Part shown: in pieces, positions 1-64,000 of the stretch
Layout of the letters: every line of letters begins with the position of its first letter
Position numbering within the stretch: position 1 is the stretch's first letter
NCBI RefSeq assembly: GCF_007747995.1
Contig: NZ_CP036276.1
Coordinates: 1,789,001 to 1,853,000, forward strand
Direction: 5' to 3'
DNA: 64,000 nt
Origin: Symmachiella dynata
Lineage (GTDB): Bacteria > Planctomycetota > Planctomycetia > Planctomycetales > Planctomycetaceae
The notes under the pieces: generated by a model
What the model saw: the letters and a program-made list of their open reading frames with translations, nothing else
Database searches by the model: none
What the model was told of the DNA's origin: nothing
Translations under genes and position numbers: made by a program

Positions 1-345
1 GTAGTTCCCTCCGTTGAGTGGGTCGCAGCCTAACCACAAACTGCGATGATGCGGGTAGGGGAGAGCGCTCTCTGTAGTTAACGGCAACCCTGACTTGGGG
101 CCGTTTAATGGATAAAAGTAGGGATACTTCAAATTCGACTGCGCGCGATATGAGAGGATTGGCAAATTGTCATAGCGCACAATGAGATTCGAATGATTGC
201 AATACGCCGTGAGTCCATTGGCTTCGGGAACCGGTTGCGGGTAATCGATGGCCAACAGTTCCGGTGAAAACATACCGGCCAGCGCAATTCCTGATACGGA
301 AGCGGCCCCGAGTGATTTAGCAATCATTTTTCGTCGAGTTAACAT
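1..345 (-). CDS. DUF6807 (PmoA-like) exported protein, C-terminus cut by window edge
   Basis: The first 115 codons of a minus-strand gene whose 3' end lies beyond base 1. The N-terminus (MLTRRKMIAKSLGAASVSG) is a Tat-like or Sec leader with RRK followed by a hydrophobic stretch. After the leader come YFYPLNGP, and then HHRSLWLG at about residues 99-106. These are typical of the planctomycete DUF6807/PmoA-annotated family, whose biochemical role is not established. I chose the ATG at 345 because it opens the leader directly. The gene runs away from the LysR gene, with about 340 bp between them. Family assignment rests on remembered motif similarity only. Confidence 0.7.
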   Translation of the reverse strand, partial: MLTRRKMIAKSLGAASVSGIALAGMFSPELLAIDYPQPVPEANGLTAYCNHSNLIVRYDNLPILSYRAQSNLKYPYFYPLNGPKSGLPLTTESALPYPHHRSLWLGCDPLNGGNY

Positions 346-685
346 CAGATGATCCTTTTATAAAAAATCGGTTCGTCGCGAAATGTCTCGTTTAGATTCA
401 GCGGCACTTGGGCCTGCCGACCCATCTGGTCAACCAGTGTGATGCTGCGGTTGTCAGTGATTGGTTACGCTATGTCATGCAAACACAACCGTCTTGCAGA
501 GACAGTAGCAAGTCCACAGACGCGCAGTGCGAGACAACGAATGTATCGCAAACAATGAGCGATTACCATTTGGTCATTGACAGATTTCGCGCATGCAATG
601 GTCTCGACGTGCAGCCATTCGTGAGCCACACCGCACAGTATTACTTGGTCCCCTGCCATCACGGCTTCGGGGGAGGCTGCAAGTT
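346..685. other. Intergenic region, no supported gene
   Basis: Lies between the 3' end of the LysR gene and the start of the DUF6807 gene, so it should hold the promoter of the latter on the minus strand. A 93-codon open frame at 408-689 on the plus strand has no recognisable motif and runs into the LysR 3' end; I do not consider it a gene. No strong hairpin seen. Confidence 0.5.
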
Positions 686-1618
686 TTAATTCGATAACCT
701 CGCTTTGATCAAATCAATCAAAAGACGTTGGCTTGGGTTTTCTGACATACGCGGGCTGCTGTAGGCATAGGTGATATTTGGCTTCAAGCAATGCTTGAGT
801 GTTCGCTGAACGATCTCTGGATCGGACGAAGGGACTCCCCCGATACTGCCGACGAGACCGATGCCTTCTCCTTGTTTCACGCAACTTCGAATCGAAGAGG
901 CTAAGAGCAAATTGAAACGCCGGTCCGGGTGATCGAACACCCCGGCCCTTTTCAAAATCGCGTTGGATTCTTCGTCAGGATAGCCGTCTGGATGATTTAA
1001 AACCGGATATTTGGCGAGATCAGACGGATTGATGCGGCGTCGCTTGGCGAGCGGGTGACCGACGGGCATGATCACCATGGCTTCGATTTCGAACAGAACC
1101 TCAACAAGAAATTTTTGCGGATTTAGGCAGCAACGAGAATCGCCAATCACGAGATCGACTTCCCCAGATTGCAGCATTGCATCCCCATGGTGCTCGAACG
1201 ATTCGCGGTAAGTGACGTGAATGTCTGGATGAGTTTGACGGAATTCACAAATGACCGGCATCAAGTCATCGGTGAAGCTTCGCGGGGGTGTCGCCACCGA
1301 AAGATGTTTTGGGGTCAAGTCGCAGAGCTCTTGAAATCGGTTGAGAAGGCCTTCGAATTCCTTCACCACCGGTGTTGCGAGAGAAGCTAATAGCTGTCCG
1401 GCCTCCGTGACTTCACTACGCCTTCCATCTGATTCCAAGAGCGTGACACCAACGATGTGCTCCAGCGCACGGATCTGCTTCCAGACGGTTGGGTTAGATA
1501 AATCCAAAGACTCTGCCGCTGCCGACATGTTTCCCAGCCGGACCGCCTCGCAATAGCTGCGCAGTTGTGAGTACGAAAGGTCTTTGTAGATTGGTGTTGT
1601 TCGTTTGGTCCGCGGCAT
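686..1618 (-). CDS. LysR-family transcriptional regulator
   Basis: A 310-residue DNA-binding regulator of LysR size and layout. An N-terminal winged helix-turn-helix lies at about residues 14-73 (YSQLRSYCEAVRLGNMSAAA, then SNPTVWKQIRALE). An inducer-binding domain follows from about residue 105, with the usual VDLVIGD strand and the GIGLVG motif near the C-terminus. The gene is divergent from the DUF1559 gene that starts at 1803, and the 184-bp space between them carries an inverted repeat, so it may regulate itself and possibly that neighbour. LysR proteins are normally tetramers responding to a small-molecule ligand; the ligand cannot be read from this sequence. The ATG at 1618 is the natural start. 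Confidence 0.92.
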   Translation of the reverse strand: MPRTKRTTPIYKDLSYSQLRSYCEAVRLGNMSAAAESLDLSNPTVWKQIRALEHIVGVTLLESDGRRSEVTEAGQLLASLATPVVKEFEGLLNRFQELCDLTPKHLSVATPPRSFTDDLMPVICEFRQTHPDIHVTYRESFEHHGDAMLQSGEVDLVIGDSRCCLNPQKFLVEVLFEIEAMVIMPVGHPLAKRRRINPSDLAKYPVLNHPDGYPDEESNAILKRAGVFDHPDRRFNLLLASSIRSCVKQGEGIGLVGSIGGVPSSDPEIVQRTLKHCLKPNITYAYSSPRMSENPSQRLLIDLIKARLSN

Positions 1619-1660
1619 CGAAGTCCCTCACGCCACTTGGTTTCATTTTGTCTAATCCCG

Positions 1661-1703
1661 ATTTGCATATTATTGTACGTAATCTAGTCTGGCGATTGCA
1701 AAT
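1661..1703. promoter_or_regulatory. Inverted repeat in the LysR/DUF1559 divergent region, possible operator
   Basis: ATTTGCA at 1661-1667 is matched by TGCAAAT at 1697-1703, a perfect 7-bp inverted repeat with a 29-bp spacer, inside the divergent intergenic region. LysR regulators bind dyads upstream of their own and neighbouring genes, so this is a candidate site. It lacks the compact T-N11-A spacing of a classic LysR box, so it may be two half sites or chance. Confidence 0.3.
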
Positions 1704-1802
1704 GTTAAGGCGTAGGATGAATTGAGTCGGGATTGGATGCAACATAGACGTTGCAGCATTCCGCTTCCTCGTTTCCCTTTCTATATTTGCGGAGTCAATT
1801 CT

Positions 1803-2876
1803 ATGAAACTCTCAACGGGACAACGGCAAAGCTTTCCCTCTCACAAGAATGATGTGAGTAAGTTAGCCCGCAAATCCTCTGGATTTACACTAATCGAGCT
1901 GCTAGTTGTGATTGCTATTATCGCAATCCTCATTGCACTCTTGTTGCCCGCTGTTCAACAAGCCCGCGAAGCGGCCCGGCGGACTCAATGCAAAAACAAC
2001 CTGAAGCAACTCGGGGTGGCAATGCATAACTACCATGACGTGTACCTCACTTTTCCTCCGGCCTATATAAGCACGATGGCGGGACAAATCGGTTCGCGGG
2101 AACTGGGGCTTTATAGCTGGGGAGCATTTCTTCTGCCGTACATTGAACAAGGGAATTTGTTTAAGCAGCTCAATGTCGGAACCGTGACTTTGGATCAGAA
2201 TCTAGCGGATCCCGTTATTCGTGGAGCACTGCAAACACCGATTCCAGCATTTATCTGCCCGACCGATGTTGGTCCCGAATTGAATAACTGGGAAAATAGC
2301 GGGACAGCCGGACGGTACAATCGGCTCGTCACCTCCGACGGTACCGATCGAATTGCGATTGCGAAATCGAACTACATCATGGTCACGTCGACTGGAAACA
2401 GTACACGCCCCGCTGTGAACGATAGCCCGTATGGTTCGTTTGACGGTGTAGGTGGCCAAAACTCGAGCGTAAAAATCAGGGATATCATCGATGGAACGAG
2501 CAATACGCTGGCCATTGGAGAACGCGCTTGGCAGGTTGGCTCGATTGAAATGGGAGCCGGAACGGCTGTCGGATTCAGCGTGATCAGTTCTCGTATGTCT
2601 GACGGGATCCTCGAGTCTGGAACAGCTGTCATGGGGATCGCATATTGGGGGGTGAATGATACCGTCAGCCCGTTTGCCGCCGGACATGCCGCTCGCGCAT
2701 TCAGCAGCCCGCATGTCGGAGGTATTCAGTTTTTGTTGTGCGACGGATCGGCCCGGTTTATCAGCGAGAACGTTGATTTTAAGCCGCATAATGTCGGATC
2801 GGACGGATGGCTCGTCGACAGCACGCTTGAACGGCTGTTCTCCAGAAAAGATGGCGACGTGCTTGGCGAATTTTAA
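1803..2876 (+). CDS. DUF1559 family prepilin-like protein
   Basis: A 357-residue member of the DUF1559 family, which is strongly expanded in planctomycetes and has a type IV pilin-like N-terminus. The prepilin motif [17 protein letters not shown] starts at residue 27, with the conserved Glu five residues after the cleavage Gly. It is followed by [14 protein letters not shown] and the family's [11 protein letters not shown] stretch. Near the C-terminus is [17 protein letters not shown], the signature usual for this family. I chose the ATG at 1803 because GGAG lies 8 nt upstream; an in-frame start at 1722 would add a non-pilin tail. The lipoprotein gene that follows at 3281 is a common partner. 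The protein is expected in the envelope; the assembled structure is unknown. Confidence 0.93.
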
Positions 2877-3280
2877 TCGTCAGCATTGCTTGGCCAACGT
2901 GCCGCCTTGTTACGTCAAATTGAACAGGGTTGCATTGGCAGCCAAGCGATCGTGAATTCGGCGAAACGACGCCATTGGTCTCGTCGCAGCTTTCATCAGC
3001 CTTGCTGAGAACAAGATGTAAGCGGTCGGCGGTGTGTGGAGTCTCCCGCACTGCCAACCGCTTACCCGGCGAAATGACGTCGTCGGATTCGATGCGACGA
3101 GGTCCAGGATCAGCGCTTAGTTTTTAGGCGTCGCTATTTCTCGCCGATATAAGCGTCAGCCTGAAGGCAAATGTTTGAGCAAGATCACAATTTCACAACT
3201 GACTGCACATGCCGCGCATGAAACCACGCGAGTCACCGCGTTTTCTCAAGTCGAAGGCTCAGAGTCGGAGGTTCGTAAAG
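2877..3280. other. Intergenic region with a long hairpin
   Basis: 404 bp between the DUF1559 gene and the lipoprotein gene. The one clear structure is the inverted repeat at 3018-3065 listed separately. Short open frames here have no recognisable product. Confidence 0.5.
3018..3065. repeat. Long imperfect hairpin downstream of the DUF1559 gene
   Basis: GTAAGCGGT at 3018-3026 pairs perfectly with ACCGCTTAC at 3057-3065. Pairing continues inward through most of the remaining bases, with two mismatches and a few G-T pairs, to a 4-nt loop near 3040-3043. No T-tract follows on either strand, so it is not a standard intrinsic terminator. It may protect the 3' end of the DUF1559 mRNA or be a remnant of a palindromic repeat. 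Confidence 0.5.
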
Positions 3281-3688
3281 ATGAAGGCATTGTTAAAAGC
3301 ATTCAAGCCATCTGCCATGGCTCTTGTCGTTGCCATCTGGGCGACTTCGGGATGTGGAGGGAACGGGGACCGACCGGAGATTGGAACGGTTGAGGGGACG
3401 ATCACTTTGGACGGCAAGCCGTTTCAGGAAGTTGTTGTCGTCTTCATTCCCGATAAAGGCCGTCCTTCGACCGGGGTCACCGACGAAGAGGGCAGGTATG
3501 AGTTGAAGTATTTGGAAGATGCCGAAGGTGCGAAAATCGGTCACCACAAGGTCGGACTGGCTGCTCAAGAGGATGTGCAACCTTCGGCTCCCATTCCACG
3601 GAAATACGGCTATGGCCCCAATACGGAATTGGAAGCGGAAGTCTTAGCCGGAGACAACGTATTGGATTTTAAATTGACATCAAATTGA
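3281..3688 (+). CDS. Small lipoprotein with carboxypeptidase-regulatory-like fold
   Basis: A 135-residue exported lipoprotein. A hydrophobic leader ends in TSGC (Cys25), a lipobox. The mature part begins GTVEGTITLDGKPF and continues with VVVVFIPDKGRPSTGVTDEEGRY in two adjoining motifs, the usual pattern of the transthyretin-like/carboxypeptidase-regulatory beta-sandwich. Such small lipoproteins commonly follow DUF1559 genes in planctomycetes; their role is unknown. I chose the ATG at 3281 because it opens the signal peptide and has GGAG about 10 nt upstream; the longer in-frame start at 3209 would add a charged tail before the leader. Confidence 0.85.
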   Translation: MKALLKAFKPSAMALVVAIWATSGCGGNGDRPEIGTVEGTITLDGKPFQEVVVVFIPDKGRPSTGVTDEEGRYELKYLEDAEGAKIGHHKVGLAAQEDVQPSAPIPRKYGYGPNTELEAEVLAGDNVLDFKLTSN

Positions 3689-3772
3689 AGTGTGTTCGCG
3701 TCTTTAGAAGTTAATGATTTTATGTGGTTGCGGAGGTTGTCCGCGCTGCGGTCAGGGAGTTGAGGAGTAGGA

Positions 3773-4930
3773 ATGCGTCGAAACGTCAGCCAGCAAGCAG
3801 GCATTGCAATTGTCCTCTGCGTCTTTTTACATGGCAGTGCTGCCATGTCAGCAGAAACGGAGAAGACCAGCCCGAAAAAAACAGAGGTCCAACAGGGGAT
3901 TGCCGGCAGCTTCAAACAGCTGCGCGAACGTTTTGAACCAGAGCTAAGCTGGAATGCAACGACGCCGGCTGAGCATGCCGAATGGCGAAAGTCATTTCGG
4001 GACACCGTCGTTCGCCTGCTGGGGCGGATGCCGGAAAAGGTGCCGCTCAATGTGGTCTGGGCGGAAAAGAAAGAATTCGAACTGTTCACCCGGCATAAAG
4101 TCTATATTCGCTCTGAAGCTGAGTACTGGGTGCCGGTCTATTACTATGTCCCGCACAAGCATGATGAAAAACTCCCGGCCATCGTCTGCCTGCATGGGCA
4201 TAGCGGGATTGAGCCTTACATTGCTTCCCAGCGCAAGGAGAGCATTATCAAGAGCACAAAGCGAGGCCAATTAGACTACGCTGTTTATTTTGCCAAGCAC
4301 GGATATGTCACAGCTGCCATTGTGATGCGCGGATTCAATGAAACGGCGGACAAACAAGACCGCGGGGTCAGTCACGTCACCCGCAGTTGCCTGCAAGTGA
4401 CGATGAGTTCGTATCTCATGGGGATGACCACGCTGGGGCTGCGTTGCTGGGATGCGATGCGCGTCATCGATTTTCTGCAGTCCCAGGAAGTCGTCGATCC
4501 CGATAAAATCGGGCTGGCAGGTCTTTCCGGGGGAGGCGCCGTTGCCATGTATCTCCCAGTTCTGGAGAAACGGATCAAGGTGGCAATGATTGCCGGAGCA
4601 TTCACGGCTTTTCGTTCCACTTTCTATGCGACGCCTCATTGCATGTGCCAATGTCTACCGGGCATCATGCAGTATGGCGAGATGTCGGACATTGTTGCTT
4701 TGTGTGCACCGCGTCCGGTCCTGTTGATCAACGGCACGGGAGACACGGGATTCCCGATCGAAGATGCCAGGATTGGATATGAGAAATTAAAGCGGGTTTA
4801 CTCACTTCAAGGAGTCGGAGAAAACGTTGAAGCGGATTTCTTCGAAGGCGGTCATCGTTGGTCAAACAATAAGACGCTGGATTTTCTCGCAAAACATTTC
4901 CAGAACCCCAAGTCGAAGATCAGTGAGTGA
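3773..4930 (+). CDS. Exported alpha/beta hydrolase (esterase-like)
   Basis: A 385-residue secreted serine hydrolase. An N-terminal signal peptide runs to about residue 28. The hydrolase core has the HG oxyanion region (VCLHGHSG) and the nucleophile elbow GLSGG with Ser252. The likely acid is in GTGDTGF (Asp324) and the likely base in GGHRW (His361), so the full triad is present. Size and layout resemble the acetyl-xylan-esterase/Abhydrolase_7 group often found in planctomycete polysaccharide-degradation genes; the substrate is not predictable. The ATG at 3773 has an AGGAG a few bases upstream. It lies on the same strand as the PSD1 and DUF1501 genes that follow, with an 87-bp gap, and may be cotranscribed with them. 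Confidence 0.85.
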   Translation: MRRNVSQQAGIAIVLCVFLHGSAAMSAETEKTSPKKTEVQQGIAGSFKQLRERFEPELSWNATTPAEHAEWRKSFRDTVVRLLGRMPEKVPLNVVWAEKKEFELFTRHKVYIRSEAEYWVPVYYYVPHKHDEKLPAIVCLHGHSGIEPYIASQRKESIIKSTKRGQLDYAVYFAKHGYVTAAIVMRGFNETADKQDRGVSHVTRSCLQVTMSSYLMGMTTLGLRCWDAMRVIDFLQSQEVVDPDKIGLAGLSGGGAVAMYLPVLEKRIKVAMIAGAFTAFRSTFYATPHCMCQCLPGIMQYGEMSDIVALCAPRPVLLINGTGDTGFPIEDARIGYEKLKRVYSLQGVGENVEADFFEGGHRWSNNKTLDFLAKHFQNPKSKISE

Positions 4931-5017
4931 CGATGACAATCGTCTCGAGAAGGCTATCCCTGCGCTGAGTTGGATAGTCTCGCCTTCTCCTGCTCCTCAG
5001 TATTAGGAAACGGTCTT

Positions 5018-7543
5018 ATGTTGCTTCTCGACAGAATTCAGTTTGGATACGCGAACTCTGGTCGCCAGCGGTTTCTTACCCGGTTTTCGACTGGTTTGGC
5101 AATCGTCTTGCTGGGGATGGTTGTTTTAGGTGGCGACTCGGCCAGGGGTGGGGAGCCGAAACCCGAAGATCTCAAATTCTTTGAAACAAAAATCCGCCCT
5201 CTGCTGCATAAACAGTGTGGTAGTTGCCATGGAGAGGAAGCACAGGAATCGGGATTGCGGCTCGATACCTATCGCGGGATTTGGGAAGGCGGGGACTTAG
5301 GCCCGACCGTGGTCCCCGGGGATGTCAAACACAGTCTGCTTTTCGCAGCGGTCGATTATAAAGACACCAATCTGCAAATGCCGCCGGATGGCAAACTGCC
5401 GCAAGCGTCGATCGATCTGATTCGAGAGTGGATCGAGCGTGGGGCTCCTCATCCAGATCAGAACGGTGAATTGCAACCGATCCCCCGCGCCGGGAAAATT
5501 GATCTTGAGGAAGCGCGAAAGCATTGGGCGTTCCAACCGATCACTCATCCGCAGGTCCCCGAGTTCGATCAGTCCGACTGGGACGAAAATCCGATCGATG
5601 CCTTCGTCTTCGCACGCATGCGCTCAGAAGGGTTACAACCGAATCCACCCGCTGACAAACGGACGCTAATTCGGCGAGCCACGTTCGACTTGACGGGGCT
5701 CCCTCCCACGCCGGAAGAGATTGAAGAGTTCCTTGCGGATGATTCGCCCGCTGCCTTCGACAAAGTCATCGACAGACTCTTAGCGTCGCAGCAATACGGC
5801 GAGCGCTGGGGACGACATTGGCTAGACGTAGCCCGGTATGCGGATAGCAACGGACTGGACGAAAACCTCGCCCATCTTGATGCGTGGAAGTATCGCAACT
5901 ACGTCATTAAGTCCTTCAATGACGACAAGCCGTTCGATCAGTTTATCATCGAGCAACTCGCTGGCGACATACTCTACAAGAAACGTAGGGGGGACTCCAC
6001 GCCGGATTCTGATGCGGATTTCGACTTGCTGATTGCAACCGGATACCTCACCCTCGGCCCGAAGGTGCTCGCCGAACAAGACGTCGTCAAGATGGAGATG
6101 GATATTATCGATGAGCAGATCGATGCAATGGGGCAAGCAGTGCTCGGATTGACGATCGCCTGTGCTCGTTGCCACGATCATAAATTCGATCCGATCTCAG
6201 CCGAAGATTACTACGCCATTGCAGGGATTCTAAAAAGCACAAAGACCATGCAGCGGTACGAGACGATTGCTCGTTACAACGAGCACATAATCGCCACGAA
6301 ACAACAGCACGAGGCGAAACGCCAAAACGAAGTGTTGAGAGCAGAAAAGAAAAAGGAAATTCAAAGCGTTCTTGATGCGGCACTCGCGGAACTGACTGAC
6401 GAAGACCGCAAGCTGCCCCCCAAAGACGCGGAATCAAAGTTTTCCGCTGAGGTCCAAGCTCAACTTAAAAAACTTCGCGAGGAAGACAAGCTGCTGAAGA
6501 AGCAGACCCCCGTTCTACCGACAGCCATGGGAGTTGTCGAAGGGACCGTTGATGACACTAGAGTTCATGTTCGCGGCAGCCACTTGACCTTAGGAAAGGT
6601 TGTGCAGCGCGGGGTTCCCGCTGTGTTGGAGCAGTACGGCTCTCTAGAGATTCCAGAATCAACGAGTGGACGTTTGCAGCTCGCCCAATGGATGGCCAGT
6701 TCCAGCAATCCGCTAACGGCCCGTGTGGCGGTCAATCGCATATGGTGCTGGCATTTTGGCCGGGGGATCGTCCGGACTGTTGAAAACTTTGGCAAATTGG
6801 GCGTGCCACCGACTCACCCGGATCTGCTGGATTGGCTGGCAGCAGAATTCATGGATGATGGCTGGTCGATCAAAGAAATGCATAAACGCATCATGCGGAC
6901 GCGCACCTATCAGATGAGCAGTGCGATGAATCCCCAAAATGTTGCGATTGACCCGGATAATCAGTATTTCTGGAGATCGCAATTACGACGTCTCGATGCT
7001 GAGGAAATACGCGACTCATTTCTCGCGGTGAGCGGACGGCTTGACCCAAGTATGGGGGGCCCCGTTTTGAATCTCCCCAAATGGAAGCTGGTCTTTAACC
7101 ACCGATCGAAGGATGCGACATCCTACGATTCGAACCGCCGTTCCATTTATTTACCTGTGATTCGAAACAATCTTTACGACGGTTTCTATCTGTTCGATTA
7201 CACCAATCCCGATGTGCCGACGGGCGACCGCGGGGCATCGACGGTTGCTCCTCAGGCGTTGTTTTTGATGAACAGTGATCTTGTGCTGCAATCTTCAATG
7301 AGTCTGGCCAAGCAGTTATTCAAGACGAGTCCCGACAACCCCCAAGAGCGCGCCGTGCTCCTCTATCAACGTGCCTTGGGCCGCAGTCCCGAAGGGGCAG
7401 AAGTGGACCGGCTGCTGGACTACACCACTCAGCTTGAGTCCATGCTACAAGCGGATCCGGATACAAAAACGCCGCAGCTTACGGCTTGGGCCGTTGTGTG
7501 CCAAAGTGTGCTGACTTCGAACGAATTCCTCTATGTCAAGTAA
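5018..7543 (+). CDS. PSD1 and planctomycete cytochrome c domain protein (DUF1549/DUF1553)
   Basis: An exported protein of 841 residues. After a signal peptide (to about residue 44) comes a planctomycete cytochrome c domain with the heme motif CGSCH at residues 67-71 and the distal region LQMPPDGKLP. Next is DUF1549 (PSD1), with NPIDAFVFARM, LTGLPPTPEEI and YGERWGRHWLDVARYADSNG, and with a second CxxCH (CARCH, near residue 382). A coiled-coil-prone KE-rich linker follows near residues 430-495. DUF1553 ends the protein, with NPLTARVAVNRIW and FGKLGVPPTHPDLLDWLA. I chose the ATG at 5018; an upstream ATG at 4970 would add 16 residues. The downstream DUF1501 gene is its standard partner. Planctomycetes carry dozens of these pairs, and their function is unproven. 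Confidence 0.93.
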   Translation: MLLLDRIQFGYANSGRQRFLTRFSTGLAIVLLGMVVLGGDSARGGEPKPEDLKFFETKIRPLLHKQCGSCHGEEAQESGLRLDTYRGIWEGGDLGPTVVPGDVKHSLLFAAVDYKDTNLQMPPDGKLPQASIDLIREWIERGAPHPDQNGELQPIPRAGKIDLEEARKHWAFQPITHPQVPEFDQSDWDENPIDAFVFARMRSEGLQPNPPADKRTLIRRATFDLTGLPPTPEEIEEFLADDSPAAFDKVIDRLLASQQYGERWGRHWLDVARYADSNGLDENLAHLDAWKYRNYVIKSFNDDKPFDQFIIEQLAGDILYKKRRGDSTPDSDADFDLLIATGYLTLGPKVLAEQDVVKMEMDIIDEQIDAMGQAVLGLTIACARCHDHKFDPISAEDYYAIAGILKSTKTMQRYETIARYNEHIIATKQQHEAKRQNEVLRAEKKKEIQSVLDAALAELTDEDRKLPPKDAESKFSAEVQAQLKKLREEDKLLKKQTPVLPTAMGVVEGTVDDTRVHVRGSHLTLGKVVQRGVPAVLEQYGSLEIPESTSGRLQLAQWMASSSNPLTARVAVNRIWCWHFGRGIVRTVENFGKLGVPPTHPDLLDWLAAEFMDDGWSIKEMHKRIMRTRTYQMSSAMNPQNVAIDPDNQYFWRSQLRRLDAEEIRDSFLAVSGRLDPSMGGPVLNLPKWKLVFNHRSKDATSYDSNRRSIYLPVIRNNLYDGFYLFDYTNPDVPTGDRGASTVAPQALFLMNSDLVLQSSMSLAKQLFKTSPDNPQERAVLLYQRALGRSPEGAEVDRLLDYTTQLESMLQADPDTKTPQLTAWAVVCQSVLTSNEFLYVK

Positions 7544-7573
7544 CTGCGGACTTTCTACGGATCGTTAGAACCA

Positions 7574-7649
7574 GTTTCAAAACCCGGTTGCGCTTGTTCG
7601 AGAAACATTCAGAACAGTGTCAGTGAGACGCGTCAGAGGGTTTTGAAAC
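7574..7649. promoter_or_regulatory. Perfect 12-bp inverted repeat between PSD1 and DUF1501 genes
   Basis: GTTTCAAAACCC at 7574-7585 is exactly complementary to GGGTTTTGAAAC at 7638-7649, with a 52-nt spacer. It fills most of the gap between the two genes and could form a stem in the mRNA that separates their expression, or serve as a two-half-site operator. Confidence 0.45.
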
Positions 7650-7683
7650 GACTTGTCGTTAAACAGAAAGTGTGACATCCATC

Positions 7684-9111
7684 ATGAGTTACATTGATCA
7701 CATGAACACTCCGTGTAATCGACGGTCCATGCTGCGGAAATCGGCGACTGGATTCGGATATTTGGCGTTGTCTGCGATGCTGCAACAGGAACAAGCTTCC
7801 GCTGCGTCACAAAATCCTACGGCATCACCATTCCACACCACGCCGCATGCAAAGCGGGTGATCTTCTTGTTCATGAAAGGAGGCCCTTCGCACGTCGACA
7901 CGTTTGACTACAAACCACAACTGCAAAAAGATGACGGCAAAGCCGTTCCGTTTGACAAACCTCGAGTCCAATTCCACGCAACCGGTGACCTGCTCGCTTC
8001 CCCCTGGAAGTTTCAGCAATACGGAGAAAGCGGAATCCATGTCAGCGAATTGTTCCCACATCTTGCGAAGCACGTAGACGACATCTGCTTCCTGAATTCA
8101 TTGCATGGAACCAATCCCGCCCACGGCGGAGCCGCGTTAAAGCTGCATACGGGAAGCGACAACTTCATTCGCCCGAGCATGGGCGCATGGGTCAACTACG
8201 GACTGGGATCAGAAAACAACAATCTCCCCGGATTCATCACGATTTGCCCAACGTTGGCGCATGGCGGTGTGAAAAACTGGGGCTCCGCTTTTCTGCCGGC
8301 GCAATATCAAGGAATTCCCCTGGGGGTCGCTAGCCAACCCTCGACAAAGGCGCAGGTGAAATACATTGACAATCCCAAGTGGTCGGCCCCCGTACAAGAG
8401 TTACAACTCAAACTCTTAAGCGACATGAACCGGCAACACCTGGAAAGTGTCGGATCCGAAGCAGCGCTAGAAGCTCGTATCCAGTCATACGAGTTGGCAT
8501 TTCGCATGCAGTCGGAGATGCCGCTCGCTCAAGACCTTTCCGAGGAGACGGCAGCAACGCTGGACATGTACGGTCTGAATAATGAAATCACCGAAGATTT
8601 TGGCCGACAATGCCTGCTGGCGCGTCGTTTCGCAGAACGCGGTGTTCGATTCATCCAAGTCACGCACAGTGACAATTACGTTCAATGGGACCAACATGAC
8701 GGTTTGAAAGTTGGGCATGAGAAAAATTCGGCGAAAGTGGATCAGCCTATTGCCGCTCTGTTAACCGATCTCAAGCAACGGGGTTTACTGGATGACACGC
8801 TGGTCTTATGGGGAGGCGAGTTTGGCCGTACTCCGGTTTGTGAAGGCAAAGGCCGAGATGGTCGCGACCATAACCCCGAAGGTTTCACCATGTGGATGGC
8901 CGGCGGCGGCGTGAAGGGTGGCTTACAGTATGGAGCGACTGACGAATACGGCTATTATGCCATCGAGAACAAGATGCACGTGCACGACATGCACGCCACG
9001 ATGCTCTACCTCCTTGGACTGCATCACGAACAGCTCACTTACCGACACGCCGGTCGTGATTTTCGGTTAACTGACGTCCATGGGAAAGTTCACAAAGAGA
9101 TTATCGCATAA
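7684..9111 (+). CDS. DUF1501 family protein, Tat-exported
   Basis: About 475 residues. An N-terminal twin-arginine-like leader (NRRSMLRKSATGFGYLALSA) is followed by KRVIFLFMKGGPSHVDTFD, the opening strand of DUF1501, a family with an alkaline-phosphatase/sulfatase-like fold. Later family motifs are WGGEFGRTP, GRDGRDHNP and HDMHATMLYLLGLHH, which carry likely metal-binding Asp and His residues. The start is uncertain: GTG at 7672, ATG at 7684 and ATG at 7702 are all in frame and all keep the leader. It sits 140 bp after the PSD1 gene, the usual partner. Activity of DUF1501 proteins has not been firmly shown; hydrolysis of a phosphate or sulfate ester is only suggested by the fold. Confidence 0.92.
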   Translation: MSYIDHMNTPCNRRSMLRKSATGFGYLALSAMLQQEQASAASQNPTASPFHTTPHAKRVIFLFMKGGPSHVDTFDYKPQLQKDDGKAVPFDKPRVQFHATGDLLASPWKFQQYGESGIHVSELFPHLAKHVDDICFLNSLHGTNPAHGGAALKLHTGSDNFIRPSMGAWVNYGLGSENNNLPGFITICPTLAHGGVKNWGSAFLPAQYQGIPLGVASQPSTKAQVKYIDNPKWSAPVQELQLKLLSDMNRQHLESVGSEAALEARIQSYELAFRMQSEMPLAQDLSEETAATLDMYGLNNEITEDFGRQCLLARRFAERGVRFIQVTHSDNYVQWDQHDGLKVGHEKNSAKVDQPIAALLTDLKQRGLLDDTLVLWGGEFGRTPVCEGKGRDGRDHNPEGFTMWMAGGGVKGGLQYGATDEYGYYAIENKMHVHDMHATMLYLLGLHHEQLTYRHAGRDFRLTDVHGKVHKEIIA

Positions 9112-9138
9112 CGGTCCGTTAAAAGTTTCCAGCCCGCC

Positions 9139-9165
9139 GCGCAAATTCTCGGCGCCAATTTGCGC
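9139..9165. terminator. Hairpin after the DUF1501 gene, possible terminator
   Basis: GCGCAAATT (9139-9147) and AATTTGCGC (9157-9165) form a perfect 9-bp stem with a 9-nt loop, 27 bp after the DUF1501 stop and between convergent genes. There is no T-tract, so it is at best a weak or non-canonical terminator. Confidence 0.4.
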
Positions 9166-9331
9166 AGCCTCTGCGGACCAGCCGGTTGGTGCGTGTGTCT
9201 CAAACTGTATGCAGAAACGCTCTGTCGGGATGGATTCTTTTGGGGCGTATCCCAACGTAGTCAATCGTGTTCTTCCACGATAAGTTCGTTCGGCGTATCG
9301 GGATAACAAGTCGGCCGGCTTTTGTGCAACG

Positions 9332-10300
9332 TTATACTTCGACCATCTCGATGTGCTGTTGCAGAATGGACCACAACGTCTCCCACGAGCAGGGCTTTGT
9401 CAGAAAAGCATCGGCTCCTAAGTTATACATTTTGCGTTCGACATCGTGCCCTTTTCGACCGGTTAAGACGACCACAGGTATGTCACGTGTTGCCGCGGTT
9501 TCCTTAATCCTACGTAGGACATAATCACCGTTGCCTTGTGGCATTTCGTAATCCAAAATGATAACGCGTGGGTTGCCAATGAACGCGCTGCGATATCCAT
9601 CCATGCCGGTAAACGTGCGGAGGACTTCAACGCCATGTTCCCGCAATCGCATTTCAATTCCCAGCGTCAGTTCAGCATCGTCGTCAATGCACAGAACCCA
9701 AGGGGCCTCGGAAGAGGTCGGCGCCGAGAAATCCGAGATGACCTCAGTGGCTGCATCTCCCTCAGCCGACACCGCACTGTCCATTCCTACAACACCAGCG
9801 ACAGCCGGTGCTGCTCCGTCCATTAAGTCGAATAGCCAATCGAACAATACTTTTTGGTCGCTATCTTCATAGGCAGACTCCGGTGCAGCGTTGATGTTGT
9901 CGTCGACCGAAAGCTTGTCGTGGGGCGCCTCATGCTCGAAGATGTCATCCAGTATCGGTTTGATGCGCGTCCAGACATCGGGACATTTGGCAACGTAATA
10001 CGAACATGTGTTGTGACAGCGACGGATTGTTTCCTCGTCGGATGCACCAGTGAGTACGATGACTGGAATCGACTGCAGTTGCTCGTTTTGCAGCATGACA
10101 TCCCGCACGGTCAATCCGTTTCCTCCAGGCATATTGACATCCAGAATCACAACGTCAGGGCGCACCTCACGAATGGACTTCAGCGCCGAGACCGCGTCAC
10201 TGGCGGTTACTACCCTTAGGCCACATTTCTGCGACCGCAATGACAACAGCGCGACAAGATCGGCATCGTCGTCGGCAATAAGAATTTGACGTTTCTGCAT
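9332..10300 (-). CDS. Response regulator with two receiver domains and no output domain
   Basis: A 322-residue cytoplasmic protein with two REC domains. REC1 covers about residues 4-122 (ADDD acidic cluster, VVILDVNMPGGNG with phospho-acceptor Asp54, VLTGA). REC2 covers about 200-320 (IDDD, VIILDYEMPQGNG with Asp250, VLTGRKG, LTKPCSW with the conserved Lys). An acidic, Ala/Asp-rich linker joins them. No DNA-binding or enzymatic output is visible, so it probably passes phosphate or binds a partner. I prefer the ATG at 10300 over a GTG at 10327 because REC1 starts right after it. It is the last gene of a minus-strand signalling run. Confidence 0.9.
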   Translation of the reverse strand: MQKRQILIADDDADLVALLSLRSQKCGLRVVTASDAVSALKSIREVRPDVVILDVNMPGGNGLTVRDVMLQNEQLQSIPVIVLTGASDEETIRRCHNTCSYYVAKCPDVWTRIKPILDDIFEHEAPHDKLSVDDNINAAPESAYEDSDQKVLFDWLFDLMDGAAPAVAGVVGMDSAVSAEGDAATEVISDFSAPTSSEAPWVLCIDDDAELTLGIEMRLREHGVEVLRTFTGMDGYRSAFIGNPRVIILDYEMPQGNGDYVLRRIKETAATRDIPVVVLTGRKGHDVERKMYNLGADAFLTKPCSWETLWSILQQHIEMVEV

Positions 10301-10402
10301 TTCTGAAGTTCCCAATACTGAGTGCACAAGTTAGTTTTTAAAGCACAGTGATCTTTCGCCAATCACGCCTGGATTGACACTTCAACCGACCCAAGGAGAT
10401 CT

Positions 10403-10795
10403 CTATTCGCTCGGCGTAATCAAATCCGCCGTACCGATTGCTGCTTGAACCACTTTGATGAGATTGCGGCCATCATAAGGTTTGGTCACAAAACAATTGG
10501 CTCCGGCATCCAAGGCTCGTTCTTGGTCCACGAGACTGGCCGACAACATCACGACCGGTATGTGTTGAGTTGAGGATTGTTCTTTCAATTCCGCCAACGC
10601 GGACAATCCATCCAGGTGTGGCATCCGCACATCCATGACGATGGCATCAGGTTGTTGTTGGGTCGCACATGCGACCGCTTGTTCTCCATCTTTGGCTGTG
10701 GATGTCTTGAAACCAGCAGTGGCCATCCACAATTGGGTTGCTTGCCGAATATCCGCTTCGTCATCGACCAATAGGATTGTTTTATTGGGGGACAT
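10403..10795 (-). CDS. Single-domain response regulator
   Basis: 130 residues, just one receiver domain of the CheY type. It has VDDEADI, AIVMDVRMPHLDG with phospho-acceptor Asp55, VVMLSAS, and FVTKPYDGRNL with the conserved Lys. There is no output domain, so it likely shuttles phosphoryl groups or binds a target protein. An AGGA lies 8 nt before the ATG at 10795. It sits between the two-REC protein and the REC-kinase, all on the minus strand with gaps of about 80-100 bp, and may share a transcript with them. Confidence 0.9.
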   Translation of the reverse strand: MSPNKTILLVDDEADIRQATQLWMATAGFKTSTAKDGEQAVACATQQQPDAIVMDVRMPHLDGLSALAELKEQSSTQHIPVVMLSASLVDQERALDAGANCFVTKPYDGRNLIKVVQAAIGTADLITPSE

Positions 10796-10876
10796 TTTTC
10801 ATTCCTAAGGTATTTAAGAAGGTTGGAGGGGACAGCGTTGATTGCCCCCTACGCTCCTCTGGCACAACAACATAAA

Positions 10877-12457
10877 TCATTCACAAGCCGGCTGGAGTTC
10901 AATCAGTTGGCGAAATGCGTCAAGGATGACTTCGGGCGTGAAAGCGACATCCCAAGTTCCTTCGACTTGCATTTGAAACTTGGGTAATGGGCCGAAGGGG
11001 CGATTCCGGTTGGTTTTCTGTAGTTCGTCGTCGACACGCTTCAGGAATTCAACAGTTTCGCTGCGCCGCATTGGCAAGGCAAAAAGCCAACGTTGCGGGC
11101 CAGCGCGAAACAATAGATCGTCGCGACGTAACAAATAGTTGAAAAATGCATCTACATCGGACACTGCGGAGTTCGAATCCTCGTCAATGATTTGGGCGCT
11201 GATCAGAGTAAAGAATGATTCTCCTGTCGTATTCGCGCCCCTTCTTTGCAAATACCGTGTCATCACAGCGAGAGGGTCATCTAACGGGACCGTGAACGAA
11301 AACGTCGTTCCTTGTCCCAATTGGCTCTCGACTGAAATATCGCCGAAATTCAGATCCACTAGTTCTTTGGCAATACTCAGGCCCAAGCCAAAACCTTTTG
11401 CGTTCCCTTTGGGTTGCGTGTTTAGCTGTTGAAAACGCTTGAATAGTAGAGCTAATCCATCGTCGTCAATTCCGGGGCCGTTATCAGTCACGTCAATCAT
11501 GAGTTCAGAACGAGCAGCGTCTTGGTGTGCCTCGATACGAACCGAGCCGGGGTCGCCGCAAAATTTCATGGCGTTGGTGACCAAATTGATGATCACACGC
11601 CCCACCTTTTCGGCATCACAATAGACAGCAGGCAACATTTCATCGACGTCGACGTCAAATGCAATTCCTTTCACCGCCGCCTTGCGGGCGAGGGGAGGGC
11701 AGACCGACGTCACGATTTTGGCAAGGTTGCAGGGCCGCCGCCACGCGCCAATCAGTCCTGATTCAAGCTTACTGACGTCGAGCATGTCATCGACCATGTT
11801 GTTCAAGTCGTCGGCGCGTACTCCCGCGATGTCGAGCATTCGACCTTGCTCTTCATTGATTTCCCCGGCAAGTCCTTCGCGAACCAATGAGACGTAGTCT
11901 TTGATCACAGTCAGCGGAGTGCGAAACTCATGGGAGACGTTATCCACAAACTGGTGTGCCGTTTTGTACAACTTTCGAAGTCGAGCATTCTTTTTATTCA
12001 GCAAAGATTTTTGCTCAGTCAGTAACTGATGACTCGATTCGATTCTCGCCAATAACTTTTGGTTTTCGACAATGCTTTCCTGTCGCTGAATCGCATGATG
12101 AATTGCACGCTCCAACGTATGAGGTGTTGCTTCATCCTTGATCAGATAGTCCTGCGCGCCAACCGTCAGCGATGACAGCTCCACTTGCTCGTCATCAAGC
12201 GTTGTTAGAACCAGAATCGGGACATGCTGGTTCTGGGTGCGGATGCGTTTCACAGTTTCTAATCCGAAACTGTCAGGCAATGAGAGGTCAGTCAACACGA
12301 CATCGCAGGACATTTCTGAAAGGCGCCTCAATCCCGCATTGAGAGATTGCTCCCAGACTAATTCTGTCGAACGGCGGCAGCGCTTCAGGCTGCGCTTGAT
12401 CAACTGATAATCCGTTGCATCATCTTCGATGAGTAGGACGCCTAGGTGGTCTTCCAT
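10877..12457 (-). CDS. Hybrid REC-histidine kinase with a degenerate GGDEF-like tail
   Basis: 526 residues, cytoplasmic (no membrane segment). REC covers residues 6-125 (LIEDDATDY, Asp57 in VVLTDLSLPDS, QDYLIKDE). A coiled coil lies at about 128-170, and HisKA has phospho-acceptor His176 in NVSHEFRTPL. HATPase_c lies at about 285-395 (NLVTNAMKFC, VTDNGPGID, GFGLGLSIAKEL). The C-terminal 125 residues look like a GGDEF fold in which the signature has become RAGPQRWLFALP, so no cyclase activity is expected. I chose the ATG at 12457 because GGAG lies about 8 nt upstream and this start does not overlap the next gene; the frame extends to 12580 only by running through it. The REC is paralogous to that of the kinase at 13336-14997. 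Confidence 0.9.
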   Translation of the reverse strand: MEDHLGVLLIEDDATDYQLIKRSLKRCRRSTELVWEQSLNAGLRRLSEMSCDVVLTDLSLPDSFGLETVKRIRTQNQHVPILVLTTLDDEQVELSSLTVGAQDYLIKDEATPHTLERAIHHAIQRQESIVENQKLLARIESSHQLLTEQKSLLNKKNARLRKLYKTAHQFVDNVSHEFRTPLTVIKDYVSLVREGLAGEINEEQGRMLDIAGVRADDLNNMVDDMLDVSKLESGLIGAWRRPCNLAKIVTSVCPPLARKAAVKGIAFDVDVDEMLPAVYCDAEKVGRVIINLVTNAMKFCGDPGSVRIEAHQDAARSELMIDVTDNGPGIDDDGLALLFKRFQQLNTQPKGNAKGFGLGLSIAKELVDLNFGDISVESQLGQGTTFSFTVPLDDPLAVMTRYLQRRGANTTGESFFTLISAQIIDEDSNSAVSDVDAFFNYLLRRDDLLFRAGPQRWLFALPMRRSETVEFLKRVDDELQKTNRNRPFGPLPKFQMQVEGTWDVAFTPEVILDAFRQLIELQPACE

Positions 12458-12471
12458 CTCTGTGCTCCGTT

Positions 12472-12933
12472 TTAGGTGCGATTGGAATTCGCCATAGCTC
12501 CGTGCAACTTTCGCAAAGGAACGTGTTTTAGAATTTCGTTTAGCAGCGATTGATAATGCACCGGCTTGTACAGTATGCAAGCAGCGCCTAACTGTCGAAG
12601 TTGGCTCGCCAACGACTCGTCGCGTTGCCCTGTAAGCACCAAGACGGGGATGTCAGCTGTCTGTTGCTCGCTCTTGACGCTTTGTAGCACTAGCTGACCA
12701 TCACCATTGGGCATCGCGATATCGGTGATGATGACATCGGGAGTATTCTGAGCAGCGTCCCAAGCCCCAAAATGTCCGCCATAGTCGCGAATGACGTTCA
12801 CGTCATAATTGGCAAGTACCATTTCCAAACACAGGGTGATGTCGGGATCGTCGTCAATGATCAATACGGTATGCTGCGTATTATAATTGGCGATTAATGT
12901 GTCCGCGCGATCGCAGAATGGCTTCATGCTCAT
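12472..12933 (-). CDS. Single-domain response regulator
   Basis: About 153 residues with one REC domain: LIIDDDPDI, DVIITDIAMPNGDG with phospho-acceptor Asp71, VLVLTGQ, and CILYKPVHY with the conserved Lys. There is no output domain. The start lies in a triple ATGAGC-type repeat (ATGs at 12939, 12933 and 12927). GGAG at 12941-12944 is 7 nt from the middle ATG, so I chose 12933; a TTG at 12954 is less likely. Its stop is 14 bp before the REC-kinase gene at 12457, so the two are almost certainly cotranscribed and the proteins probably work together. Confidence 0.88.
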   Translation of the reverse strand: MSMKPFCDRADTLIANYNTQHTVLIIDDDPDITLCLEMVLANYDVNVIRDYGGHFGAWDAAQNTPDVIITDIAMPNGDGQLVLQSVKSEQQTADIPVLVLTGQRDESLASQLRQLGAACILYKPVHYQSLLNEILKHVPLRKLHGAMANSNRT

Positions 12934-13335
12934 GCTCATGCTCCGTGATATCAATTTTAATGTGATTCACTATTCAGCAAGCAAAATGGTGGATGTCTTA
13001 GGCGAGTGGCATTTCTCGTAGCGCAATAATGAAGGAGACCGTTTGTGGTCAACTTATCAGCGCGCGTTGAAGGCTAAAGGCGTGAGGCCGCGTGATCTTG
13101 CGAACACGAGTGCGACCAGTAGGAGGTAGGTTGACACCGGATGGTGACATTGGTGTGTGTACAGCGGGATGAAAACTATAGGTCACCTTGGTGACTGACC
13201 GAGTCAAAATCGTTTTTTTTAGCGATTCGGCGGCATTCGCAATAAAAGCCACCGTTACGATCGTAACAGCCCTACTGTTGGGCTTGACCTGATCTAGCGG
13301 AGGCCTACCGCACTGACGGTCACAGACACAAGCTG
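12934..13335. other. Intergenic region, likely promoter of the minus-strand receiver/kinase run
   Basis: About 400 bp separate the kinase gene at 13336 from the response-regulator gene at 12933, both on the minus strand, so a promoter for the downstream run is expected here. The only distinct element seen is the palindrome at 13254-13267. A T8 run lies at about 13213-13220. Confidence 0.45.
13254..13267. promoter_or_regulatory. Perfect 14-bp palindrome, candidate operator
   Basis: GTTACGATCGTAAC is a perfect palindrome about 320 bp upstream of the response-regulator start at 12933 and about 70 bp beyond the stop of the kinase. It has the size of a dimer-binding operator, but no DNA-binding regulator is encoded in this signalling block. 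Confidence 0.3.
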
Positions 13336-14997
13336 CTAATCAGCCTGACCTGAACATACGATGGACTCTTCACCGGAATAGCAGGAAACAAGATTCAATA
13401 GCGCAGCGCGGTTGATCGGTTTGCTCAAATAGTCATCGCAACCCGCATCGAGACATTTCTCGCGATCTCCCATCATCGCGTTTGCAGTGAGAGCGATGAC
13501 TGGGACATCGAGGCCAGCTTGACGTAATTGCCGCGCCGCAGCATATCCATCTAAAACGGGCATCTGCATATCCATTAAAACAACATCGAATGGCGTACCG
13601 TTTTGGATCTGCTGTAGGATCTGATCACAAGCCAACTGACCATTGTCAACGACAGTCACATCGGCTCCTGCTTTTTGCAAGATATAAGAGATTAAACGCT
13701 GGTTATCCAAACCATCCTCAGCAAGCAAGAGACGACAGTCCAGCGACGCGACCTCAGGAGATATTGTTGCAGCAACTCGGTTTTCGCTGGGCATTTTGTC
13801 AGCAGGTTGCGGCTCCACGATTGAGACATGATCAATCGCCCCAATCGCGATCGTCGCTCGAAAAGTGCTTCCTACACCAAGCTCGCTTGAAACAGTAACG
13901 TCTCCACCCAAGCCCTCTGCCAATTTCTTGCAGATCGTTAACCCCAGCCCCGTCCCGCCGTATTGCCGGCTTGTTGAAGAATCGGCTTGTTTGAACGGTT
14001 TAAAAATCTGAGCCGTCTGCTCTGGGGTCATGCCGATCCCCGCATCAATGACATCAAGCTGAAGAAATGCGTTTTTGGCATTTCTCACCAGCGACGACTC
14101 GATGCGCACACATCCAGCGGAAGTGAATTTGATGGCATTTTCGACGAGATTGATCAGAATTTGTCTCAGTTGAGTGGGATCCGATTCGATGGTTTCGGGC
14201 ATTTCAGTGACAAAGTCGAGCGATAGAGAAAGCCCTTTAGCCGCGGACCGTACTTTCATCATTCGACCGACATCTAAAATTATATCGAGGGGAGAAAATC
14301 GGAGACACTCTGAATGACATTGTCCTGCTTCGATTTTGCTAAGGTCTAATATTCCATTGATTAAAGACAGAAGATGCTCTCCATTGCGTTGGATAATCTC
14401 TACAATTTCAATGGAATCAGTTTCATCAATCTGATCTTGCAGGATACCGGCGAACCCTAAAATGGCCGTGATCGGTGTGCGGATTTCATGGCTCATATTC
14501 GCCAAAAACTCGCTTTTTAGGCGATTGGCCTCTTCGACCACGATTTGAGTCTGCTTGAGTTGTTCCATCGCCTCGTAAAGCGCCGTCGTCGAGACTTCGA
14601 CGGCTCGTTGCATGCTCCTGCGCTCGATAGCGTACATGATGGATCTCTCCAGGAGCGATGGATCGATCATTTCCTTCGGAAGATAATCCTGAGCGCCCAA
14701 CTGCAAAGCACGGATCGCGACGTCGGGATCGTCTAATGTGGTGAGCACAATGATGGGAACATCGTGATCACAAGCACGAATGCGTTCGACCGTGGTCAAC
14801 CCATGGCTATCGGGTAATGATAAATCCGTCAACACAACGTCGAATTTGTTGGCATCGAGGTGTGACAATCCGCCAGCGAGACTCTGCTCCCAATGCAATT
14901 GAGTTGACCGAGACCCCTTTCTCAGGCAACGCCCCACAAGCTGGTGGTCGGCGGCATCATCTTCGATCAACAGCACATGCTGGGGCAGCGGGCTCAT
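13336..14997 (-). CDS. Hybrid histidine kinase REC-HisKA-HATPase-REC
   Basis: 553 residues, soluble. An N-terminal REC (Asp58 in VVLTDLSLPDS) is followed by a coiled coil at about 125-160 and HisKA with His170 in NMSHEIRTPITA. HATPase_c lies at about 275-395 (NLVENAIKFTS, GTGLGLTICKKL). A second REC at about 425-540 has Asp476 in VVLMDMQMPVLDG and LSKPINR. This is a phosphorelay architecture: signal enters through REC1 or the coiled coil, and phosphate can move from His170 to Asp476. No histidine phosphotransfer domain is visible in the window. GGAGG lies 8 nt before the ATG at 14997. The N-terminal REC is closely similar to that of the kinase at 10877-12457, indicating duplication. Confidence 0.93.
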   Translation of the reverse strand: MSPLPQHVLLIEDDAADHQLVGRCLRKGSRSTQLHWEQSLAGGLSHLDANKFDVVLTDLSLPDSHGLTTVERIRACDHDVPIIVLTTLDDPDVAIRALQLGAQDYLPKEMIDPSLLERSIMYAIERRSMQRAVEVSTTALYEAMEQLKQTQIVVEEANRLKSEFLANMSHEIRTPITAILGFAGILQDQIDETDSIEIVEIIQRNGEHLLSLINGILDLSKIEAGQCHSECLRFSPLDIILDVGRMMKVRSAAKGLSLSLDFVTEMPETIESDPTQLRQILINLVENAIKFTSAGCVRIESSLVRNAKNAFLQLDVIDAGIGMTPEQTAQIFKPFKQADSSTSRQYGGTGLGLTICKKLAEGLGGDVTVSSELGVGSTFRATIAIGAIDHVSIVEPQPADKMPSENRVAATISPEVASLDCRLLLAEDGLDNQRLISYILQKAGADVTVVDNGQLACDQILQQIQNGTPFDVVLMDMQMPVLDGYAAARQLRQAGLDVPVIALTANAMMGDREKCLDAGCDDYLSKPINRAALLNLVSCYSGEESIVCSGQAD

Positions 14998-15361
14998 TTC
15001 ACAAACCTCCGAATTTTATGCTGGCACGGCGTCAAGGCTTTCATCACTCCCCTGGTTGATTTCCAGGATAATACGGAGTTCACCACTGACATGGCGCAAT
15101 TCGGACGCTAACTGCGATAGCCTCATCTGGTGAGAGTTTAGCTTAGCTTCTCGACGTAGCGAGAATTTGAGTTTCGAAAGTTTCAGTTGCAATGGCTGCT
15201 GCGCTCATAACCGCGCTATTTCAGCAATCACTCACGAACCGAACGCTCGTTGTCATCGGTGGAGTCAGTTTATTCTGACCTTGACGATTTTCGCCGTCAG
15301 ATGATACTACGAGTTCTGAGACGGGGGTTTGGGGCCTTATGGAGATAGGCAAGGAAGCGAT
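14998..15361. other. Divergent intergenic region between kinase and PxDVY-repeat gene
   Basis: 364 bp that must carry the promoters of both divergent genes. No clear inverted repeat, sigma-54 element or open frame with recognisable content was seen. Confidence 0.4.
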
Positions 15362-16336
15362 ATGCAAGAGCGAAAAGGATTCGGAATGGAACGGCTGCGG
15401 AATTGCTTCGTTGCCCTGTTCCTGATCATTGGGCTGGTCGCTCCCCAAATCGTAAAAGCTGGCGACTCCGTCAAGGCTGCCATTTCGCCTCCAGACGTGT
15501 ATGAGCATGTCCGTTTGCTCCGAACCGAAATTGAATACGTTCGCAAGTACATCGGCCGACCTCAAGAGGCACGAGCTGAGATCGCGGTTTCCGATGCGGA
15601 GCCTCGCGAAGTTTTTTTCCAAGCGCTGACGTTATTTCGCAAAGCGAATCGCCTTAGCTTTGAGCTCACCCGCACACGGGCAGAGGAATTATTGTCACCA
15701 AACGACGAGCTGAAGCCGCGCCATGTATACGAAGCTGTTGATCATGCACTCCAACGAATTCGTAGCATCAAATCCAAGCTCAACCTGAAACAACAATTCA
15801 CAAAACAACCACCCGATATCACCAAGACACCAACCGATGTGTACCGTTCGATTGTCCAAGCGAACCGGCAGTTGAACCTCATGCTGGATCAGCAGTTTTC
15901 GCCAAGTGACGTTTACCAGCAACTGACCTTGGCAATTGCTTATGCCGAGCGTTTGATGGAGCAATACCCAGAGTTGGATTCTACAATCCCTGATCCGCCC
16001 AAATTTGAAGCCAATAAGATGCCTCGTGACGTCTACCAGAGGCTGCAAGGGTGTTACAGTTCTGTTCAAATAATCATTGAGCAAAACGGCAAACAATCCC
16101 TCACACTTGGAGCAATGTCGGAAGAGGAACTCAATCAAGTCTCTCCGAGTGATGTGTACGACATAGCCTCCTTGCTCGTTTCGGAATTGGCTTATCTACA
16201 TCGCGAAGGCCCCAACGCGCCCCCGCCACACCAAGCCTATTATCCAGGACGCAAGTTTCCTGCGGATTGTTATCAGCGAGCGGGCATTCTTGAGCAGCAG
16301 TTTGACCGACTCGCCCGGCAGCGGCCTGCCAACTGA
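15362..16336 (+). CDS. Exported protein made of about eight PxDVY repeats, unknown function
   Basis: 324 residues with an N-terminal signal peptide (RLRNCFVALFLIIGLVAPQ, cleavage probably near KAGDS). The mature protein repeats a short motif followed by an amphipathic helix: SPPDVY 42-47, EPREVF 80-85, KPRHVY 118-123, TPTDVY 156-161, SPSDVY 180-185, MPRDVY 220-225, SPSDVY 261-266 and FPADCY 299-304. The spacing is mostly 38-41 residues, with one of 24. I do not recognise this as a named family. It resembles no TPR consensus, though a helical repeat solenoid or bundle is likely. ATGs at 15362 and 15386 each have a good upstream AGGA; either keeps the signal peptide. Its stop is 44 bp before the probable GTG start of the membrane kinase, so the two are likely cotranscribed. 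Confidence 0.8.
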   Translation: MQERKGFGMERLRNCFVALFLIIGLVAPQIVKAGDSVKAAISPPDVYEHVRLLRTEIEYVRKYIGRPQEARAEIAVSDAEPREVFFQALTLFRKANRLSFELTRTRAEELLSPNDELKPRHVYEAVDHALQRIRSIKSKLNLKQQFTKQPPDITKTPTDVYRSIVQANRQLNLMLDQQFSPSDVYQQLTLAIAYAERLMEQYPELDSTIPDPPKFEANKMPRDVYQRLQGCYSSVQIIIEQNGKQSLTLGAMSEEELNQVSPSDVYDIASLLVSELAYLHREGPNAPPPHQAYYPGRKFPADCYQRAGILEQQFDRLARQRPAN

Positions 16337-16379
16337 ACCCCAACTCTTTAGCGTATTGCTCGATGGGCACGGAGGTAAT

Positions 16380-19300
16380 GTGTCGGACAAACAGTCGTCG
16401 TTACAAAAAATTCAACATACCGGTGGATTGTATCGTCGCTTGCTCCGATCCCATCTTCTAGTGGCTGGCATTGGTTTGTTCATGCTGGCTGTCTCAATCG
16501 GCATTCTCTATTCAATGCGCGCCGCGACGCTCTATGCGGCGCAAGTTCGCAGTCCTTCAGCGCGCACCTCGGCTGTGGCATTGCAGGGTGTTCAAAAGTC
16601 GTTGGCGGCCTTGAGAGGTTGGGTCGCCCTAGGCGATGAAGAATTTAAAGAAGAACGAGCGGCCGCCTGGAACCAAGAAATTGATCCCGCCATCGCGGAA
16701 TTAGAACGCTTGAGCACGCATTGGGACGACCAAGCAGACCTCGCGCTCTTAGCGCAGGCGCAGAAGCGACTGCGAGGATTAAAAAAGACGCAATGGTGGA
16801 TTGAAGATCTCGCACAAACTCCCGGCAACGAACCGGCGCGCACGATTGTTCGATTCGAACTCGATCCGATTGCTGAACACATCACCGGGACCCTGAACCT
16901 GCTGATTCATTTAACAGCGAATTCCTCCGCCCCTGGCAACAGGACGCAGTTGCTCCTGGATCTTGTGGATCTAAGATTGAGTTTTTCACGTTGCCAACTG
17001 TTATTGAGTCAAATCATTGACCAACAGCAGGATGTGGATATGCCAACCTACCATGCTCTGGTTGCGACTGCGAAACAACAGTTTGATAATGCTGTTGGGC
17101 GCTCCGACACAACGAATCTTGAACAAAAGGCGTTGATTGCGAACCTCAATGATGAATTCCGGGCCTATCATCACCTCGCATCTGAAGCCGTACAGTTGAG
17201 TCAATCGCCAGAGGCCAACGTTGCTTTATCAATGTTAAGTGGCGATGCCGTTCCTGCAGCGCGTGACGTGACGATGTTGTTGGGTGAACTTTCAAACAAC
17301 CAAGCAGCACTCATGCGCCATGATGCCCAGGCTCTTGCGGCCAAAGGTTCTCGATGGCTAGGTTTTTCATTCGTGCTCGGGATCGGCATGCTCGGCATCA
17401 CTTATGTCGTTTCCAGACGCAACGCCGCCGCCATCGCTCGCCCCATCGCCACAATAGCCAGTGCAACAGAGCACCTCGCAAAAGGAAACTTAGTTGAGGA
17501 TCTGCCCATCACATCCTTTGACGAAGTTGGCCACTTGACGGAATCCTTCAATGCTATGCGGTCGCAATTGGAGGAACGCACCACGGAACTCGCCAAACAA
17601 ACGAGATTGGCGTTACTTGCCGAACAGGCGGCCACCGCCGCCGAACAACGGCGAGATGCGGCAAGGCGCAAGTCGCAAACCATGGCCACCGTCATACAGC
17701 AGTCGCACGTAGAACACGAACGCTTGGCCGCGAGTGAACAACTTTTTCGAGCCACGCTCGAAGCGGCACCTACGGCAATTTTGATGATCAACCGGGAAGG
17801 TCAGATCGTATTGGCCAATTCCGAATCCGTGAAATTATTTGGGTATTCACAAGACGAACTCTTGTCGCATCCCATGGAGATGCTCCTACCGCCACGCCTT
17901 AAACCTCGACATGTCAAACATCGTTCTGGTTATTTCGCTAATCCCACGACCCGTCGAATGAGCGAGAGCGATGAACTTGCCGGCATGCGTAAAGATGGAA
18001 CTGAATTTTTAGTCGAAGTCAGCCTCAGTCCAGTCACCACCGATGACGAAATGTTTGTCATCTGTTCCATCGACGACATCACCGTTCGCAAGCGGGCAGA
18101 AATTGCGCTTCGCGATCGTGATGAGCTTATCACGAGTTTACTCAATTCTACTGCAGAAGGGATCTACGGATTGGATCTCGAGGGGAATTGCACTTTCGCA
18201 AATCCCACATGCGCCAGAATATTGGGATATAAAACTCCTGAAGAGTTTCTCGGCAAGAACATGCACCAATTGATTCACCATACACGTTCCGATGGGACGT
18301 CGTATCCTGCAAATGAGTGCCCTATCTTTTCGGCATTTCGCGAAGGCCGCGGCGTGCATGTTGAGGACGAGTCGTTGTGGAGGCAAGATGGCTCAGCGTT
18401 TCCAGCTGAGTTTTGGTCGTATCCAGTAAGTCGTAATGGCGAACTGGTCGGCTCGGTCGTGACCTTTCTCGACATCACCGAACGACGCAAAAGTGAAAAC
18501 GAAGTCCGGCGTTTGGCTGACATTGTCGAATCATCTGACGACGCGATATTTGGTGCAACACTCGAAGGCCTGATCACCAGTTGGAACGATGGGGCTGAGC
18601 GACTTTACGGATATTCGGCAAGTGAAATGGTTGGCCAACCGTCCGAACAACTCTTTGCTCCGGAGCAAAGAGTAATCGTATCTCGGGCTCTCGAACAGAT
18701 CGGTGATCGACAGTCAGTGCGAAATCTGGAAATGGTTCAGGTTTGTAAAGATGGAACGATCATTGATGTCTCTTTGACGATTTCGCTACTCATGGATCAA
18801 CAGCGAAACGTGGTCGGGACATCCACAATTGCCCGCGACATTACGCAACGCAAGCTGCTGGAAAAAACGCAGCAGCAAATCAACATTGAGCTCGAAGGAC
18901 GCGTCGAACAACGCACCCGGGAGTTAAATCATCAACACCAGGCAGCAATCGCAATGGCCGAGGAAGCCCAGAAGGCGCGATTAATTGCTGAGCAAGCGGA
19001 ACGCCGCCTGGAGCAAGTCGCCTCGCAATTGGCCATGCCCCCTCGCGCCCCACATGACCGCACTCAAACCTTTAGTGTGAGAGACTTTTTTTTGAGCGAC
19101 ATGATGAAGTGTGGTGCATGGATTCGTGGTCTCTGCCAACACCACGCATCGCAATCGGAGTATGCGAAGGCTCTTGTTCGGTTATTTCATCAACACTTTC
19201 AGCGCGATGAAGGGGAATCTGAATTTGCTTTAGTGCGTGTATTTCATTCCAACCGGTTCAAAAACCTTACCCCAGAACTCCAATCGATGGCTCGCTCCCG

Positions 19301-20648
19301 TTCCTCTGACGTCCAGGACGAAACCATCTGTCTTTCGTTGTTGGCTACGGTCGGTGACCAACCCGAATGGTGCGAGGTTAAAAATTCCAAATCACACCGC
19401 ATCATCCCACTGAACAACGCTGAAACGGTACGGCGTCTTCCGATGATGTCTCGATTGTTCAAACAGCTTGGCTTTTCATTTAACGGTTTGGGGCAGATTC
19501 AATCCAATGACGAAGTCCTCGTTGCGGACACAGGCGTTTTTCACATTCAACAAGCACAGGGAAGTGAATTTGTTCCCGCTCAAGAACAATTCGTCGAACC
19601 CTTTGGTATTCAGTCGGTTGTCGGATTCGGTGATCTCCTGCCTAACGGGGACCTTTTTGTCGTCATCGGTTTCGCAAAACATGAAATCTCCGCCAAAGTT
19701 GCATTGCTTTTCTCGCATTTGTCGCACAGCACACGGCTCGGCTGGTTGCCCTATATCGATTCCGATCAAAAAACAGTCTGGCAGATGCTCGCTTTCGACC
19801 AGCTTCTCTCCAACCATGAACGCATTGTTGCAGATCAAGAAGCTGTCGTTTTAGAAACGATGGCGGCGGTAACGTCAGCCAATGAAGCCCTGGAGCGAAG
19901 TAACCAAGAGCTAGAACAATTTGCATACGTTGCCTCGCACGACCTCCAGGAACCTTTGAGAAAAGTGGCGTCCTGCTGCCAAGCTTTGGCGGAAGATTAT
20001 TCCGAAAATCTGGATGAAGACGGACACGAGTGGATTCAGTTCGCCGTTGACGGCGCAACCCGTATGCGCCGACTCGTCAGCGACCTAATGGAATTCTCAC
20101 GAGTCAGCACAAAAGGAAAACCACCCGTACCAGCCGATGCATTCCAGTGTTGTGAAGAAGCTTTGCAAAACTTGGCAGACGCAATCGAAGAGAAACACGC
20201 ACAAGTTATCTGTCGCCCACTCCCCACAGTTTTGGCTGATAAGCGGCAACTGACTCAATTATTTCAGAACCTCATTGGAAACGGCTTAAAGTACTGCAGC
20301 GACGAACAACCGGTGATTGAGATCGGTTCCGAACCCGAGGGGGGCCATTGGCGGTTTTATGTCAAGGATAATGGCATTGGCATCGCTCTGGAGTTCCACG
20401 AACGAATATTTCAGGTCTTCCAGCGGCTTCATCGCAAGGAAGAATACCCTGGCACAGGGATCGGCCTGGCGATCTGCAAAAAAATTGTCGAACGCTTGGG
20501 GGGCAAATTGTCCTTGGAGTCGCAAACTGGCCAAGGTAGCACATTTTACTTTACTATCCCCTCAGCGGATTTAATGCAAAACGGAGCTTCAGTAGATGAA
20601 ACCCCAAGATACGCCATCGGTGCGCCCAATTCAGATTCTCTTAATTGA
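16380..20648 (+). CDS. Membrane PAS-domain sensor histidine kinase
   Basis: About 1422 residues. Two membrane segments at about 26-47 and 325-345 enclose a periplasmic helical sensor region, and a HAMP-like segment and coiled coil follow. Three PAS domains lie at about 455-570, 583-700 and 710-823, then a coiled coil. A region at about 900-1120, with SVVGFGDLLPNGDLFVVIGF, is a non-PAS, GAF-like module I cannot name. HisKA has the phospho-acceptor in ASHDLQEPLRK (about His1186), and HATPase_c is at about 1280-1397 (NLIGNGLKYC, GTGIGLAICKKIVE). No REC is attached; the receiver gene that overlaps its 3' end is the likely partner. I chose GTG at 16380 because GGAGG lies 4 nt upstream; a TTG at 16290 in the same frame would overlap the PxDVY gene by 47 bp. 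Confidence 0.9.
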   Translation: MSDKQSSLQKIQHTGGLYRRLLRSHLLVAGIGLFMLAVSIGILYSMRAATLYAAQVRSPSARTSAVALQGVQKSLAALRGWVALGDEEFKEERAAAWNQEIDPAIAELERLSTHWDDQADLALLAQAQKRLRGLKKTQWWIEDLAQTPGNEPARTIVRFELDPIAEHITGTLNLLIHLTANSSAPGNRTQLLLDLVDLRLSFSRCQLLLSQIIDQQQDVDMPTYHALVATAKQQFDNAVGRSDTTNLEQKALIANLNDEFRAYHHLASEAVQLSQSPEANVALSMLSGDAVPAARDVTMLLGELSNNQAALMRHDAQALAAKGSRWLGFSFVLGIGMLGITYVVSRRNAAAIARPIATIASATEHLAKGNLVEDLPITSFDEVGHLTESFNAMRSQLEERTTELAKQTRLALLAEQAATAAEQRRDAARRKSQTMATVIQQSHVEHERLAASEQLFRATLEAAPTAILMINREGQIVLANSESVKLFGYSQDELLSHPMEMLLPPRLKPRHVKHRSGYFANPTTRRMSESDELAGMRKDGTEFLVEVSLSPVTTDDEMFVICSIDDITVRKRAEIALRDRDELITSLLNSTAEGIYGLDLEGNCTFANPTCARILGYKTPEEFLGKNMHQLIHHTRSDGTSYPANECPIFSAFREGRGVHVEDESLWRQDGSAFPAEFWSYPVSRNGELVGSVVTFLDITERRKSENEVRRLADIVESSDDAIFGATLEGLITSWNDGAERLYGYSASEMVGQPSEQLFAPEQRVIVSRALEQIGDRQSVRNLEMVQVCKDGTIIDVSLTISLLMDQQRNVVGTSTIARDITQRKLLEKTQQQINIELEGRVEQRTRELNHQHQAAIAMAEEAQKARLIAEQAERRLEQVASQLAMPPRAPHDRTQTFSVRDFFLSDMMKCGAWIRGLCQHHASQSEYAKALVRLFHQHFQRDEGESEFALVRVFHSNRFKNLTPELQSMARSRSSDVQDETICLSLLATVGDQPEWCEVKNSKSHRIIPLNNAETVRRLPMMSRLFKQLGFSFNGLGQIQSNDEVLVADTGVFHIQQAQGSEFVPAQEQFVEPFGIQSVVGFGDLLPNGDLFVVIGFAKHEISAKVALLFSHLSHSTRLGWLPYIDSDQKTVWQMLAFDQLLSNHERIVADQEAVVLETMAAVTSANEALERSNQELEQFAYVASHDLQEPLRKVASCCQALAEDYSENLDEDGHEWIQFAVDGATRMRRLVSDLMEFSRVSTKGKPPVPADAFQCCEEALQNLADAIEEKHAQVICRPLPTVLADKRQLTQLFQNLIGNGLKYCSDEQPVIEIGSEPEGGHWRFYVKDNGIGIALEFHERIFQVFQRLHRKEEYPGTGIGLAICKKIVERLGGKLSLESQTGQGSTFYFTIPSADLMQNGASVDETPRYAIGAPNSDSLN

Positions 20649-21048
20649 GGATGACTTAGCTGACATTAAATTGACAAAACGTGCACTCGAGAATGAGAGA
20701 ATCTTGAATGACATTCATGTCGTTCGCGATGGCGTGGAAGCGATGCAGTTTCTCCGTCGTGAGGAAGAGTATGAAAATGTCCCGCGCCCCGATCTCATCC
20801 TATTGGACTTGAACATGCCGCGCAAAGATGGTCGGGAAACTCTGCATGAAATTAAAACCGACCCTGAATTAAAAACGATTCCCGTAGTCGTCATGACGAC
20901 GTCTGAGGACGAATCTGATGTCTCCCGCAGCTATCTAGAGCACGCCAATAGCTATATCACGAAACCAGTCGACATGGAGCAATTCAAACATGTCGTTCGG
21001 GTCATCAATGCGTATTGGTTTTCGGTCGTCAAACTGCCATCAAATTGA
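20596..21048 (+). CDS. Single-domain response regulator, Rcp1-like
   Basis: 150 residues, one receiver domain of the kind partnered with phytochrome-type and PAS kinases (Rcp1-like). It has LLIEDDLADI, DLILLDLNMPRKDG with phospho-acceptor Asp71, VVVMTTSEDE, and SYITKPVDMEQF with the conserved Lys. The gene starts 53 bp inside the 3' end of the membrane kinase, in another frame, with GGAG about 9 nt upstream of the ATG. Such overlap implies translational coupling and makes this the probable direct phosphate acceptor. There is no output domain, so the final effector is not known. Confidence 0.93.
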   Translation: MKPQDTPSVRPIQILLIEDDLADIKLTKRALENERILNDIHVVRDGVEAMQFLRREEEYENVPRPDLILLDLNMPRKDGRETLHEIKTDPELKTIPVVVMTTSEDESDVSRSYLEHANSYITKPVDMEQFKHVVRVINAYWFSVVKLPSN

Positions 21049-21579
21049 AATCTCTCGATGCCGCTTATCGCGACAATCACCAAGAATAACAGCATCTCAT
21101 CAACAGCAGTCGCCTCGATTCCCACAAGCGCCCACTGGATACCAAAGCGCCAAAATTCTCCCCTCCGGCTCACCGTTCAAGGACTCGAACCTTAAACCGT
21201 TCGGTTAACGGCTATCCATCCGCCTCGCCCCTAGCAATTGATGCAGGGGGGCTGAGTAGCTTCGTCACATTTCGATTGGAGATATTAAGTCGCAGTCAAA
21301 ACGTCAAGCGATCTTGTCTGTATTCGAAGAGTTGCGTGGCGAGTCACGTGTTTTCTGAGTAGGTGCCAAGCTATCCAACTTTCGCGATTTTATAAGAAGA
21401 TACTTGATTCAGTTACGGTCTTGGCAGTGAGTCGGAGAACGGCAAGGAACCTTTAGAAACTGAACCTGTCAACGGGTGAGGTATTGCTCGTTCTTCCCAT
21501 GCTCCTGCGGTATGATGGCTTCGACAGAGACTCAGTGCTGGGCGGTCTTTCCATCTTCAATCGCAAACAGGTCATTCAC
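21049..21579. other. Intergenic region without a supported gene
   Basis: 530 bp between the response regulator and the DapA-like gene. A stretch near 21165-21215 resembles part of a tRNA on the minus strand but fails the full structure (see rejected items). A palindrome CCGTTCGGTTAACGG lies at about 21198-21212. Confidence 0.4.
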
Positions 21580-22704
21580 ATGAATGAAAACGGACAAATC
21601 ACGAGACGACGGATATTGAAAACCGCGCTGGTTGGCGTGTCGGGCGTTGCTACCGGGACGCTGCTGTCGACTCGAAGTGGTGCGGCAGCTCCCGGAAAAA
21701 CCACTGGGCAAGTCCCGGTGACGTTGAGGAGCTCCGACTTTCCACGATTCCGGGGTCCGTTTCCAATTCTCTCTACCCCTTTTACGACCTCCGGTACTGT
21801 GGACTTCGAGGTCCTTGCCCGAGAGGCGCGGTTTGCCGATTGGTGTGAGAGTCCAGGGATGATTTGGCCGCAGTCGAACGATAGTGTCGATCTGCTGACC
21901 CAGGACGAAAAACTTGAAGGGATGGAAGTTCTCGCCAAGACGACCCAGGGCTTGAAGACATCATCGCTGTGTCTTGGAGTACAGGGGCAAGACACCGACG
22001 ACATGCTTGTCTACGCCAAACATGCCAAGCAGCTTTCTCCCACGGCGATCATCTCACGACCGCCCGACAGCGGAAAGACACAGGACGACTTGCGGCAATA
22101 CTGGCGTGCCCTTGCCGCTGTGATCACCGAGCAGCCCGTCATGATCCAGACCACGGCTCGCCGCGGCGGCGCGACTCCTTCGACCGAGCTTCTGATCGAA
22201 CTGGCTGAGGAGTTCCCGAACTTCGGCTACGTCAAGGAAGAATCGAGCCCGGTTATTCCACGCATTCGCGCGCTGCTCGCCTCATCTTCGATTCGCAGTG
22301 TCTTTAGTGCCCGCGGTGCTTATGGCTGGCTGTATGAGTCGCGGCTCGGCACAGAAGGCCTCGTCACCGAACGGATCGCTTACGCCGACATCCTGGCTAA
22401 GATCTGGACGTTGATGCGAAACGGTTCCGATCCTGCAAAGCTCAAAGATATGTACAGCAAGCTGACGTTGATGTTCAATCTGTCACAGACCCACCCTGGA
22501 AACCTGCGTGGCTATAGTCTCCATTTATTGAAAATGCGCAACGTGTTTCGCACTATGATCTCGCGTCAGTATGGTCCGGGTGGCAGCACTCCTGCCAAAC
22601 CGATCCTTCAGGACCTGACGCTCTCGCAAGAGGAGATCGCCGAAATCGAATGGCGTTTCGAATCGCTCAAGCCTTACCTGAAGTCTGGTCAGTTCGAAGG
22701 CTAA
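21580..22704 (+). CDS. Tat-exported dihydrodipicolinate synthase/N-acetylneuraminate lyase family protein
   Basis: 374 residues. A twin-arginine leader (TRRRILKTALVGVSGVATG) is followed by a DapA-like TIM barrel that opens with GPFPILSTPFTTSGTVDFE, the usual start of this class I aldolase family. The Schiff-base lysine is probably Lys219 in FGYVKEESS. The position normally holding the YNxP tyrosine reads MIQTTARRGG, so the standard catalytic Tyr is not evident there and the reaction may differ or be lost. Export of a DapA-like enzyme is unusual. I chose the ATG at 21580 because it directly precedes the Tat motif; a start at 21484 would bury it. The beta-lactamase-fold gene begins 20 bp after the stop, so an operon is likely. 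Confidence 0.85.
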   Translation: MNENGQITRRRILKTALVGVSGVATGTLLSTRSGAAAPGKTTGQVPVTLRSSDFPRFRGPFPILSTPFTTSGTVDFEVLAREARFADWCESPGMIWPQSNDSVDLLTQDEKLEGMEVLAKTTQGLKTSSLCLGVQGQDTDDMLVYAKHAKQLSPTAIISRPPDSGKTQDDLRQYWRALAAVITEQPVMIQTTARRGGATPSTELLIELAEEFPNFGYVKEESSPVIPRIRALLASSSIRSVFSARGAYGWLYESRLGTEGLVTERIAYADILAKIWTLMRNGSDPAKLKDMYSKLTLMFNLSQTHPGNLRGYSLHLLKMRNVFRTMISRQYGPGGSTPAKPILQDLTLSQEEIAEIEWRFESLKPYLKSGQFEG

Positions 22705-22724
22705 AGCCAGCAAAGTCTCAACCC

Positions 22725-24203
22725 ATGAAAGAAATCGAAGTGAAACAGTTCCCGAATGTCATCCGGTTCGGCATCACATTTGTTGTCGTCCTGAATTTTC
22801 TCTTGCAACTGAGAGGCTTGCCGGCGGCTGAGCCAGCAAAAGCACCCCAGTCCGATGAAAAAACTCGCCAGGAAAGCCTGGAATATTGTGCTGCAATCTG
22901 TGCTCACCACCTCAGCTCCGGACTATGGGTCGTGGGCCGTAATTACCAGCGAACTCCAGAAGAAGTGATTGCGGAGGATATCGCGCCGTTTCGCTACTTT
23001 GGATGGTCCCCTGATTTCAAATACCAGGTGGACGAAGAAAGGCGGCTGGTGACGGTCATTGCTCCCGGTGCTGTGCCTCGTAGCGCGCGTTACACGGGTG
23101 ATCAAGGCAGTACGATTCTTCCTCGCGGCGAGACCAACGTCTTCTTCAAGCCCGTTCGCGTTCCACGTCGTACTTCCGATCCCGCCAATCAAGCTTGGCC
23201 AATGGGCGAAGTGGGTGCCACCGAACCAGTTCCCGGTGTTAACTCTAAGGCGGTGGCGGCTGCACTCGACTGGGCCATGGAGCAGGAGAAACAAAACACG
23301 CGTGCATTTGTGGTTGCCTACCAAGGAAAGATCATCGGCGAACGCTACGCGCCTGGTTGGACGAAGGATACACCACAAATCAGTTGGTCACAGGGAAAGA
23401 GCATCACAGCGACATTGATTGGAATTTTAATTCAGCGAGGTCTGCTCTCGCTTGATCAACCGGCTCCGATCAAAGAATGGCAAGGCGCTGACGACCCACG
23501 TCGAGAAATTCGAATCCGCGACCTGCTACAGATGAGCAGCGGTCTGGACTTCACCAATCTCAGTTTCAACGGACCGGAAAAATTAACCCCCAAAAACGAG
23601 CACATGCGCGTTTATTTTGATTCCCTCAACGTGTTGGAACATGCCGTCAACCAACCGCTGAAGGTACCGCCCGGAACACGGTATCGATACCTCAACAGTG
23701 ACCCGTTGAGCCTTGGCCGCATCATTCGCGACACCGTCGAGGCACAGGGCGAGGACTATCTCACGTTTCCACAACGGGAACTGTTTGACCGGATTGGCAT
23801 TCGCTCCGCCGTGCTGGAAACCGACGCTTGGGGAAATTTTATCTTGTCGGGTTACGACTACTTATCCGCCCGCGACTGGATCCGTTTCGGTTTGCTGTAC
23901 CTGAACGACGGCATCTGGCAAGGCGAACGCATTTTGCCAGAGGGCTGGACAAAGTTTGTCTCGACTCCGGCACCAGCCGATGCAAAAAAGGACTACGGAG
24001 GCATGTTTTGGCTGAACCTGCGTCCCAGGATGGACCGTGTCCCGAAAGACGCGTACTGGTCAGCTGGTTTCATGGGGCAGGTCACGATCGTGATTCCCTC
24101 ACGCAATCTGGTGGTTGTCCGAATGGGCCCCAGCCCCGGCGGGGTTTATCCCTATCTGAATGAAGTCATTGCACGCGTGCTCGACGCATTGCCGGAAAAC
24201 TAA
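22725..24203 (+). CDS. Exported serine hydrolase, beta-lactamase/class C fold
   Basis: 492 residues with a signal peptide ending near LRGLPAAEP. The serine-hydrolase domain carries SxxK (Ser222-Gln-Gly-Lys225) at the start of a hydrophobic helix and a YxN-type motif in RYRYLNSD (near residue 321). The third motif is not clear-cut; HSG or KTG is absent, and SAGFMGQ near the C-terminus may replace it. Such proteins (beta-lactamase-related, EstB/PBP4*-like) hydrolyse esters or D-amino-acid peptides rather than beta-lactams. An N-terminal region of about 170 residues precedes the domain. I chose the ATG at 22725; the longer frame from 22650 would overlap the DapA-like gene. Likely cotranscribed with that gene. 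Confidence 0.87.
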   Translation: MKEIEVKQFPNVIRFGITFVVVLNFLLQLRGLPAAEPAKAPQSDEKTRQESLEYCAAICAHHLSSGLWVVGRNYQRTPEEVIAEDIAPFRYFGWSPDFKYQVDEERRLVTVIAPGAVPRSARYTGDQGSTILPRGETNVFFKPVRVPRRTSDPANQAWPMGEVGATEPVPGVNSKAVAAALDWAMEQEKQNTRAFVVAYQGKIIGERYAPGWTKDTPQISWSQGKSITATLIGILIQRGLLSLDQPAPIKEWQGADDPRREIRIRDLLQMSSGLDFTNLSFNGPEKLTPKNEHMRVYFDSLNVLEHAVNQPLKVPPGTRYRYLNSDPLSLGRIIRDTVEAQGEDYLTFPQRELFDRIGIRSAVLETDAWGNFILSGYDYLSARDWIRFGLLYLNDGIWQGERILPEGWTKFVSTPAPADAKKDYGGMFWLNLRPRMDRVPKDAYWSAGFMGQVTIVIPSRNLVVVRMGPSPGGVYPYLNEVIARVLDALPEN

Positions 24204-24423
24204 TTCTGCCCAGGTTGGCCCCGCTAAGGAAACGGCCGAATACACGACAGAAGTGAGCAGGGTTTGTGGGCCGCCAGGAATGAAATCGATTGATGGATTC
24301 GCAGCACTCGAATGAATGCGATCATCTCGATGTGCTCGCGCACTTGCCAATGATCGCTGAAATCCCTGATGTGATTCGTTACCATGATTTGCCTGCGATG
24401 GTCACCGCTTTATTAACTTCCCC

Positions 24424-25950
24424 ATGATTGAAATTAGATTCATGATCACCAATTGTCGTCAACATCTTCAGTCTGTCGTATTGATCGGTGCCGTTCTAGG
24501 CGGCGGGTTGCTGTGCGCTGCGGAAGCTGAAGAAGATCCCATCAGCATTGGCACTCAAAAACAACTATTTCTCGATAATCGATTGATTGCATCGAGCCAA
24601 GATATCACGCTGACGATGAACGAGCCTCGCCGCGATGGGCAGGTGCTTATCAAGTGCGATCAACCATGGGAACAGGGGGCGTCGATTGGCGTCTATTCCA
24701 GTGTGTTGAAGGACAATGGCAATGTCCGGTTATGGTACGACATCATCCGCCCGACCGGTCCGGGACCGTACGACCATGAGCGGCGCGTTGCCTATGCCGA
24801 ATCGAAAAACGGCATTGATTTCGTCAAGCCAATTCAAAATCTTCATGAAGTCGACGGATCGAAGGCCAACAACATTGTATTGCCGGGAGTGATTGGTGGC
24901 TGCTCGGTCTGGATTGATAAAAACGCCCCGCTCGAACATCGCTATAAAACCCAGGCCAAGGTTTACCCATCAGGCCAACTTCACATGCACAGTTCGCCCG
25001 ACGGATTGAACTGGAAATTCTTTCAACGCCTCGAACCGGGACCCGGTGGCTGGGATACACAAAACATCGTCTTTTGGGATTCTGAGATCTCACGATACGT
25101 TTTGTTCACACGTCGCTGGGTCCGACTTGAGCCTCGGCAGACGAGCTACCGTACTGTCAGACGGTTGGAATCGACCGATTTCAAACATTGGGAGAACGAA
25201 ACAGTGGCTTTTCAAGCCGACGAAATTGACTTGGCCTCGCAAGAGACACCCAACGGTCAACCACCCGTTGATTATTACGGCGCTGACGTTTTCGAGTATG
25301 AAGGTTTCAAGATCATGCTGGCTGAAGCCTATTGGCATTGGCAGTCTCGCGAACCCCTCAAAGGCTTAGGACCATCTGGTTTCGACGTGCATCTCGCGGC
25401 CAGCCGGGATGGGAAACAGTTTCAGCGAATTGGCAACCGCAAGGCATTTATGGCAATGGGACCTGCAGGCCAATTCGACTCAAGGTATGTCTGGGCATTG
25501 CCCCATCCCGTTCCAATGGGCGACGAGTTGTGGATTTATTACGTCGGTTCAAACCGCGACCACGACGGAAATATCGATCCCACTGCCAATGGCCAACATT
25601 TGTCCGGAATCGGCCGAGCCGTTTTGCGTCTCGATGGATTCGTCTCTGCCGATGCGGACTACAAAGGGGGCCAAATCACTACCCCGCCAATATCATTCGA
25701 TGGGAATCGCTTAGAGCTCAACGTCGATGCGAGCGGAGGCGGTTCGGTTTTGGTCGAAGTCCTGGATCCCAGTGGAAGCCCCTTACCCGGCTTCACCAAA
25801 CAAGACGCCACACCCATCAACACCAATTCAGTCCGAGCTCAAGTTGCCTGGGGTGATCGAGATGACGTCAGCAGCCTATCCGGCAAGCCGGTTCGGCTGC
25901 GATTTCATCTGAAAAACTGCAAACTGTATGCGTTTCAGTTTCGTGACTAA
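24424..25950 (+). CDS. Exported beta-propeller protein resembling glycoside hydrolase family 32/43 folds
   Basis: 508 residues with a signal peptide (VVLIGAVLGGGLLCAAEA). The mature part has repeated WYD/SPDGLNW/ASRDGKQF-type strands: GVYSSVLKDNGNVRLWYD, HMHSSPDGLNWKFFQ, HLAASRDGKQFQRIG and DELWIYYVGSNRDHDG. Such repeated DG-and-aromatic blades are typical of five-bladed propellers related to GH32/GH43, often seen in planctomycete exported proteins. A beta-sandwich seems to end the protein (LELNVDASGGGSVLVEVLD). No catalytic triad of a specific GH family can be assigned from the sequence. ATGs at 24424 and 24442 both keep the signal peptide. It is 220 bp after the serine hydrolase. Confidence 0.75.
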   Translation: MIEIRFMITNCRQHLQSVVLIGAVLGGGLLCAAEAEEDPISIGTQKQLFLDNRLIASSQDITLTMNEPRRDGQVLIKCDQPWEQGASIGVYSSVLKDNGNVRLWYDIIRPTGPGPYDHERRVAYAESKNGIDFVKPIQNLHEVDGSKANNIVLPGVIGGCSVWIDKNAPLEHRYKTQAKVYPSGQLHMHSSPDGLNWKFFQRLEPGPGGWDTQNIVFWDSEISRYVLFTRRWVRLEPRQTSYRTVRRLESTDFKHWENETVAFQADEIDLASQETPNGQPPVDYYGADVFEYEGFKIMLAEAYWHWQSREPLKGLGPSGFDVHLAASRDGKQFQRIGNRKAFMAMGPAGQFDSRYVWALPHPVPMGDELWIYYVGSNRDHDGNIDPTANGQHLSGIGRAVLRLDGFVSADADYKGGQITTPPISFDGNRLELNVDASGGGSVLVEVLDPSGSPLPGFTKQDATPINTNSVRAQVAWGDRDDVSSLSGKPVRLRFHLKNCKLYAFQFRD

Positions 25951-26423
25951 CGTTGCGTCCGACTACAGTTCGGGCATTCGGTACGGACATCGCGTCATCT
26001 GTTGCGGGTTGCTTTGGATGCCAATCCCGTTGAGCCACCTTTGGACAAAATTATCCCGCGAGTCGATTCTCGACGTTCATCACCCCAAGCATGACTGCAA
26101 CACGGATGAGCGCATTCGGTGCTCCAGATTCAACAGCGATGCCGACAACGATGCGAGACGATTTTTAAAAAGCCAGTGGGCCTGTAGGCCATGCTTCAGT
26201 CTCAGGTGCCGCGAATCACTCTAGCCGCTCGACCTGTTCTCGCGGGATGTGGTAACATGCTATGCGGAGCTCTTCGGCGGCCATCTGGAATCCTTTTCCA
26301 ACATGTCATTGCTCGAAGTGCCGCTTTGGTTGAAAGACCGATCACGCGACCCCAAACTGGCTGTTTTGCAGAACCTGCCTAACAGAGCAAAGCGTTTCTC
26401 ACTCACGTCAGGGAACTCGAATC
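25951..26423. other. Intergenic region, nothing recognised
   Basis: 473 bp between the beta-propeller gene and the esterase gene. Short open frames in it show no motif or good ribosome site, and no strong hairpin was seen. A promoter for the esterase is expected near its right end. Confidence 0.4.
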
Positions 26424-27668
26424 ATGCAACGACGAACGTTTTTAGGCTCTCTTGGTTTGGGCATGACAGCAGCAGCTTTCAGCGAAAATGTTTCTCTATC
26501 ACAGGCTCATTCCGCTGAAGCAATAAAACGGAAGACTTTTACGACCAACCGCGAAGACGGGCGATTTCAGGAGACTGCTGGGTTCCTGCAAAATCAAATG
26601 AAAATAAACCCGCCGAAGTTGGCGTTCAATCCCCACATGAAAAAGGCGGAGTTTCCTGCCTGGCAAGAAGCAGTCCGAAAAAAATTGCGGGAGCTGCTCG
26701 CATTCCCCGAGGTTCCCACACAGCCCGAACCGAAGCGACTTTGGATCCGCCACCGGGAAGGGTACCAGCTTCAAAAATGGGAAGCGTATCCCGAACCGGG
26801 GTGTGTCGTTCCCTTTATGGTTCTGATTCCAGATGGGATCACGCAAAGTCATCCCGCTGCAACCGTCATGTGTTTTCCCGGTTCGACCTGGAGTCTCGAA
26901 AGCCTGGTGGGCGAACCAGAAATTGGGAAAAAGGCAAAGGACAACGTCAAAAACCGTACGGACTGGAAATGGCAAGACAACCGGATGGCATTGCACATCG
27001 CCCAACAGGGGATGGTGAGTATCGCCGTTGCCAACCCTGCCACGAACGATACCGACAGCCCGCTTCGGGGGCGTGCGCAAACCTCGATCAACGCAATCTT
27101 GCTGGGACGTTGTTATCTGGGCATCTCCGCTTTTCAAAAAGCGCATATCATGGAATGGGCGAGTCGACAGCCATTCGTTGATAAAAACCGGATCGGAGTT
27201 TGCGGACACTCTCTCGGCTCCGAGCCGGCAGATGTTTTGGGGGTTCTTTATCCGGACTTAGTCAAGGCCATCGTCCATAACGATTTCTGTTGCAACTGGA
27301 TTGAACGAACAATCGTCATGAATGGCGAACCGGTTTCCGATCATCACGTCATTCCAGGCATGTACCAATGGTTCGACGCCACCGACTGGGAGGCTTCGCT
27401 GGCTCCCAGACCGTTGCTATTCACCGAAGGAGGCCGAGCCAATCAGCTCGCAAAAATCGAAGCCGCCTACCGACTCAACGGTGCTGAAGACAAACTGAAG
27501 ATTTACTACTACAAAAAATACAGTAACCCGGCCGACCGCCCCTTCGATTTCAAACCGATCCCTGAGGGCTTAACCGTCGAGGAATACTTCCAATACGCCA
27601 ATGTCGATGCCCCCAAGCACGTCTTCCGCCCGAAGCGCGTCGTGCCGTGGTTGAAGGAAGTGTTGTAG
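26424..27668 (+). CDS. Tat-exported alpha/beta hydrolase
   Basis: 414 residues. The leader MQRRTFLGSLGLGMTAAAF is a twin-arginine type signal. The hydrolase domain has the nucleophile elbow GHSLG (Ser263), preceded by PFMVLIPDG and PAATVMCFPGSTW near the oxyanion region. Later LAPRPLLFTEGG is the strand that normally leads to the acid residue. A catalytic His is not obvious near the C-terminus (KHVFRP is a candidate), so activity is probable but not certain. It resembles the acetyl-xylan-esterase-like hydrolases near polysaccharide genes in planctomycetes. It ends the exported-enzyme group and is convergent with the second PSD1 gene. Confidence 0.82.
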   Translation: MQRRTFLGSLGLGMTAAAFSENVSLSQAHSAEAIKRKTFTTNREDGRFQETAGFLQNQMKINPPKLAFNPHMKKAEFPAWQEAVRKKLRELLAFPEVPTQPEPKRLWIRHREGYQLQKWEAYPEPGCVVPFMVLIPDGITQSHPAATVMCFPGSTWSLESLVGEPEIGKKAKDNVKNRTDWKWQDNRMALHIAQQGMVSIAVANPATNDTDSPLRGRAQTSINAILLGRCYLGISAFQKAHIMEWASRQPFVDKNRIGVCGHSLGSEPADVLGVLYPDLVKAIVHNDFCCNWIERTIVMNGEPVSDHHVIPGMYQWFDATDWEASLAPRPLLFTEGGRANQLAKIEAAYRLNGAEDKLKIYYYKKYSNPADRPFDFKPIPEGLTVEEYFQYANVDAPKHVFRPKRVVPWLKEVL

Positions 27669-27742
27669 ATTTGGCCGAATTCAGTTTACTTCCACACGAT
27701 CACCGACTGTGTGCCTCGCTCTGAGTTTTACCATGTGATCGC

Positions 27743-27788
27743 GGTGGGGGAAGCGCGGATAGCCCGCACTCCTAGCTTCCACCATCGA
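27743..27788. repeat. Branched inverted repeat between convergent genes, possible bidirectional terminator
   Basis: GGTGG followed by GGGAAGC (27743-27754) is matched by GCTTCCACC just downstream, with a 3-nt bulge, and encloses a smaller GCGG/CCGC-type pair. It lies between the convergent esterase and PSD1 genes. No T-tract is present, so the terminator role is only a suggestion from position. Confidence 0.3.
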
Positions 27789-27862
27789 CACGGTCGTTTG
27801 CTCAGCATCGTCAGCTCCAGCACCGTCCCTTGTTGTCTTTGGACCGCGGGTCGCTCGGCGAG

Positions 27863-30850
27863 CTAATCGATATACAAAAACTCGTTGGAGCACAGGAGCA
27901 TGTGGACGAATTGTGCGAAGGACTTCTTCGTCATATCCTCCGGCGCAGCGCCGGAGGTTTCGTAGAGTTGATTCAGGTGCTGCAAGTGCTCCTGCGCCGC
28001 CTCAACTTCAGAGTGTGACGGACTCCTTGAAAGCGCAAACCAATAAGCCTTCTCAATCTTCTGCGCCAGCGGAGCGTCGCTGCCAACGGTTTCTTCAACG
28101 CGCTGTGCTAAGTGGTCGGCGCTGGACGTCAGAAATTCGCTGTTGATCATTGTCAACGACTGCAGCGGTGTCGCCGACTCTGACCGCCGCGTGCAGTTGA
28201 CGTCGATGATCGGAAAATCGAACACACGCAAAAATGTGAGCGGGTTTGTCCTGCGGGCGATGAGATAAACGCTGCGGCGCTTGTCAGCGGCAACGGTCTG
28301 CAAACCACTGGAAGCCGCTTTCAGCAGGACCGGCGGCCCACCTAATGTATAATCTCCCTGTCCGCTGACAGCAATCACCGAATCTCGCAGAGCCTCGGCA
28401 TCGAGTCGCCGTAGATTCATCCGCCAAAGCAGACGGTTGTCTCGATCGATCTCAGTGGGAGATGGCTGTCCGGCGATTTGACTTCCTTGCTCATCGTTTT
28501 CCTCGACTTCCCTTTTCGACATCTGCCGATAGACCGTGGAGGTCATCATCATTTTGTGGAAACGTTTCGCGCTCCAGCCTTGTCGCATGAATTCCACTGC
28601 CAACCAATCCAGCAGTTCCGGGTGTGTGGGCCGCGCACCGGAGATCCCAAAATTCCCCGGCGTTGCGACGATACCCTTCCCGAAATGATGCTGCCACAAA
28701 CGATTCACAATCACCCGCGCAGTCAATGGGTGATCGGGACTGGTCAACCATTCAGCAAAGGCCAGACGCAAACCGGTTGTCTTTCCCACTGCTGCCGTCG
28801 AGGGAACGGCGGTGGACTTGCCCGGTTCGCTTAGAACCGTGAGGAATCCCGGACTGACTATTGGGCCGGCGAATTCGACATCCCCGCGGTGGAGCAGGCG
28901 GATGGTGGGGGCCTCGCCGACATCCCAAAGGGCCTGGATTTTCTCAATGCGGAGCGTGTCCAGAACCGCCTGGCCTTCTCGGATTTGTTCTTGCAACGTG
29001 TCGCGAGCCATGCGGTCGGCCTCGCTCAAGGCCGCATCGACTTGAGCATCTGTCACAGAAACGGTTTTTTCGTACTTGCTCGCCAGCGCTTTCTGGTTCT
29101 TGTCGCGTTTTTTTGCCGCCGTCGCGAGAGCTGCCTCGACCTCGGCACGGTCCGCCTCGGGGATTTGATTCAGCTTTTCCTCACGCAAACGATCTCGATA
29201 AGGCGCGCGAAGCTCCTTGAGCTGTTTTTTCAACGTGCTCAGAGTCGCGTTGGCTTCCTTCTTTTTTCGCTCAATTTCAGCCTGCTCGGTTTTCGAGACA
29301 TCATAGAGATGTCGTTTCTTGGGCGGCAACCACTCGGTGGGGTTATAAGCCGACGTAAATAGCGACAGAAAGCGGTAATAGTCTGCTTGAGGAATGGGAT
29401 CAAACTTATGATCGTGGCAGCGCGCACACGCCAATGTCATCCCCAGCGTACTTGACGAGACCCTTTCCATCAGCATGAACAACGCCTCATAGCGATCAAA
29501 CGGCAGGTTCGAGATGTCTTCATCGGTGGCGTCCAACACATTTCGCAGGTAACCGGTCGCAGTGAGAAGTTCCAGGATTTCGGGCGAGTATTTTTCCGCA
29601 TTTCGCCAATCGACTAATTCGTCACCCGCAATCTGCTGGACCAAAAACCGGTCCCAGGGAGTGTCTTGATTCGTCGCATTGACGACATAGTCACGATAGC
29701 GCCAATAGCCGTCGGACAACGTGGCCTTTGTGGGGTTGAAGTCCTTCCCCGCAGTATCCACATAGCCAACCACATCGAGCCAATGCCGGCCCCAGCGTTC
29801 GCCATAGTGCGGCGAGGCGAGCAGTCGATCGATCAGGTGTTCGTAGGCATCCGGGCGTTCGTCGTCTAAGAATTCACGTGTCTGAGCGGGCGTCGGCGGG
29901 AGGCCGGTTAGATCGAAACAAGCCCGCCTGAGCAACGTGAGTTTCGACGCATCGGGTGAGAACGTCAGTCCGCGAGATTCTAATTTTGCCAAAATAAATT
30001 GATCGATGGGAGTACGAACGCGCTGTTTGTCTTTGACCTCGGGCAGGGGAGCGGCAATCGGTTTTTGGAACGCCCAGAACTGACGATCTTCGTCAGAAAT
30101 CGTGGGTGCCTCTGCTGAATCTGCCGACTGATTGGGACGTGGTTTCACATCGACGAAATCCGCGAACCGGCCATTGTCGATCCAACGGGTGATGGTTTGG
30201 ATTTCGGCGGCAGTCAGTGGATCGTCCGAGTCGGGCGGGGGCATGGCATGACTGGCGACTTTGCGAATCAGAATGCTCTTCTCAGAAAAACCTTCCACGA
30301 TTACCGGGCCGCTGTTGCTGCCGCGGACCAGGGACTCCAAGCTGGTTAAGTCTAATGCGGCATCCGGTTCATCCTCACCGTGACACGCGCTGCAGCGCTC
30401 CGTCAGAATGGGCTGAATCTCTTTTTCGAAGCGCGCGAAATGCTGTTGAACGTCCTCGGGCAACTCGGTCGATTCCTCAGACGCCGCCCCTGTTTCAATC
30501 CAGCGGCGAACCGTTTCGATTTCATCGTCAGACAGCCTGAGTTTGAAGATCTCCGGCGGCATTTCACGGGTCGAGACCTTCTTCCATAACAGACTCTCTT
30601 CCAGCGAACCTTTGACGAGGACCGCCCCGTTCTGGCTACCGCGCATCGTCAAACGAGCTGAGCGCAGGTCGAGCCCCAATTGCGGCGAACTCTTGCCGTG
30701 GCAGTTGAAGCAATAGCGTGTGAAGATCGGCAGAACGTCTTTTTCAAAGACAGGCTGTTCAACAACCTCAGCTGAGGCAATCGCCCCGTTCGCATTTATG
30801 ATCGCGGCAATCACGATCACCAAGTATTTCGTCATAAGATGTTTCGTCAT
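27863..30850 (-). CDS. PSD1 and planctomycete cytochrome c protein with two heme domains
   Basis: 995 residues, exported (signal peptide to about residue 27). It differs from the homologue at 5018 by two tandem planctomycete cytochrome c domains with CFNCH at residues 47-51 and CSACH at 153-157, each followed by an MPP motif (EMPPEIFKL and AMPPPDSDD). DUF1549 follows, with TPIDQFILAKLE, LTGLPPTPAQT, YGERWGRHWLDV and CARCH near residue 475. A long KE-rich coiled coil lies at about 510-620, then DUF1553 with HPLTARVIVNRLWQHHFG and RPTHPELLDWLA. The protein may carry three c-type hemes or use the third motif structurally. The DUF1501 gene upstream ends 9 bp before its ATG, so they form an operon. 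Confidence 0.94.
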   Translation of the reverse strand: MTKHLMTKYLVIVIAAIINANGAIASAEVVEQPVFEKDVLPIFTRYCFNCHGKSSPQLGLDLRSARLTMRGSQNGAVLVKGSLEESLLWKKVSTREMPPEIFKLRLSDDEIETVRRWIETGAASEESTELPEDVQQHFARFEKEIQPILTERCSACHGEDEPDAALDLTSLESLVRGSNSGPVIVEGFSEKSILIRKVASHAMPPPDSDDPLTAAEIQTITRWIDNGRFADFVDVKPRPNQSADSAEAPTISDEDRQFWAFQKPIAAPLPEVKDKQRVRTPIDQFILAKLESRGLTFSPDASKLTLLRRACFDLTGLPPTPAQTREFLDDERPDAYEHLIDRLLASPHYGERWGRHWLDVVGYVDTAGKDFNPTKATLSDGYWRYRDYVVNATNQDTPWDRFLVQQIAGDELVDWRNAEKYSPEILELLTATGYLRNVLDATDEDISNLPFDRYEALFMLMERVSSSTLGMTLACARCHDHKFDPIPQADYYRFLSLFTSAYNPTEWLPPKKRHLYDVSKTEQAEIERKKKEANATLSTLKKQLKELRAPYRDRLREEKLNQIPEADRAEVEAALATAAKKRDKNQKALASKYEKTVSVTDAQVDAALSEADRMARDTLQEQIREGQAVLDTLRIEKIQALWDVGEAPTIRLLHRGDVEFAGPIVSPGFLTVLSEPGKSTAVPSTAAVGKTTGLRLAFAEWLTSPDHPLTARVIVNRLWQHHFGKGIVATPGNFGISGARPTHPELLDWLAVEFMRQGWSAKRFHKMMMTSTVYRQMSKREVEENDEQGSQIAGQPSPTEIDRDNRLLWRMNLRRLDAEALRDSVIAVSGQGDYTLGGPPVLLKAASSGLQTVAADKRRSVYLIARRTNPLTFLRVFDFPIIDVNCTRRSESATPLQSLTMINSEFLTSSADHLAQRVEETVGSDAPLAQKIEKAYWFALSRSPSHSEVEAAQEHLQHLNQLYETSGAAPEDMTKKSFAQFVHMLLCSNEFLYID

Positions 30851-30859
30851 TCCGTCAGA

Positions 30860-32308
30860 TCATGAACAATAGACTTTGTTGCTCAACAAGTCGCCAACGA
30901 CCTTGGCGCCGGAAACCGTCACGTTGGTGGGCGTCTCAACACGACCGCCCAGTGGAAACTGTACCCGCTGGTGGTCGAGCCCCAACTGATGGCAAACAGT
31001 GGCGATCATATCGGGAACGCTGACCCGATTGACGATGCTCTTGTAACCAAACTCGTCGGTCTCGCCGTAGATCAACCCTGGTTGAAATCCGCCGCCGGCA
31101 AACCAGAGAGTAAACGCGTTGCGGTTGTGGTCGCGGCCTTTTCCATTTTGTGTCGTGGGCAGACGACCAAACTCTCCGGCCCACATGACGATCGTGCTCT
31201 CCAGCAGTCCACGTTGCTTCAGATCTTTGATAAGCGCCGCAGCCCCTTGGTCCGTCGCGGTGGCAATATTTTTCATGCCTTTGCCGATGTCGTTGTGATG
31301 GTCCCACGGTTGCCCGGGGCTTGTTGTGACTTGCACAAATCTCACGCCCGATTCGACAAGGCGGCGCGCCATCAAACACCGCGTGCCGTATTTCGCGGTG
31401 GTGGGATTATCGAGGCCATAGAGTTTCTGTGTCTCCTGCGTTTCCCCAGCCAGATCGAGCACACTGGGCGCTTCCAATTGCATTCGTGCTGCCAGTTCGA
31501 AATTTTCGATCCGCGATTCCAGCTCAGACTCACCGGGACGATTGCTAAGATGTCGGGCATTCAATTGATTGAGAAAATCCAAATTGGCGCGCTGGGCGCC
31601 CGGCGGAAGTGACGCGGGAGGATTCAAATGGTGGATCGGGGCGCCACGGGTGCTGAACTCAACACCTTGGTACAAAGCGGGCAGAAACGCGTTGGCCCAA
31701 AGTTGTTTCCCTCCGATTGTGTATCCATCCGGGTCGCGCAAGACGACATACGCCGGCAGGTTTTGATTCTCGGTGCCTAATGCATAGCTGATCCACGCTC
31801 CCATCACCGGCCTGCCGGGAAAAATCTTGCAGGTGAGCAGCATGTTCAGCCCCTCAAGATGATTGTTGTGCTCGCTGTGCATCGAGCGCACAAAGCACAG
31901 ATCATCAACGACACTGCTCACATGCGGCAACGCCTCGGAAACGTCCATGCCGCACTCACCATATTTTTGAAACTTCAACGGCGAGGGGAGCAGGCTGTTG
32001 ACGTTGTTCGGCTGGTGAATCTCGACACCATCGGGGTGCGGCTTGCCGGCCATTTGCGTCAGGAGCGGCTTGGGGTCAAACAAGTCCATCTGACTGGGAC
32101 CGCCATTTTGGATCAGTTGAATGACCGCTTTGGCACCCGCCGGAAAATGCGTCTTGCGCGCATGAAGATTACCATGAATCGGTAAACCAGCCGGTTCCGA
32201 TGTTTCCGCACCGAGTAACTGCTTTCCGCCAAGCAAGTCGGCAACGGCAAGTTGTCCCAAGCCAAATCCGGAAAGCGAAAGCATCTCGCGGCGACTAAAT
32301 TGCATCAT
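30860..32308 (-). CDS. DUF1501 family protein, exported
   Basis: About 482 residues. The N-terminus MMQFSRREMLSLSGFGLGQ is a Tat-like leader (SRREML). The DUF1501 core has KAVIQLIQNGGPSQMDLFDPK, PVMGAWISYALG, WAGEFGRLPTTQNGKGRDHN and DMIATVCHQLGLDHQRV, matching its homologue at 7684. I chose ATG 32308 (or the adjacent one at 32305) because the leader begins there; the frame runs back to 32410 without adding family sequence. It is upstream of, and only 9 bp from, the two-heme PSD1 gene, the reverse gene order to the first pair in this window. Function is unproven, as for the whole family. Confidence 0.92.
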   Translation of the reverse strand: MMQFSRREMLSLSGFGLGQLAVADLLGGKQLLGAETSEPAGLPIHGNLHARKTHFPAGAKAVIQLIQNGGPSQMDLFDPKPLLTQMAGKPHPDGVEIHQPNNVNSLLPSPLKFQKYGECGMDVSEALPHVSSVVDDLCFVRSMHSEHNNHLEGLNMLLTCKIFPGRPVMGAWISYALGTENQNLPAYVVLRDPDGYTIGGKQLWANAFLPALYQGVEFSTRGAPIHHLNPPASLPPGAQRANLDFLNQLNARHLSNRPGESELESRIENFELAARMQLEAPSVLDLAGETQETQKLYGLDNPTTAKYGTRCLMARRLVESGVRFVQVTTSPGQPWDHHNDIGKGMKNIATATDQGAAALIKDLKQRGLLESTIVMWAGEFGRLPTTQNGKGRDHNRNAFTLWFAGGGFQPGLIYGETDEFGYKSIVNRVSVPDMIATVCHQLGLDHQRVQFPLGGRVETPTNVTVSGAKVVGDLLSNKVYCS

Positions 32309-32688
32309 GTTCTTGCTTACAAAATCTGACTTGCGGGTTGGAACGCCGATTCGACCACACCAAGTCGGTGAAACAGCAAAGCTCCTTTTTCGTCTATTTC
32401 CATGATACACAAATCAATCAGCCGGCTACAGAGATAGGGAAACCGAGCCATTCGATTGCTAAGCGAAATTCCACGAAAACCTGCGTTTTCTAGCAAGTTC
32501 TCGGCACCTAGAGTCTCTAACGACAGGACGAAGCGCTTTGACATCTGAGACATGACACCGAAATCAGCGTCCGGCTGCTGCAGACCATGCATAGCGATTT
32601 GCACTCGGGCGCAGCCCATGCGCAGTGATTCCGTATTGCATCTCTGCGCACTCAGCAATCTCTACGACGTCTTGCACAGTTTCTCAGG
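32309..32688. other. Intergenic region upstream of the DUF1501/PSD1 operon
   Basis: 380 bp between the agmatine-deiminase-like gene and the DUF1501 gene, both minus strand, so it should hold the promoter of the DUF1501/PSD1 operon. A 113-codon minus-strand frame at 32317-32658 has no known motif. No sigma-54 element or strong hairpin was seen. Confidence 0.4.
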
Positions 32689-34161
32689 CTATTTGGAAAT
32701 GAGCTCTTGTTCTGTTCGATTTTCAACGCGATCAAAGTTGGGGAGCAGACTACTGCGCCACCGCGTCAGCTCACGCTCGCTCATTTTGGTTTGACGGGAG
32801 TCGATCAACTGAGGCTTCATCGCAATCGGACGCGGCTGGTACTGGTGGGGATCGACTTCGAAGCCCAATGCGTGCGGGTCAATCAGAGCGGACTCTTGAC
32901 CAGGGTCGGCCAACGAGATTATTTCAGTCTCGTCGGTGAATTCAAATTCTTCAACAACTTGTGGTTGCGGAGGTGGAAAATCGGGGAGACGTCCCAGCGG
33001 TCCCAAGTTCATTGTGATGCAATGCAATGCCCCTTCGGATTGAATCACCTGGCTGGCATCGATCCCGACAATTTTCCGTTGCGGCAATACTTTGGCAAAT
33101 GCGCGAAATGCCCGCTTACGAAGGGCGAGGTCTTCTTCGCCATAGGTTGGAACCAATACCACGCCGTTGGCATAAATAACGTTCGTATAAGTTCTCCAGA
33201 CTCCATCGTGATGCGGCGGCATGTCAATTCGCACCACATGCAGGAAATCGGTCCCGGTCCGGACTTTGGAAAGTTGAATGGCGTTCCGATCCAGGATTTC
33301 AGCATTCAACGGATCGTCCTCGGGATTGAATCTTCCCAGCAGGACAACGTTTTTTGAAACGAATGTCACAAACATATCGGCATGACCGGTCGGTTCGCCG
33401 AATAGCGGTTCAAGAACCACGAGTTGCTCGATGCCGCATTGTTCATGGAGAACATTCCGCAGCATTGGGATTTCAAACTCGTTGAGCGCGTTGTCGTCGA
33501 AAAGCCGGTGGGTTGTGATGGCCAGGCCATCTCCATTACTCAGCAGGTTGCCACCATCCAGTCTCAGCGAGAGGTGTTCGACCGGCAATTGCAAAAGGTT
33601 GCCCAATTCGCTGGGGATGCGATCGTCCTGTGTCCGTTCCATGTCGTAGTCGGGGTCGATGACAATGGGCTGCCCTTCCTTGGGCGTGACGATGATTGGA
33701 CCATAGTCGCGAGCCCACATCGTATCGTGCGGCAATTGTGCAAAACGGACATGGTCGAACGGTATGGATCTTGTCTGCAGTAGTTGTTTGGCTGATTCGC
33801 TTTGCTCCAAATCCGTCACCAACAGAATGATTTCAATATGCCCGCTGGTTTGACGCACAATATCGGCCAATAAATTCGGAAAGTCGTCAATCAAATCACG
33901 ACAGGCTAACAACAGCGCACGTTGGCGTTCATATTCTCCAACGATGCAGCGGTGGCGTTTGTTGCTTGGGGGAGAAACGGGGGCCAATACCTTGGGAGCC
34001 CGTGTGACCTGCGTCCAGGGGTAATCAGGCGCAACGACTTGAAACAATTCAGTGTGAGGAGGAAAGACGCGGGTGGTTCGGCGTTCTCCGCAATCCGCAG
34101 CTGACGCAAGCGTGACAACGAGAAGGAGCCCTGCTGCGGTATACTGTCTCAATTGGAACAT
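32689..34161 (-). CDS. Exported agmatine deiminase/peptidyl-arginine-deiminase family protein
   Basis: 490 residues with a signal peptide (AAGLLLVVTLASAADCG). The guanidine-modifying core has WARDYGPI, DGGN, GEPTGHADMF and, at the C-terminal end of the domain, EGALHCITMN. These match the Asp, His and Cys residues used by agmatine deiminases and the bacterial PAD_porph family, so an active enzyme is likely. Known intracellular agmatine deiminases make N-carbamoylputrescine; the leader here suggests the protein acts outside the cytoplasm on agmatine, free arginine or protein arginine. After the domain comes a Pro-rich linker and a further tail of about 100 residues with no recognised domain. 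Confidence 0.86.
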   Translation of the reverse strand: MFQLRQYTAAGLLLVVTLASAADCGERRTTRVFPPHTELFQVVAPDYPWTQVTRAPKVLAPVSPPSNKRHRCIVGEYERQRALLLACRDLIDDFPNLLADIVRQTSGHIEIILLVTDLEQSESAKQLLQTRSIPFDHVRFAQLPHDTMWARDYGPIIVTPKEGQPIVIDPDYDMERTQDDRIPSELGNLLQLPVEHLSLRLDGGNLLSNGDGLAITTHRLFDDNALNEFEIPMLRNVLHEQCGIEQLVVLEPLFGEPTGHADMFVTFVSKNVVLLGRFNPEDDPLNAEILDRNAIQLSKVRTGTDFLHVVRIDMPPHHDGVWRTYTNVIYANGVVLVPTYGEEDLALRKRAFRAFAKVLPQRKIVGIDASQVIQSEGALHCITMNLGPLGRLPDFPPPQPQVVEEFEFTDETEIISLADPGQESALIDPHALGFEVDPHQYQPRPIAMKPQLIDSRQTKMSERELTRWRSSLLPNFDRVENRTEQELISK

Positions 34162-34300
34162 TTCGACATCCTTATGGTCGTGGTTTCACCACATCAATTC
34201 ATCAAGCGGAGTATCTCAACACTGGTCGTCAATTCCGTGGGATTTGTGCCTTGCGGCAATTTCTCACAGGGACGCTTTTTAGAGAGCAGCGAAATGAGAA

Positions 34301-34504
34301 TCAGCGTTGGGAGCAGCGGCGCACGTTGCGTCTTAGTTTTTTTGGGCGATCCTCAGCGATCACACCATGGACCCGTGCACCGCAATAGCGACATTCCCAT
34401 GCCGCATCGACCTCGCCCCGCCGCGCCGTTCTCAACGGCAAAGGCAGCAAGCAGTCTTCACATGCGAGAATGCGTTCAGAAGTTTCAGGGGCCACTTTCG
34501 ACAA
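34301..34504 (-). CDS. Small zinc-ribbon protein
   Basis: A predicted 67-residue protein with two CxxC pairs, CEDC at residues 15-18 and CRYC at 38-41, spaced like a small zinc ribbon, and a basic C-terminus (RPKKLRRNVRRCSQR). I chose TTG at 34504 because AGGAG (complement at 34512-34516) lies 7 nt upstream; the frame also has a TTG at 34540 with no such site and no ATG. It sits between the agmatine-deiminase-like gene and the sigma-54 activator on the same strand. Its function is not known; nucleic-acid or protein binding would fit the fold. Small size makes it less certain than its neighbours. Confidence 0.55.
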   Translation of the reverse strand: MSKVAPETSERILACEDCLLPLPLRTARRGEVDAAWECRYCGARVHGVIAEDRPKKLRRNVRRCSQR

Positions 34505-34823
34505 GGAACCACTCCTTAAAACCGGGGGGATCGAATTCAAGTTGCCGAGTCGGTAAGCGAGATTCGATTAGAGGCGGGAATTGCAAAGCGATACATACTC
34601 CCCTTCGCGATAAGCAACTGCCGTGCCACGTCGAAGCTCATTGCGGACCCTGTGTCGCAAGTCATTTGACGGGAATGGCTTATGGAGAAATCAGTGCGTT
34701 GGCCATTAAGCAGGCTCGATACAAACCGGAGGCGCCACCTCCGATTGATCACGCAGGTCAAATGGAGTCGCCGTCTTAGAAGCCCAGACGGGCGGGTGGA
34801 ATTCTGGGCAGCGCTCGTGATGC
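34505..34823. other. Intergenic region, nothing recognised
   Basis: 319 bp between the zinc-ribbon gene and the sigma-54 activator. Overlapping short frames on both strands show no motif. The AGGAG ribosome site of the small gene is at the left edge. Confidence 0.4.
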
Positions 34824-36272
34824 TTAGCTGCGGTTGGAACGAAAGTCTTCCTTCCGTAGGTCGTAACGGCGCATTTTTTCAAACAGCGACCGTGGCTCAA
34901 TCCCGGCGCGCTCCGCCGCCTCTCCGACACGTCCGCGCGTGAGTTGCAACACGCGGATTAGGTAGGCTTTTTCAAAATCGGCAACCACGGCTTGCCGGGC
35001 CTCTCGAATCGGCAAATCGAACCACTCAACTGGAAATTGCGAACCCTTTCCACTCGCCAGTGCGGCGGCATGAGATCGCGGTTCGCCGCTTGAATGACCT
35101 AGGGTGATGGTCTCAGGAAGATCATTGGTGGCGATCGTATCGCTGTCACACAAAAGTACCGCTCGTTCGATAACGTTGATCAGTTCCCGCACATTGCCGG
35201 GCCAAGAGTAGTTCACCATTTCCTGAAGCGCGTCCTTGTCGATCGATGAGACATTCCGACCGATCGATGCGCGAAAACGGCTGACATAATCCTGTGCCAA
35301 GGCTGGAATGTCTTCGCGACGCTCTCGCAATGGGGGGATGGAGAGGTTGATTACACCGAGACGATAATACAAATCGCGGCGAAACCGCCCCTCTTCTACC
35401 TCGTGGAGTAGGTCGCGGTTTGTCGCCGCAATCACGCGCACGTCGACAGCGGTTAAGCGTTCGCTGCCGAGGCGTTGCACCTCGTGGTTTTGCAAGACAT
35501 GTAGCAGTTTGACCTGTAAATGCAGGGGCATTTCTCCGATTTCGTCGAGAAATACCGTCCCGCCGTGCGACAGTTCAAACCAACCTCGACGCGCCCGAGA
35601 GGCACCCGTAAAGGCCCCTTCTTCGTGTCCGAACAATTCGCTTTCCAGCAAGGTCTCCGGCAAAGCCCCGCAATTGACTGCGATGAACGGACCGCCGCTG
35701 CGCGGTCCCTCGGCATGAATGGCTCGCGCCAATCGCTCCTTACCGACGCCGGTTTCCCCTGTAATCAGCAGTGAGGAATCGCTGGGTGCGACACGGTGGG
35801 CGACATTAATAAAGGCTTGCATCGCAGAACTATCTGAGACGAAATCAGAAAGCTGAGGATTCCCCATACCGCGCCGTGAAGCGATGGATTGGTCAATGGC
35901 ATTGCGGCGTCGCTGGAAAACCGCTGAGAGGGCATCCCCCATGACCTTGTTGGCGACTCCAGTGTGCAATACGAAAATGCAACCAGCAGCCAGCAACCGC
36001 GCCCGGTCGTCCGCATCATCTTGCTCAGAAACGACAATCACTTCCGGCGGCTCAGGAAGCGTCTCGATCGCCGCCAGAATATCTTGTTCGGAGTGGTCTA
36101 GCACCGATTGGCTGATGATCACAAGATCGCAACTTTCACGCCCCAACTCGTGAAGCAGCGGGTCGGCCGCGGCAGAACAGGCTTTGATAATGACATCATC
36201 GTCTTTGAGAAGCCGTCGCAGGCGTTGTTGAAGCGCTTTCGGCTCAACGGCGAGGAGTAATCGAAGCAGCAT
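34824..36272 (-). CDS. Sigma-54-dependent activator with a degenerate receiver domain
   Basis: 482 residues of NtrC layout. The AAA+ domain at about 145-380 has Walker A GETGVGKE (172-179), the sigma-54 contact loop GAFTGA (219-224), VFLDEIGEMPL as Walker B, and RRDLYYRLGVINLSIPPLRER. A Fis-type HTH ends the protein (GRVGEAAERAGIEPRSLFEKMRRY). The N-terminal REC-like domain lacks the key residues: the acidic pair reads AVEP, the phospho-acceptor position is Ser54 in LVIISQS, and the conserved Lys region reads FVLHTG. Phosphorylation control is therefore unlikely. The protein is probably constitutive or controlled by another signal. It is divergent from an MFS gene that has a sigma-54 promoter. 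Confidence 0.95.
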   Translation of the reverse strand: MLLRLLLAVEPKALQQRLRRLLKDDDVIIKACSAAADPLLHELGRESCDLVIISQSVLDHSEQDILAAIETLPEPPEVIVVSEQDDADDRARLLAAGCIFVLHTGVANKVMGDALSAVFQRRRNAIDQSIASRRGMGNPQLSDFVSDSSAMQAFINVAHRVAPSDSSLLITGETGVGKERLARAIHAEGPRSGGPFIAVNCGALPETLLESELFGHEEGAFTGASRARRGWFELSHGGTVFLDEIGEMPLHLQVKLLHVLQNHEVQRLGSERLTAVDVRVIAATNRDLLHEVEEGRFRRDLYYRLGVINLSIPPLRERREDIPALAQDYVSRFRASIGRNVSSIDKDALQEMVNYSWPGNVRELINVIERAVLLCDSDTIATNDLPETITLGHSSGEPRSHAAALASGKGSQFPVEWFDLPIREARQAVVADFEKAYLIRVLQLTRGRVGEAAERAGIEPRSLFEKMRRYDLRKEDFRSNRS

Positions 36273-36292
36273 GTCTACTGGGCCTTCAAAAT

Positions 36293-36332
36293 CGGAAGTA
36301 TACTTTCCGGAGTATCGGAGTTATTAACTCCG
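36293..36332. promoter_or_regulatory. Two matching 17-bp inverted repeats, candidate activator-binding sites
   Basis: CGGAAGTATACTTTCCG at 36293-36309 and CGGAGTTATTAACTCCG at 36316-36332 share the form CGGA-N9-TCCG and are centred 23 bp apart, about two helix turns. They lie 20-60 bp upstream of the activator gene and about 130-150 bp upstream of the sigma-54 promoter at 36439, the normal distance for an enhancer site of an NtrC-type protein. They could serve both activation of the MFS gene and autoregulation. Confidence 0.65.
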
Positions 36333-36438
36333 TTTTATCAAGCCGTGTAGGGAGCTGACCAGTTCAGTTTGGCCGTCAATCTTCTGTTTTATCGAGGAGT
36401 CTGGCGATTTTAGAACCCCGGCGTCTGAAAAGGAGGTT

Positions 36439-36454
36439 TGGCATATCAATTGCT
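36439..36454 (+). promoter_or_regulatory. Sigma-54 (-24/-12) promoter for the MFS gene
   Basis: TGGCATATCAATTGCT matches the consensus TGGCAYRNNNNTTGCW at every fixed position, with 10 nt between the GG (36440-36441) and GC (36452-36453). The start of transcription would be near 36465, about 75 bp before the MFS ATG. The presence of a divergent sigma-54 activator supports it. Confidence 0.75.
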
Positions 36455-36539
36455 TAACTGCTTTAGTGATGAGTGAGTTGCGCCGAGATGCCACTATTGG
36501 GAGCGCTACGATCATGCGACATAACGAGATCCTGCCCCC

Positions 36540-37988
36540 ATGCGGTTCAACTATCTTAATACCTATTGGTCTCCTGAGACCGCTCAGCGCGCAATCATCG
36601 TCTCCGGTTGTTTGGGGATGGCCTATACCCAACTGACGATGTCCCCGGCGACAATCCAGTACGCCCGTTCATTAGGCGCTACCGGTCTGCATATCGGCAT
36701 CCTCGGGGCTCTCCCGGTGGCCATGCTGTTCATGCAGTTTTTGGCCGCGATTATTGCGAATCATCTGCGGTACCGCCGGCGAGTCTGGCTGACTGTTTCC
36801 ATTGCACAACGACTGATCCTCGTCCCGATTGTGTGTGGGCCACTGCTGTTCCCTGAAATCTCTCACATGATTTGGATCTGGGGTTTCATCTTTTCGACAG
36901 CGGCTAACCATGCGTTGCTGCATTTCTGCACTCCGCTCTGGCTGTCTTGGATGGGCGACTATCTGCCGCATCAGGGATTGAGTCACTATTGGGGCATCCG
37001 CCATCGTTGGGCGCAATGGGCTGGGGCCTCGGTATTACTGGGAGGTGCCCTCTTTGTGTGGCACAGCGGCTGGTCGGTACTGTCCGCGTTTGCCGTGCTG
37101 GTGATTGCCGGGGCGGTATTCGGTATTGCGGATGTGCTCCTCTTTCTCAAAGTCGACGAACCTCCCATTCACCGCTTGCCTGAACCCCAACTCTGGAAGG
37201 TGATCAGTGCGCCGTTTCGAGAGCGGAAGTTCCGCAGTTTTATCGGATATTCCTGCTTTTGGCACTTCGCGGCTATGGTGGGGGCCCCATTCATTAGCCT
37301 GTACCTCCTTGTGGAAGTCGGCATGGATCTGTTTCAGCTCATGATGCTTTGGACGTGTTCCTGGGTGGGGGGCGCCCTATTGGCACGTCAATTCGGCAGT
37401 CTCGCTGAGTCCAAGGGCAATCGGCCGGTGCTCATCCTCTGCACGCTGTTTAAGCCGCTAAACATGATCGCTCTTCTCCTCGTGCCCCATAACCCGACTC
37501 TTGCGTTTTGGTTGTTGATTCCGGTCTTCATGGTCGATGCCCTGTTGAACGCAGGGATCGCAATCGCCACGAACGGCTTTCTGCTGAAAAACTCGCCCAG
37601 CGAAAACCGGACGATGTATATTGCCGCGGGAACGGCAGTCTCTGGACTTGTCGGCGGTGCCGCCTCAATCATGGCCGGCGCTACTTTGGCAGCTCTTGAC
37701 TCCTGGAGCCTTCGCTTCGGTGGCGTGACGGTCAACGGATTCAGCTTGCTATTTGGCCTCAGCCTCACACTGCGCGTGGCAGCAATCTTTGTCGCCCGCC
37801 GCATCCATGAGCCGCAGTCACACACAACGACGATTGTCATCAACGATCTGGTCGGCGTGACTCCACTCAGGATGTTGCGGCTCCCACTGGGCATTTTCCA
37901 AACAGCTGAAGTCGTTCAGAAAGTTCGCATTCAGACAAAACGCCGTGAACGCATCCGATCCGCAGTCGTGCATGAAGAAGCTGTTTAA
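36540..37988 (+). CDS. MFS transporter
   Basis: 482 residues, an integral membrane protein with about 12 hydrophobic segments and a polar central loop near residues 205-235 (KVDEPPIHRLPEPQLWKVI). The layout fits the major facilitator superfamily. Substrate cannot be named; no sugar, nucleoside or drug signature stands out. The C-terminal tail (residues 445-482) is basic and cytoplasmic. Expression is probably sigma-54 dependent, driven by the promoter at 36439-36454 and the divergent activator, so the substrate may be the signal that the activator, with its non-canonical receiver, responds to. No partner gene follows closely. Confidence 0.88.
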   Translation: MRFNYLNTYWSPETAQRAIIVSGCLGMAYTQLTMSPATIQYARSLGATGLHIGILGALPVAMLFMQFLAAIIANHLRYRRRVWLTVSIAQRLILVPIVCGPLLFPEISHMIWIWGFIFSTAANHALLHFCTPLWLSWMGDYLPHQGLSHYWGIRHRWAQWAGASVLLGGALFVWHSGWSVLSAFAVLVIAGAVFGIADVLLFLKVDEPPIHRLPEPQLWKVISAPFRERKFRSFIGYSCFWHFAAMVGAPFISLYLLVEVGMDLFQLMMLWTCSWVGGALLARQFGSLAESKGNRPVLILCTLFKPLNMIALLLVPHNPTLAFWLLIPVFMVDALLNAGIAIATNGFLLKNSPSENRTMYIAAGTAVSGLVGGAASIMAGATLAALDSWSLRFGGVTVNGFSLLFGLSLTLRVAAIFVARRIHEPQSHTTTIVINDLVGVTPLRMLRLPLGIFQTAEVVQKVRIQTKRRERIRSAVVHEEAV

Positions 37989-38465
37989 GCCGCACCGACC
38001 AGATGCTCGGCGAGCTACACGACGTGGTGAATCGGTATTTCCTCGTACGGCCCCCGCCATCGCAGTTGACGACGACAAACGTCCCGAATGGCAACTCGCA
38101 ATCGCAGCCTCGCCAGCCAATCCCACAAACGATCGAGAGTCCGCAATCCGCAATCTCGAACCGAACGACGTGAAACGCCGATCGGTGTGGTTGTTCGGAT
38201 TCCTCTAGGGCAAGAAAATGCGGGCATCCACCGACCCGTATCGGTCACAATTCCTTAGGCCGAACTGCCGCCGATTGGACATTCGCGGGCGGCTTGGATA
38301 GATTTTTACAGAGGTGACGAATTCGGCAGGTGGTCTGCTCAATATGGGGGCTGGCCGACACGAACAGCTTCCCGCGACGTTCCGATAGAGACTTTCGAAG
38401 TCACCTAGCGATCTCCGGCAAATGTACCGTCTAACTTCAACTCCGTGAAGAGAAGCTAAAACATA
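37989..38465. other. Intergenic region, nothing recognised
   Basis: 477 bp between the MFS gene and the small zinc-motif protein. Several overlapping short frames occur on both strands, none with recognisable content. Confidence 0.4.
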
Positions 38466-39032
38466 ATGCTGCGCTCGCTTCTTCAACTTTTTAAACGTCC
38501 CAAGCCCCGCAAGCCTGCCTTTGATGGACGGATGTCTGAAGTGAATCCCCAGGGGGGCAGAATCCAGGAGCTTCTCCGGCAATTTGTGGAACAAGGTAAC
38601 CCGGAGAGTACGAAACAGGTATTACGTTTCGTGAATAGGCGTATGGACGATGCTGTCCGACTAGCATCGAACAAGACCTACGAATCCTTGATGCAAGCGC
38701 ATCAGGAAGCAGTGGAAACAGAAACCTTCTTATTGGCGTGGAGCCAGCGATACCAACCCGAACCACCTGCTGGACGTGACAAAGATCTTTTGCAGGCGAC
38801 CTATTGGGAAATCCTTGGATTTATTGCGGTAATGCGACTCAGCTTTTCCGACATTCCATTAGCCGGGGAACGAGAAATCGAAGGCAACCATTTTTATGTG
38901 CGCCTCGAAAACGGTATCGGATGTGGTCCATTCTGTGGACAGTGCTTTGCACAAACCCAAAAGGCCTACCTGTTGGCGCATTCCCCGACGGAAGGAGTTC
39001 ACATGAAATGCCCCAATTGTGAATTGCCTTAA
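38466..39032 (+). CDS. Hypothetical protein with a C-terminal Cys-rich, zinc-ribbon-like end
   Basis: 188 residues, soluble, with a helical body (residues 30-150) rich in charged residues. The last 40 residues hold CGPFCGQCF and, at the end, CPNCELP, giving a C-x3-C-x2-C plus CxxC pattern that could bind zinc. I do not recognise the family. It begins MLRSLLQLFKRPKPRKPAF, a basic amphipathic segment rather than a signal peptide. Neighbours (MFS transporter, convergent lipoprotein) give no functional hint. Confidence 0.7.
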   Translation: MLRSLLQLFKRPKPRKPAFDGRMSEVNPQGGRIQELLRQFVEQGNPESTKQVLRFVNRRMDDAVRLASNKTYESLMQAHQEAVETETFLLAWSQRYQPEPPAGRDKDLLQATYWEILGFIAVMRLSFSDIPLAGEREIEGNHFYVRLENGIGCGPFCGQCFAQTQKAYLLAHSPTEGVHMKCPNCELP

Positions 39033-39096
39033 CCAGGGTGAGGTGACTGACCTCCACGAACAGATGTTCATCTCAGCTGGATGATCGCAGGGCCCC

Positions 39097-39130
39097 AAAA
39101 AACGGCGGCCGGATAGGATTCCGGCCGCCG
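39097..39130 (-). terminator. Intrinsic terminator of the lipoprotein gene
   Basis: CGGCGGCCGG (39103-39112) and CCGGCCGCCG (39121-39130) form a perfect 10-bp GC stem with an 8-nt loop. Read on the minus strand, the stem is followed at once by TTTTTT (complement of 39097-39102). This is a textbook Rho-independent terminator 29 bp after the stop of the lipoprotein gene. Confidence 0.9.
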
Positions 39131-39158
39131 AATTAGATTTCCAAACATCAACCATCCG

Positions 39159-41117
39159 TTACGGATGCTCGAGGTAATCGTCGTCGCTGCCGACGGCTTG
39201 TTCGATTCCTGTCTCTTGTCCGACCGTTTCGGGGAACGGGTCTTCGTGGATGACGTCGAAGCCGGCTGGGACGATGGTTTGCATTTCCTTGGGAATCTTT
39301 TCTCCCTCGGCCAAAGTCAAGCGGACGTGCTGTTTCAGTTGCACTTGGTCGCGGCGTTCATCCGGTCCATGGATCAGTCGCATGTCGTCGATGCGGTAGG
39401 CGTCGTTTTCTTTGACCAACCAGACGACAGCGCCCAGGTTTTGGTCGCCTAGGACGACTTGGACGTTTTTCGGGTTGGAGTTTTCGACGCGATGCAGCGG
39501 CATTTTCAAGTGGGACGCCGGTGTGATATTCAAATGCGGAATTCGTCGGCATTGGCTCCATGCCATGCGGTTGAGTTCACGCGAAGAGTTCACAGCCACC
39601 AGTTCTAGATTGTTCAATCGGAAACCCGCAGCGAAATCGTAGATCGGAATCATGATTTCCGCCGTTTGTTTCAGCGAATCGGGGCGTCCCTCGCTGGGGA
39701 ACAGGATGTCGTCCACTTTCATTTCACCATGCAGAGCCCGCATGACGTAGGTGATCGGCTTGTCACCTTGGTTGACGGTGATTTCGGTCAGTTGTCCACG
39801 GAAGACAATGTTTTCCGGAACGGGCTGCGTGTTGGGAATGTCGCTCAGCGGCAAGTCGTGAATCGTCTCGGGTGTCAGTCGTTCCCAAACGCGTTTGCGG
39901 AAATCCCGTGTGGAGAGATAATCGAGTGTCTTCAGATCACGCTGTGCCAGAGCGTGGCTGAAAACCTGCATCGACTGTTGTGCATTGAAAACGGCAGCCA
40001 GGCGTTTTTCTTGACGGTCCTGCCAAACCGTGACATCGTCAACGCGATATTTTCGCGGTGCATTGACGGGAGTGTCTTTATCCCGCATGAGAGTGATTTG
40101 CAGCACATCGTCGGCGTCGCGGATCACGAACTCAGCACGGCCTTCGACGATATCCACGCTACGATTGTCTTGATCGACCTTGTCCATTGCCGGGATCGGA
40201 AAAGAGGCGAGGTCAGCTGAGGCGAGAGCCCCTTTAAAGAACTGCGGTGTGGTCACTTCTTCCAGGCCGGATTTGTCGTTTCCATCGTAGGCAGCACGGA
40301 ATGAATTTGTGGTGGTGAGTACGGCGGCTAAGTCTTGAATGGAAGGGATGTCCCGGACTTCGCCGCGTGATTCTCCAGAAATGCTCACGGCAACATTGTC
40401 GACCAGCCAGCGTCCATCGTGGTTGCGATAGGCGACAATGATTTTGCGGCCGTTTTTGCTCATGGAGACTTCGGCGGAATCTTCAGCCATACGAGCGCGG
40501 GGTTTGAATTTCTTGCTCCCTTTCCCCTTGCCATGCACACTGGTCAAGATGTGGTCGAGATCCGGCGGCGGCAATTCAGCCATCAGACGCGCCAGTCGTG
40601 GCGTGCAGCTTCCCAAAACCTGTTGGCGGTCGCCGTTGGTCCAGATGTAGTTGAACTCTTGCACGGCTAGCAACAGATTCATTTGTTGTGCAACGGATCG
40701 ATATCGTTTTTGGCCGGTCCGTTGGGTTTCAGAGCGATACACGTCATCAACAACCCAATTCCCGGAATCGTCATCCGGGACGATTGTGAAGACCAACTCG
40801 CGTTTCGGTTTATCCTTTTCGCCAATTTCAGCGACGACAATTTTGTTTTCGCCCTCATCTTGGACATCTTTAATTGTGATCTGTCCCTTGGGCAGGTTGA
40901 GCACCTTCAAAGCGGCAAACGGTTCAGCCGGTTTGCTCAGCGGGAATGCTTGCTCTCCAAGCTTGTCGGAGCTGCGATCGCGAACTTTCGCCAGGTCCTC
41001 TTCTTCGACCTGCTCCATCCACTTGCTGATGGTTCGCATTTCCAGTGTATTAGCACACCCGGTTACGAGACTCGCCAACAAAGCGATCAGGAATAGCGAC
41101 TTGGCGTTGAGATTCAT
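39159..41117 (-). CDS. Large lipoprotein with repeated NTF2-like (DUF4878-type) units, unknown function
   Basis: 652 residues. The leader ends in LVTGC (Cys21), so the mature protein is a membrane-anchored lipoprotein in the envelope. The body repeats a pattern ending in a WVVDDV-like strand: GNWVVDDVY, GRWLVDNVA, RKYRVDDVTV, EMKVDDIL and AYRIDDMRL, each preceded by a strand such as KIVVAEI or KIIVAYR. This spacing suggests about five tandem cystatin/NTF2-like units. No catalytic motif is seen; a binding or structural role is likely. AAGGA lies 8 nt before the ATG at 41117, and a strong terminator follows the stop, so the gene is transcribed alone. Confidence 0.85.
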   Translation of the reverse strand: MNLNAKSLFLIALLASLVTGCANTLEMRTISKWMEQVEEEDLAKVRDRSSDKLGEQAFPLSKPAEPFAALKVLNLPKGQITIKDVQDEGENKIVVAEIGEKDKPKRELVFTIVPDDDSGNWVVDDVYRSETQRTGQKRYRSVAQQMNLLLAVQEFNYIWTNGDRQQVLGSCTPRLARLMAELPPPDLDHILTSVHGKGKGSKKFKPRARMAEDSAEVSMSKNGRKIIVAYRNHDGRWLVDNVAVSISGESRGEVRDIPSIQDLAAVLTTTNSFRAAYDGNDKSGLEEVTTPQFFKGALASADLASFPIPAMDKVDQDNRSVDIVEGRAEFVIRDADDVLQITLMRDKDTPVNAPRKYRVDDVTVWQDRQEKRLAAVFNAQQSMQVFSHALAQRDLKTLDYLSTRDFRKRVWERLTPETIHDLPLSDIPNTQPVPENIVFRGQLTEITVNQGDKPITYVMRALHGEMKVDDILFPSEGRPDSLKQTAEIMIPIYDFAAGFRLNNLELVAVNSSRELNRMAWSQCRRIPHLNITPASHLKMPLHRVENSNPKNVQVVLGDQNLGAVVWLVKENDAYRIDDMRLIHGPDERRDQVQLKQHVRLTLAEGEKIPKEMQTIVPAGFDVIHEDPFPETVGQETGIEQAVGSDDDYLEHP

Positions 41118-41633
41118 ACCAAAAATCCTTCGGCGGACACGCGGATCGTGCGAAGACGACCAGGTGTCGCCCGAATTGAGACGGGACGGACTTTGAGACT
41201 TGATTGAGAGAGGTGAAGAGGGTCGGGGTTCTCGCAGATTTTCAAAAACGCGTCAAGCCCTTCGGTGACCCGTCAAGCGAAGTTTTTACTCTCGGTCGTA
41301 AGAACGTCGATTTGAGACGCGGCCCAGGGGAGGTGGACGCGATTTCACCGGACGCGACTGTGCAAAAGCGAAACCCTGTCGGGCTGTTCATTCCGGGAAT
41401 GTGCGCCAAAACAATCGTCATGCGAAATCGTTGTAAGCGTTACGATTGAATCTTAGGTCCATTTCCAGGCAGTTTTGTGTGTGCAGATGGACTCGATTTG
41501 GCACGCAATCGCGGATTCGGGCTAGCTTTACGGGGAGTCGATCTCCGGATCCGCTTCACGCCAACAGAAAAGTTGCGGTCAAGAATGCTTAGAGTTCTTA
41601 CCGCGCCCTGCCTATCCCCTGGGAGCCAGAACC
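41118..41633. other. Divergent intergenic region between lipoprotein and GGDEF genes
   Basis: 516 bp expected to hold promoters for both divergent genes. A weak dyad AATCGT (41426-41431) / ACGATT (41442-41447) is the only structure seen. No supported open frame. Confidence 0.4.
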
Positions 41634-43628
41634 GTGACCATCGCCATTTCAAAACGATTTGATGAATTAAAAGCGACTGGGTTGTTGCCCTCTCCGACTG
41701 GAGTGGCAATGGAAATTTTGCGTTTGACGCAAAACGAAGGTTCGACGATTAAGCAGATCGCTCAGACCATCCAAGCCGACCCGGCATTGACGGGACGGAC
41801 CTTGAAATTTGCGAACTCCGCCCATGCCGGTGCCCGTAAACCAATTGCTTCGGTTTCCGAAGCGGTTGTCCGCTTGGGCATGCGCACGGTCGGAACGTTG
41901 TCGTTAGGCTTTTCGGTCTTGTCCAGTTCACGTCGCGGGCCGTGCGAAGGTTTTGATTATGACCGGTTTTGGTCGAACTCATTGGTTTTGGGAATCGCCT
42001 CAAAAACATTGTGTGGAATGACAAAAGCTGCTCCTCAAGAGGAAGGGTTTGCTTGCGGGTTGTTGAGTCAAATCGGCCGGTTGGCGTTGGCGAGCGTCTA
42101 CCCGGAGAAATATGCCGAGGTACTGACAACATGGGCGAATGGCAGTGGGAAAGAGTTGCGGGATTTGGAGCAACAAGCGTTCAGCACCGATCATGCGGAA
42201 ATGACGGCGGCCATGATGGAAGATTGGAGATTGCCCGAGTCGTTTCAAATCGCCGTCTTAAATCAGATTGACGATCACCGCAAAGCACCCTCGACAACGA
42301 CGCCGTCCGACGTATTGACTCTCATTCTCCAAACGGCCAATCAGATCGCTCGTATCTGTGTCGAAGATGAGAACAGCCACGCGGAGCCAATCAAAAAGCT
42401 CATGGCTTGTTACGACCAAATCGACCTGGAATCGTCTGGATTGGCGGATTTGTGCGACGAGGTCGCCGAACAGTGGCAAACCTGGGGCGAGATCCTCAAC
42501 GTCAATACGCGAGAACTGCCGAAATTTGAAGAGATACTAGAGAAATCGCGCGAGGCCGAAGCGGAAGCAACGGTTGACGCGAATGTCGAAACCGAAGGCG
42601 AGAGCAACCCCCACCCCAAATCGTTGCGGATTTTGGTCGCCGAAGATGATCCGCTGCAACTGGCTTTGATTACAAAACTCGTCAAGGCAGCCGGGCATTC
42701 GGTGGTAGGAACTCCCAATGGCCGCGAAGCGTTGCGAACTGCGTTAGAAACAAATCCCGACGTCGTGATTACCGATTGGATGATGCCGGAGATGGATGGG
42801 TTTGAGTTGTGCCGATCTTTGCGGAAAGCGAAGTTTGGACGCCAATTGTATCTGATCATCATGACCAGTAACGGCGAAGAAGAGCGGCTGGTCGAGGCAT
42901 TTGAGGCCGGTGCGGACGACTATTTGGTCAAACCGCTGCGTGCCCGGCCTTTGCAGGCACGGATTCGCGCCGCTGTGCGGATGATCGAATTACAGCACGA
43001 GGTGGAACTCGAACGAGAGCACATTCGGCAGATGACGGCTGAACTGGCGGTCGTCAACCGCAAGTTGGAGCAAGCAGCTTTCACAGATGCGTTGACTGCT
43101 TTGCCGAATCGGCGGTACTTAATCAAACGTCTCAAGGAAGAGTGGTCCATAATTTCCCGTAAGGGAGGCCAACTTTCCTGCATGCTGTTAGACATCGATC
43201 GCTTTAAAAGCGTCAATGACACCTACGGACATGACGTGGGAGACTTGGTGTTGAAAAAAGTTGCGGCAGTTCTGCAAACCGTGACTCGCGATAGCGACGT
43301 CGTATGCCGACAAGGGGGAGAGGAGTTTGTAGTCGTCTGCCCGGGAAGTGATCTCCAGTCAGCCGCACAAGGTGCCGAAAGACTGCGGAGCAAGATCGAA
43401 AGCGAAACGTTAGGGTATTTCGAACAGTTCGAGCATCCGATCACGGTGAGCGTCGGCGTCGCGACACGCGAGAGCTTAATGCGCGATGAAGACGTGATTC
43501 TCAAAGCGGCCGACGAAGCCTTGTATCGTGCCAAAGAAACTGGTCGGAACCGGGTCTGTTGTGCCAACGACAAACCGGTCGAAAAAATCTCCAAAATCCA
43601 AGACTCGCTGCGTTCGTTATTCCAGTAG
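41634..43628 (+). CDS. HDOD-REC-GGDEF diguanylate cyclase
   Basis: 664 residues, cytoplasmic. The N-terminal HDOD domain covers about residues 10-210 (LLPSPTGVAMEILRLTQNE, then VRLGMRTVGTLSLG). An acidic linker (AEAEATVDANVETEGE) leads to a REC domain at about 330-450 with VAEDDPLQL, phospho-acceptor Asp381 in VVITDWMMPEMDG, and YLVKPLRARPL. A coiled coil then connects to GGDEF at about 490-650: the active motif is GGEEF (561-565) and the inhibitory RxxD site is RDSD at 552-555. It should make c-di-GMP from GTP when the REC is phosphorylated, with product feedback. The GTG at 41634 has GGGAG 8 nt upstream. The EAL-like/HDOD gene follows within 20 bp. Confidence 0.95.
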   Translation: MTIAISKRFDELKATGLLPSPTGVAMEILRLTQNEGSTIKQIAQTIQADPALTGRTLKFANSAHAGARKPIASVSEAVVRLGMRTVGTLSLGFSVLSSSRRGPCEGFDYDRFWSNSLVLGIASKTLCGMTKAAPQEEGFACGLLSQIGRLALASVYPEKYAEVLTTWANGSGKELRDLEQQAFSTDHAEMTAAMMEDWRLPESFQIAVLNQIDDHRKAPSTTTPSDVLTLILQTANQIARICVEDENSHAEPIKKLMACYDQIDLESSGLADLCDEVAEQWQTWGEILNVNTRELPKFEEILEKSREAEAEATVDANVETEGESNPHPKSLRILVAEDDPLQLALITKLVKAAGHSVVGTPNGREALRTALETNPDVVITDWMMPEMDGFELCRSLRKAKFGRQLYLIIMTSNGEEERLVEAFEAGADDYLVKPLRARPLQARIRAAVRMIELQHEVELEREHIRQMTAELAVVNRKLEQAAFTDALTALPNRRYLIKRLKEEWSIISRKGGQLSCMLLDIDRFKSVNDTYGHDVGDLVLKKVAAVLQTVTRDSDVVCRQGGEEFVVVCPGSDLQSAAQGAERLRSKIESETLGYFEQFEHPITVSVGVATRESLMRDEDVILKAADEALYRAKETGRNRVCCANDKPVEKISKIQDSLRSLFQ

Positions 43629-43644
43629 CCCAAAAATTCTTGAG

Positions 43645-44907
43645 ATGCCCCTAATGAATATTGCAGCATCCGATGAAACAATGCGGATGAATCCCACTGC
43701 GGTGTATGTCGGCCGGCAAGCGATTTATAACAGTCGCTTGAAGGTGGCCGCCTATGAACTGCTGTATCGGGATAGTCATCACAATCGCGCGCTGTTCATC
43801 GACGGCGAAGAGGCGACAGGGCAACTGCTACTCAATACCTTTGTCGACATTGGCATCGAGCATATCGCCGGGTCGCGACCAGCGTTTATCAATGTCAGCG
43901 ATGAGTTTGTGCTGAACGGACATTGCGAATCGCTTCCCAAAGAGCGAGTGGTGCTGGAGTTGCTGGAAGATGCGAAACCGACTGCGGAGTTGGCGGATGC
44001 GCTGATGAAACTTTCGCAAATGGGATATCGCATTGCGCTCGACGATTTTGTCTACGAGCAACACCTCGACGCTCTCATTCGCTGCGCGAACATCGTGAAA
44101 ATCGATGTCCAACAATTAAACCCAGCCCAAATTGAAGAGCACGCAAAAGTACTCAAAGGTTTCGGTGTTGAACTGTTGGCGGAAAAAATTGAAACGCATG
44201 ACGAATATGAATTCTGTAAGAAACTGGGATTCACCTACTTTCAGGGGTATTTCACATCGCGGCCGCGCGTCATCGAAGGCTTTCGGGTTCCCGCCGATCG
44301 AATCACCACGATGCGTCTGGTGGCCAAACTGCATGACCCGGATGTGCAGATCAGCGAATTGGAGGAGTTGATCAAACGTGATCCGGGACTTTGCTACAAA
44401 TTGTTGCTGTATATCAACTCAAGCAGTTGTGGATTGAAAAGCCAAATTGCCTCCATCCGGCAAGCTTCCACGCTGGTCGGTTTGCGTAAATTGCGCACCT
44501 GGGTCGGTCTCTTGGGGTTTGGGGCGATCAAGGATAAATCTCCCGAGTTGGTCGTCACGGCCAATGTGCGCGCCAAAATGTGTGAGCTGCTAGCAACCAA
44601 ATCTGGTCACAAGGACTCCGACCAGTATTTGACCTTGGGGCTATTTTCGTTACTCGATGCCTTTGCCGACTGCCCGATGGAACAAGTCCTGAATCTTGTC
44701 CCACTCGCCGACCCGATCACCGAGGCGCTGTTAGAATCCAGCGGACCACTCGCCTGGGCGCTGCAATGCGTTTTGGATTATGAACAAGCCAATTGGGATG
44801 CTGTGAATTCCACTGGAATCGATCCCCAACTGATTAGCCAGGCCTATCTCGAAGCAGTCGACTGGACGGGCCAAATCATGGGCGAGCTCAGTCAGCTCGA
44901 CGAGTGA
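43645..44907 (+). CDS. EAL-like/HDOD protein of the YuxH type
   Basis: 420 residues. The N-terminal EAL-like domain keeps the fold (YVGRQAIYNSRLKVAAYELLYRD, FINVSDEFVL, VVLELLED, IALDDFVYEQ, VKIDVQQL). Its signature EAL has become ELL and other metal ligands are changed (AEKIET for AEGVE), so phosphodiesterase activity is unlikely, as in known YuxH-like proteins. The C-terminal HDOD domain lies at about 205-400 (LIKRDPGLCYKLLLYINSS, LVGLRKLRTWVGLLG). It follows the diguanylate cyclase by 16 bp and shares an HDOD domain with it, so the pair probably acts together, with this protein as a binder or adaptor. ATGs at 43645 and 43654 are alternatives; neither has a strong ribosome site. Confidence 0.9.
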   Translation: MPLMNIAASDETMRMNPTAVYVGRQAIYNSRLKVAAYELLYRDSHHNRALFIDGEEATGQLLLNTFVDIGIEHIAGSRPAFINVSDEFVLNGHCESLPKERVVLELLEDAKPTAELADALMKLSQMGYRIALDDFVYEQHLDALIRCANIVKIDVQQLNPAQIEEHAKVLKGFGVELLAEKIETHDEYEFCKKLGFTYFQGYFTSRPRVIEGFRVPADRITTMRLVAKLHDPDVQISELEELIKRDPGLCYKLLLYINSSSCGLKSQIASIRQASTLVGLRKLRTWVGLLGFGAIKDKSPELVVTANVRAKMCELLATKSGHKDSDQYLTLGLFSLLDAFADCPMEQVLNLVPLADPITEALLESSGPLAWALQCVLDYEQANWDAVNSTGIDPQLISQAYLEAVDWTGQIMGELSQLDE

Positions 44908-45058
44908 TTTCCGCCTGTTGAAATCAGACACATTTTCGTTGAACATTCGGCTGCCCCGCTTCATCCCGCTGGATCATCGTGGAAACTCGCGTTAAGCTGC
45001 CCTGTACGCTTGATCTCACCTTGGCACATAGGATGTTCAAAGGAAATGGCGGTGCACG

Positions 45059-46141
45059 ATGGCCGATTTTAAAGTCACACGGCTCGATGCGGATTTGGAT
45101 TTTGACAGTTTGACCTATTGGGACGTTGTGATTATCGGGGCCGGCCCTGCGGGCTTGGCGGCGAGTCTTACTACAGCCCATCGTGGTCTGACGACGTTGG
45201 TCATTGAGGCAAAGGATCGGCCAGGGGGGCAGCCGCAGTTTCTGTATTCTGACAAACGCATCGTCGACATCCCGGGGTTTCCCGACGGAGTCACAGGTGA
45301 AGATTTATCGGATCGCACTTACCGTCAAGCTGTCGACGCCCTGGTCCAGTTTCGTTTTCAAGAAGAGTTGACGGAGATTAACGAAACCGATCAGATCGAA
45401 AATGAAGACCAACTCAAAGAGGTTGTGACCAGCCAAGGCAGCTATCTGTGCCGCAAGGTGATTATTGCTTGTGGGTTGTTACATTTTCCTCGTAAGCATC
45501 CGGTGTTGGACAGCCTGCAATCAAATAAAGTCTATTATAAAATCCCGAAAATCGGCGACTACGAAAACCAGCGAATCGCCATCATCGGCGGCGGGGATTC
45601 GGCTTTGGATGCAGCCGTCATGGTCTTGGAACGGGGCGGACTGGCAGAGGTCATCGTTCGAGAGGAGACGCCTGTCGGCAAAGACGATTCCTTGCAGCGC
45701 ATTAAGGATTCCGGTGGCATCATTCATACATCCACAGAAGTAACCAGCGCCGAATTTTCCGGTGATCACCTCGCACTGACTCTTTCCGACTCTCAAATCC
45801 TACCGTGCGACGGCGCGATCGTGCAAATCGGTTTTCTATCGGCCAAAGATACCTTTGAGCGTTTGAACGTGCGTCTCAATGACGATGGCAGTATTGCCAT
45901 CGATGCTTATTTCGAAACCAGTCGTCGCGGCATTTTTGCCATTGGCGACGTACACGGCGATATTAAGCTCATTACGGTTGCCTGGGCTGAGGGAATTCAG
46001 GCGGCAATCTATGCCTTCAAGGAAATCACCAGTCCATACTGGCTCAACGAAAAACGCCTCCGTGACAACAAGATTACCATGATCGGAGAGAAAATCACGC
46101 AAGCCGCCGCTGCACAGAAACCGTCGCGCAAACGACCGTAG
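45059..46141 (+). CDS. Thioredoxin-reductase-like ferredoxin-NADP reductase
   Basis: 360 residues, a two-domain flavoprotein. The FAD site is VVIIGAGPAGLAASL (near residue 23), the NAD(P)H site IAIIGGGDSALDAA (near 180), and the FAD pyrophosphate end RRGIFAIGDVHGD. The redox CxxC of true thioredoxin reductases is missing, which together with the size fits the thioredoxin-reductase-like ferredoxin-NADP reductases. An N-terminal extension of about 20 residues precedes the FAD motif. It would pass electrons between NADPH and ferredoxin or flavodoxin; the electron partner is not in the window. It is convergent with the Lhr gene, 38 bp away, and not obviously linked to the c-di-GMP pair upstream. 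Confidence 0.88.
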   Translation: MADFKVTRLDADLDFDSLTYWDVVIIGAGPAGLAASLTTAHRGLTTLVIEAKDRPGGQPQFLYSDKRIVDIPGFPDGVTGEDLSDRTYRQAVDALVQFRFQEELTEINETDQIENEDQLKEVVTSQGSYLCRKVIIACGLLHFPRKHPVLDSLQSNKVYYKIPKIGDYENQRIAIIGGGDSALDAAVMVLERGGLAEVIVREETPVGKDDSLQRIKDSGGIIHTSTEVTSAEFSGDHLALTLSDSQILPCDGAIVQIGFLSAKDTFERLNVRLNDDGSIAIDAYFETSRRGIFAIGDVHGDIKLITVAWAEGIQAAIYAFKEITSPYWLNEKRLRDNKITMIGEKITQAAAAQKPSRKRP

Positions 46142-46179
46142 CGTCTTAATAAGATCCCCCTCTACCCAAGAGATGCGAT

Positions 46180-49100
46180 TCAAATCACCCGCGGACGTTG
46201 AAACCCGTTCGTTTCACGGCGTTGACGGACTCGTTGGGCAGCGGATTCGGCATTCTTGTTTTCCAGTCGCTCCAGCGAACGTTGCCGGGCGTCGTGACTG
46301 AGGTCGCTGGTGACGTCCCCTTGGAGTCGCGATGCAACCAGCGCGTAAGCAGCCGGGGGGCAATCGTCCAGGTATTCAACCACTCCCGCTTGCAGACTTG
46401 CGACGGGCATGCCATCCAGATAGGCGATGCGATTCGAGGCGGTGCTGGGGACGCGCGGGTGATCGGTGAGGATGCCGATCAGATTCAGCGGATCGGCGGC
46501 GGAGAGGACAATCAATTCCTGCCGCGGACCGTCGTCGCGCAGTTGCCGCAGTTGATTGACTGTGTCCCCCAACGCAAATTGCTCGCCCCCCACGCCGGTG
46601 ATGAAGCGCCCACCGCGAATCTCGCCCCGGGCTTCCAATTGCCGGTAGACTTGCAGCAATTCAAACCAGCGCGGCGCACCTTGTTCTCGCTGCAGTAGGT
46701 CTCGGAAGATCACACCCCAACGGCGTAGCAACTGCCACGCCCATTGTTCGGTGGTCTCTTCAACCGTCAATGACGTCTCGGAATCCCGTTCCCAGACCGA
46801 CCAACGCCCTGTGGATTTGACCGGTAGCCGTCGGCGACCGGCGCCGCGACGCATCCGCGCCGGCAGGGCGGAGTTGGATGCTGCGGGTTTGTTGGCCACA
46901 AATTGTCGCATGCCGTCAAAGCCATCGGCGGTCACCAGTCCACTGGCCACCAATTCTCCGAGCGTCTCAGCAAGTTGGCCGGGGAGCATGTGATTGGCGG
47001 CGGCCAAATCACCGGCGAACATTGCGCCCCGCTCGGTCAGACACTCCAGCACCTGCTGCGCGGGCGTGGTCAATTCGCCCACATCGACCGCTACGGAGGA
47101 CGTACTCAACCAATCGGCATCGGAGCGAAGGAACAACGACATCCGCGCGATCTTGGTCAGGCTGACCATCGGACGGCTCCGTTGCGGGTCGCGGCGCGGA
47201 GGATACAGTCGTCCCCAACCGATTTCCCCCGTCATGCACAGTTCATCCAACCAGGCGGGTTGATAATTCTCGACGCGGGCAGGCAGCACATCCCGTTCCC
47301 AAGCAACGGCCGGGACATCCATGCCCTGTAATTGTGCGATCGCATCAAACAGCGCATCGGATCCCGTACGTCGAGTTTCGGGAAGCACCTGTTGATGTCG
47401 CGTGAGGTGCCGTATGAATACGTCAACGCTGACCGGCTCAATTTGTTTCCGCAAGCCTTGCAACGTAAGCCGATGAATCCGCGACAGCAGTCGTCGATGA
47501 CACCATTCGCGCTGCACATCGCCGCTGGGTTGTGGGTCGTCCGATTTTTCATCGTAGCAGGCGGGTGTGAAATGGCCTTGTAGTACCACGCCCTCGCCTT
47601 CGAGTGCTTCCAAGGCAGCTGCCGCTTGGTTGAGCGCCGTCCAGGTTCGCTCGGCAACCTCTTCGACGGAAATCGGGCCGCACATTTCCATCAAACCCCG
47701 GATGATAGCAACACGGGCCTCGGTCGATTCCCATTCTTGCCGCACGTTTTCCGGAACAGTCACAGGCGGCGCGACGTCGATGTCATCAAACGTCGCCAAG
47801 ACTGCCGGGAGTCGTTCGGTCGCTACCCACGCACGGCGGCCATCGGGCAGCGTGGCGGTCGTCGCCCGTCCGTCAGTTTGCAATTCCAAATAATGAGTCG
47901 ACCAATCGGCGGCTTCATTCACGGGCAGCAAAATCCGCCCCAGCAAGGCGTCGTGCAATTCATCCGCATCGCGCACCGTTGGCGCGGCTTCGTCGCGGAC
48001 TTGCGAGATGGCCAGTGGATCGAGCCGCCCGAGATCACTCACACTATCAACGGTTAATGAGCGGCGAGTCGCCACCATCCGCGCGCGACGTTCGATAAAT
48101 TCACCGCCATCCAAAAACGCGTACGGGCTAGCGTTGAGCAATTCGTAACAAAACGGCGAAGGCTCGCGGGTATCGCGCGCAACGTAGGTGATGTCACCCC
48201 GCTGCACGCCAGTAAGAACGTTTTCCAAACCGGCAATGTCCATCGCCTCGAACAGACAATCTTCCATCGTTTGCCGAATGAGAGGATGATCGGGGATCTC
48301 GTGGTCGCCGGTGATATTCTCCTGGCAGCCGGTCAATTTCGGGAACACGGCGGTCAGCAAATCATCTGCGCGAAATCGTTGCAGCGGCGGCGGCACTTTT
48401 TTGCCGTTGTTCATCCGGGCGACAAGCAACGAGCGGGTCACGTTCCACCGCCAGCGAATTTGAAACGTCGGCACCGCCAGCAACGCCTGTTCCAATAAAT
48501 TGCGAGCGTTATTCGGATTGAGCATGCCGAACATGCTCTCCAGCGGAAAACTGTGTTGCGGGCCGAGTGAAAGAATCAGGCCGTTATCGTCCGCAGTCGC
48601 CTGCAGTTCGAAATCAAACGACCGGCAAAACCGTTTACGCAGCGACATACCCCACGCTGTATTGATCCGACCGCCGAAGGGGGCATGGATCAACATCTGC
48701 ATGCCGCCACTCTCGTCAAAAAACCGCTCAAAGACGACGCGTTTGCAAGTCGGCAACAACCCCAACGCCGCTTTTTGCGCCGCCGCATACGTCACCGCTT
48801 GTTCGGCGGCCGCCGGGGTAATGTCAGTTTCGCCAATGAGCCATTGCTGCGCCGCAGCTTCATCTTCTAAGAGAGGTTCCAATTCCTCCCGCAGCCGTGA
48901 GACCTCTTCCGAAAGTTCCAGGGTCCGCCCTGGCGCTTCGCCGCGCCAAAACGGAATCGACGGCGGTGCACCATGTGCATCGAACACGGTCACTTCGCCA
49001 CCGCGGACATGTTGGATCCGCCAGGACGTATTGCCGAGCAGAAAAATATCGCCCGCTTGGCTTTCCGCAGCGAATTCTTCATCCAATGTACCGACGACAG

Positions 49101-50652
49101 TTCGCTCCGGCTCAGCAATGACGCGATACGACGCGACTTCGCCAATGGCCCCGCCATTCATCGTTGCCGCCATACGCGCGCCGGGGCGCGGGCGGATACG
49201 ACGGTTGACTTGATCGTGATGTAAAAAGACACGGCTACGGCCGTTGGCGTGCGCGACCCCTTCGCTGAGAAATTCCACAACCTTGTCAAAATCGGCCCGC
49301 GATAATTCATGATACGGTGCGGCACGGCGGAATGCGGCGAACAATTCGTCAGTGCCCCATTCCTCAGCCGAGACTTCAGCGACGATTTGTTGAGCAAGGA
49401 TATCCAACGGAGCAGTCGGGATCGGAATGCGGTCCAAGCGTCCGCCACGCACCGCTCGCAGCAGTGCCATGCATTCGTACAATTCATCGCGGGTCAGCGC
49501 GAACAACCGGCCTTTGGGGATCAAACCCAACGAGTGCCCCGACCGTCCGACCCGTTGCAGAAAGGTCGCAATCGAGCGGGGCGAACCGATTTGGATGACC
49601 AGATCGATGTACCCAATGTCGATCCCCAACTCCAACGAAGCGGTCGCCACCACCGCTTTGAGTTTGCCTTCCTTAAGACGTTGTTCGGTCTCCAATCGAA
49701 ACTTGGCCGCCAACGAACCGTGATGGCTGCTGACGGCGTCTTCGCCCATCAATTCGGTCAGCAGGTGCGTAATTCGCTCCGCCATTCGCCGCGTATTGAC
49801 GAAGATCAACGTGCTGCGGTGATTGTTGATCAACTCGGCGATCCGCTCATTCACCTCAGCCCATTGCTCGTGCATGCAAACGGCGCCGAGTTCGCTGGGC
49901 GGGACTTCAATCGCCAAGTCCAATTCGCGCTGATGACCGACATCAATGATTTCGCAAGGAAGTTGTTCGGCGTTTCTTTCATGGAACCCGACCAGAAACC
50001 GCGCCGTATCTTCGATCGGCCGCTGCGTGGCTGAAAGTCCCACGCGTTGAAACGGCCGTTCGCACCACGCCTGCAGGCGTTCCAAGGTCAACGACAAGTG
50101 CGAGCCCCGTTTATCGCTGACCAGGGCGTGTATCTCATCGACAATCACCGTCTCGACAGCCTGCAGTTTTGCGCGGCTCTTTTCAGCGGTGAGCATCAAG
50201 TACAACGACTCGGGGGTCGTGACGAGAATGTGCGGTGGTTTCCGCACCAGCGCGGCGCGTTGCGACGACTTAGTATCCCCGGTGCGCAGGCCCACACGAA
50301 TCGGCGGGACATCGATGCCGTTTTCAGCGGCCAACGCCATAATCTCGTTGAGCGGGTCTTCCAGATTGCGGTGCATGTCGTTCGACAGCGCCCGCAGCGG
50401 CGAGACGTAGACGACATAGGTCCGCTGCTCAAGTTCCCCCGCCAGCGCCAACTTCAACAACCGATCAATCGCCGCCAAGAAAGCGGTCAAAGTTTTTCCG
50501 CTCCCCGTCGGAGCAGCAATCAAGGTGTGCTGTCCATCAGCAATAAACGGCCAACCGCGCTGTTGCGGTTCGGTCGGCGCTGCGAACCGGGAGCGGAACC
50601 ATTGTTGAATCAGCGGATGGAAGTTGTGAAGCGTGCTCATGATTTCGTGCAT
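46180..50652 (-). CDS. lhr: Lhr-family ATP-dependent helicase
   Basis: 1490 residues, the size of full-length bacterial Lhr. Superfamily 2 motifs are Walker A APTGSGKT at 47-54, motif II DEIH at 172-175, a SATQ motif III, and the QRVGRSGHS motif VI in the second RecA domain. The Lhr-specific winged-helix and beta-barrel core follow (RVFLHHDQVNRRIRPRPGAR, then FLLGNTSWRI). A long C-terminal domain of about 600 residues is present, so it is not the short Lhr-Core form. Lhr is a 3'-5' DNA and RNA:DNA helicase linked to DNA repair. ATGs at 50652 and 50640 are alternatives. The MBL gene ends 15 bp before it, so the two are cotranscribed. Confidence 0.94.
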   Translation of the reverse strand: MHEIMSTLHNFHPLIQQWFRSRFAAPTEPQQRGWPFIADGQHTLIAAPTGSGKTLTAFLAAIDRLLKLALAGELEQRTYVVYVSPLRALSNDMHRNLEDPLNEIMALAAENGIDVPPIRVGLRTGDTKSSQRAALVRKPPHILVTTPESLYLMLTAEKSRAKLQAVETVIVDEIHALVSDKRGSHLSLTLERLQAWCERPFQRVGLSATQRPIEDTARFLVGFHERNAEQLPCEIIDVGHQRELDLAIEVPPSELGAVCMHEQWAEVNERIAELINNHRSTLIFVNTRRMAERITHLLTELMGEDAVSSHHGSLAAKFRLETEQRLKEGKLKAVVATASLELGIDIGYIDLVIQIGSPRSIATFLQRVGRSGHSLGLIPKGRLFALTRDELYECMALLRAVRGGRLDRIPIPTAPLDILAQQIVAEVSAEEWGTDELFAAFRRAAPYHELSRADFDKVVEFLSEGVAHANGRSRVFLHHDQVNRRIRPRPGARMAATMNGGAIGEVASYRVIAEPERTVVGTLDEEFAAESQAGDIFLLGNTSWRIQHVRGGEVTVFDAHGAPPSIPFWRGEAPGRTLELSEEVSRLREELEPLLEDEAAAQQWLIGETDITPAAAEQAVTYAAAQKAALGLLPTCKRVVFERFFDESGGMQMLIHAPFGGRINTAWGMSLRKRFCRSFDFELQATADDNGLILSLGPQHSFPLESMFGMLNPNNARNLLEQALLAVPTFQIRWRWNVTRSLLVARMNNGKKVPPPLQRFRADDLLTAVFPKLTGCQENITGDHEIPDHPLIRQTMEDCLFEAMDIAGLENVLTGVQRGDITYVARDTREPSPFCYELLNASPYAFLDGGEFIERRARMVATRRSLTVDSVSDLGRLDPLAISQVRDEAAPTVRDADELHDALLGRILLPVNEAADWSTHYLELQTDGRATTATLPDGRRAWVATERLPAVLATFDDIDVAPPVTVPENVRQEWESTEARVAIIRGLMEMCGPISVEEVAERTWTALNQAAAALEALEGEGVVLQGHFTPACYDEKSDDPQPSGDVQREWCHRRLLSRIHRLTLQGLRKQIEPVSVDVFIRHLTRHQQVLPETRRTGSDALFDAIAQLQGMDVPAVAWERDVLPARVENYQPAWLDELCMTGEIGWGRLYPPRRDPQRSRPMVSLTKIARMSLFLRSDADWLSTSSVAVDVGELTTPAQQVLECLTERGAMFAGDLAAANHMLPGQLAETLGELVASGLVTADGFDGMRQFVANKPAASNSALPARMRRGAGRRRLPVKSTGRWSVWERDSETSLTVEETTEQWAWQLLRRWGVIFRDLLQREQGAPRWFELLQVYRQLEARGEIRGGRFITGVGGEQFALGDTVNQLRQLRDDGPRQELIVLSAADPLNLIGILTDHPRVPSTASNRIAYLDGMPVASLQAGVVEYLDDCPPAAYALVASRLQGDVTSDLSHDARQRSLERLENKNAESAAQRVRQRRETNGFQRPRVI

Positions 50653-50667
50653 CAGCCCGTTTTTATT

Positions 50668-51321
50668 TTACATGTGCACAAAGGGATTGGATCGTTTTTC
50701 TTCACCGGTGGTGGTCGACGGTCCATGTCCGGGATAAACGATGGTCTCATCCGGCAACGTATACAACTTCGTGCGAATGCCGTTGAGCAGTTTTTGTTCG
50801 TTGCCGCCGGGAAAATCAAAGCGGCCAATCCCGCCTTGGAAAAGCACATCGCCGCCCAGCACAATGTGCGGCTCGACTTGTTCGATGACGTACACCACAT
50901 GCCCAGCGGAATGGCCGGGAATTTCTAACACACGCAGCGAAATCCCGGCTGCTTCAATCACATCCCCCTCATCGACGGTCCGATCGGCCGGCGGGCTGGT
51001 GATACTCCCCCCAGCCAGCGCGCTGAGATTGGCCCGCGCATCGGTCAGCATCCCAGCATCCCCGGTGCCGATGACCAGCGGGACATCCGGCCATCGTTCC
51101 TTGAAAAATCCGTTGCCGGCAATGTGATCGGCGTGGCCATGCGTGAGTAGCACCATCGCCGGTTCGACGCCGAGCGACTTCATTTTCTCGGCGATCGCTT
51201 CGGGATCAAACCCCGGATCGACAACCAAACAATCGTCACGTCCTTCGACGCGGACAATCAAGCTATTTTCCATAAACGGGGGCGAGACAATCGTGTCGAC
51301 AGCAATATTCGCACTGGGCAA
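50668..51321 (-). CDS. MBL-fold metallo-hydrolase (glyoxalase II-like)
   Basis: 217 residues, with the metal-binding set THGHADH (60-66), GHSAGHV, GGDVLF and YPGHGP, all as in glyoxalase II-like hydrolases. Two zinc ions and hydrolysis of a thioester or similar bond are expected. The start is TTG at 51321, because AGGAGG (complement 51329-51334) lies 7 nt upstream; the frame extends back to 51459, but that extension has no MBL sequence and no comparable site. It precedes lhr by 15 bp. Lhr-Core operons of some bacteria carry an MBL exonuclease, but this protein is short and lacks the extra exonuclease domain, so a metabolic hydrolase is more likely. Confidence 0.88.
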   Translation of the reverse strand: MPSANIAVDTIVSPPFMENSLIVRVEGRDDCLVVDPGFDPEAIAEKMKSLGVEPAMVLLTHGHADHIAGNGFFKERWPDVPLVIGTGDAGMLTDARANLSALAGGSITSPPADRTVDEGDVIEAAGISLRVLEIPGHSAGHVVYVIEQVEPHIVLGGDVLFQGGIGRFDFPGGNEQKLLNGIRTKLYTLPDETIVYPGHGPSTTTGEEKRSNPFVHM

Positions 51322-51477
51322 CGGGGGGCCTCCTGGTTTTATCCTGGCAGTGGTATTCTCGATTATAATTTTCGTCTGAGTATTGTATCCCGGTTGCCGG
51401 TGAGATGTTATCCTCGGCAGAAATACGTCGTGAAAATTGTTGCCGGAGTGCGTTCTCAACGAAATGCGGATAGGAAT

Positions 51478-52206
51478 ATGAATTCATCAGACACGGGAAA
51501 AATTGCGGTTGTCGTCGGGGCTTCTAGCGGAATGGGGCGAGCGATCGCTGCGGCGTTGGCGGCTGCCGGCGCGCATGTCGTGGCTGCGGCACGGCGGGAG
51601 ACCGCGTTGCGAGAACTCCAACAGGAAGCTGAGAGCAACGGACACCCATTGGAGATTATCCCCGTGGACACGACCGTCCAGGGTGATGTCGAGCGGCTGA
51701 TTGAAGAGACAGTCGCCAAATTCGGCCGGATCGACCTGTTGGTCTATGCCACCGGCACGAACATTCCCGACCGCAGTTTGGACGCACTTTCGCCCGACAC
51801 TTGGGAAATGATGTTGTCGACAAATCTGACCGGCGCATTTTTATGCACTCGCGCGGTCGTGCCGGTGATGCGCGCCGGCGGCGGGGGATTGATTGTGTAT
51901 CTCTCCACCGGCGCCGTACAAATGCCGGACGTCTCCGGCGTCGCCTATCAAGCCAGCAAACATGGCCTGACCGGTTTGGCGCACGGCACACGGGTCGAAG
52001 AAAAAGCAAACGGCATCCGCACAACCATCATCTTCCCCGGCCTGTGCGACACAGAAATCCTCGACAAGCGTCCCACGCCCACACCGCGCGAAGTGCTTGA
52101 TCAGGCCCTACAACCACAAGACGTCGCCGACGCCGTGCTGTTTGTTGCTGGACTGCCGGCCCGGGCGGTGGTGCCGGAGTTGCAGTTGTTCCCGAGCCGG
52201 TTGTGA
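51478..52206 (+). CDS. SDR family oxidoreductase
   Basis: 242 residues, a classical short-chain dehydrogenase/reductase. The nucleotide site is VVGASSGMGRAIAAAL, with AARRE after beta-2 suggesting NADP(H). LLVYATGTN takes the place of the usual NNAG. The catalytic Ser is in VYLSTGAVQ and the Tyr/Lys pair in YQASKHG. The substrate is unknown. I chose the ATG at 51478, with an AGGA just upstream and the Rossmann motif 9 residues later; the frame from 51394 would add a basic tail that overlaps the divergent MBL region. It is divergent from the MBL gene and convergent with the SMR gene, 18 bp away. Confidence 0.9.
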   Translation: MNSSDTGKIAVVVGASSGMGRAIAAALAAAGAHVVAAARRETALRELQQEAESNGHPLEIIPVDTTVQGDVERLIEETVAKFGRIDLLVYATGTNIPDRSLDALSPDTWEMMLSTNLTGAFLCTRAVVPVMRAGGGGLIVYLSTGAVQMPDVSGVAYQASKHGLTGLAHGTRVEEKANGIRTTIIFPGLCDTEILDKRPTPTPREVLDQALQPQDVADAVLFVAGLPARAVVPELQLFPSRL

Positions 52207-52224
52207 GGTGGGTGTGTGTGATGC

Positions 52225-52551
52225 TCAGTGCCCCGACGACATCTTCAACCCAATAATACCCACAATAATCACACCCACAAACACAAACCGCATCAACTCG
52301 GCCGGTTCTTTGAACAGCAAAATGCCCAATACAAACGCGCCCACGGCGCCGATGCCGGTCCAGACGGCGTAGGCGGTGCCCATGGGAATCGTACGTTGCG
52401 CAAGCAACAGAAACGCTCCGCTGAAAATCATCGACAGCACCGCCCCGGCCAGTGGCCAAAAGTGGTAGCCTTTATCGTCGACGCCATATTTTAAGCCGAC
52501 CGGCCAACCCCATTCCATCAGACCGGCGAGCAGTAGGTAAATCCAAGGCAT
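52225..52551 (-). CDS. sugE: SMR efflux protein of the SugE/Gdx subtype
   Basis: 108 residues, four transmembrane helices. The key membrane Glu is Glu13 in LAGLMEWGWPVGLKYG, and this pattern (GL-E-x-x-W-x-VGLKY) fits the SugE/Gdx branch rather than EmrE. Gdx proteins export guanidinium in exchange for protons; some also move quaternary ammonium compounds. No guanidine riboswitch can sit just upstream, because the kinase-like gene ends only 24 bp before the ATG; control would come from that gene's promoter. It ends 18 bp from the convergent SDR gene. Confidence 0.9.
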   Translation of the reverse strand: MPWIYLLLAGLMEWGWPVGLKYGVDDKGYHFWPLAGAVLSMIFSGAFLLLAQRTIPMGTAYAVWTGIGAVGAFVLGILLFKEPAELMRFVFVGVIIVGIIGLKMSSGH

Positions 52552-52575
52552 GGTTTTCTCGGTGTGGTTAGTGGT

Positions 52576-53097
52576 CTAGGTGTTCCATTCGTCTGGGGCA
52601 AATTCAATGTTGCCCGGCTTAACGTCCGCCAAATAGATTCCGTAACGGCGAAAACCTGACAGAATTGATAGGACTTTTGGCCAATTCTGGCCGAATTGTT
52701 CGCGTTTTTCGCGTTCCCATTCTTCGTAAACCTCTGGCGGATAATCGGCCGATCTGGTATCTAAGCTGGCACCAGCAAAATCAACGACGAATGGTGGCGA
52801 GACGATTTCTATCTCGACTACCCAAAGAAAGTCATCATAATCGACTAATGCGGGTACGGCGAATCCTTCGATTTTTTCAATGTGGTTTTTCCTGAGTCTC
52901 AAATAGACGTCTCGTTCCTTGTGATACAATTTATCGAACCGAAGCGATTTGATGACCGATTCTTGATTCGTTGAAAAGACCACTCCGTCATAGCCAGCAC
53001 CTAGTTGTTCTTTTAGTTCGATACGACGGTTTTTCGCATATTCGCGTGCTCGGCGAATCGCATCGGAATGCATCCACATGATTGATGAATCAGACAT
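52576..53097 (-). CDS. Small protein-kinase-like protein, unknown function
   Basis: 173 residues. The sequence has a glycine loop-like LGAGYDGVVF, a lysine in SVIKSLRF that could be the ATP-binding Lys, and YLADVKPGNIEF, which resembles a catalytic loop (Asp, Lys, Asn). No DFG motif follows and the chain is about half the usual kinase length, so it is either a minimal kinase fold or a degenerate one. The ATG at 53097 overlaps a plus-strand small gene that begins at 53078; starts at 53079 or 53073 would remove or nearly remove the overlap. It precedes the SMR gene by 24 bp and may be cotranscribed. Confidence 0.7.
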   Translation of the reverse strand: MSDSSIMWMHSDAIRRAREYAKNRRIELKEQLGAGYDGVVFSTNQESVIKSLRFDKLYHKERDVYLRLRKNHIEKIEGFAVPALVDYDDFLWVVEIEIVSPPFVVDFAGASLDTRSADYPPEVYEEWEREKREQFGQNWPKVLSILSGFRRYGIYLADVKPGNIEFAPDEWNT

Positions 53098-53326
53098 TCG
53101 ACCGCATTACTCCGCAGAGGTGCAGTTGTTTCTTGAAGCGAACGGACAATCATGGCGCTTGGCTAAGGTCGGCCCCGGGCGGATCGTCCCGCGTGATAAG
53201 ATTGAATTAGAAGCTGGCCCTGCGGAAATCTTAATGATTGTAGATGGCCATGAACGGCGTTGGAGCGTCTATCTCGTCGATGGCATAGTTCCGTTTGACA
53301 CCGAAGCGAGAACTGTGGCACGCTAA
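53078..53326 (+). CDS. Hypothetical small protein
   Basis: 82 residues, mostly beta-strand-like (SWRLAKVGPGRIVPRDKIELEAGPAEILMIV split by short turns), soluble and without signal peptide. No family recognised. Its start overlaps the start of the minus-strand kinase-like gene by 20 bp in a head-to-head layout, which suggests either joint regulation or a wrong start for one of them. It ends 37 bp before the convergent TPR-glycosyltransferase gene. Confidence 0.55.
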   Translation: MIDESDIRPHYSAEVQLFLEANGQSWRLAKVGPGRIVPRDKIELEAGPAEILMIVDGHERRWSVYLVDGIVPFDTEARTVAR

Positions 53327-53363
53327 CAGATTGTACCCGATTCACTGAGATATTGCGGCGGAC

Positions 53364-55355
53364 CTACCCCGCGCAAACGATCGGTTCCGACGCACAAGAC
53401 GCGCACCATTGTTGCCACATTGATTGATAGGCCATTTCCAAACGGTGTGTGAAACCCGCCGCATCGCACAGCGATGAGCGTTGCATGGCGTCGCGAAGTC
53501 CGTTGCGGAGGATGGTGAGCCGTTGTTCATCGCGAGCCAATTCGCCGGCGATTTGCACGTACTCCGCTTCGTCATGAGCCACTAGCTTATTCAGACCCAA
53601 CTGCGACAACAAACTTGTGCCGACGCGACTGACGTGCGTGGCGCCCGATAGGGTCACCACCGGTACGCCCATCCACAATGCCTCGCAGGTGGTGGTGGTT
53701 CCCCCGTAGGGAAACGTGTCCAGGCCGATGTCGATTCGGTTGTACAGCGCTAAATGCTCCGCAGCGTCTTCGACATGGCCCAGCAATTCTAGCCGGTGTG
53801 CGGGGATGTCTAGTTCCTCGAATCGTTGTGTCATACGCGTGCGGACCGATTCGTCGCGCAGCGCGCCATTTTTCAGACACAATCGCGATTCGGGTACCTG
53901 CTGCAATAACTCCGCCCAGATGCGCATTACGTCGGGCGTGATTTTGGCTAGGCTGTTGAAGGAACCGAACGTGACGTACCCGTTTTGCGTACACGGCAAC
54001 GCAGCGACTTCCGGCGCTGCTTCGGGCGGGGCGAAACAGAGGAACCCGCCCGGCAGACGGACCAACGTCTCGCGGCAATACTCGTCGCTAAACCACGGAT
54101 CGGCCCAAGCATCGCTGATACGGTAGTCCATCGTCGCCAGGCCGGTCGTGGTGGAGTCTCCCAGATAATTCACCTGAATTGGCGCCGGCTTGCGGGCAAA
54201 CAGGCGCAGTCGATGCCGCGCCGTGTGTCCTGCCAGATCAACCAGAATATCAACGCGATCCGCCGCGATTTGTTGCGCGACCTGTTCTTCACTCATGCCG
54301 TAGATATTCCGCCAGGTTCCCACCAACGATTGCAAATGCTGCGTCATTTTGTCAGGAACGGCAACATCAGCGTAGCAGACGACATCAAACTCGCTGCTAT
54401 GATTGGAGAGTATCGGGTCAATGAAACTGGCCACCGCGTGTTCTCGAAAATCGGGTGAGATGTAACCGATTTTGATGATCCCGCCATTGATCTCGCTGCT
54501 GTGATGCGTTTGTTGCGGGGCGATTTGCGTGGCAACGTTGTCACCCCATTCACAGCGACGCTGGTGGATTTCTTGCGGGCAAATGTCGGCCGTATAATCC
54601 AATGTCATCAACGCATTGGATTGCGCCAAATGGTGCCGTGGATCGAGCGTTAAAACTTGTTCGAAACAGGTGCGGGCCTCATCAACGCGGCCTTGAATTC
54701 GCAGCGCCGATCCCAAGCTGTTGTAGGCATCGGCAAATTGCGGGCGGCACGACAACGCGCGGCGAAAGCATTCCTCTGCTTCGGTGAGGCGGTCCTGGGC
54801 ATCGAGGCACAGACCGAAGTTGTGCCAACTGTCCGCGTTGGTTTCATCGAGGGCTAGGACGCGTTGGTAACACTCGGTCGCTCCCGCAAGATCGCCTTGC
54901 GTTTGCAGTGCCGCCCCGAGGTTGTTTAGCGCATTGAGGTGCTCTGGTTGTACCTGCAGCACCGACCGGTAGGCAGACACCGCTTCGGCGAGCCGACCGG
55001 CAGCTTGCAATGCATTGCCGAGGTTGAAGCGAGCCTCGACATAATTCGCATCGAGTTCCGCCGCCCGTTCAAAGCTTCCAATCGCTGCGTCAAGCAACGC
55101 CAATTCGCGCTGCGCAGCACCGAGATTGTTGTGAAAGACGGCCGAGTTCGGCGAAACATCAATCGCTTGTTGAATCGATTCAATCGCCTCGTCATGCGCG
55201 CCTTGTTGAAAGGCGACCACTCCCAACAAATGCAGAGCATCGGCATTGCGCGGATCGATCGACAACACCTGCCGATAGATCGCCGTCGCTTGCCCGAGTT
55301 CGCCCGCTTGATGCAGTCTTAAGGCGTCATGGATGTTGGGGGTGCTGTTCTGCAT
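53364..55355 (-). CDS. TPR-containing O-GlcNAc transferase-like glycosyltransferase (GT41 type)
   Basis: 663 residues, cytoplasmic. About seven TPR repeats cover residues 5-265 (for example AIYRQVLSIDPRNADALHLLG and AFNSLGSALR-like units). The C-terminal half is a Glyco_transf_41 domain with IKIGYISPDFREHAV, VDILVDLAGHTARHRL, PIQVNYLGDSTTTGL, YVTFGSFNSLAKITPDV, LELLGHV and DTFPYGGTTTTCEALWMGVPVVTL. These are the donor and acceptor motifs shared with SPINDLY/OGT enzymes, which transfer a sugar (GlcNAc or fucose) to Ser/Thr of proteins. It is the last of three minus-strand genes, with 30 bp between it and the FkbM gene, suggesting a modification pathway for proteins or surface glycans. Confidence 0.92.
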   Translation of the reverse strand: MQNSTPNIHDALRLHQAGELGQATAIYRQVLSIDPRNADALHLLGVVAFQQGAHDEAIESIQQAIDVSPNSAVFHNNLGAAQRELALLDAAIGSFERAAELDANYVEARFNLGNALQAAGRLAEAVSAYRSVLQVQPEHLNALNNLGAALQTQGDLAGATECYQRVLALDETNADSWHNFGLCLDAQDRLTEAEECFRRALSCRPQFADAYNSLGSALRIQGRVDEARTCFEQVLTLDPRHHLAQSNALMTLDYTADICPQEIHQRRCEWGDNVATQIAPQQTHHSSEINGGIIKIGYISPDFREHAVASFIDPILSNHSSEFDVVCYADVAVPDKMTQHLQSLVGTWRNIYGMSEEQVAQQIAADRVDILVDLAGHTARHRLRLFARKPAPIQVNYLGDSTTTGLATMDYRISDAWADPWFSDEYCRETLVRLPGGFLCFAPPEAAPEVAALPCTQNGYVTFGSFNSLAKITPDVMRIWAELLQQVPESRLCLKNGALRDESVRTRMTQRFEELDIPAHRLELLGHVEDAAEHLALYNRIDIGLDTFPYGGTTTTCEALWMGVPVVTLSGATHVSRVGTSLLSQLGLNKLVAHDEAEYVQIAGELARDEQRLTILRNGLRDAMQRSSLCDAAGFTHRLEMAYQSMWQQWCASCASEPIVCAG

Positions 55356-55385
55356 AGCCGGATTCGATTCTTATGAAAGTCGCTG

Positions 55386-56240
55386 TCAGGCCGCAGCGGT
55401 GTCACCGCCGGCGAGCCGGTTCAGATAGATCTGTTGAATGTTGCAGCCGGTCAATGCGTCGTAATGCTGCAGCGCCAACGCCGCCATATCGTAGGAGCGA
55501 TAGACCTCGTGCAGGATCACCGCCAGATTGAGGAGTTTTTCCGCCGCCAATTCACCAAAGGACTCAAAACTTTTGACATAAACCGCATCGGCCCACAGCC
55601 ATTGTCCAAATCCGCGATACGGTTGATTGCTGAGCATCAACGGTTTAAACGCGCGACCCGCATGTCCTTCGAATTGGTGAAACAAAAATCCCTGCTCGCG
55701 CAAATGGCTATCAACATCGGCGAACAACGGCGCTTGTTTGTAGAGTGGCACGAAATGGACTTCGGTTTGCACCACGAGTGTATCTTTCAGCACGCGTGAC
55801 GCGCCGCGAAAAACATCCAGCTCCGCGCCATCGACATCGACCTTCAGCAGGTCCACGTCACCCACTTCGGAGATTTCATCCAACCGCCGCGTCTGCACCT
55901 GTGCGGTCTGCACGACCCTCATGTATTCTTCTAAGTGCTGGAAGTGGCCCAACAGCGGTAGATTGGGTTCGTACAACGACGAGGACATCGCTGCCTGGGT
56001 GATGTAAAACGGATGGACTTTGCCGTCGCCCACAAAATTCGGCAAATACGTCAAATGGTCCGCCGATTGTTGATTCAGCTTTTCGCATTCCTCTTCAATC
56101 GGTTCGAATCCCACCAGATGTGCTAAACCGCGATCGAGCAGCGACTGAAACGACGTATCGCCACCGACATCCATCGCACCGATATCGACGATGGAGATTT
56201 CCGAAAGCGCGTCGCCCAGTATGGACGTGATATCAAACAT
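55386..56240 (-). CDS. FkbM family methyltransferase
   Basis: 284 residues. The SAM-binding region is ISIVDIGAMDVGG, followed by LVGFEPIEEECEKL and, in the usual FkbM position, VDLLKVDVDGAELDVFRGA. This is the family that O-methylates sugars or small molecules. I chose the ATG at 56240 because the next upstream gene ends at 56270 and the SAM motif starts about 17 residues later; the frame back to 56438 overlaps that gene. It sits between the sulfotransferase and the TPR-glycosyltransferase, so methylation of a glycan made by the neighbour is plausible. Confidence 0.9.
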   Translation of the reverse strand: MFDITSILGDALSEISIVDIGAMDVGGDTSFQSLLDRGLAHLVGFEPIEEECEKLNQQSADHLTYLPNFVGDGKVHPFYITQAAMSSSLYEPNLPLLGHFQHLEEYMRVVQTAQVQTRRLDEISEVGDVDLLKVDVDGAELDVFRGASRVLKDTLVVQTEVHFVPLYKQAPLFADVDSHLREQGFLFHQFEGHAGRAFKPLMLSNQPYRGFGQWLWADAVYVKSFESFGELAAEKLLNLAVILHEVYRSYDMAALALQHYDALTGCNIQQIYLNRLAGGDTAAA

Positions 56241-56269
56241 GCTGCCACCGTTGAATTTGGACCGTTCAA

Positions 56270-57202
56270 TCAGGACTGTGTCTCTTGTTGAAACATCGAC
56301 GACATTTGTTCCGTTGTGGAGACGTGCGAGAGAAAATTCGGGGCGGCAATCGCTGCCGGCGCGCTTTGTGCGACTCCTTCGGGATGGGCAAATCCCAACA
56401 ACTCCAGCGACTTCCAATAGTCGGCGTTGGCTTCGCATTGTTGCAGCAGTTCGGATTCAAAATCCCGCCGAGGCAATTTTTTAATCGCCGTCTCGGCGCG
56501 GTTTTGGTTCATGTCGCCGGTGACCTTGGAGTACTTCACCCATTCGGTTTCGAAACTCGGATCGTATTGCAGATCTAAACGCTGGCACAGTTTTTGAATT
56601 TCGGTCGTCGGCGAATCGACAAGGTCGTCGTACCGCACAAATTCCATCTCGACACATTTTTCGGCGAAATGCCGATATCCGGTCAGATATTGTGCCAACG
56701 AGACATGGCCATCAATCACAGCCAGTCGTCGCAAACTGAGCCATTGATCAATCGGATGCCGCACACTGGCGGTATGCCGGATATCAAAGCGGTCTTGCAG
56801 TGCTTCGACGATCGACAATTTATACGTCGGAGCCGGAAACGGGGGATGCGCGGTGAAGTCGGCATGCGACCAGTCCCGCAACAACAAAGTTTGTCCCCGT
56901 GCGGCGCAGCGGTGGTGGACGAGCTCGATCAATGTGGCATAGTCCAACGACGTTTGCACGGTCAGCATTTCAGCTTCTTCGACGGTGAACAATTCATGCC
57001 ATTTGTAGGCTTGTAGGATCGGATGGAACTGGATGCAGGAACCGATTGTCGCGGGCGTGATTTCCCGATAGGGAACCGGACTGACTTCGCTGAGCAACGT
57101 CACCCCTTGCATGCTGCCCAAACAGCGGGAAATAATCGTCCCCCCACTGCGGGCCATATGATGCAGAATTCGGATGGTCGGCTTGGCGTTGGCAGATTCC
57201 AT
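56270..57202 (-). CDS. Sulfotransferase family protein
   Basis: 310 residues. The PAPS-binding 5'-PSB loop is HHMARSGGTIIS near residue 14-25, and the 3'-phosphate motif is ASVRHPIDQWLSLR. The fold therefore fits PAPS-dependent sulfotransferases acting on carbohydrates or proteins. I chose the ATG at 57202 because GGGAG lies about 9 nt upstream and the PSB loop follows at once; the frame to 57334 adds only basic residues. It is the first gene of a three-gene minus-strand group with FkbM and the TPR-glycosyltransferase, 29 bp from the former. No PAPS synthesis gene is in the window. Confidence 0.88.
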   Translation of the reverse strand: MESANAKPTIRILHHMARSGGTIISRCLGSMQGVTLLSEVSPVPYREITPATIGSCIQFHPILQAYKWHELFTVEEAEMLTVQTSLDYATLIELVHHRCAARGQTLLLRDWSHADFTAHPPFPAPTYKLSIVEALQDRFDIRHTASVRHPIDQWLSLRRLAVIDGHVSLAQYLTGYRHFAEKCVEMEFVRYDDLVDSPTTEIQKLCQRLDLQYDPSFETEWVKYSKVTGDMNQNRAETAIKKLPRRDFESELLQQCEANADYWKSLELLGFAHPEGVAQSAPAAIAAPNFLSHVSTTEQMSSMFQQETQS

Positions 57203-57974
57203 GTCCAGATACTCCCGAAGCCTCAGTGAAGAGGCGAGATGTAAGGCACTATTTTTCAACAGGTTATGACAAAATGAGTTCCTGCGGTGCCGGCGCACGG
57301 TTTTCCAGCCGCGCGATCGGTCAAATCGATACAATCAGTATCGGCTCGCCAAAGCCCCTAACTGAGCATCCAGGTCACAAAACCAGAGATTTTGAGGCAC
57401 CCCGACAATTGTGCCGCCCCTTCAGGGCGAATTTGGGGTGCGATCAACCTATCCCAGGGCGTCGCTGCGCTCTGCCCTGGGCTGGCATGTCAATGCCCCT
57501 ATAGGGCGAATTCGTTGGGGCGAATTTGCTAGCCCCAACGGGGCCACACATGTCAGCCCAGGGCAATGGCGCGTGAGCGGAGCGAACGCCCCGCCGCCCT
57601 GGGTTGGGAGGGCGGTAAGGCGAATTCGCCCTGAAAGGGCGGCACAAATCTCAATTCGCCATTGCCGCGCTGCCGTTCATCGAATACCGCCGCAAACACA
57701 CCTTCAAATCCCGAATACGTGCCGTTCTCCCCTTATCCCGGGACAGCGCGGCAAAATCGCCGTAAGTTGCTCCCCTTGACTGGCTTGGACCACGCATCTA
57801 TACTCGCGCGTCCAACGCTGCGACAAACTCTTAAGCCGCAAAAAACGCGGAAAAGTGGCGGAACGGGGTCGCTCACCACATGGAGCACACCGGCCGACCG
57901 CATTTCTTTGTCGAGCGATCAAATTTCCACCAACCGCCCATGACGGCTGCCTGTGACAGTCTGAATAAACCATC
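57203..57974. other. Divergent intergenic region with a large palindromic element
   Basis: 772 bp between the sulfotransferase operon and the TPR-like protein. The main content is the nested palindrome at 57409-57647 listed separately. Promoters for both divergent units are expected on either side. Short frames inside it are products of the repeat. Confidence 0.5.
57409..57647. repeat. 240-bp nested palindromic repeat cluster
   Basis: The outer 25-bp arms at 57409-57433 and 57623-57647 are inverted copies with one mismatch. Inside are CCCAGGGC/GCCCTGGG hairpins at 57453-57481 and 57557-57603. An inner inverted pair lies at 57479-57490 and 57548-57559 (one mismatch), and small hairpins around GCCCCTATAGGGC and CGTTGGGG/CCCCAACG sit at the centre. 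It has the appearance of a composite REP/BIME-like element and is the largest structured non-coding sequence here. Confidence 0.8.
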
Positions 57975-58970
57975 ATGAAAAGCGAACACCGCCACGAGTT
58001 GCAGACCAATGATCTCAGCAAGCTGACGCAGAAAGGCGTCCGGTTTGTCGAAGAACATGCAATGAAAATCACGGTCGTCATTTGTGCGATCACGGTCGCA
58101 ATTGCCGGTTATCGAATTTATGCGACCCAAGCCGCCTCGACGAGCGCAAATGCTTGGTACGACTTCTCCACAGCGCGTTCGCCCGACGACTTCGCCACGA
58201 TTGCTGAGAACGACCGTGTCAAAGGGACCGTCGCCGCCGACTGGGCAATCTTGTTGGGAGCCGAAGGACGCTTGTCACGGGCCATTCAAGGAATGTTCAC
58301 CGACCGTGCGAATGCGGTTACCGAATTGACTGCGGCCCGCGACAACTTTCAAAAACTGGTCGACAATCGCGATAAAATGATCAAACAACGCGCCATTTTT
58401 GGCTTGGGCCGCGCGGAAGAATCACTGGGAAATCTGGAAGCCGCACGCGCCGCGTACAGCGAACTGGGCGGCGACGAATTCAAAGATTCCGTCTACCACA
58501 AAATGTCACAAGAACGCGCCGAGTACTTGGCCAAATCTGGCCCGCAGGCGTTTTATGCGTGGTTCGAAAAACAGAATCCCAAACCGGCCGAACCTCCCAA
58601 ACCGGATAGCGGATCAGGGCAGCCAGGTGGCAGTATTCTCGATTCCGGTGAGCTACCCTTTGGCGGCGGACCGAATAGTCTGGAGAACCCATTACGGGGG
58701 TTGCCGAACCTGGACGACTCTGACAATGAAGGTCCCGCGGACACGGATGCGAAACCGGACGCGGAAGCCAAGCCGGACGCGGAAGCCAAGCCGGACGCGG
58801 AAGCTAAACCGGACACGACGGCTGATGATGCCGCTGACAAACCGGATGCCCCGGCCGACGACGCTACTGAAGCGCCTGCCGAGCCCGCTGAAACTCCGGC
58901 CAAACCCAGCGAATCCACGACCGAGGCTGACACGGACGGCGCCGCCGACAATACCGACGACGCAAAATGA
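57975..58970 (+). CDS. Single-span membrane protein with TPR-like domain and acidic low-complexity tail
   Basis: 331 residues. A single transmembrane helix (MKITVVICAITVAIAGYRI) lies near residues 30-48, after a short basic cytoplasmic start. A helical, TPR-like domain follows at about 60-190 (RAIFGLGRAEESLGNLEAAR), reminiscent of YfgM-type proteins that bind the periplasmic side of the translocon; that link is only a resemblance. The C-terminal 110 residues are rich in Pro, Ala, Asp and Glu, with DAEAKP repeated three times. Its stop overlaps the start of the RluA-type gene by 4 bp (ATGA), so the two are translationally coupled. Confidence 0.8.
   Translation: MKSEHRHELQTNDLSKLTQKGVRFVEEHAMKITVVICAITVAIAGYRIYATQAASTSANAWYDFSTARSPDDFATIAENDRVKGTVAADWAILLGAEGRLSRAIQGMFTDRANAVTELTAARDNFQKLVDNRDKMIKQRAIFGLGRAEESLGNLEAARAAYSELGGDEFKDSVYHKMSQERAEYLAKSGPQAFYAWFEKQNPKPAEPPKPDSGSGQPGGSILDSGELPFGGGPNSLENPLRGLPNLDDSDNEGPADTDAKPDAEAKPDAEAKPDAEAKPDTTADDAADKPDAPADDATEAPAEPAETPAKPSESTTEADTDGAADNTDDAK
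58749..58814 (+). repeat. 18-bp tandem repeat encoding DAEAKP
   Basis: Unit GCGGAAGCCAAGCCGGAC is present as three consecutive copies (58761-58778, 58779-58796, and 58797-58814 with two changes), with a partial copy before it at 58749-58760. It lies within the acidic tail of the membrane protein and could vary in number between strains through slippage. Confidence 0.9.
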
Positions 58971-60007
58971 ATGTCCCCGAATCGCCTGAGCCGATTTCTC
59001 TGGCCGTGGAAGACCGCGCGCATGGTTGGCGGCTCGATCACTATCTGACCCGGCTGTATCCCAACTTTAGCCGCTCCGCATTCCAAAAATCGATCTCCGC
59101 CGGAACGATCTTGGTCAATGGTCTGGAAGCCAAACCAGCCCATCGTTTGCGGGTCAATGACATTCTGTCGGTCCAACTGCCAACAGTGACCGACGGCGGA
59201 ATCCCGGCTGAGAACATCCCGCTCTCGATCATTCACGAAGACGACTCGCTGGTTGTCATCAACAAACAGGCCGGCATGATTGTGCACCCCGGCCGCGGCA
59301 ATCCGCACGGGACGTTGGCAGCGGCGCTGCAATATCATTTTGATTCGCTGAGCGATGTCGCCGGCCGTTTTCGTCCCGGAATTGTGCATCGCTTGGACCG
59401 GGACACCAGCGGGTTGTTGGTGGTGGCGAAGGACAATCAGGTCCATAATCGTTTGAGCAGCCAGTTTGAACGCCGCGAAGTGAAAAAAGTGTATCACGCG
59501 ATCGTGTGGGGCGAAGTCGAACTCGATAGCGACTATATTGAGACCCACGTGCGGGTACATTCCAAGAATCGTGAGAAAATGACGATCTGCCCGCCCGGCG
59601 GCGAAGCGCGCGAGGCGGTGACGTTTTACGAGGTCATTGAGCGTTTTCGCGGCTTTACGCATGTGCGATTGCACCCCCGCACGGGACGCACGCACCAATT
59701 GCGAGTGCACATGCAATACCTGGGACATTCGCTTGTCGCCGACCGTCTCTACGGCGGACATGCCAAGTTGGACCTGGAACGGCTCGTTACAGGTGAGAAA
59801 TTTGCCGCAGCCGGTTACACTAGTGAACATGCCGATGATGAAACTTCCAGCGGGCGGCGTGCCTCGCTCATCAGCCGGCAGGCATTGCATGCCCGGCGGT
59901 TGTCATTCACACATCCAGCCGACGGACAATGGTGCGAGTTTGAAGCTCCATTGCCCAGCGACATGCAAGCCTTGTTGAACGCCCTTCACGAACATAGAGC
60001 GAAATAG
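58967..60007 (+). CDS. RluA-family 23S rRNA pseudouridine synthase
   Basis: 346 residues. An S4 RNA-binding domain at about 20-80 (WRLDHYLTRLYPNFSRSAFQ, then VNGLEAKPAHRLRVND) is followed by the pseudouridine synthase domain. Its catalytic Asp is Asp144 in GIVHRLDRDTSGLLVVAK, and RLHPRTGRTHQLRVHM is also diagnostic. The domain layout matches RluD, which modifies 23S rRNA at helix 69, though RluA-family members of other target specificity look alike. An insertion of about 35 residues near 270-305 (LERLVTGEKFAAAGY onward) is longer than usual. The ATG overlaps the stop of the preceding gene (ATGA), and the FAH gene starts 2 bp after its stop, so the three form an operon. Confidence 0.93.
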   Translation: MNVPESPEPISLAVEDRAHGWRLDHYLTRLYPNFSRSAFQKSISAGTILVNGLEAKPAHRLRVNDILSVQLPTVTDGGIPAENIPLSIIHEDDSLVVINKQAGMIVHPGRGNPHGTLAAALQYHFDSLSDVAGRFRPGIVHRLDRDTSGLLVVAKDNQVHNRLSSQFERREVKKVYHAIVWGEVELDSDYIETHVRVHSKNREKMTICPPGGEAREAVTFYEVIERFRGFTHVRLHPRTGRTHQLRVHMQYLGHSLVADRLYGGHAKLDLERLVTGEKFAAAGYTSEHADDETSSGRRASLISRQALHARRLSFTHPADGQWCEFEAPLPSDMQALLNALHEHRAK

Positions 60008-60009
60008 CG

Positions 60010-60873
60010 ATGCGAGTGGCAACGATTCAACTGGCCGACCAATCGACTCATCTGGCCTTGATTGAAGAGAAACGCGTGCGGATGTTGGACCTGATGCAGG
60101 TCGACAATTGTCACAATCTCGCCGATTTGCTGCATAGCCCCGATCCAATCGGGCTGGCCAAATATCTCATCGACCAAAAAGCAGCTCCGATTGGAATCGA
60201 AGAGGTCAACTTTCGCGCACCTGTCGATCGCCAAGAAATCTGGGCCGCCGGTGTGACCTACAAACGCAGCCAAGTCGCACGGATGGAAGAATCGGATACG
60301 GCTGCGTCTCACTACGACCGCGTCTACACCGCCGATCGACCGGAGTTATTTTTCAAAGCCACCCCCAGCCGCGTCTCCGGACCGGGCGAACCAGTCCGCG
60401 TTCGCTTTGATAGCGGATGGTCCGTCCCCGAACCTGAGTTGGCGCTGATGGTCTCGCCGGAAAAGAAACTCGTCGGTTTGACAATCGGCAACGACATGTC
60501 CGCCCGGGACATTGAAGGCGAAAACCCGCTCTACCTGCCCCAGGCAAAATTCTACAACCAATGCTGCGGCTTGGGACCATGTGTCCTGATCCCGGAAGAA
60601 CCAATCGACCGCGCCGGCACTAGTATTGTCCTGTCGATCAAACGAGGCGGCAACGAAGTCTTCTCTGGCGAGACCAACGTCGATCAAATGGCCCGCAGCT
60701 TCGAAGATCTCATCAGTTGGCTGGGAAAAGAAAACGACTTCCCCCACGGCGCGATCCTGCTCACCGGCACCGGCATCGTCCCGCCGGATGAATTCACATT
60801 AGAGCATGGTGACGAAGTCGCAATCACCATCACCGGCATCGGCACGCTCGTCAATCCGGTCGTGAAGGACTGA
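60010..60873 (+). CDS. Fumarylacetoacetate hydrolase family protein
   Basis: 287 residues. The FAH domain starts near residue 75 (EIWAAGVTYKRSQVAR). Metal-binding acidic residues are in SVPEPELALMVSP, and GNDMSARDIEGENPLYLPQAKFY is the family signature. A short N-terminal domain precedes it. The pattern resembles 2-keto-3-deoxy sugar acid dehydratases/hydrolases of the FAH superfamily (for example the 2-keto-3-deoxy-D-arabinonate dehydratase type) more than true fumarylacetoacetase, but the reaction cannot be fixed from sequence. It follows the pseudouridine synthase gene by 2 bp and is probably cotranscribed. Confidence 0.88.
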   Translation: MRVATIQLADQSTHLALIEEKRVRMLDLMQVDNCHNLADLLHSPDPIGLAKYLIDQKAAPIGIEEVNFRAPVDRQEIWAAGVTYKRSQVARMEESDTAASHYDRVYTADRPELFFKATPSRVSGPGEPVRVRFDSGWSVPEPELALMVSPEKKLVGLTIGNDMSARDIEGENPLYLPQAKFYNQCCGLGPCVLIPEEPIDRAGTSIVLSIKRGGNEVFSGETNVDQMARSFEDLISWLGKENDFPHGAILLTGTGIVPPDEFTLEHGDEVAITITGIGTLVNPVVKD

Positions 60874-60910
60874 TCAGCAACGTCACCGTCCCCACGCTCC
60901 TACCCCCCTC

Positions 60911-61054
60911 GTTCCCAAACTCCGTTTGGGAACGCCCCCCAGCGAAGCTCTGCTTCGCACGCCCCACACTCAACAAACATCAACACGTCTTGTTGACACG
61001 CTCCATCGAAGCAGAGCTTCGAGAAAGTGGGTTCCCAAGCAGAGTTTGGGAACC
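60911..61054. repeat. Nested palindromic repeat cluster between convergent genes
   Basis: Hairpin GTTCCCAAAC/GTTTGGGAAC at 60911-60933 and hairpin GCGAAGC/GCTTCGC at 60942-60958 are mirrored by TCGAAGC/GCTTCGA at 61006-61022 and GGTTCCCAA/TTTGGGAACC at 61030-61054. TCAACAA/TTGTTGA at 60970-60996 is at the centre. The whole is one symmetrical, nested element of the REP/BIME kind. It lies between the FAH and oxidoreductase genes, where it may also end transcription from both sides. Confidence 0.85.
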
Positions 61055-61082
61055 AGTGGACCTGTGCACGGTCGAAGCATAC

Positions 61083-62384
61083 CTAAGCACCCGCCGGCGC
61101 ACCCCAGTGGTCGCGGTAGGAGCGGGACACCAGCGCGTTCGCTTCGTCGTCGTTGATGAACGTTTCTTGCTCCGGATCGAATTCCAGCGAACGGCCTAGA
61201 CGCGTTGCGATGTTGCCCAGATGGCATAGTGACGAACTGAGGTGGCCGTGCTGAATATCACCATTCGGGCGACGTTCGTTACGCACGCTGTCGAGAAAGT
61301 TGGCGACATGTTTCTCGGCATTTTGCGGTTCAGGCATTACCGCAACTTCGGTGCGGCGATTGCGCTCACCCAGGACCTGGATTTTACCGCGGCGGCTGAG
61401 AAACAGTTGCCCATCGGTCCCGTAAAACTCAGCGCCACTATCGACGTTGTGCGGATAGTTGGTGGACCACAACCGTTGTTCATAGATGAACATCCGCCGG
61501 TTGCCCGGCTTGCCGTCGCCGGGATATTCGAAGGTGACTTGTTGCGTATCGGGAAATTGCTGATCGTCGTCAAAGAAATATTTCCCACCCACGGCTGTGA
61601 CTTTCGAGGGGTGCGTCGTGACGCCCAGTCCCCAGCGCGCATAATCAATATCGTGCACGCCATCGTTCCCCATGTCGCCCGTGCCAAAGTCGTACCACCA
61701 ATGCCAACCATCATGAACGCGGTTCTCCTGGTAGGGAACCATCGCTGCCGGGCCGACCCAATTGTCGTAGTCCAGTCCGTCGGGCGCCTCACTCGGTTTA
61801 CCATGACCAATGGATTTGCGCTTTTGAATATTCCAGGCTTTAACCACCAGCACATCGCCGATAATCCCCTCACGCAATTTTTGCACCGCCTCGATCATCA
61901 TGTCGGTGCTGCGGACCTGTGTGCCATGTTGCACAATCCGTTTGTTACGTCGTGCCGCATCGACCAATAAGCGGCCTTCGCGGATATTGTGCGAGCACGG
62001 TTTTTCGACATACACATGCTTGCCCGCTTCGCAGGCTAAAATCGCCGCCGGCGCATGCCAATGGTCGGGCGTGGCCACAATCACGGCGTCGACAGCTTTG
62101 TCGTCCAGCACCCGCCGCATATCATTGACCGCTTGAGGAGTCTTGCCGGAGATCTCGCGTCCCCCGCGAGCGAGCCGGTCCTGGTCGACGTCGCAAAGAT
62201 AGGTGACCTCCACGTTTTTTTCGTTGGCGAACAGGCCGGAAAGATACGTTCCCCGCCCCCCGCAGCCAATGAGTCCCACGGTCACCTTGTCCGCCGCGCT
62301 GGCGGCTCGTGCCGGCATGGCCATGGCTCCCAGGCCGGTTAGTACGGAGCCTTGTAGAAACGTGCGACGATTCGTAGTCGGCAT
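61083..62384 (-). CDS. Gfo/Idh/MocA family oxidoreductase, Tat-exported
   Basis: 433 residues. The leader NRRTFLQGSVLTGLGAMAM is a twin-arginine signal, as in many planctomycete members of this family. The Rossmann fold begins VTVGLIGCGGRGTYLS, followed by VTYLCDVD, VIVATPDHWHAP and HVYVEKPCSHNI, with the conserved EKP motif. The C-terminal domain has GTGDMGNDGVHDIDYARWGL. Members use tightly bound NAD(P) to oxidise or epimerise sugars or inositols; the substrate here is unknown. It is convergent with the FAH gene across the palindromic cluster and divergent from the rhomboid gene. Confidence 0.92.
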   Translation of the reverse strand: MPTTNRRTFLQGSVLTGLGAMAMPARAASAADKVTVGLIGCGGRGTYLSGLFANEKNVEVTYLCDVDQDRLARGGREISGKTPQAVNDMRRVLDDKAVDAVIVATPDHWHAPAAILACEAGKHVYVEKPCSHNIREGRLLVDAARRNKRIVQHGTQVRSTDMMIEAVQKLREGIIGDVLVVKAWNIQKRKSIGHGKPSEAPDGLDYDNWVGPAAMVPYQENRVHDGWHWWYDFGTGDMGNDGVHDIDYARWGLGVTTHPSKVTAVGGKYFFDDDQQFPDTQQVTFEYPGDGKPGNRRMFIYEQRLWSTNYPHNVDSGAEFYGTDGQLFLSRRGKIQVLGERNRRTEVAVMPEPQNAEKHVANFLDSVRNERRPNGDIQHGHLSSSLCHLGNIATRLGRSLEFDPEQETFINDDEANALVSRSYRDHWGAPAGA

Positions 62385-62605
62385 CTTTGGGCCTCCCTGT
62401 GTGGAACGACTGAGTCGGCATGATCATCTGCAATCCGTATTATGCATCATTGTGCCAGCAGAATCCGTGGTTTGCCATGTCAAAAGCTGCCGATCAGTAA
62501 ACAGACGGGTTTCGTCTCAACGCGGCAGTGCGTATAATTCGATTCCGCGTCAGGCAGGGTGCCCGCCTCGCACGCCAACAACTTCCCCAACGTGTAAGAA
62601 ATCAA

Positions 62606-63490
62606 ATGGGATTTGAAAACAGAGACTACGCCCGCAGCGGCAACAGCGGTGGCTATGGCGGCGGCTATGGCAATTCCGGTGGCAATTGGGCGATCAATTA
62701 CCTGTTGGTCGCCAACATCGCCATTTTCCTGCTGCAGCAGCTTTCTCGCCAGCCAGGAATGGGCGCTGGTAATGACCCGGTATCGAATTATCTCAGTTTG
62801 AGTCTCCATTCCCTGGAGCAATTCCAAATCTGGCGATTGGTCACCTACGGTTTTTGCCACGGCAGCTTTATGCACATTTTTTTCAACATGTACGTGCTGT
62901 GGATGTTTGGCCGCATTGTTGAACCGATTTACGGCTCCAAGGAATTTCTGGCATTTTACCTGACTGGCATAGTTGTCAGCGGACTATGCCACGTCGGGAT
63001 TCAACTCGTTGACGGAAACATCGCCGGTGTGATTGGGGCATCGGGCGGCGTGAATGCGGTCGTCTTTTTGTGTGCCATGCTTTATCCACGGATGACGATC
63101 CTGTTTATGTTCGTGATCCCCATCGAGTTTCGATTCTTGGCCGTGGGTTACGCACTCATCGATCTGTTCGGCGTCATCAGCCCTGGTGATTCGGTGATCG
63201 CCCACGCGGCCCACTTGGGGGGAGCGGCATTTGGTGTCGCCTACAAATACTTTGGCTGGCGGATCATGCCGCTGCTCAGTTTTGGCAATTGGAAAATGCC
63301 AAAGCGCCGTCCCAAGCCCAATCCCGAGATCCGCCCCTATCGCCCGCCGGAACCGCCCGCGTCACAAAATCTCGATAGCCGCGTGGATGAGATTTTGATC
63401 AAAATTCAGGAGCAGGGCGAAGCTAGCCTGACTGATGAGGAACGCAAAATCCTCACCGATGCCAGCAAGAAATACAAAAACCGCCCCTAG
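62606..63490 (+). CDS. Rhomboid family intramembrane serine protease
   Basis: 294 residues, about six transmembrane helices. The catalytic Ser146 is in VIGASGG and the catalytic His203 in HAAHLGG; HIFFNMYVLWMFG supplies the conserved oxyanion-side Asn. An unusual Gly/Tyr/Ser-rich N-terminal tail (residues 11-27) precedes the first helix. A charged C-terminal tail of about 65 residues ends in a DEILIKIQEQGEASLTDEE-type segment common in planctomycete and bacteroidete rhomboids. I chose the ATG at 62606 because it starts the Gly-rich tail next to the membrane domain; the frame from 62528 would add a basic stretch. No substrate gene is evident nearby. Confidence 0.92.
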   Translation: MGFENRDYARSGNSGGYGGGYGNSGGNWAINYLLVANIAIFLLQQLSRQPGMGAGNDPVSNYLSLSLHSLEQFQIWRLVTYGFCHGSFMHIFFNMYVLWMFGRIVEPIYGSKEFLAFYLTGIVVSGLCHVGIQLVDGNIAGVIGASGGVNAVVFLCAMLYPRMTILFMFVIPIEFRFLAVGYALIDLFGVISPGDSVIAHAAHLGGAAFGVAYKYFGWRIMPLLSFGNWKMPKRRPKPNPEIRPYRPPEPPASQNLDSRVDEILIKIQEQGEASLTDEERKILTDASKKYKNRP

Positions 63491-64000
63491 CAACATATCG
63501 AATAACGGGTGCCACTGGCGGCTCGTCCCAATCCTGTTCGGCACGGAATTTGCGCCATGGGATATGGTAGTCGATAAAACTGCCAATTTGACGGGGAGGC
63601 GCCCTGTGGCCAGGAAGAAAGCGAAGCGGGTTTCCGATGCGGATTTGACCGGACTGAAATATCTGAAACGAATCTCTTCGCTGCTCAAACGCTTGCGGCC
63701 CGTCGGCTGCGAACGGGACAAAGCCGGCAATCGTGACTTGTTTTTTGATCAGTATTGCGGGTTGATGCTGCTGTCTATGTTCAACCCGATCGTCACTTCG
63801 CTGCGCGGCATGCAACAAACCAGCCAGCTCAAAAAAGTGCAACGCTTGCTCGGTTGCCAACGGGCTTCGCTGGGTTCGTTGTCCGAAGCGGCACGTGTGT
63901 TTGACCCGGAATTGCTGCGGGAAATCGCCGGTGAACTGCTCCAGCGCGCTCCGCAACGCGCCGACTGCGACCCGCGGCTGAAAGACTTTGCGCAGACCTT
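63491..64000 (+). mobile_element. Left part of an IS4-family insertion sequence
   Basis: Defined only by the transposase gene that starts at 63606. The left end must lie between the rhomboid stop and the transposase start, but the terminal inverted repeat and target duplication cannot be set without the right end, which is outside the window. Boundaries are therefore approximate. Confidence 0.5.
63606..64000 (+). CDS. IS4-family transposase, N-terminal part, cut by window edge
   Basis: The first 131 complete codons of a gene running off the window. The segment ADLTGLKYLKRIS, then GCERDKAGNRDLFFDQY, then MFNPIVTSLRGMQQTSQLKK and CQRASLGSLSEAARVFDPEL, is the N-terminal region I know from IS4-type transposases of planctomycetes. 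The DDE catalytic residues lie in the missing part. GGAGG lies 6 nt before the GTG at 63606, which sets the start; an ATG at 63564 in the same frame is less likely. It is intact as far as seen, so the copy may be active. Confidence 0.75.
   Translation, partial: MARKKAKRVSDADLTGLKYLKRISSLLKRLRPVGCERDKAGNRDLFFDQYCGLMLLSMFNPIVTSLRGMQQTSQLKKVQRLLGCQRASLGSLSEAARVFDPELLREIAGELLQRAPQRADCDPRLKDFAQT

Follow-up and report, generated by a model that had tools for sequence, protein, structure and literature searches.

An exported eight-repeat protein of Symmachiella dynata, probably the outside sensing partner of the membrane receptor encoded next to it

The repeat gene, its product and its neighbours

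The window analysed here is the whole 64,000-nucleotide stretch of Symmachiella dynata contig NZ_CP036276.1 (positions 1,789,001 to 1,853,000), and at 15362..16336 on its forward strand lies a gene, present in one copy in the source genome, for a putatively exported 324-aa protein that open reading frame, motif count and structural model describe as an eight-helix PxDVY protein and that we propose to be a periplasmic co-receptor. It is wedged between two histidine-kinase genes (13336-14997, reverse strand; 16380-20648, forward strand), as the first-pass annotation had it, and the gap to the second is 43 bp rather than the 44 bp given there when measured to the GTG at 16380, the start codon of this kinase being uncertain. 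The downstream protein (16380..20648, +) comprises TM1, a helical periplasmic domain, TM2, HAMP, three PAS stretches, HisKA and HATPase_c by Pfam and topology, and is by its domains a two-component sensor histidine kinase, with HisKA and HATPase_c behind the TM segments and HAMP. The part between TM1 and TM2 (16500..17357, +; residues 41-326 counted from that GTG) is predicted by Pfam, model and topology to be a helical bimodular-like sensor and is the proposed docking site; the HAMP domain (17424..17576, +) is one of only seven HAMP matches in the 7.77 Mb source genome. A single-domain response regulator (20596..21048, +; ORF list and Pfam) probably belongs to the same operon as the kinase, and its reading frame overlaps the kinase 3' end by 53 bases (20596-20648). 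Beside the locus, on the reverse strand, the ORF list shows a series of response-regulator and hybrid kinase genes (9332-12954).

The motif P-x-[DEH]-[VC]-[YF] occurs eight times in the repeat protein, starting at residues 43, 81, 119, 157, 181, 221, 262 and 300 with spacings of 38, 38, 38, 24, 40, 41 and 38; the eight motifs and the spacing of mostly 38-41 reported at first pass were thus both recovered, the residue numbers given there all being one too low. When the mature part was shuffled 100,000 times, 98,218 runs contained no motif, 1,769 a single one and 13 two, the maximum, and none of the 127 window ORFs of at least 100 aa other than this one had more than one motif. By motif and model the units, all on the forward strand, are repeat 1 (PPDVY, predicted helix 43-64; 15488..15601), repeat 2 (PREVF, helix 81-103, the most conserved helix; 15602..15715), repeat 3 (PRHVY, helix 119-139; 15716..15829), repeat 4 (PTDVY, helix 157-174, a short 24-residue unit; 15830..15901), repeat 5 (PSDVY, helix 181-199; 15902..16021), repeat 6 (PRDVY, helix 221-241; 16022..16144), repeat 7 (PSDVY, helix 262-282, with a conserved PGRKF in the linker after it; 16145..16258) and repeat 8 (PADCY, helix 300-318; 16259..16333).

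A likely Sec-type signal peptide covers residues 1-33 (15362..15460, +) and is plausible, as already suggested at first pass, from a hydrophobic core at residues 12-23 and a V-K-A before residue 34 read by eye; the true start may alternatively be Met9 at 15386. The topology scan found no further TM segment beyond the signal core, and a hydrophobic core lay inside the first 57 residues in 16 of the 20 repeat proteins scanned, the others being those of L021 and L026 (both listed from a late start), of L029 (truncated by its contig) and of L092.

The AlphaFold2 model, built from 15 sequences, has a mean pLDDT of 87.6 and a pTM of 0.81, with the ten-residue blocks of the mature part mostly above 90. 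The predicted fold is all-helical apart from short strands, and a helix begins at each of the eight motifs, in agreement with the helices anticipated from the sequence. Foldseek searches with the model gave a best E of 1.3 against the PDB, with TM values of at most 0.22 among the best 50 of 60 matches, and a best E of 0.9 against viral structures, so that the fold is apparently undescribed, where 'new fold' means that Foldseek finds no relative and nothing more. Across 15 members conservation is highest in helices 2, 7 and 8 and extends to the PGRKF linker, the overall pattern being patchy; each repeat has its own conserved letters and the repeats are therefore not interchangeable, so that the protein acts like a single fixed domain. 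Many members have a Cys in helix 6 and a His in helices 7 and 8, and no metal or haem site stands out by eye in their alignment.

No named repeat family had been recognised at first pass and none emerged here, with nothing credible from Pfam or NCBIfam for the window protein or for the 15 members, a best E of 5.7 for the repeat profile against solved PDB chains and no PDB relative by Foldseek. We regard as chance PexRD54_WY (E 0.038; 14.3 bits, the cut-off being 27), the remaining weak Pfam hits, none of which recurred in more than two of the 15 members, and two NCBIfam hits (E 0.0014 and 0.053) that each concern a single member. Helical repeats with a period of mostly 38-41 residues would suit a known solenoid family such as TPR, SEL1 or HEAT, and TPR or SEL1 membership had been named as what would overturn the earlier description; no Pfam solenoid profile matched any of the 15 members at E up to 1, and the poor Foldseek values against the PDB likewise make a solenoid identity very improbable. 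A search of open-licence papers found no description of a PxDVY repeat family and no match to the motif string 'PxDVY'.

Receptors encoded next to the repeat genes

Whether homologues of the repeat gene neighbour kinases, a check proposed at first pass, was examined from ORF lists, and the outcome speaks strongly for a partner role: a membrane receptor lies directly downstream of 21 of the 25 independent repeat genes with a readable next gene, in the same orientation and either overlapping it or no more than about 70 bases away. Gene order is thus conserved at the window, L012, L013, L016, L020, L021, L022, L023, L024, L026, L028, L029, L030 with L096, L031, L032, L033, L035, L092, L094 (two) and L095. 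L014 and L029 represent a single locus, as do L015 and L033, and each of these loci entered the count once; L030 and L096, whose contigs have an exact 141-base end in common, were also taken as one. L017, whose contig ends after the repeat gene, was left out of the 25, and L034, a fragment of 136 aa truncated on the 5' side, was counted as an exception. At 5% per neighbour the chance of at least 21 in 25 is 5e-24, a figure that ignores the relatedness of the loci.

The receptors differ in output. Fourteen of the 21 are histidine kinases by Pfam (window, L012, L016, L020, L023, L024, L028, L029, L031, L032, L033, L035, L092 and L096), the call for L014/L029 resting on HATPase_c with HisKA and HAMP below cut-off. 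L013 and L095 carry an MCP signalling domain (chemoreceptors), L022 a guanylate/adenylate cyclase and L026 a Ser/Thr kinase; one L094 receptor has PAS with GGDEF in the next, frame-broken ORF and the other PAS-GGDEF-EAL, also with a frame break. The receptor of L021 (HAMP-PAS-GAF) is cut by the contig end. HAMP is listed by Pfam in 18 of the 21, three of these below cut-off, and in neither L026 nor the two L094 receptors. In L094 (3883-9851), a Campylobacteraceae MAG, two repeat genes lie close together, each followed by a c-di-GMP receptor with an interrupted frame; the interruptions may be real or assembly errors.

The idea of a receptor partner put forward at first pass is therefore supported by the 21 of 25 adjacencies, and the need for a histidine kinase falls away with the chemoreceptors, cyclase, Ser/Thr kinase and c-di-GMP outputs. 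The PAS kinases for which a neighbourhood test had been suggested fare no better: PAS is rejected as the linking domain because 11 partner receptors have none by Pfam (L014, L016, L022, L023, L024, L026, L028, L035, L092, L095 and L096). The pairing is linked to the sensor domain, and not to PAS or to kinases as such, and outputs are exchanged while the sensor mostly stays.

The commonest element shared by the partner receptors is a periplasmic domain predicted to be a tandem helical bundle. A topology scan of 20 of the 21 receptors (L096 left out) gave 19 with two TM segments 203-297 residues apart, L094b showing one TM segment because its reading frame starts late. The sensor domains are related: 12 receptor sensor regions are 16-33% identical to that of the window, with four invariant and seven nearly invariant columns, and the sensor profile also matches L012, L013 and L096 (E 2e-81, 3e-38 and 2e-48). 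The L092 sensor is 33% identical to the window sensor; L095 (11%) and both L094 receptors (15 and 19%) are doubtful members, and the receptors of L016 and L035 have a different sensor type, PF21623. Repeat proteins of 604-607 aa pair with a PF21623 sensor in two of two readable cases; at L016 (9028-13295) and L035 (768-6060) a repeat protein of about 605 aa stands beside a PF21623 receptor.

Pfam does not list HBM in the sensor region and lists 4HB_MCP_1 instead; this passes its cut-off in L013, and in four of five scanned A7 members it scores near the cut-off or below. The fold of the window sensor is predicted (mean pLDDT 88.8, eight helices), and the best PDB matches to this model are the McpS domain 2yfa (E 1.9e-3), PilJ 8wdf, 7zjr and TorS 3i9y, with further matches to the TorS-TorT complex entries 3o1j, 3o1h and 3o1i; probabilities were 0.99-1.00, no E fell under 0.001, and TM by query length was 0.33-0.47. 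As a profile, the sensor matches LytS chains of the PDB weakly (E 0.007) and chemoreceptor chains better (5xua, E 4e-4).

The main unexplained exception to receptor pairing is formed by the Nitrospirota genes: the repeat genes of L025, L027 and L034 and a broken copy in L093, from three Nitrospirota MAGs, have no adjacent receptor. The three genomes, which may be incomplete, gave no sensor-profile match at E 0.01. In L025, L027 and L093 the repeat gene is preceded by one for a small protein that looks exported (P0007/P0008; L025:9286-9852, L027:9421-9963, L093:5393-5728) for which no Pfam match was found. L093 and L025 come from one Nitrospirota MAG, in which the interrupted copy at L093:5966-6873 is thus a second repeat gene.

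Distribution and joint divergence

The repeat gene is rare. In the source family the repeat profile matches four of 150 genomes, one of them (G123) by chance, and it was not found in the two listed genomes of the same genus. Five of the 392 phylum genomes carry a genuine repeat gene (G000, G188, G204, G339 and G376): profile A1 retrieved all five and profile A5 the first four and a chance match in G171, missing G376, in searches that score at most about five candidates per genome. G123 and G171 were dismissed as chance, their matches being weak and the surrounding ORFs without a repeat array. Within the order of G188 (23 genomes) and that of G204 (148 genomes) the matches are those genomes themselves only.

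With the single protein as query, a scan of contigs from 84,980 species gave no relatives; the scan with alignment over the same 84,980 species confirmed 16 of 45 pattern stretches, a lower bound since the scan is pattern-based. By record label these fall to Planctomycetota, Deltaproteobacteria, Nitrospirota, Nitrospinota, Acidobacteriota, Methylococcales, Coxiellaceae, Campylobacteraceae, one unnamed proteobacterium and one uncultured bacterium, so that the labels place relatives in at least five phyla besides Planctomycetota; 15 of the 16 records are MAGs, whose labels can be wrong, and Planctomycetes bacterium Pan216 (L023) is a complete chromosome. No relatives were found in viral contigs or plasmids. 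The rare and scattered spread suggests a signalling module moving between phyla. Some members are long, two of 607 and 626 aa that are 34% identical and a third of 604 aa (L035), and have more repeats, or degenerate ones; in G188, which has one long member, the eight-repeat profile matches two successive stretches.

Sensor and repeat gene occur together in the source family, where the three full-length sensor-profile matches among 150 genomes are exactly the three genomes with the repeat gene, one of them, the window, being a row of that profile; G072 and G077 gave partial, weak matches. Across the phylum the sensor profile matches 14 of 392 genomes, and the repeat gene is present in the three top-scoring ones (E 1.4e-89 or lower), a rank that is no evidence because all three are profile rows. 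According to 13 stretches (L059-L071) and the phylum profile searches, the other 11 genomes have no repeat gene; most receptors of the wider kind therefore do without the repeat protein. Among genomes without it, G306, G481, G177 and G512 outscore the partnered chemoreceptor of G006.

On a sensor tree of 18 partnered and 11 unpartnered receptors, partner status changes three times, against a mean of 9.1 with shuffled labels (none of 500 shuffles as low); the tree has 8 of 26 inner branches well supported and several long rows, and the partnered L013 and L031 fall among the unpartnered. The sensors of the window kinase and of the Ser/Thr kinase L026 form sister branches (99/81), and here the exchange of output is seen directly. 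Repeat and sensor distances correlate with r of 0.752 over 15 pairs and 0.771 over 18 pairs (none of 5000 permutations as high), and joint transfer of the operon as a block can also give such matching divergence.

A putative co-receptor and its alternatives

The repeat protein is probably the outside, signal-sensing partner of the membrane receptor encoded next to it, a role that is well supported by computation. We consider it likely that it acts as a periplasmic co-receptor with a role like that of TorT, for which we infer docking on the kinase sensor domain and a ligand. To judge from its sequence the protein would be exported through Sec, and it is predicted to fold as one eight-helix domain in which a P-x-D-V-Y turn begins each helix. 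It may then dock on the helical bimodular-like periplasmic domain of the downstream kinase and change state, most likely by binding a ligand, and the signal would run from the sensor domain through TM2 and HAMP to an output that is here the histidine kinase and elsewhere a chemoreceptor, cyclase, Ser/Thr kinase or c-di-GMP enzyme.

The repeat protein could instead be a cargo or effector regulated by the adjoining receptor, for example an envelope or binding protein, with no receptor contact. Kinase operons frequently include their targets, and the Nitrospirota genes stand without a receptor, those of L025, L027 and L093 following the small-protein gene instead; the same arrangement recurs, however, with chemoreceptors, a cyclase, a Ser/Thr kinase and c-di-GMP enzymes, not two-component transcription outputs, and the sensor domain is what most partners have in common, which makes this explanation unlikely. 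Neighbourhood can mislead all the same, since P. aeruginosa binding proteins encoded beside AgtS and AruS are described as not binding to their sensor domains (PMC11113362). A tentative variant, compatible with partnership, is a constitutive structural or inhibitory subunit that senses the state of the envelope (wall, membrane or tension) with no small ligand: no binding-protein fold is recognised and by eye there is no metal or haem site, though Cys and His are common in helices 6-8, whereas the patchy conservation, in helices 2, 7 and 8 and in the PGRKF linker, is compatible with a binding site as well.

The co-receptor reading has well-known counterparts. TorS binds the periplasmic protein TorT, and the TorT-TorS pair, which senses TMAO, resembles the proposed one in pairing a separate periplasmic protein with a kinase whose periplasmic domain is all helical, the window sensor model matching TorS and the complex entries weakly (E 0.005-0.033). 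Kinases described as sensing via a binding protein include TorS-TorT, LytS-XylFII and LuxQ-LuxP (PMC6321045; also PMC8534201). TorT is counted among bilobal ligand-binding proteins (PMC6321045), whereas the window protein is predicted to be all helical with PxDVY repeats; the partners in XylFII-LytS and LuxP-LuxQ are likewise bilobal binding proteins, and LuxQ has PDC domains, not helical bundles. The repeat protein shares with TorT, LuxP and XylFII a gene beside that of a membrane sensor or receptor (21 of 25), but the bilobal fold was not found in it (all-helical model, no Foldseek PDB or Pfam match), and we therefore do not place it in the binding-protein family.

CtpL, a chemoreceptor whose sensor is a helical bimodular domain, is reported to be stimulated via a binding protein (PMC6321045), and CtpL-type chemoreceptors would share with the present receptors indirect sensing through such a domain, so that on this account neither the helical bimodular domain nor a chemoreceptor is new in indirect sensing; the difference is that theirs is mediated by binding proteins, no all-helical repeat partner being named in the relevant passages of that review. 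The periplasmic domain of the window receptor is predicted to have the architecture of the HBM of McpS and of PilJ (2yfa, E 1.9e-3, probability 1.00), McpS differing in that it was solved with malate and succinate bound, according to the entry titles. In Corynebacterium the GlnH-GlnX-PknG system similarly combines a periplasmic and a membrane protein with suggested Ser/Thr kinase control; GlnH is called a periplasmic binding protein (PMC9769921), and L026 differs in uniting receptor and Ser/Thr kinase in a single protein.

In the reviews, as far as the passages concerned go, binding-protein partners of receptors are of the bilobal solute-binding kind (PMC6321045, PMC8534201), and the present protein would add a second, unrelated fold in that role. 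We give about even weight to a larger claim, that these proteins form an undescribed class of co-receptor with a new all-helical fold and, together with the helical-bundle sensor, a general input module across phyla for six kinds of output (histidine kinase, chemoreceptor, nucleotide cyclase, Ser/Thr kinase, GGDEF and GGDEF-EAL). If it is true, a single type of external sensor supplies every main signalling currency across phyla, and helical-bundle receptors without a known ligand may await an exported partner that has gone unrecognised. A single ligand screen or a single complex structure would give access to every one of these outputs, because the pair they are joined to is the same. Stretches L059-L071 hold related helical-bundle receptors that lack a repeat partner.
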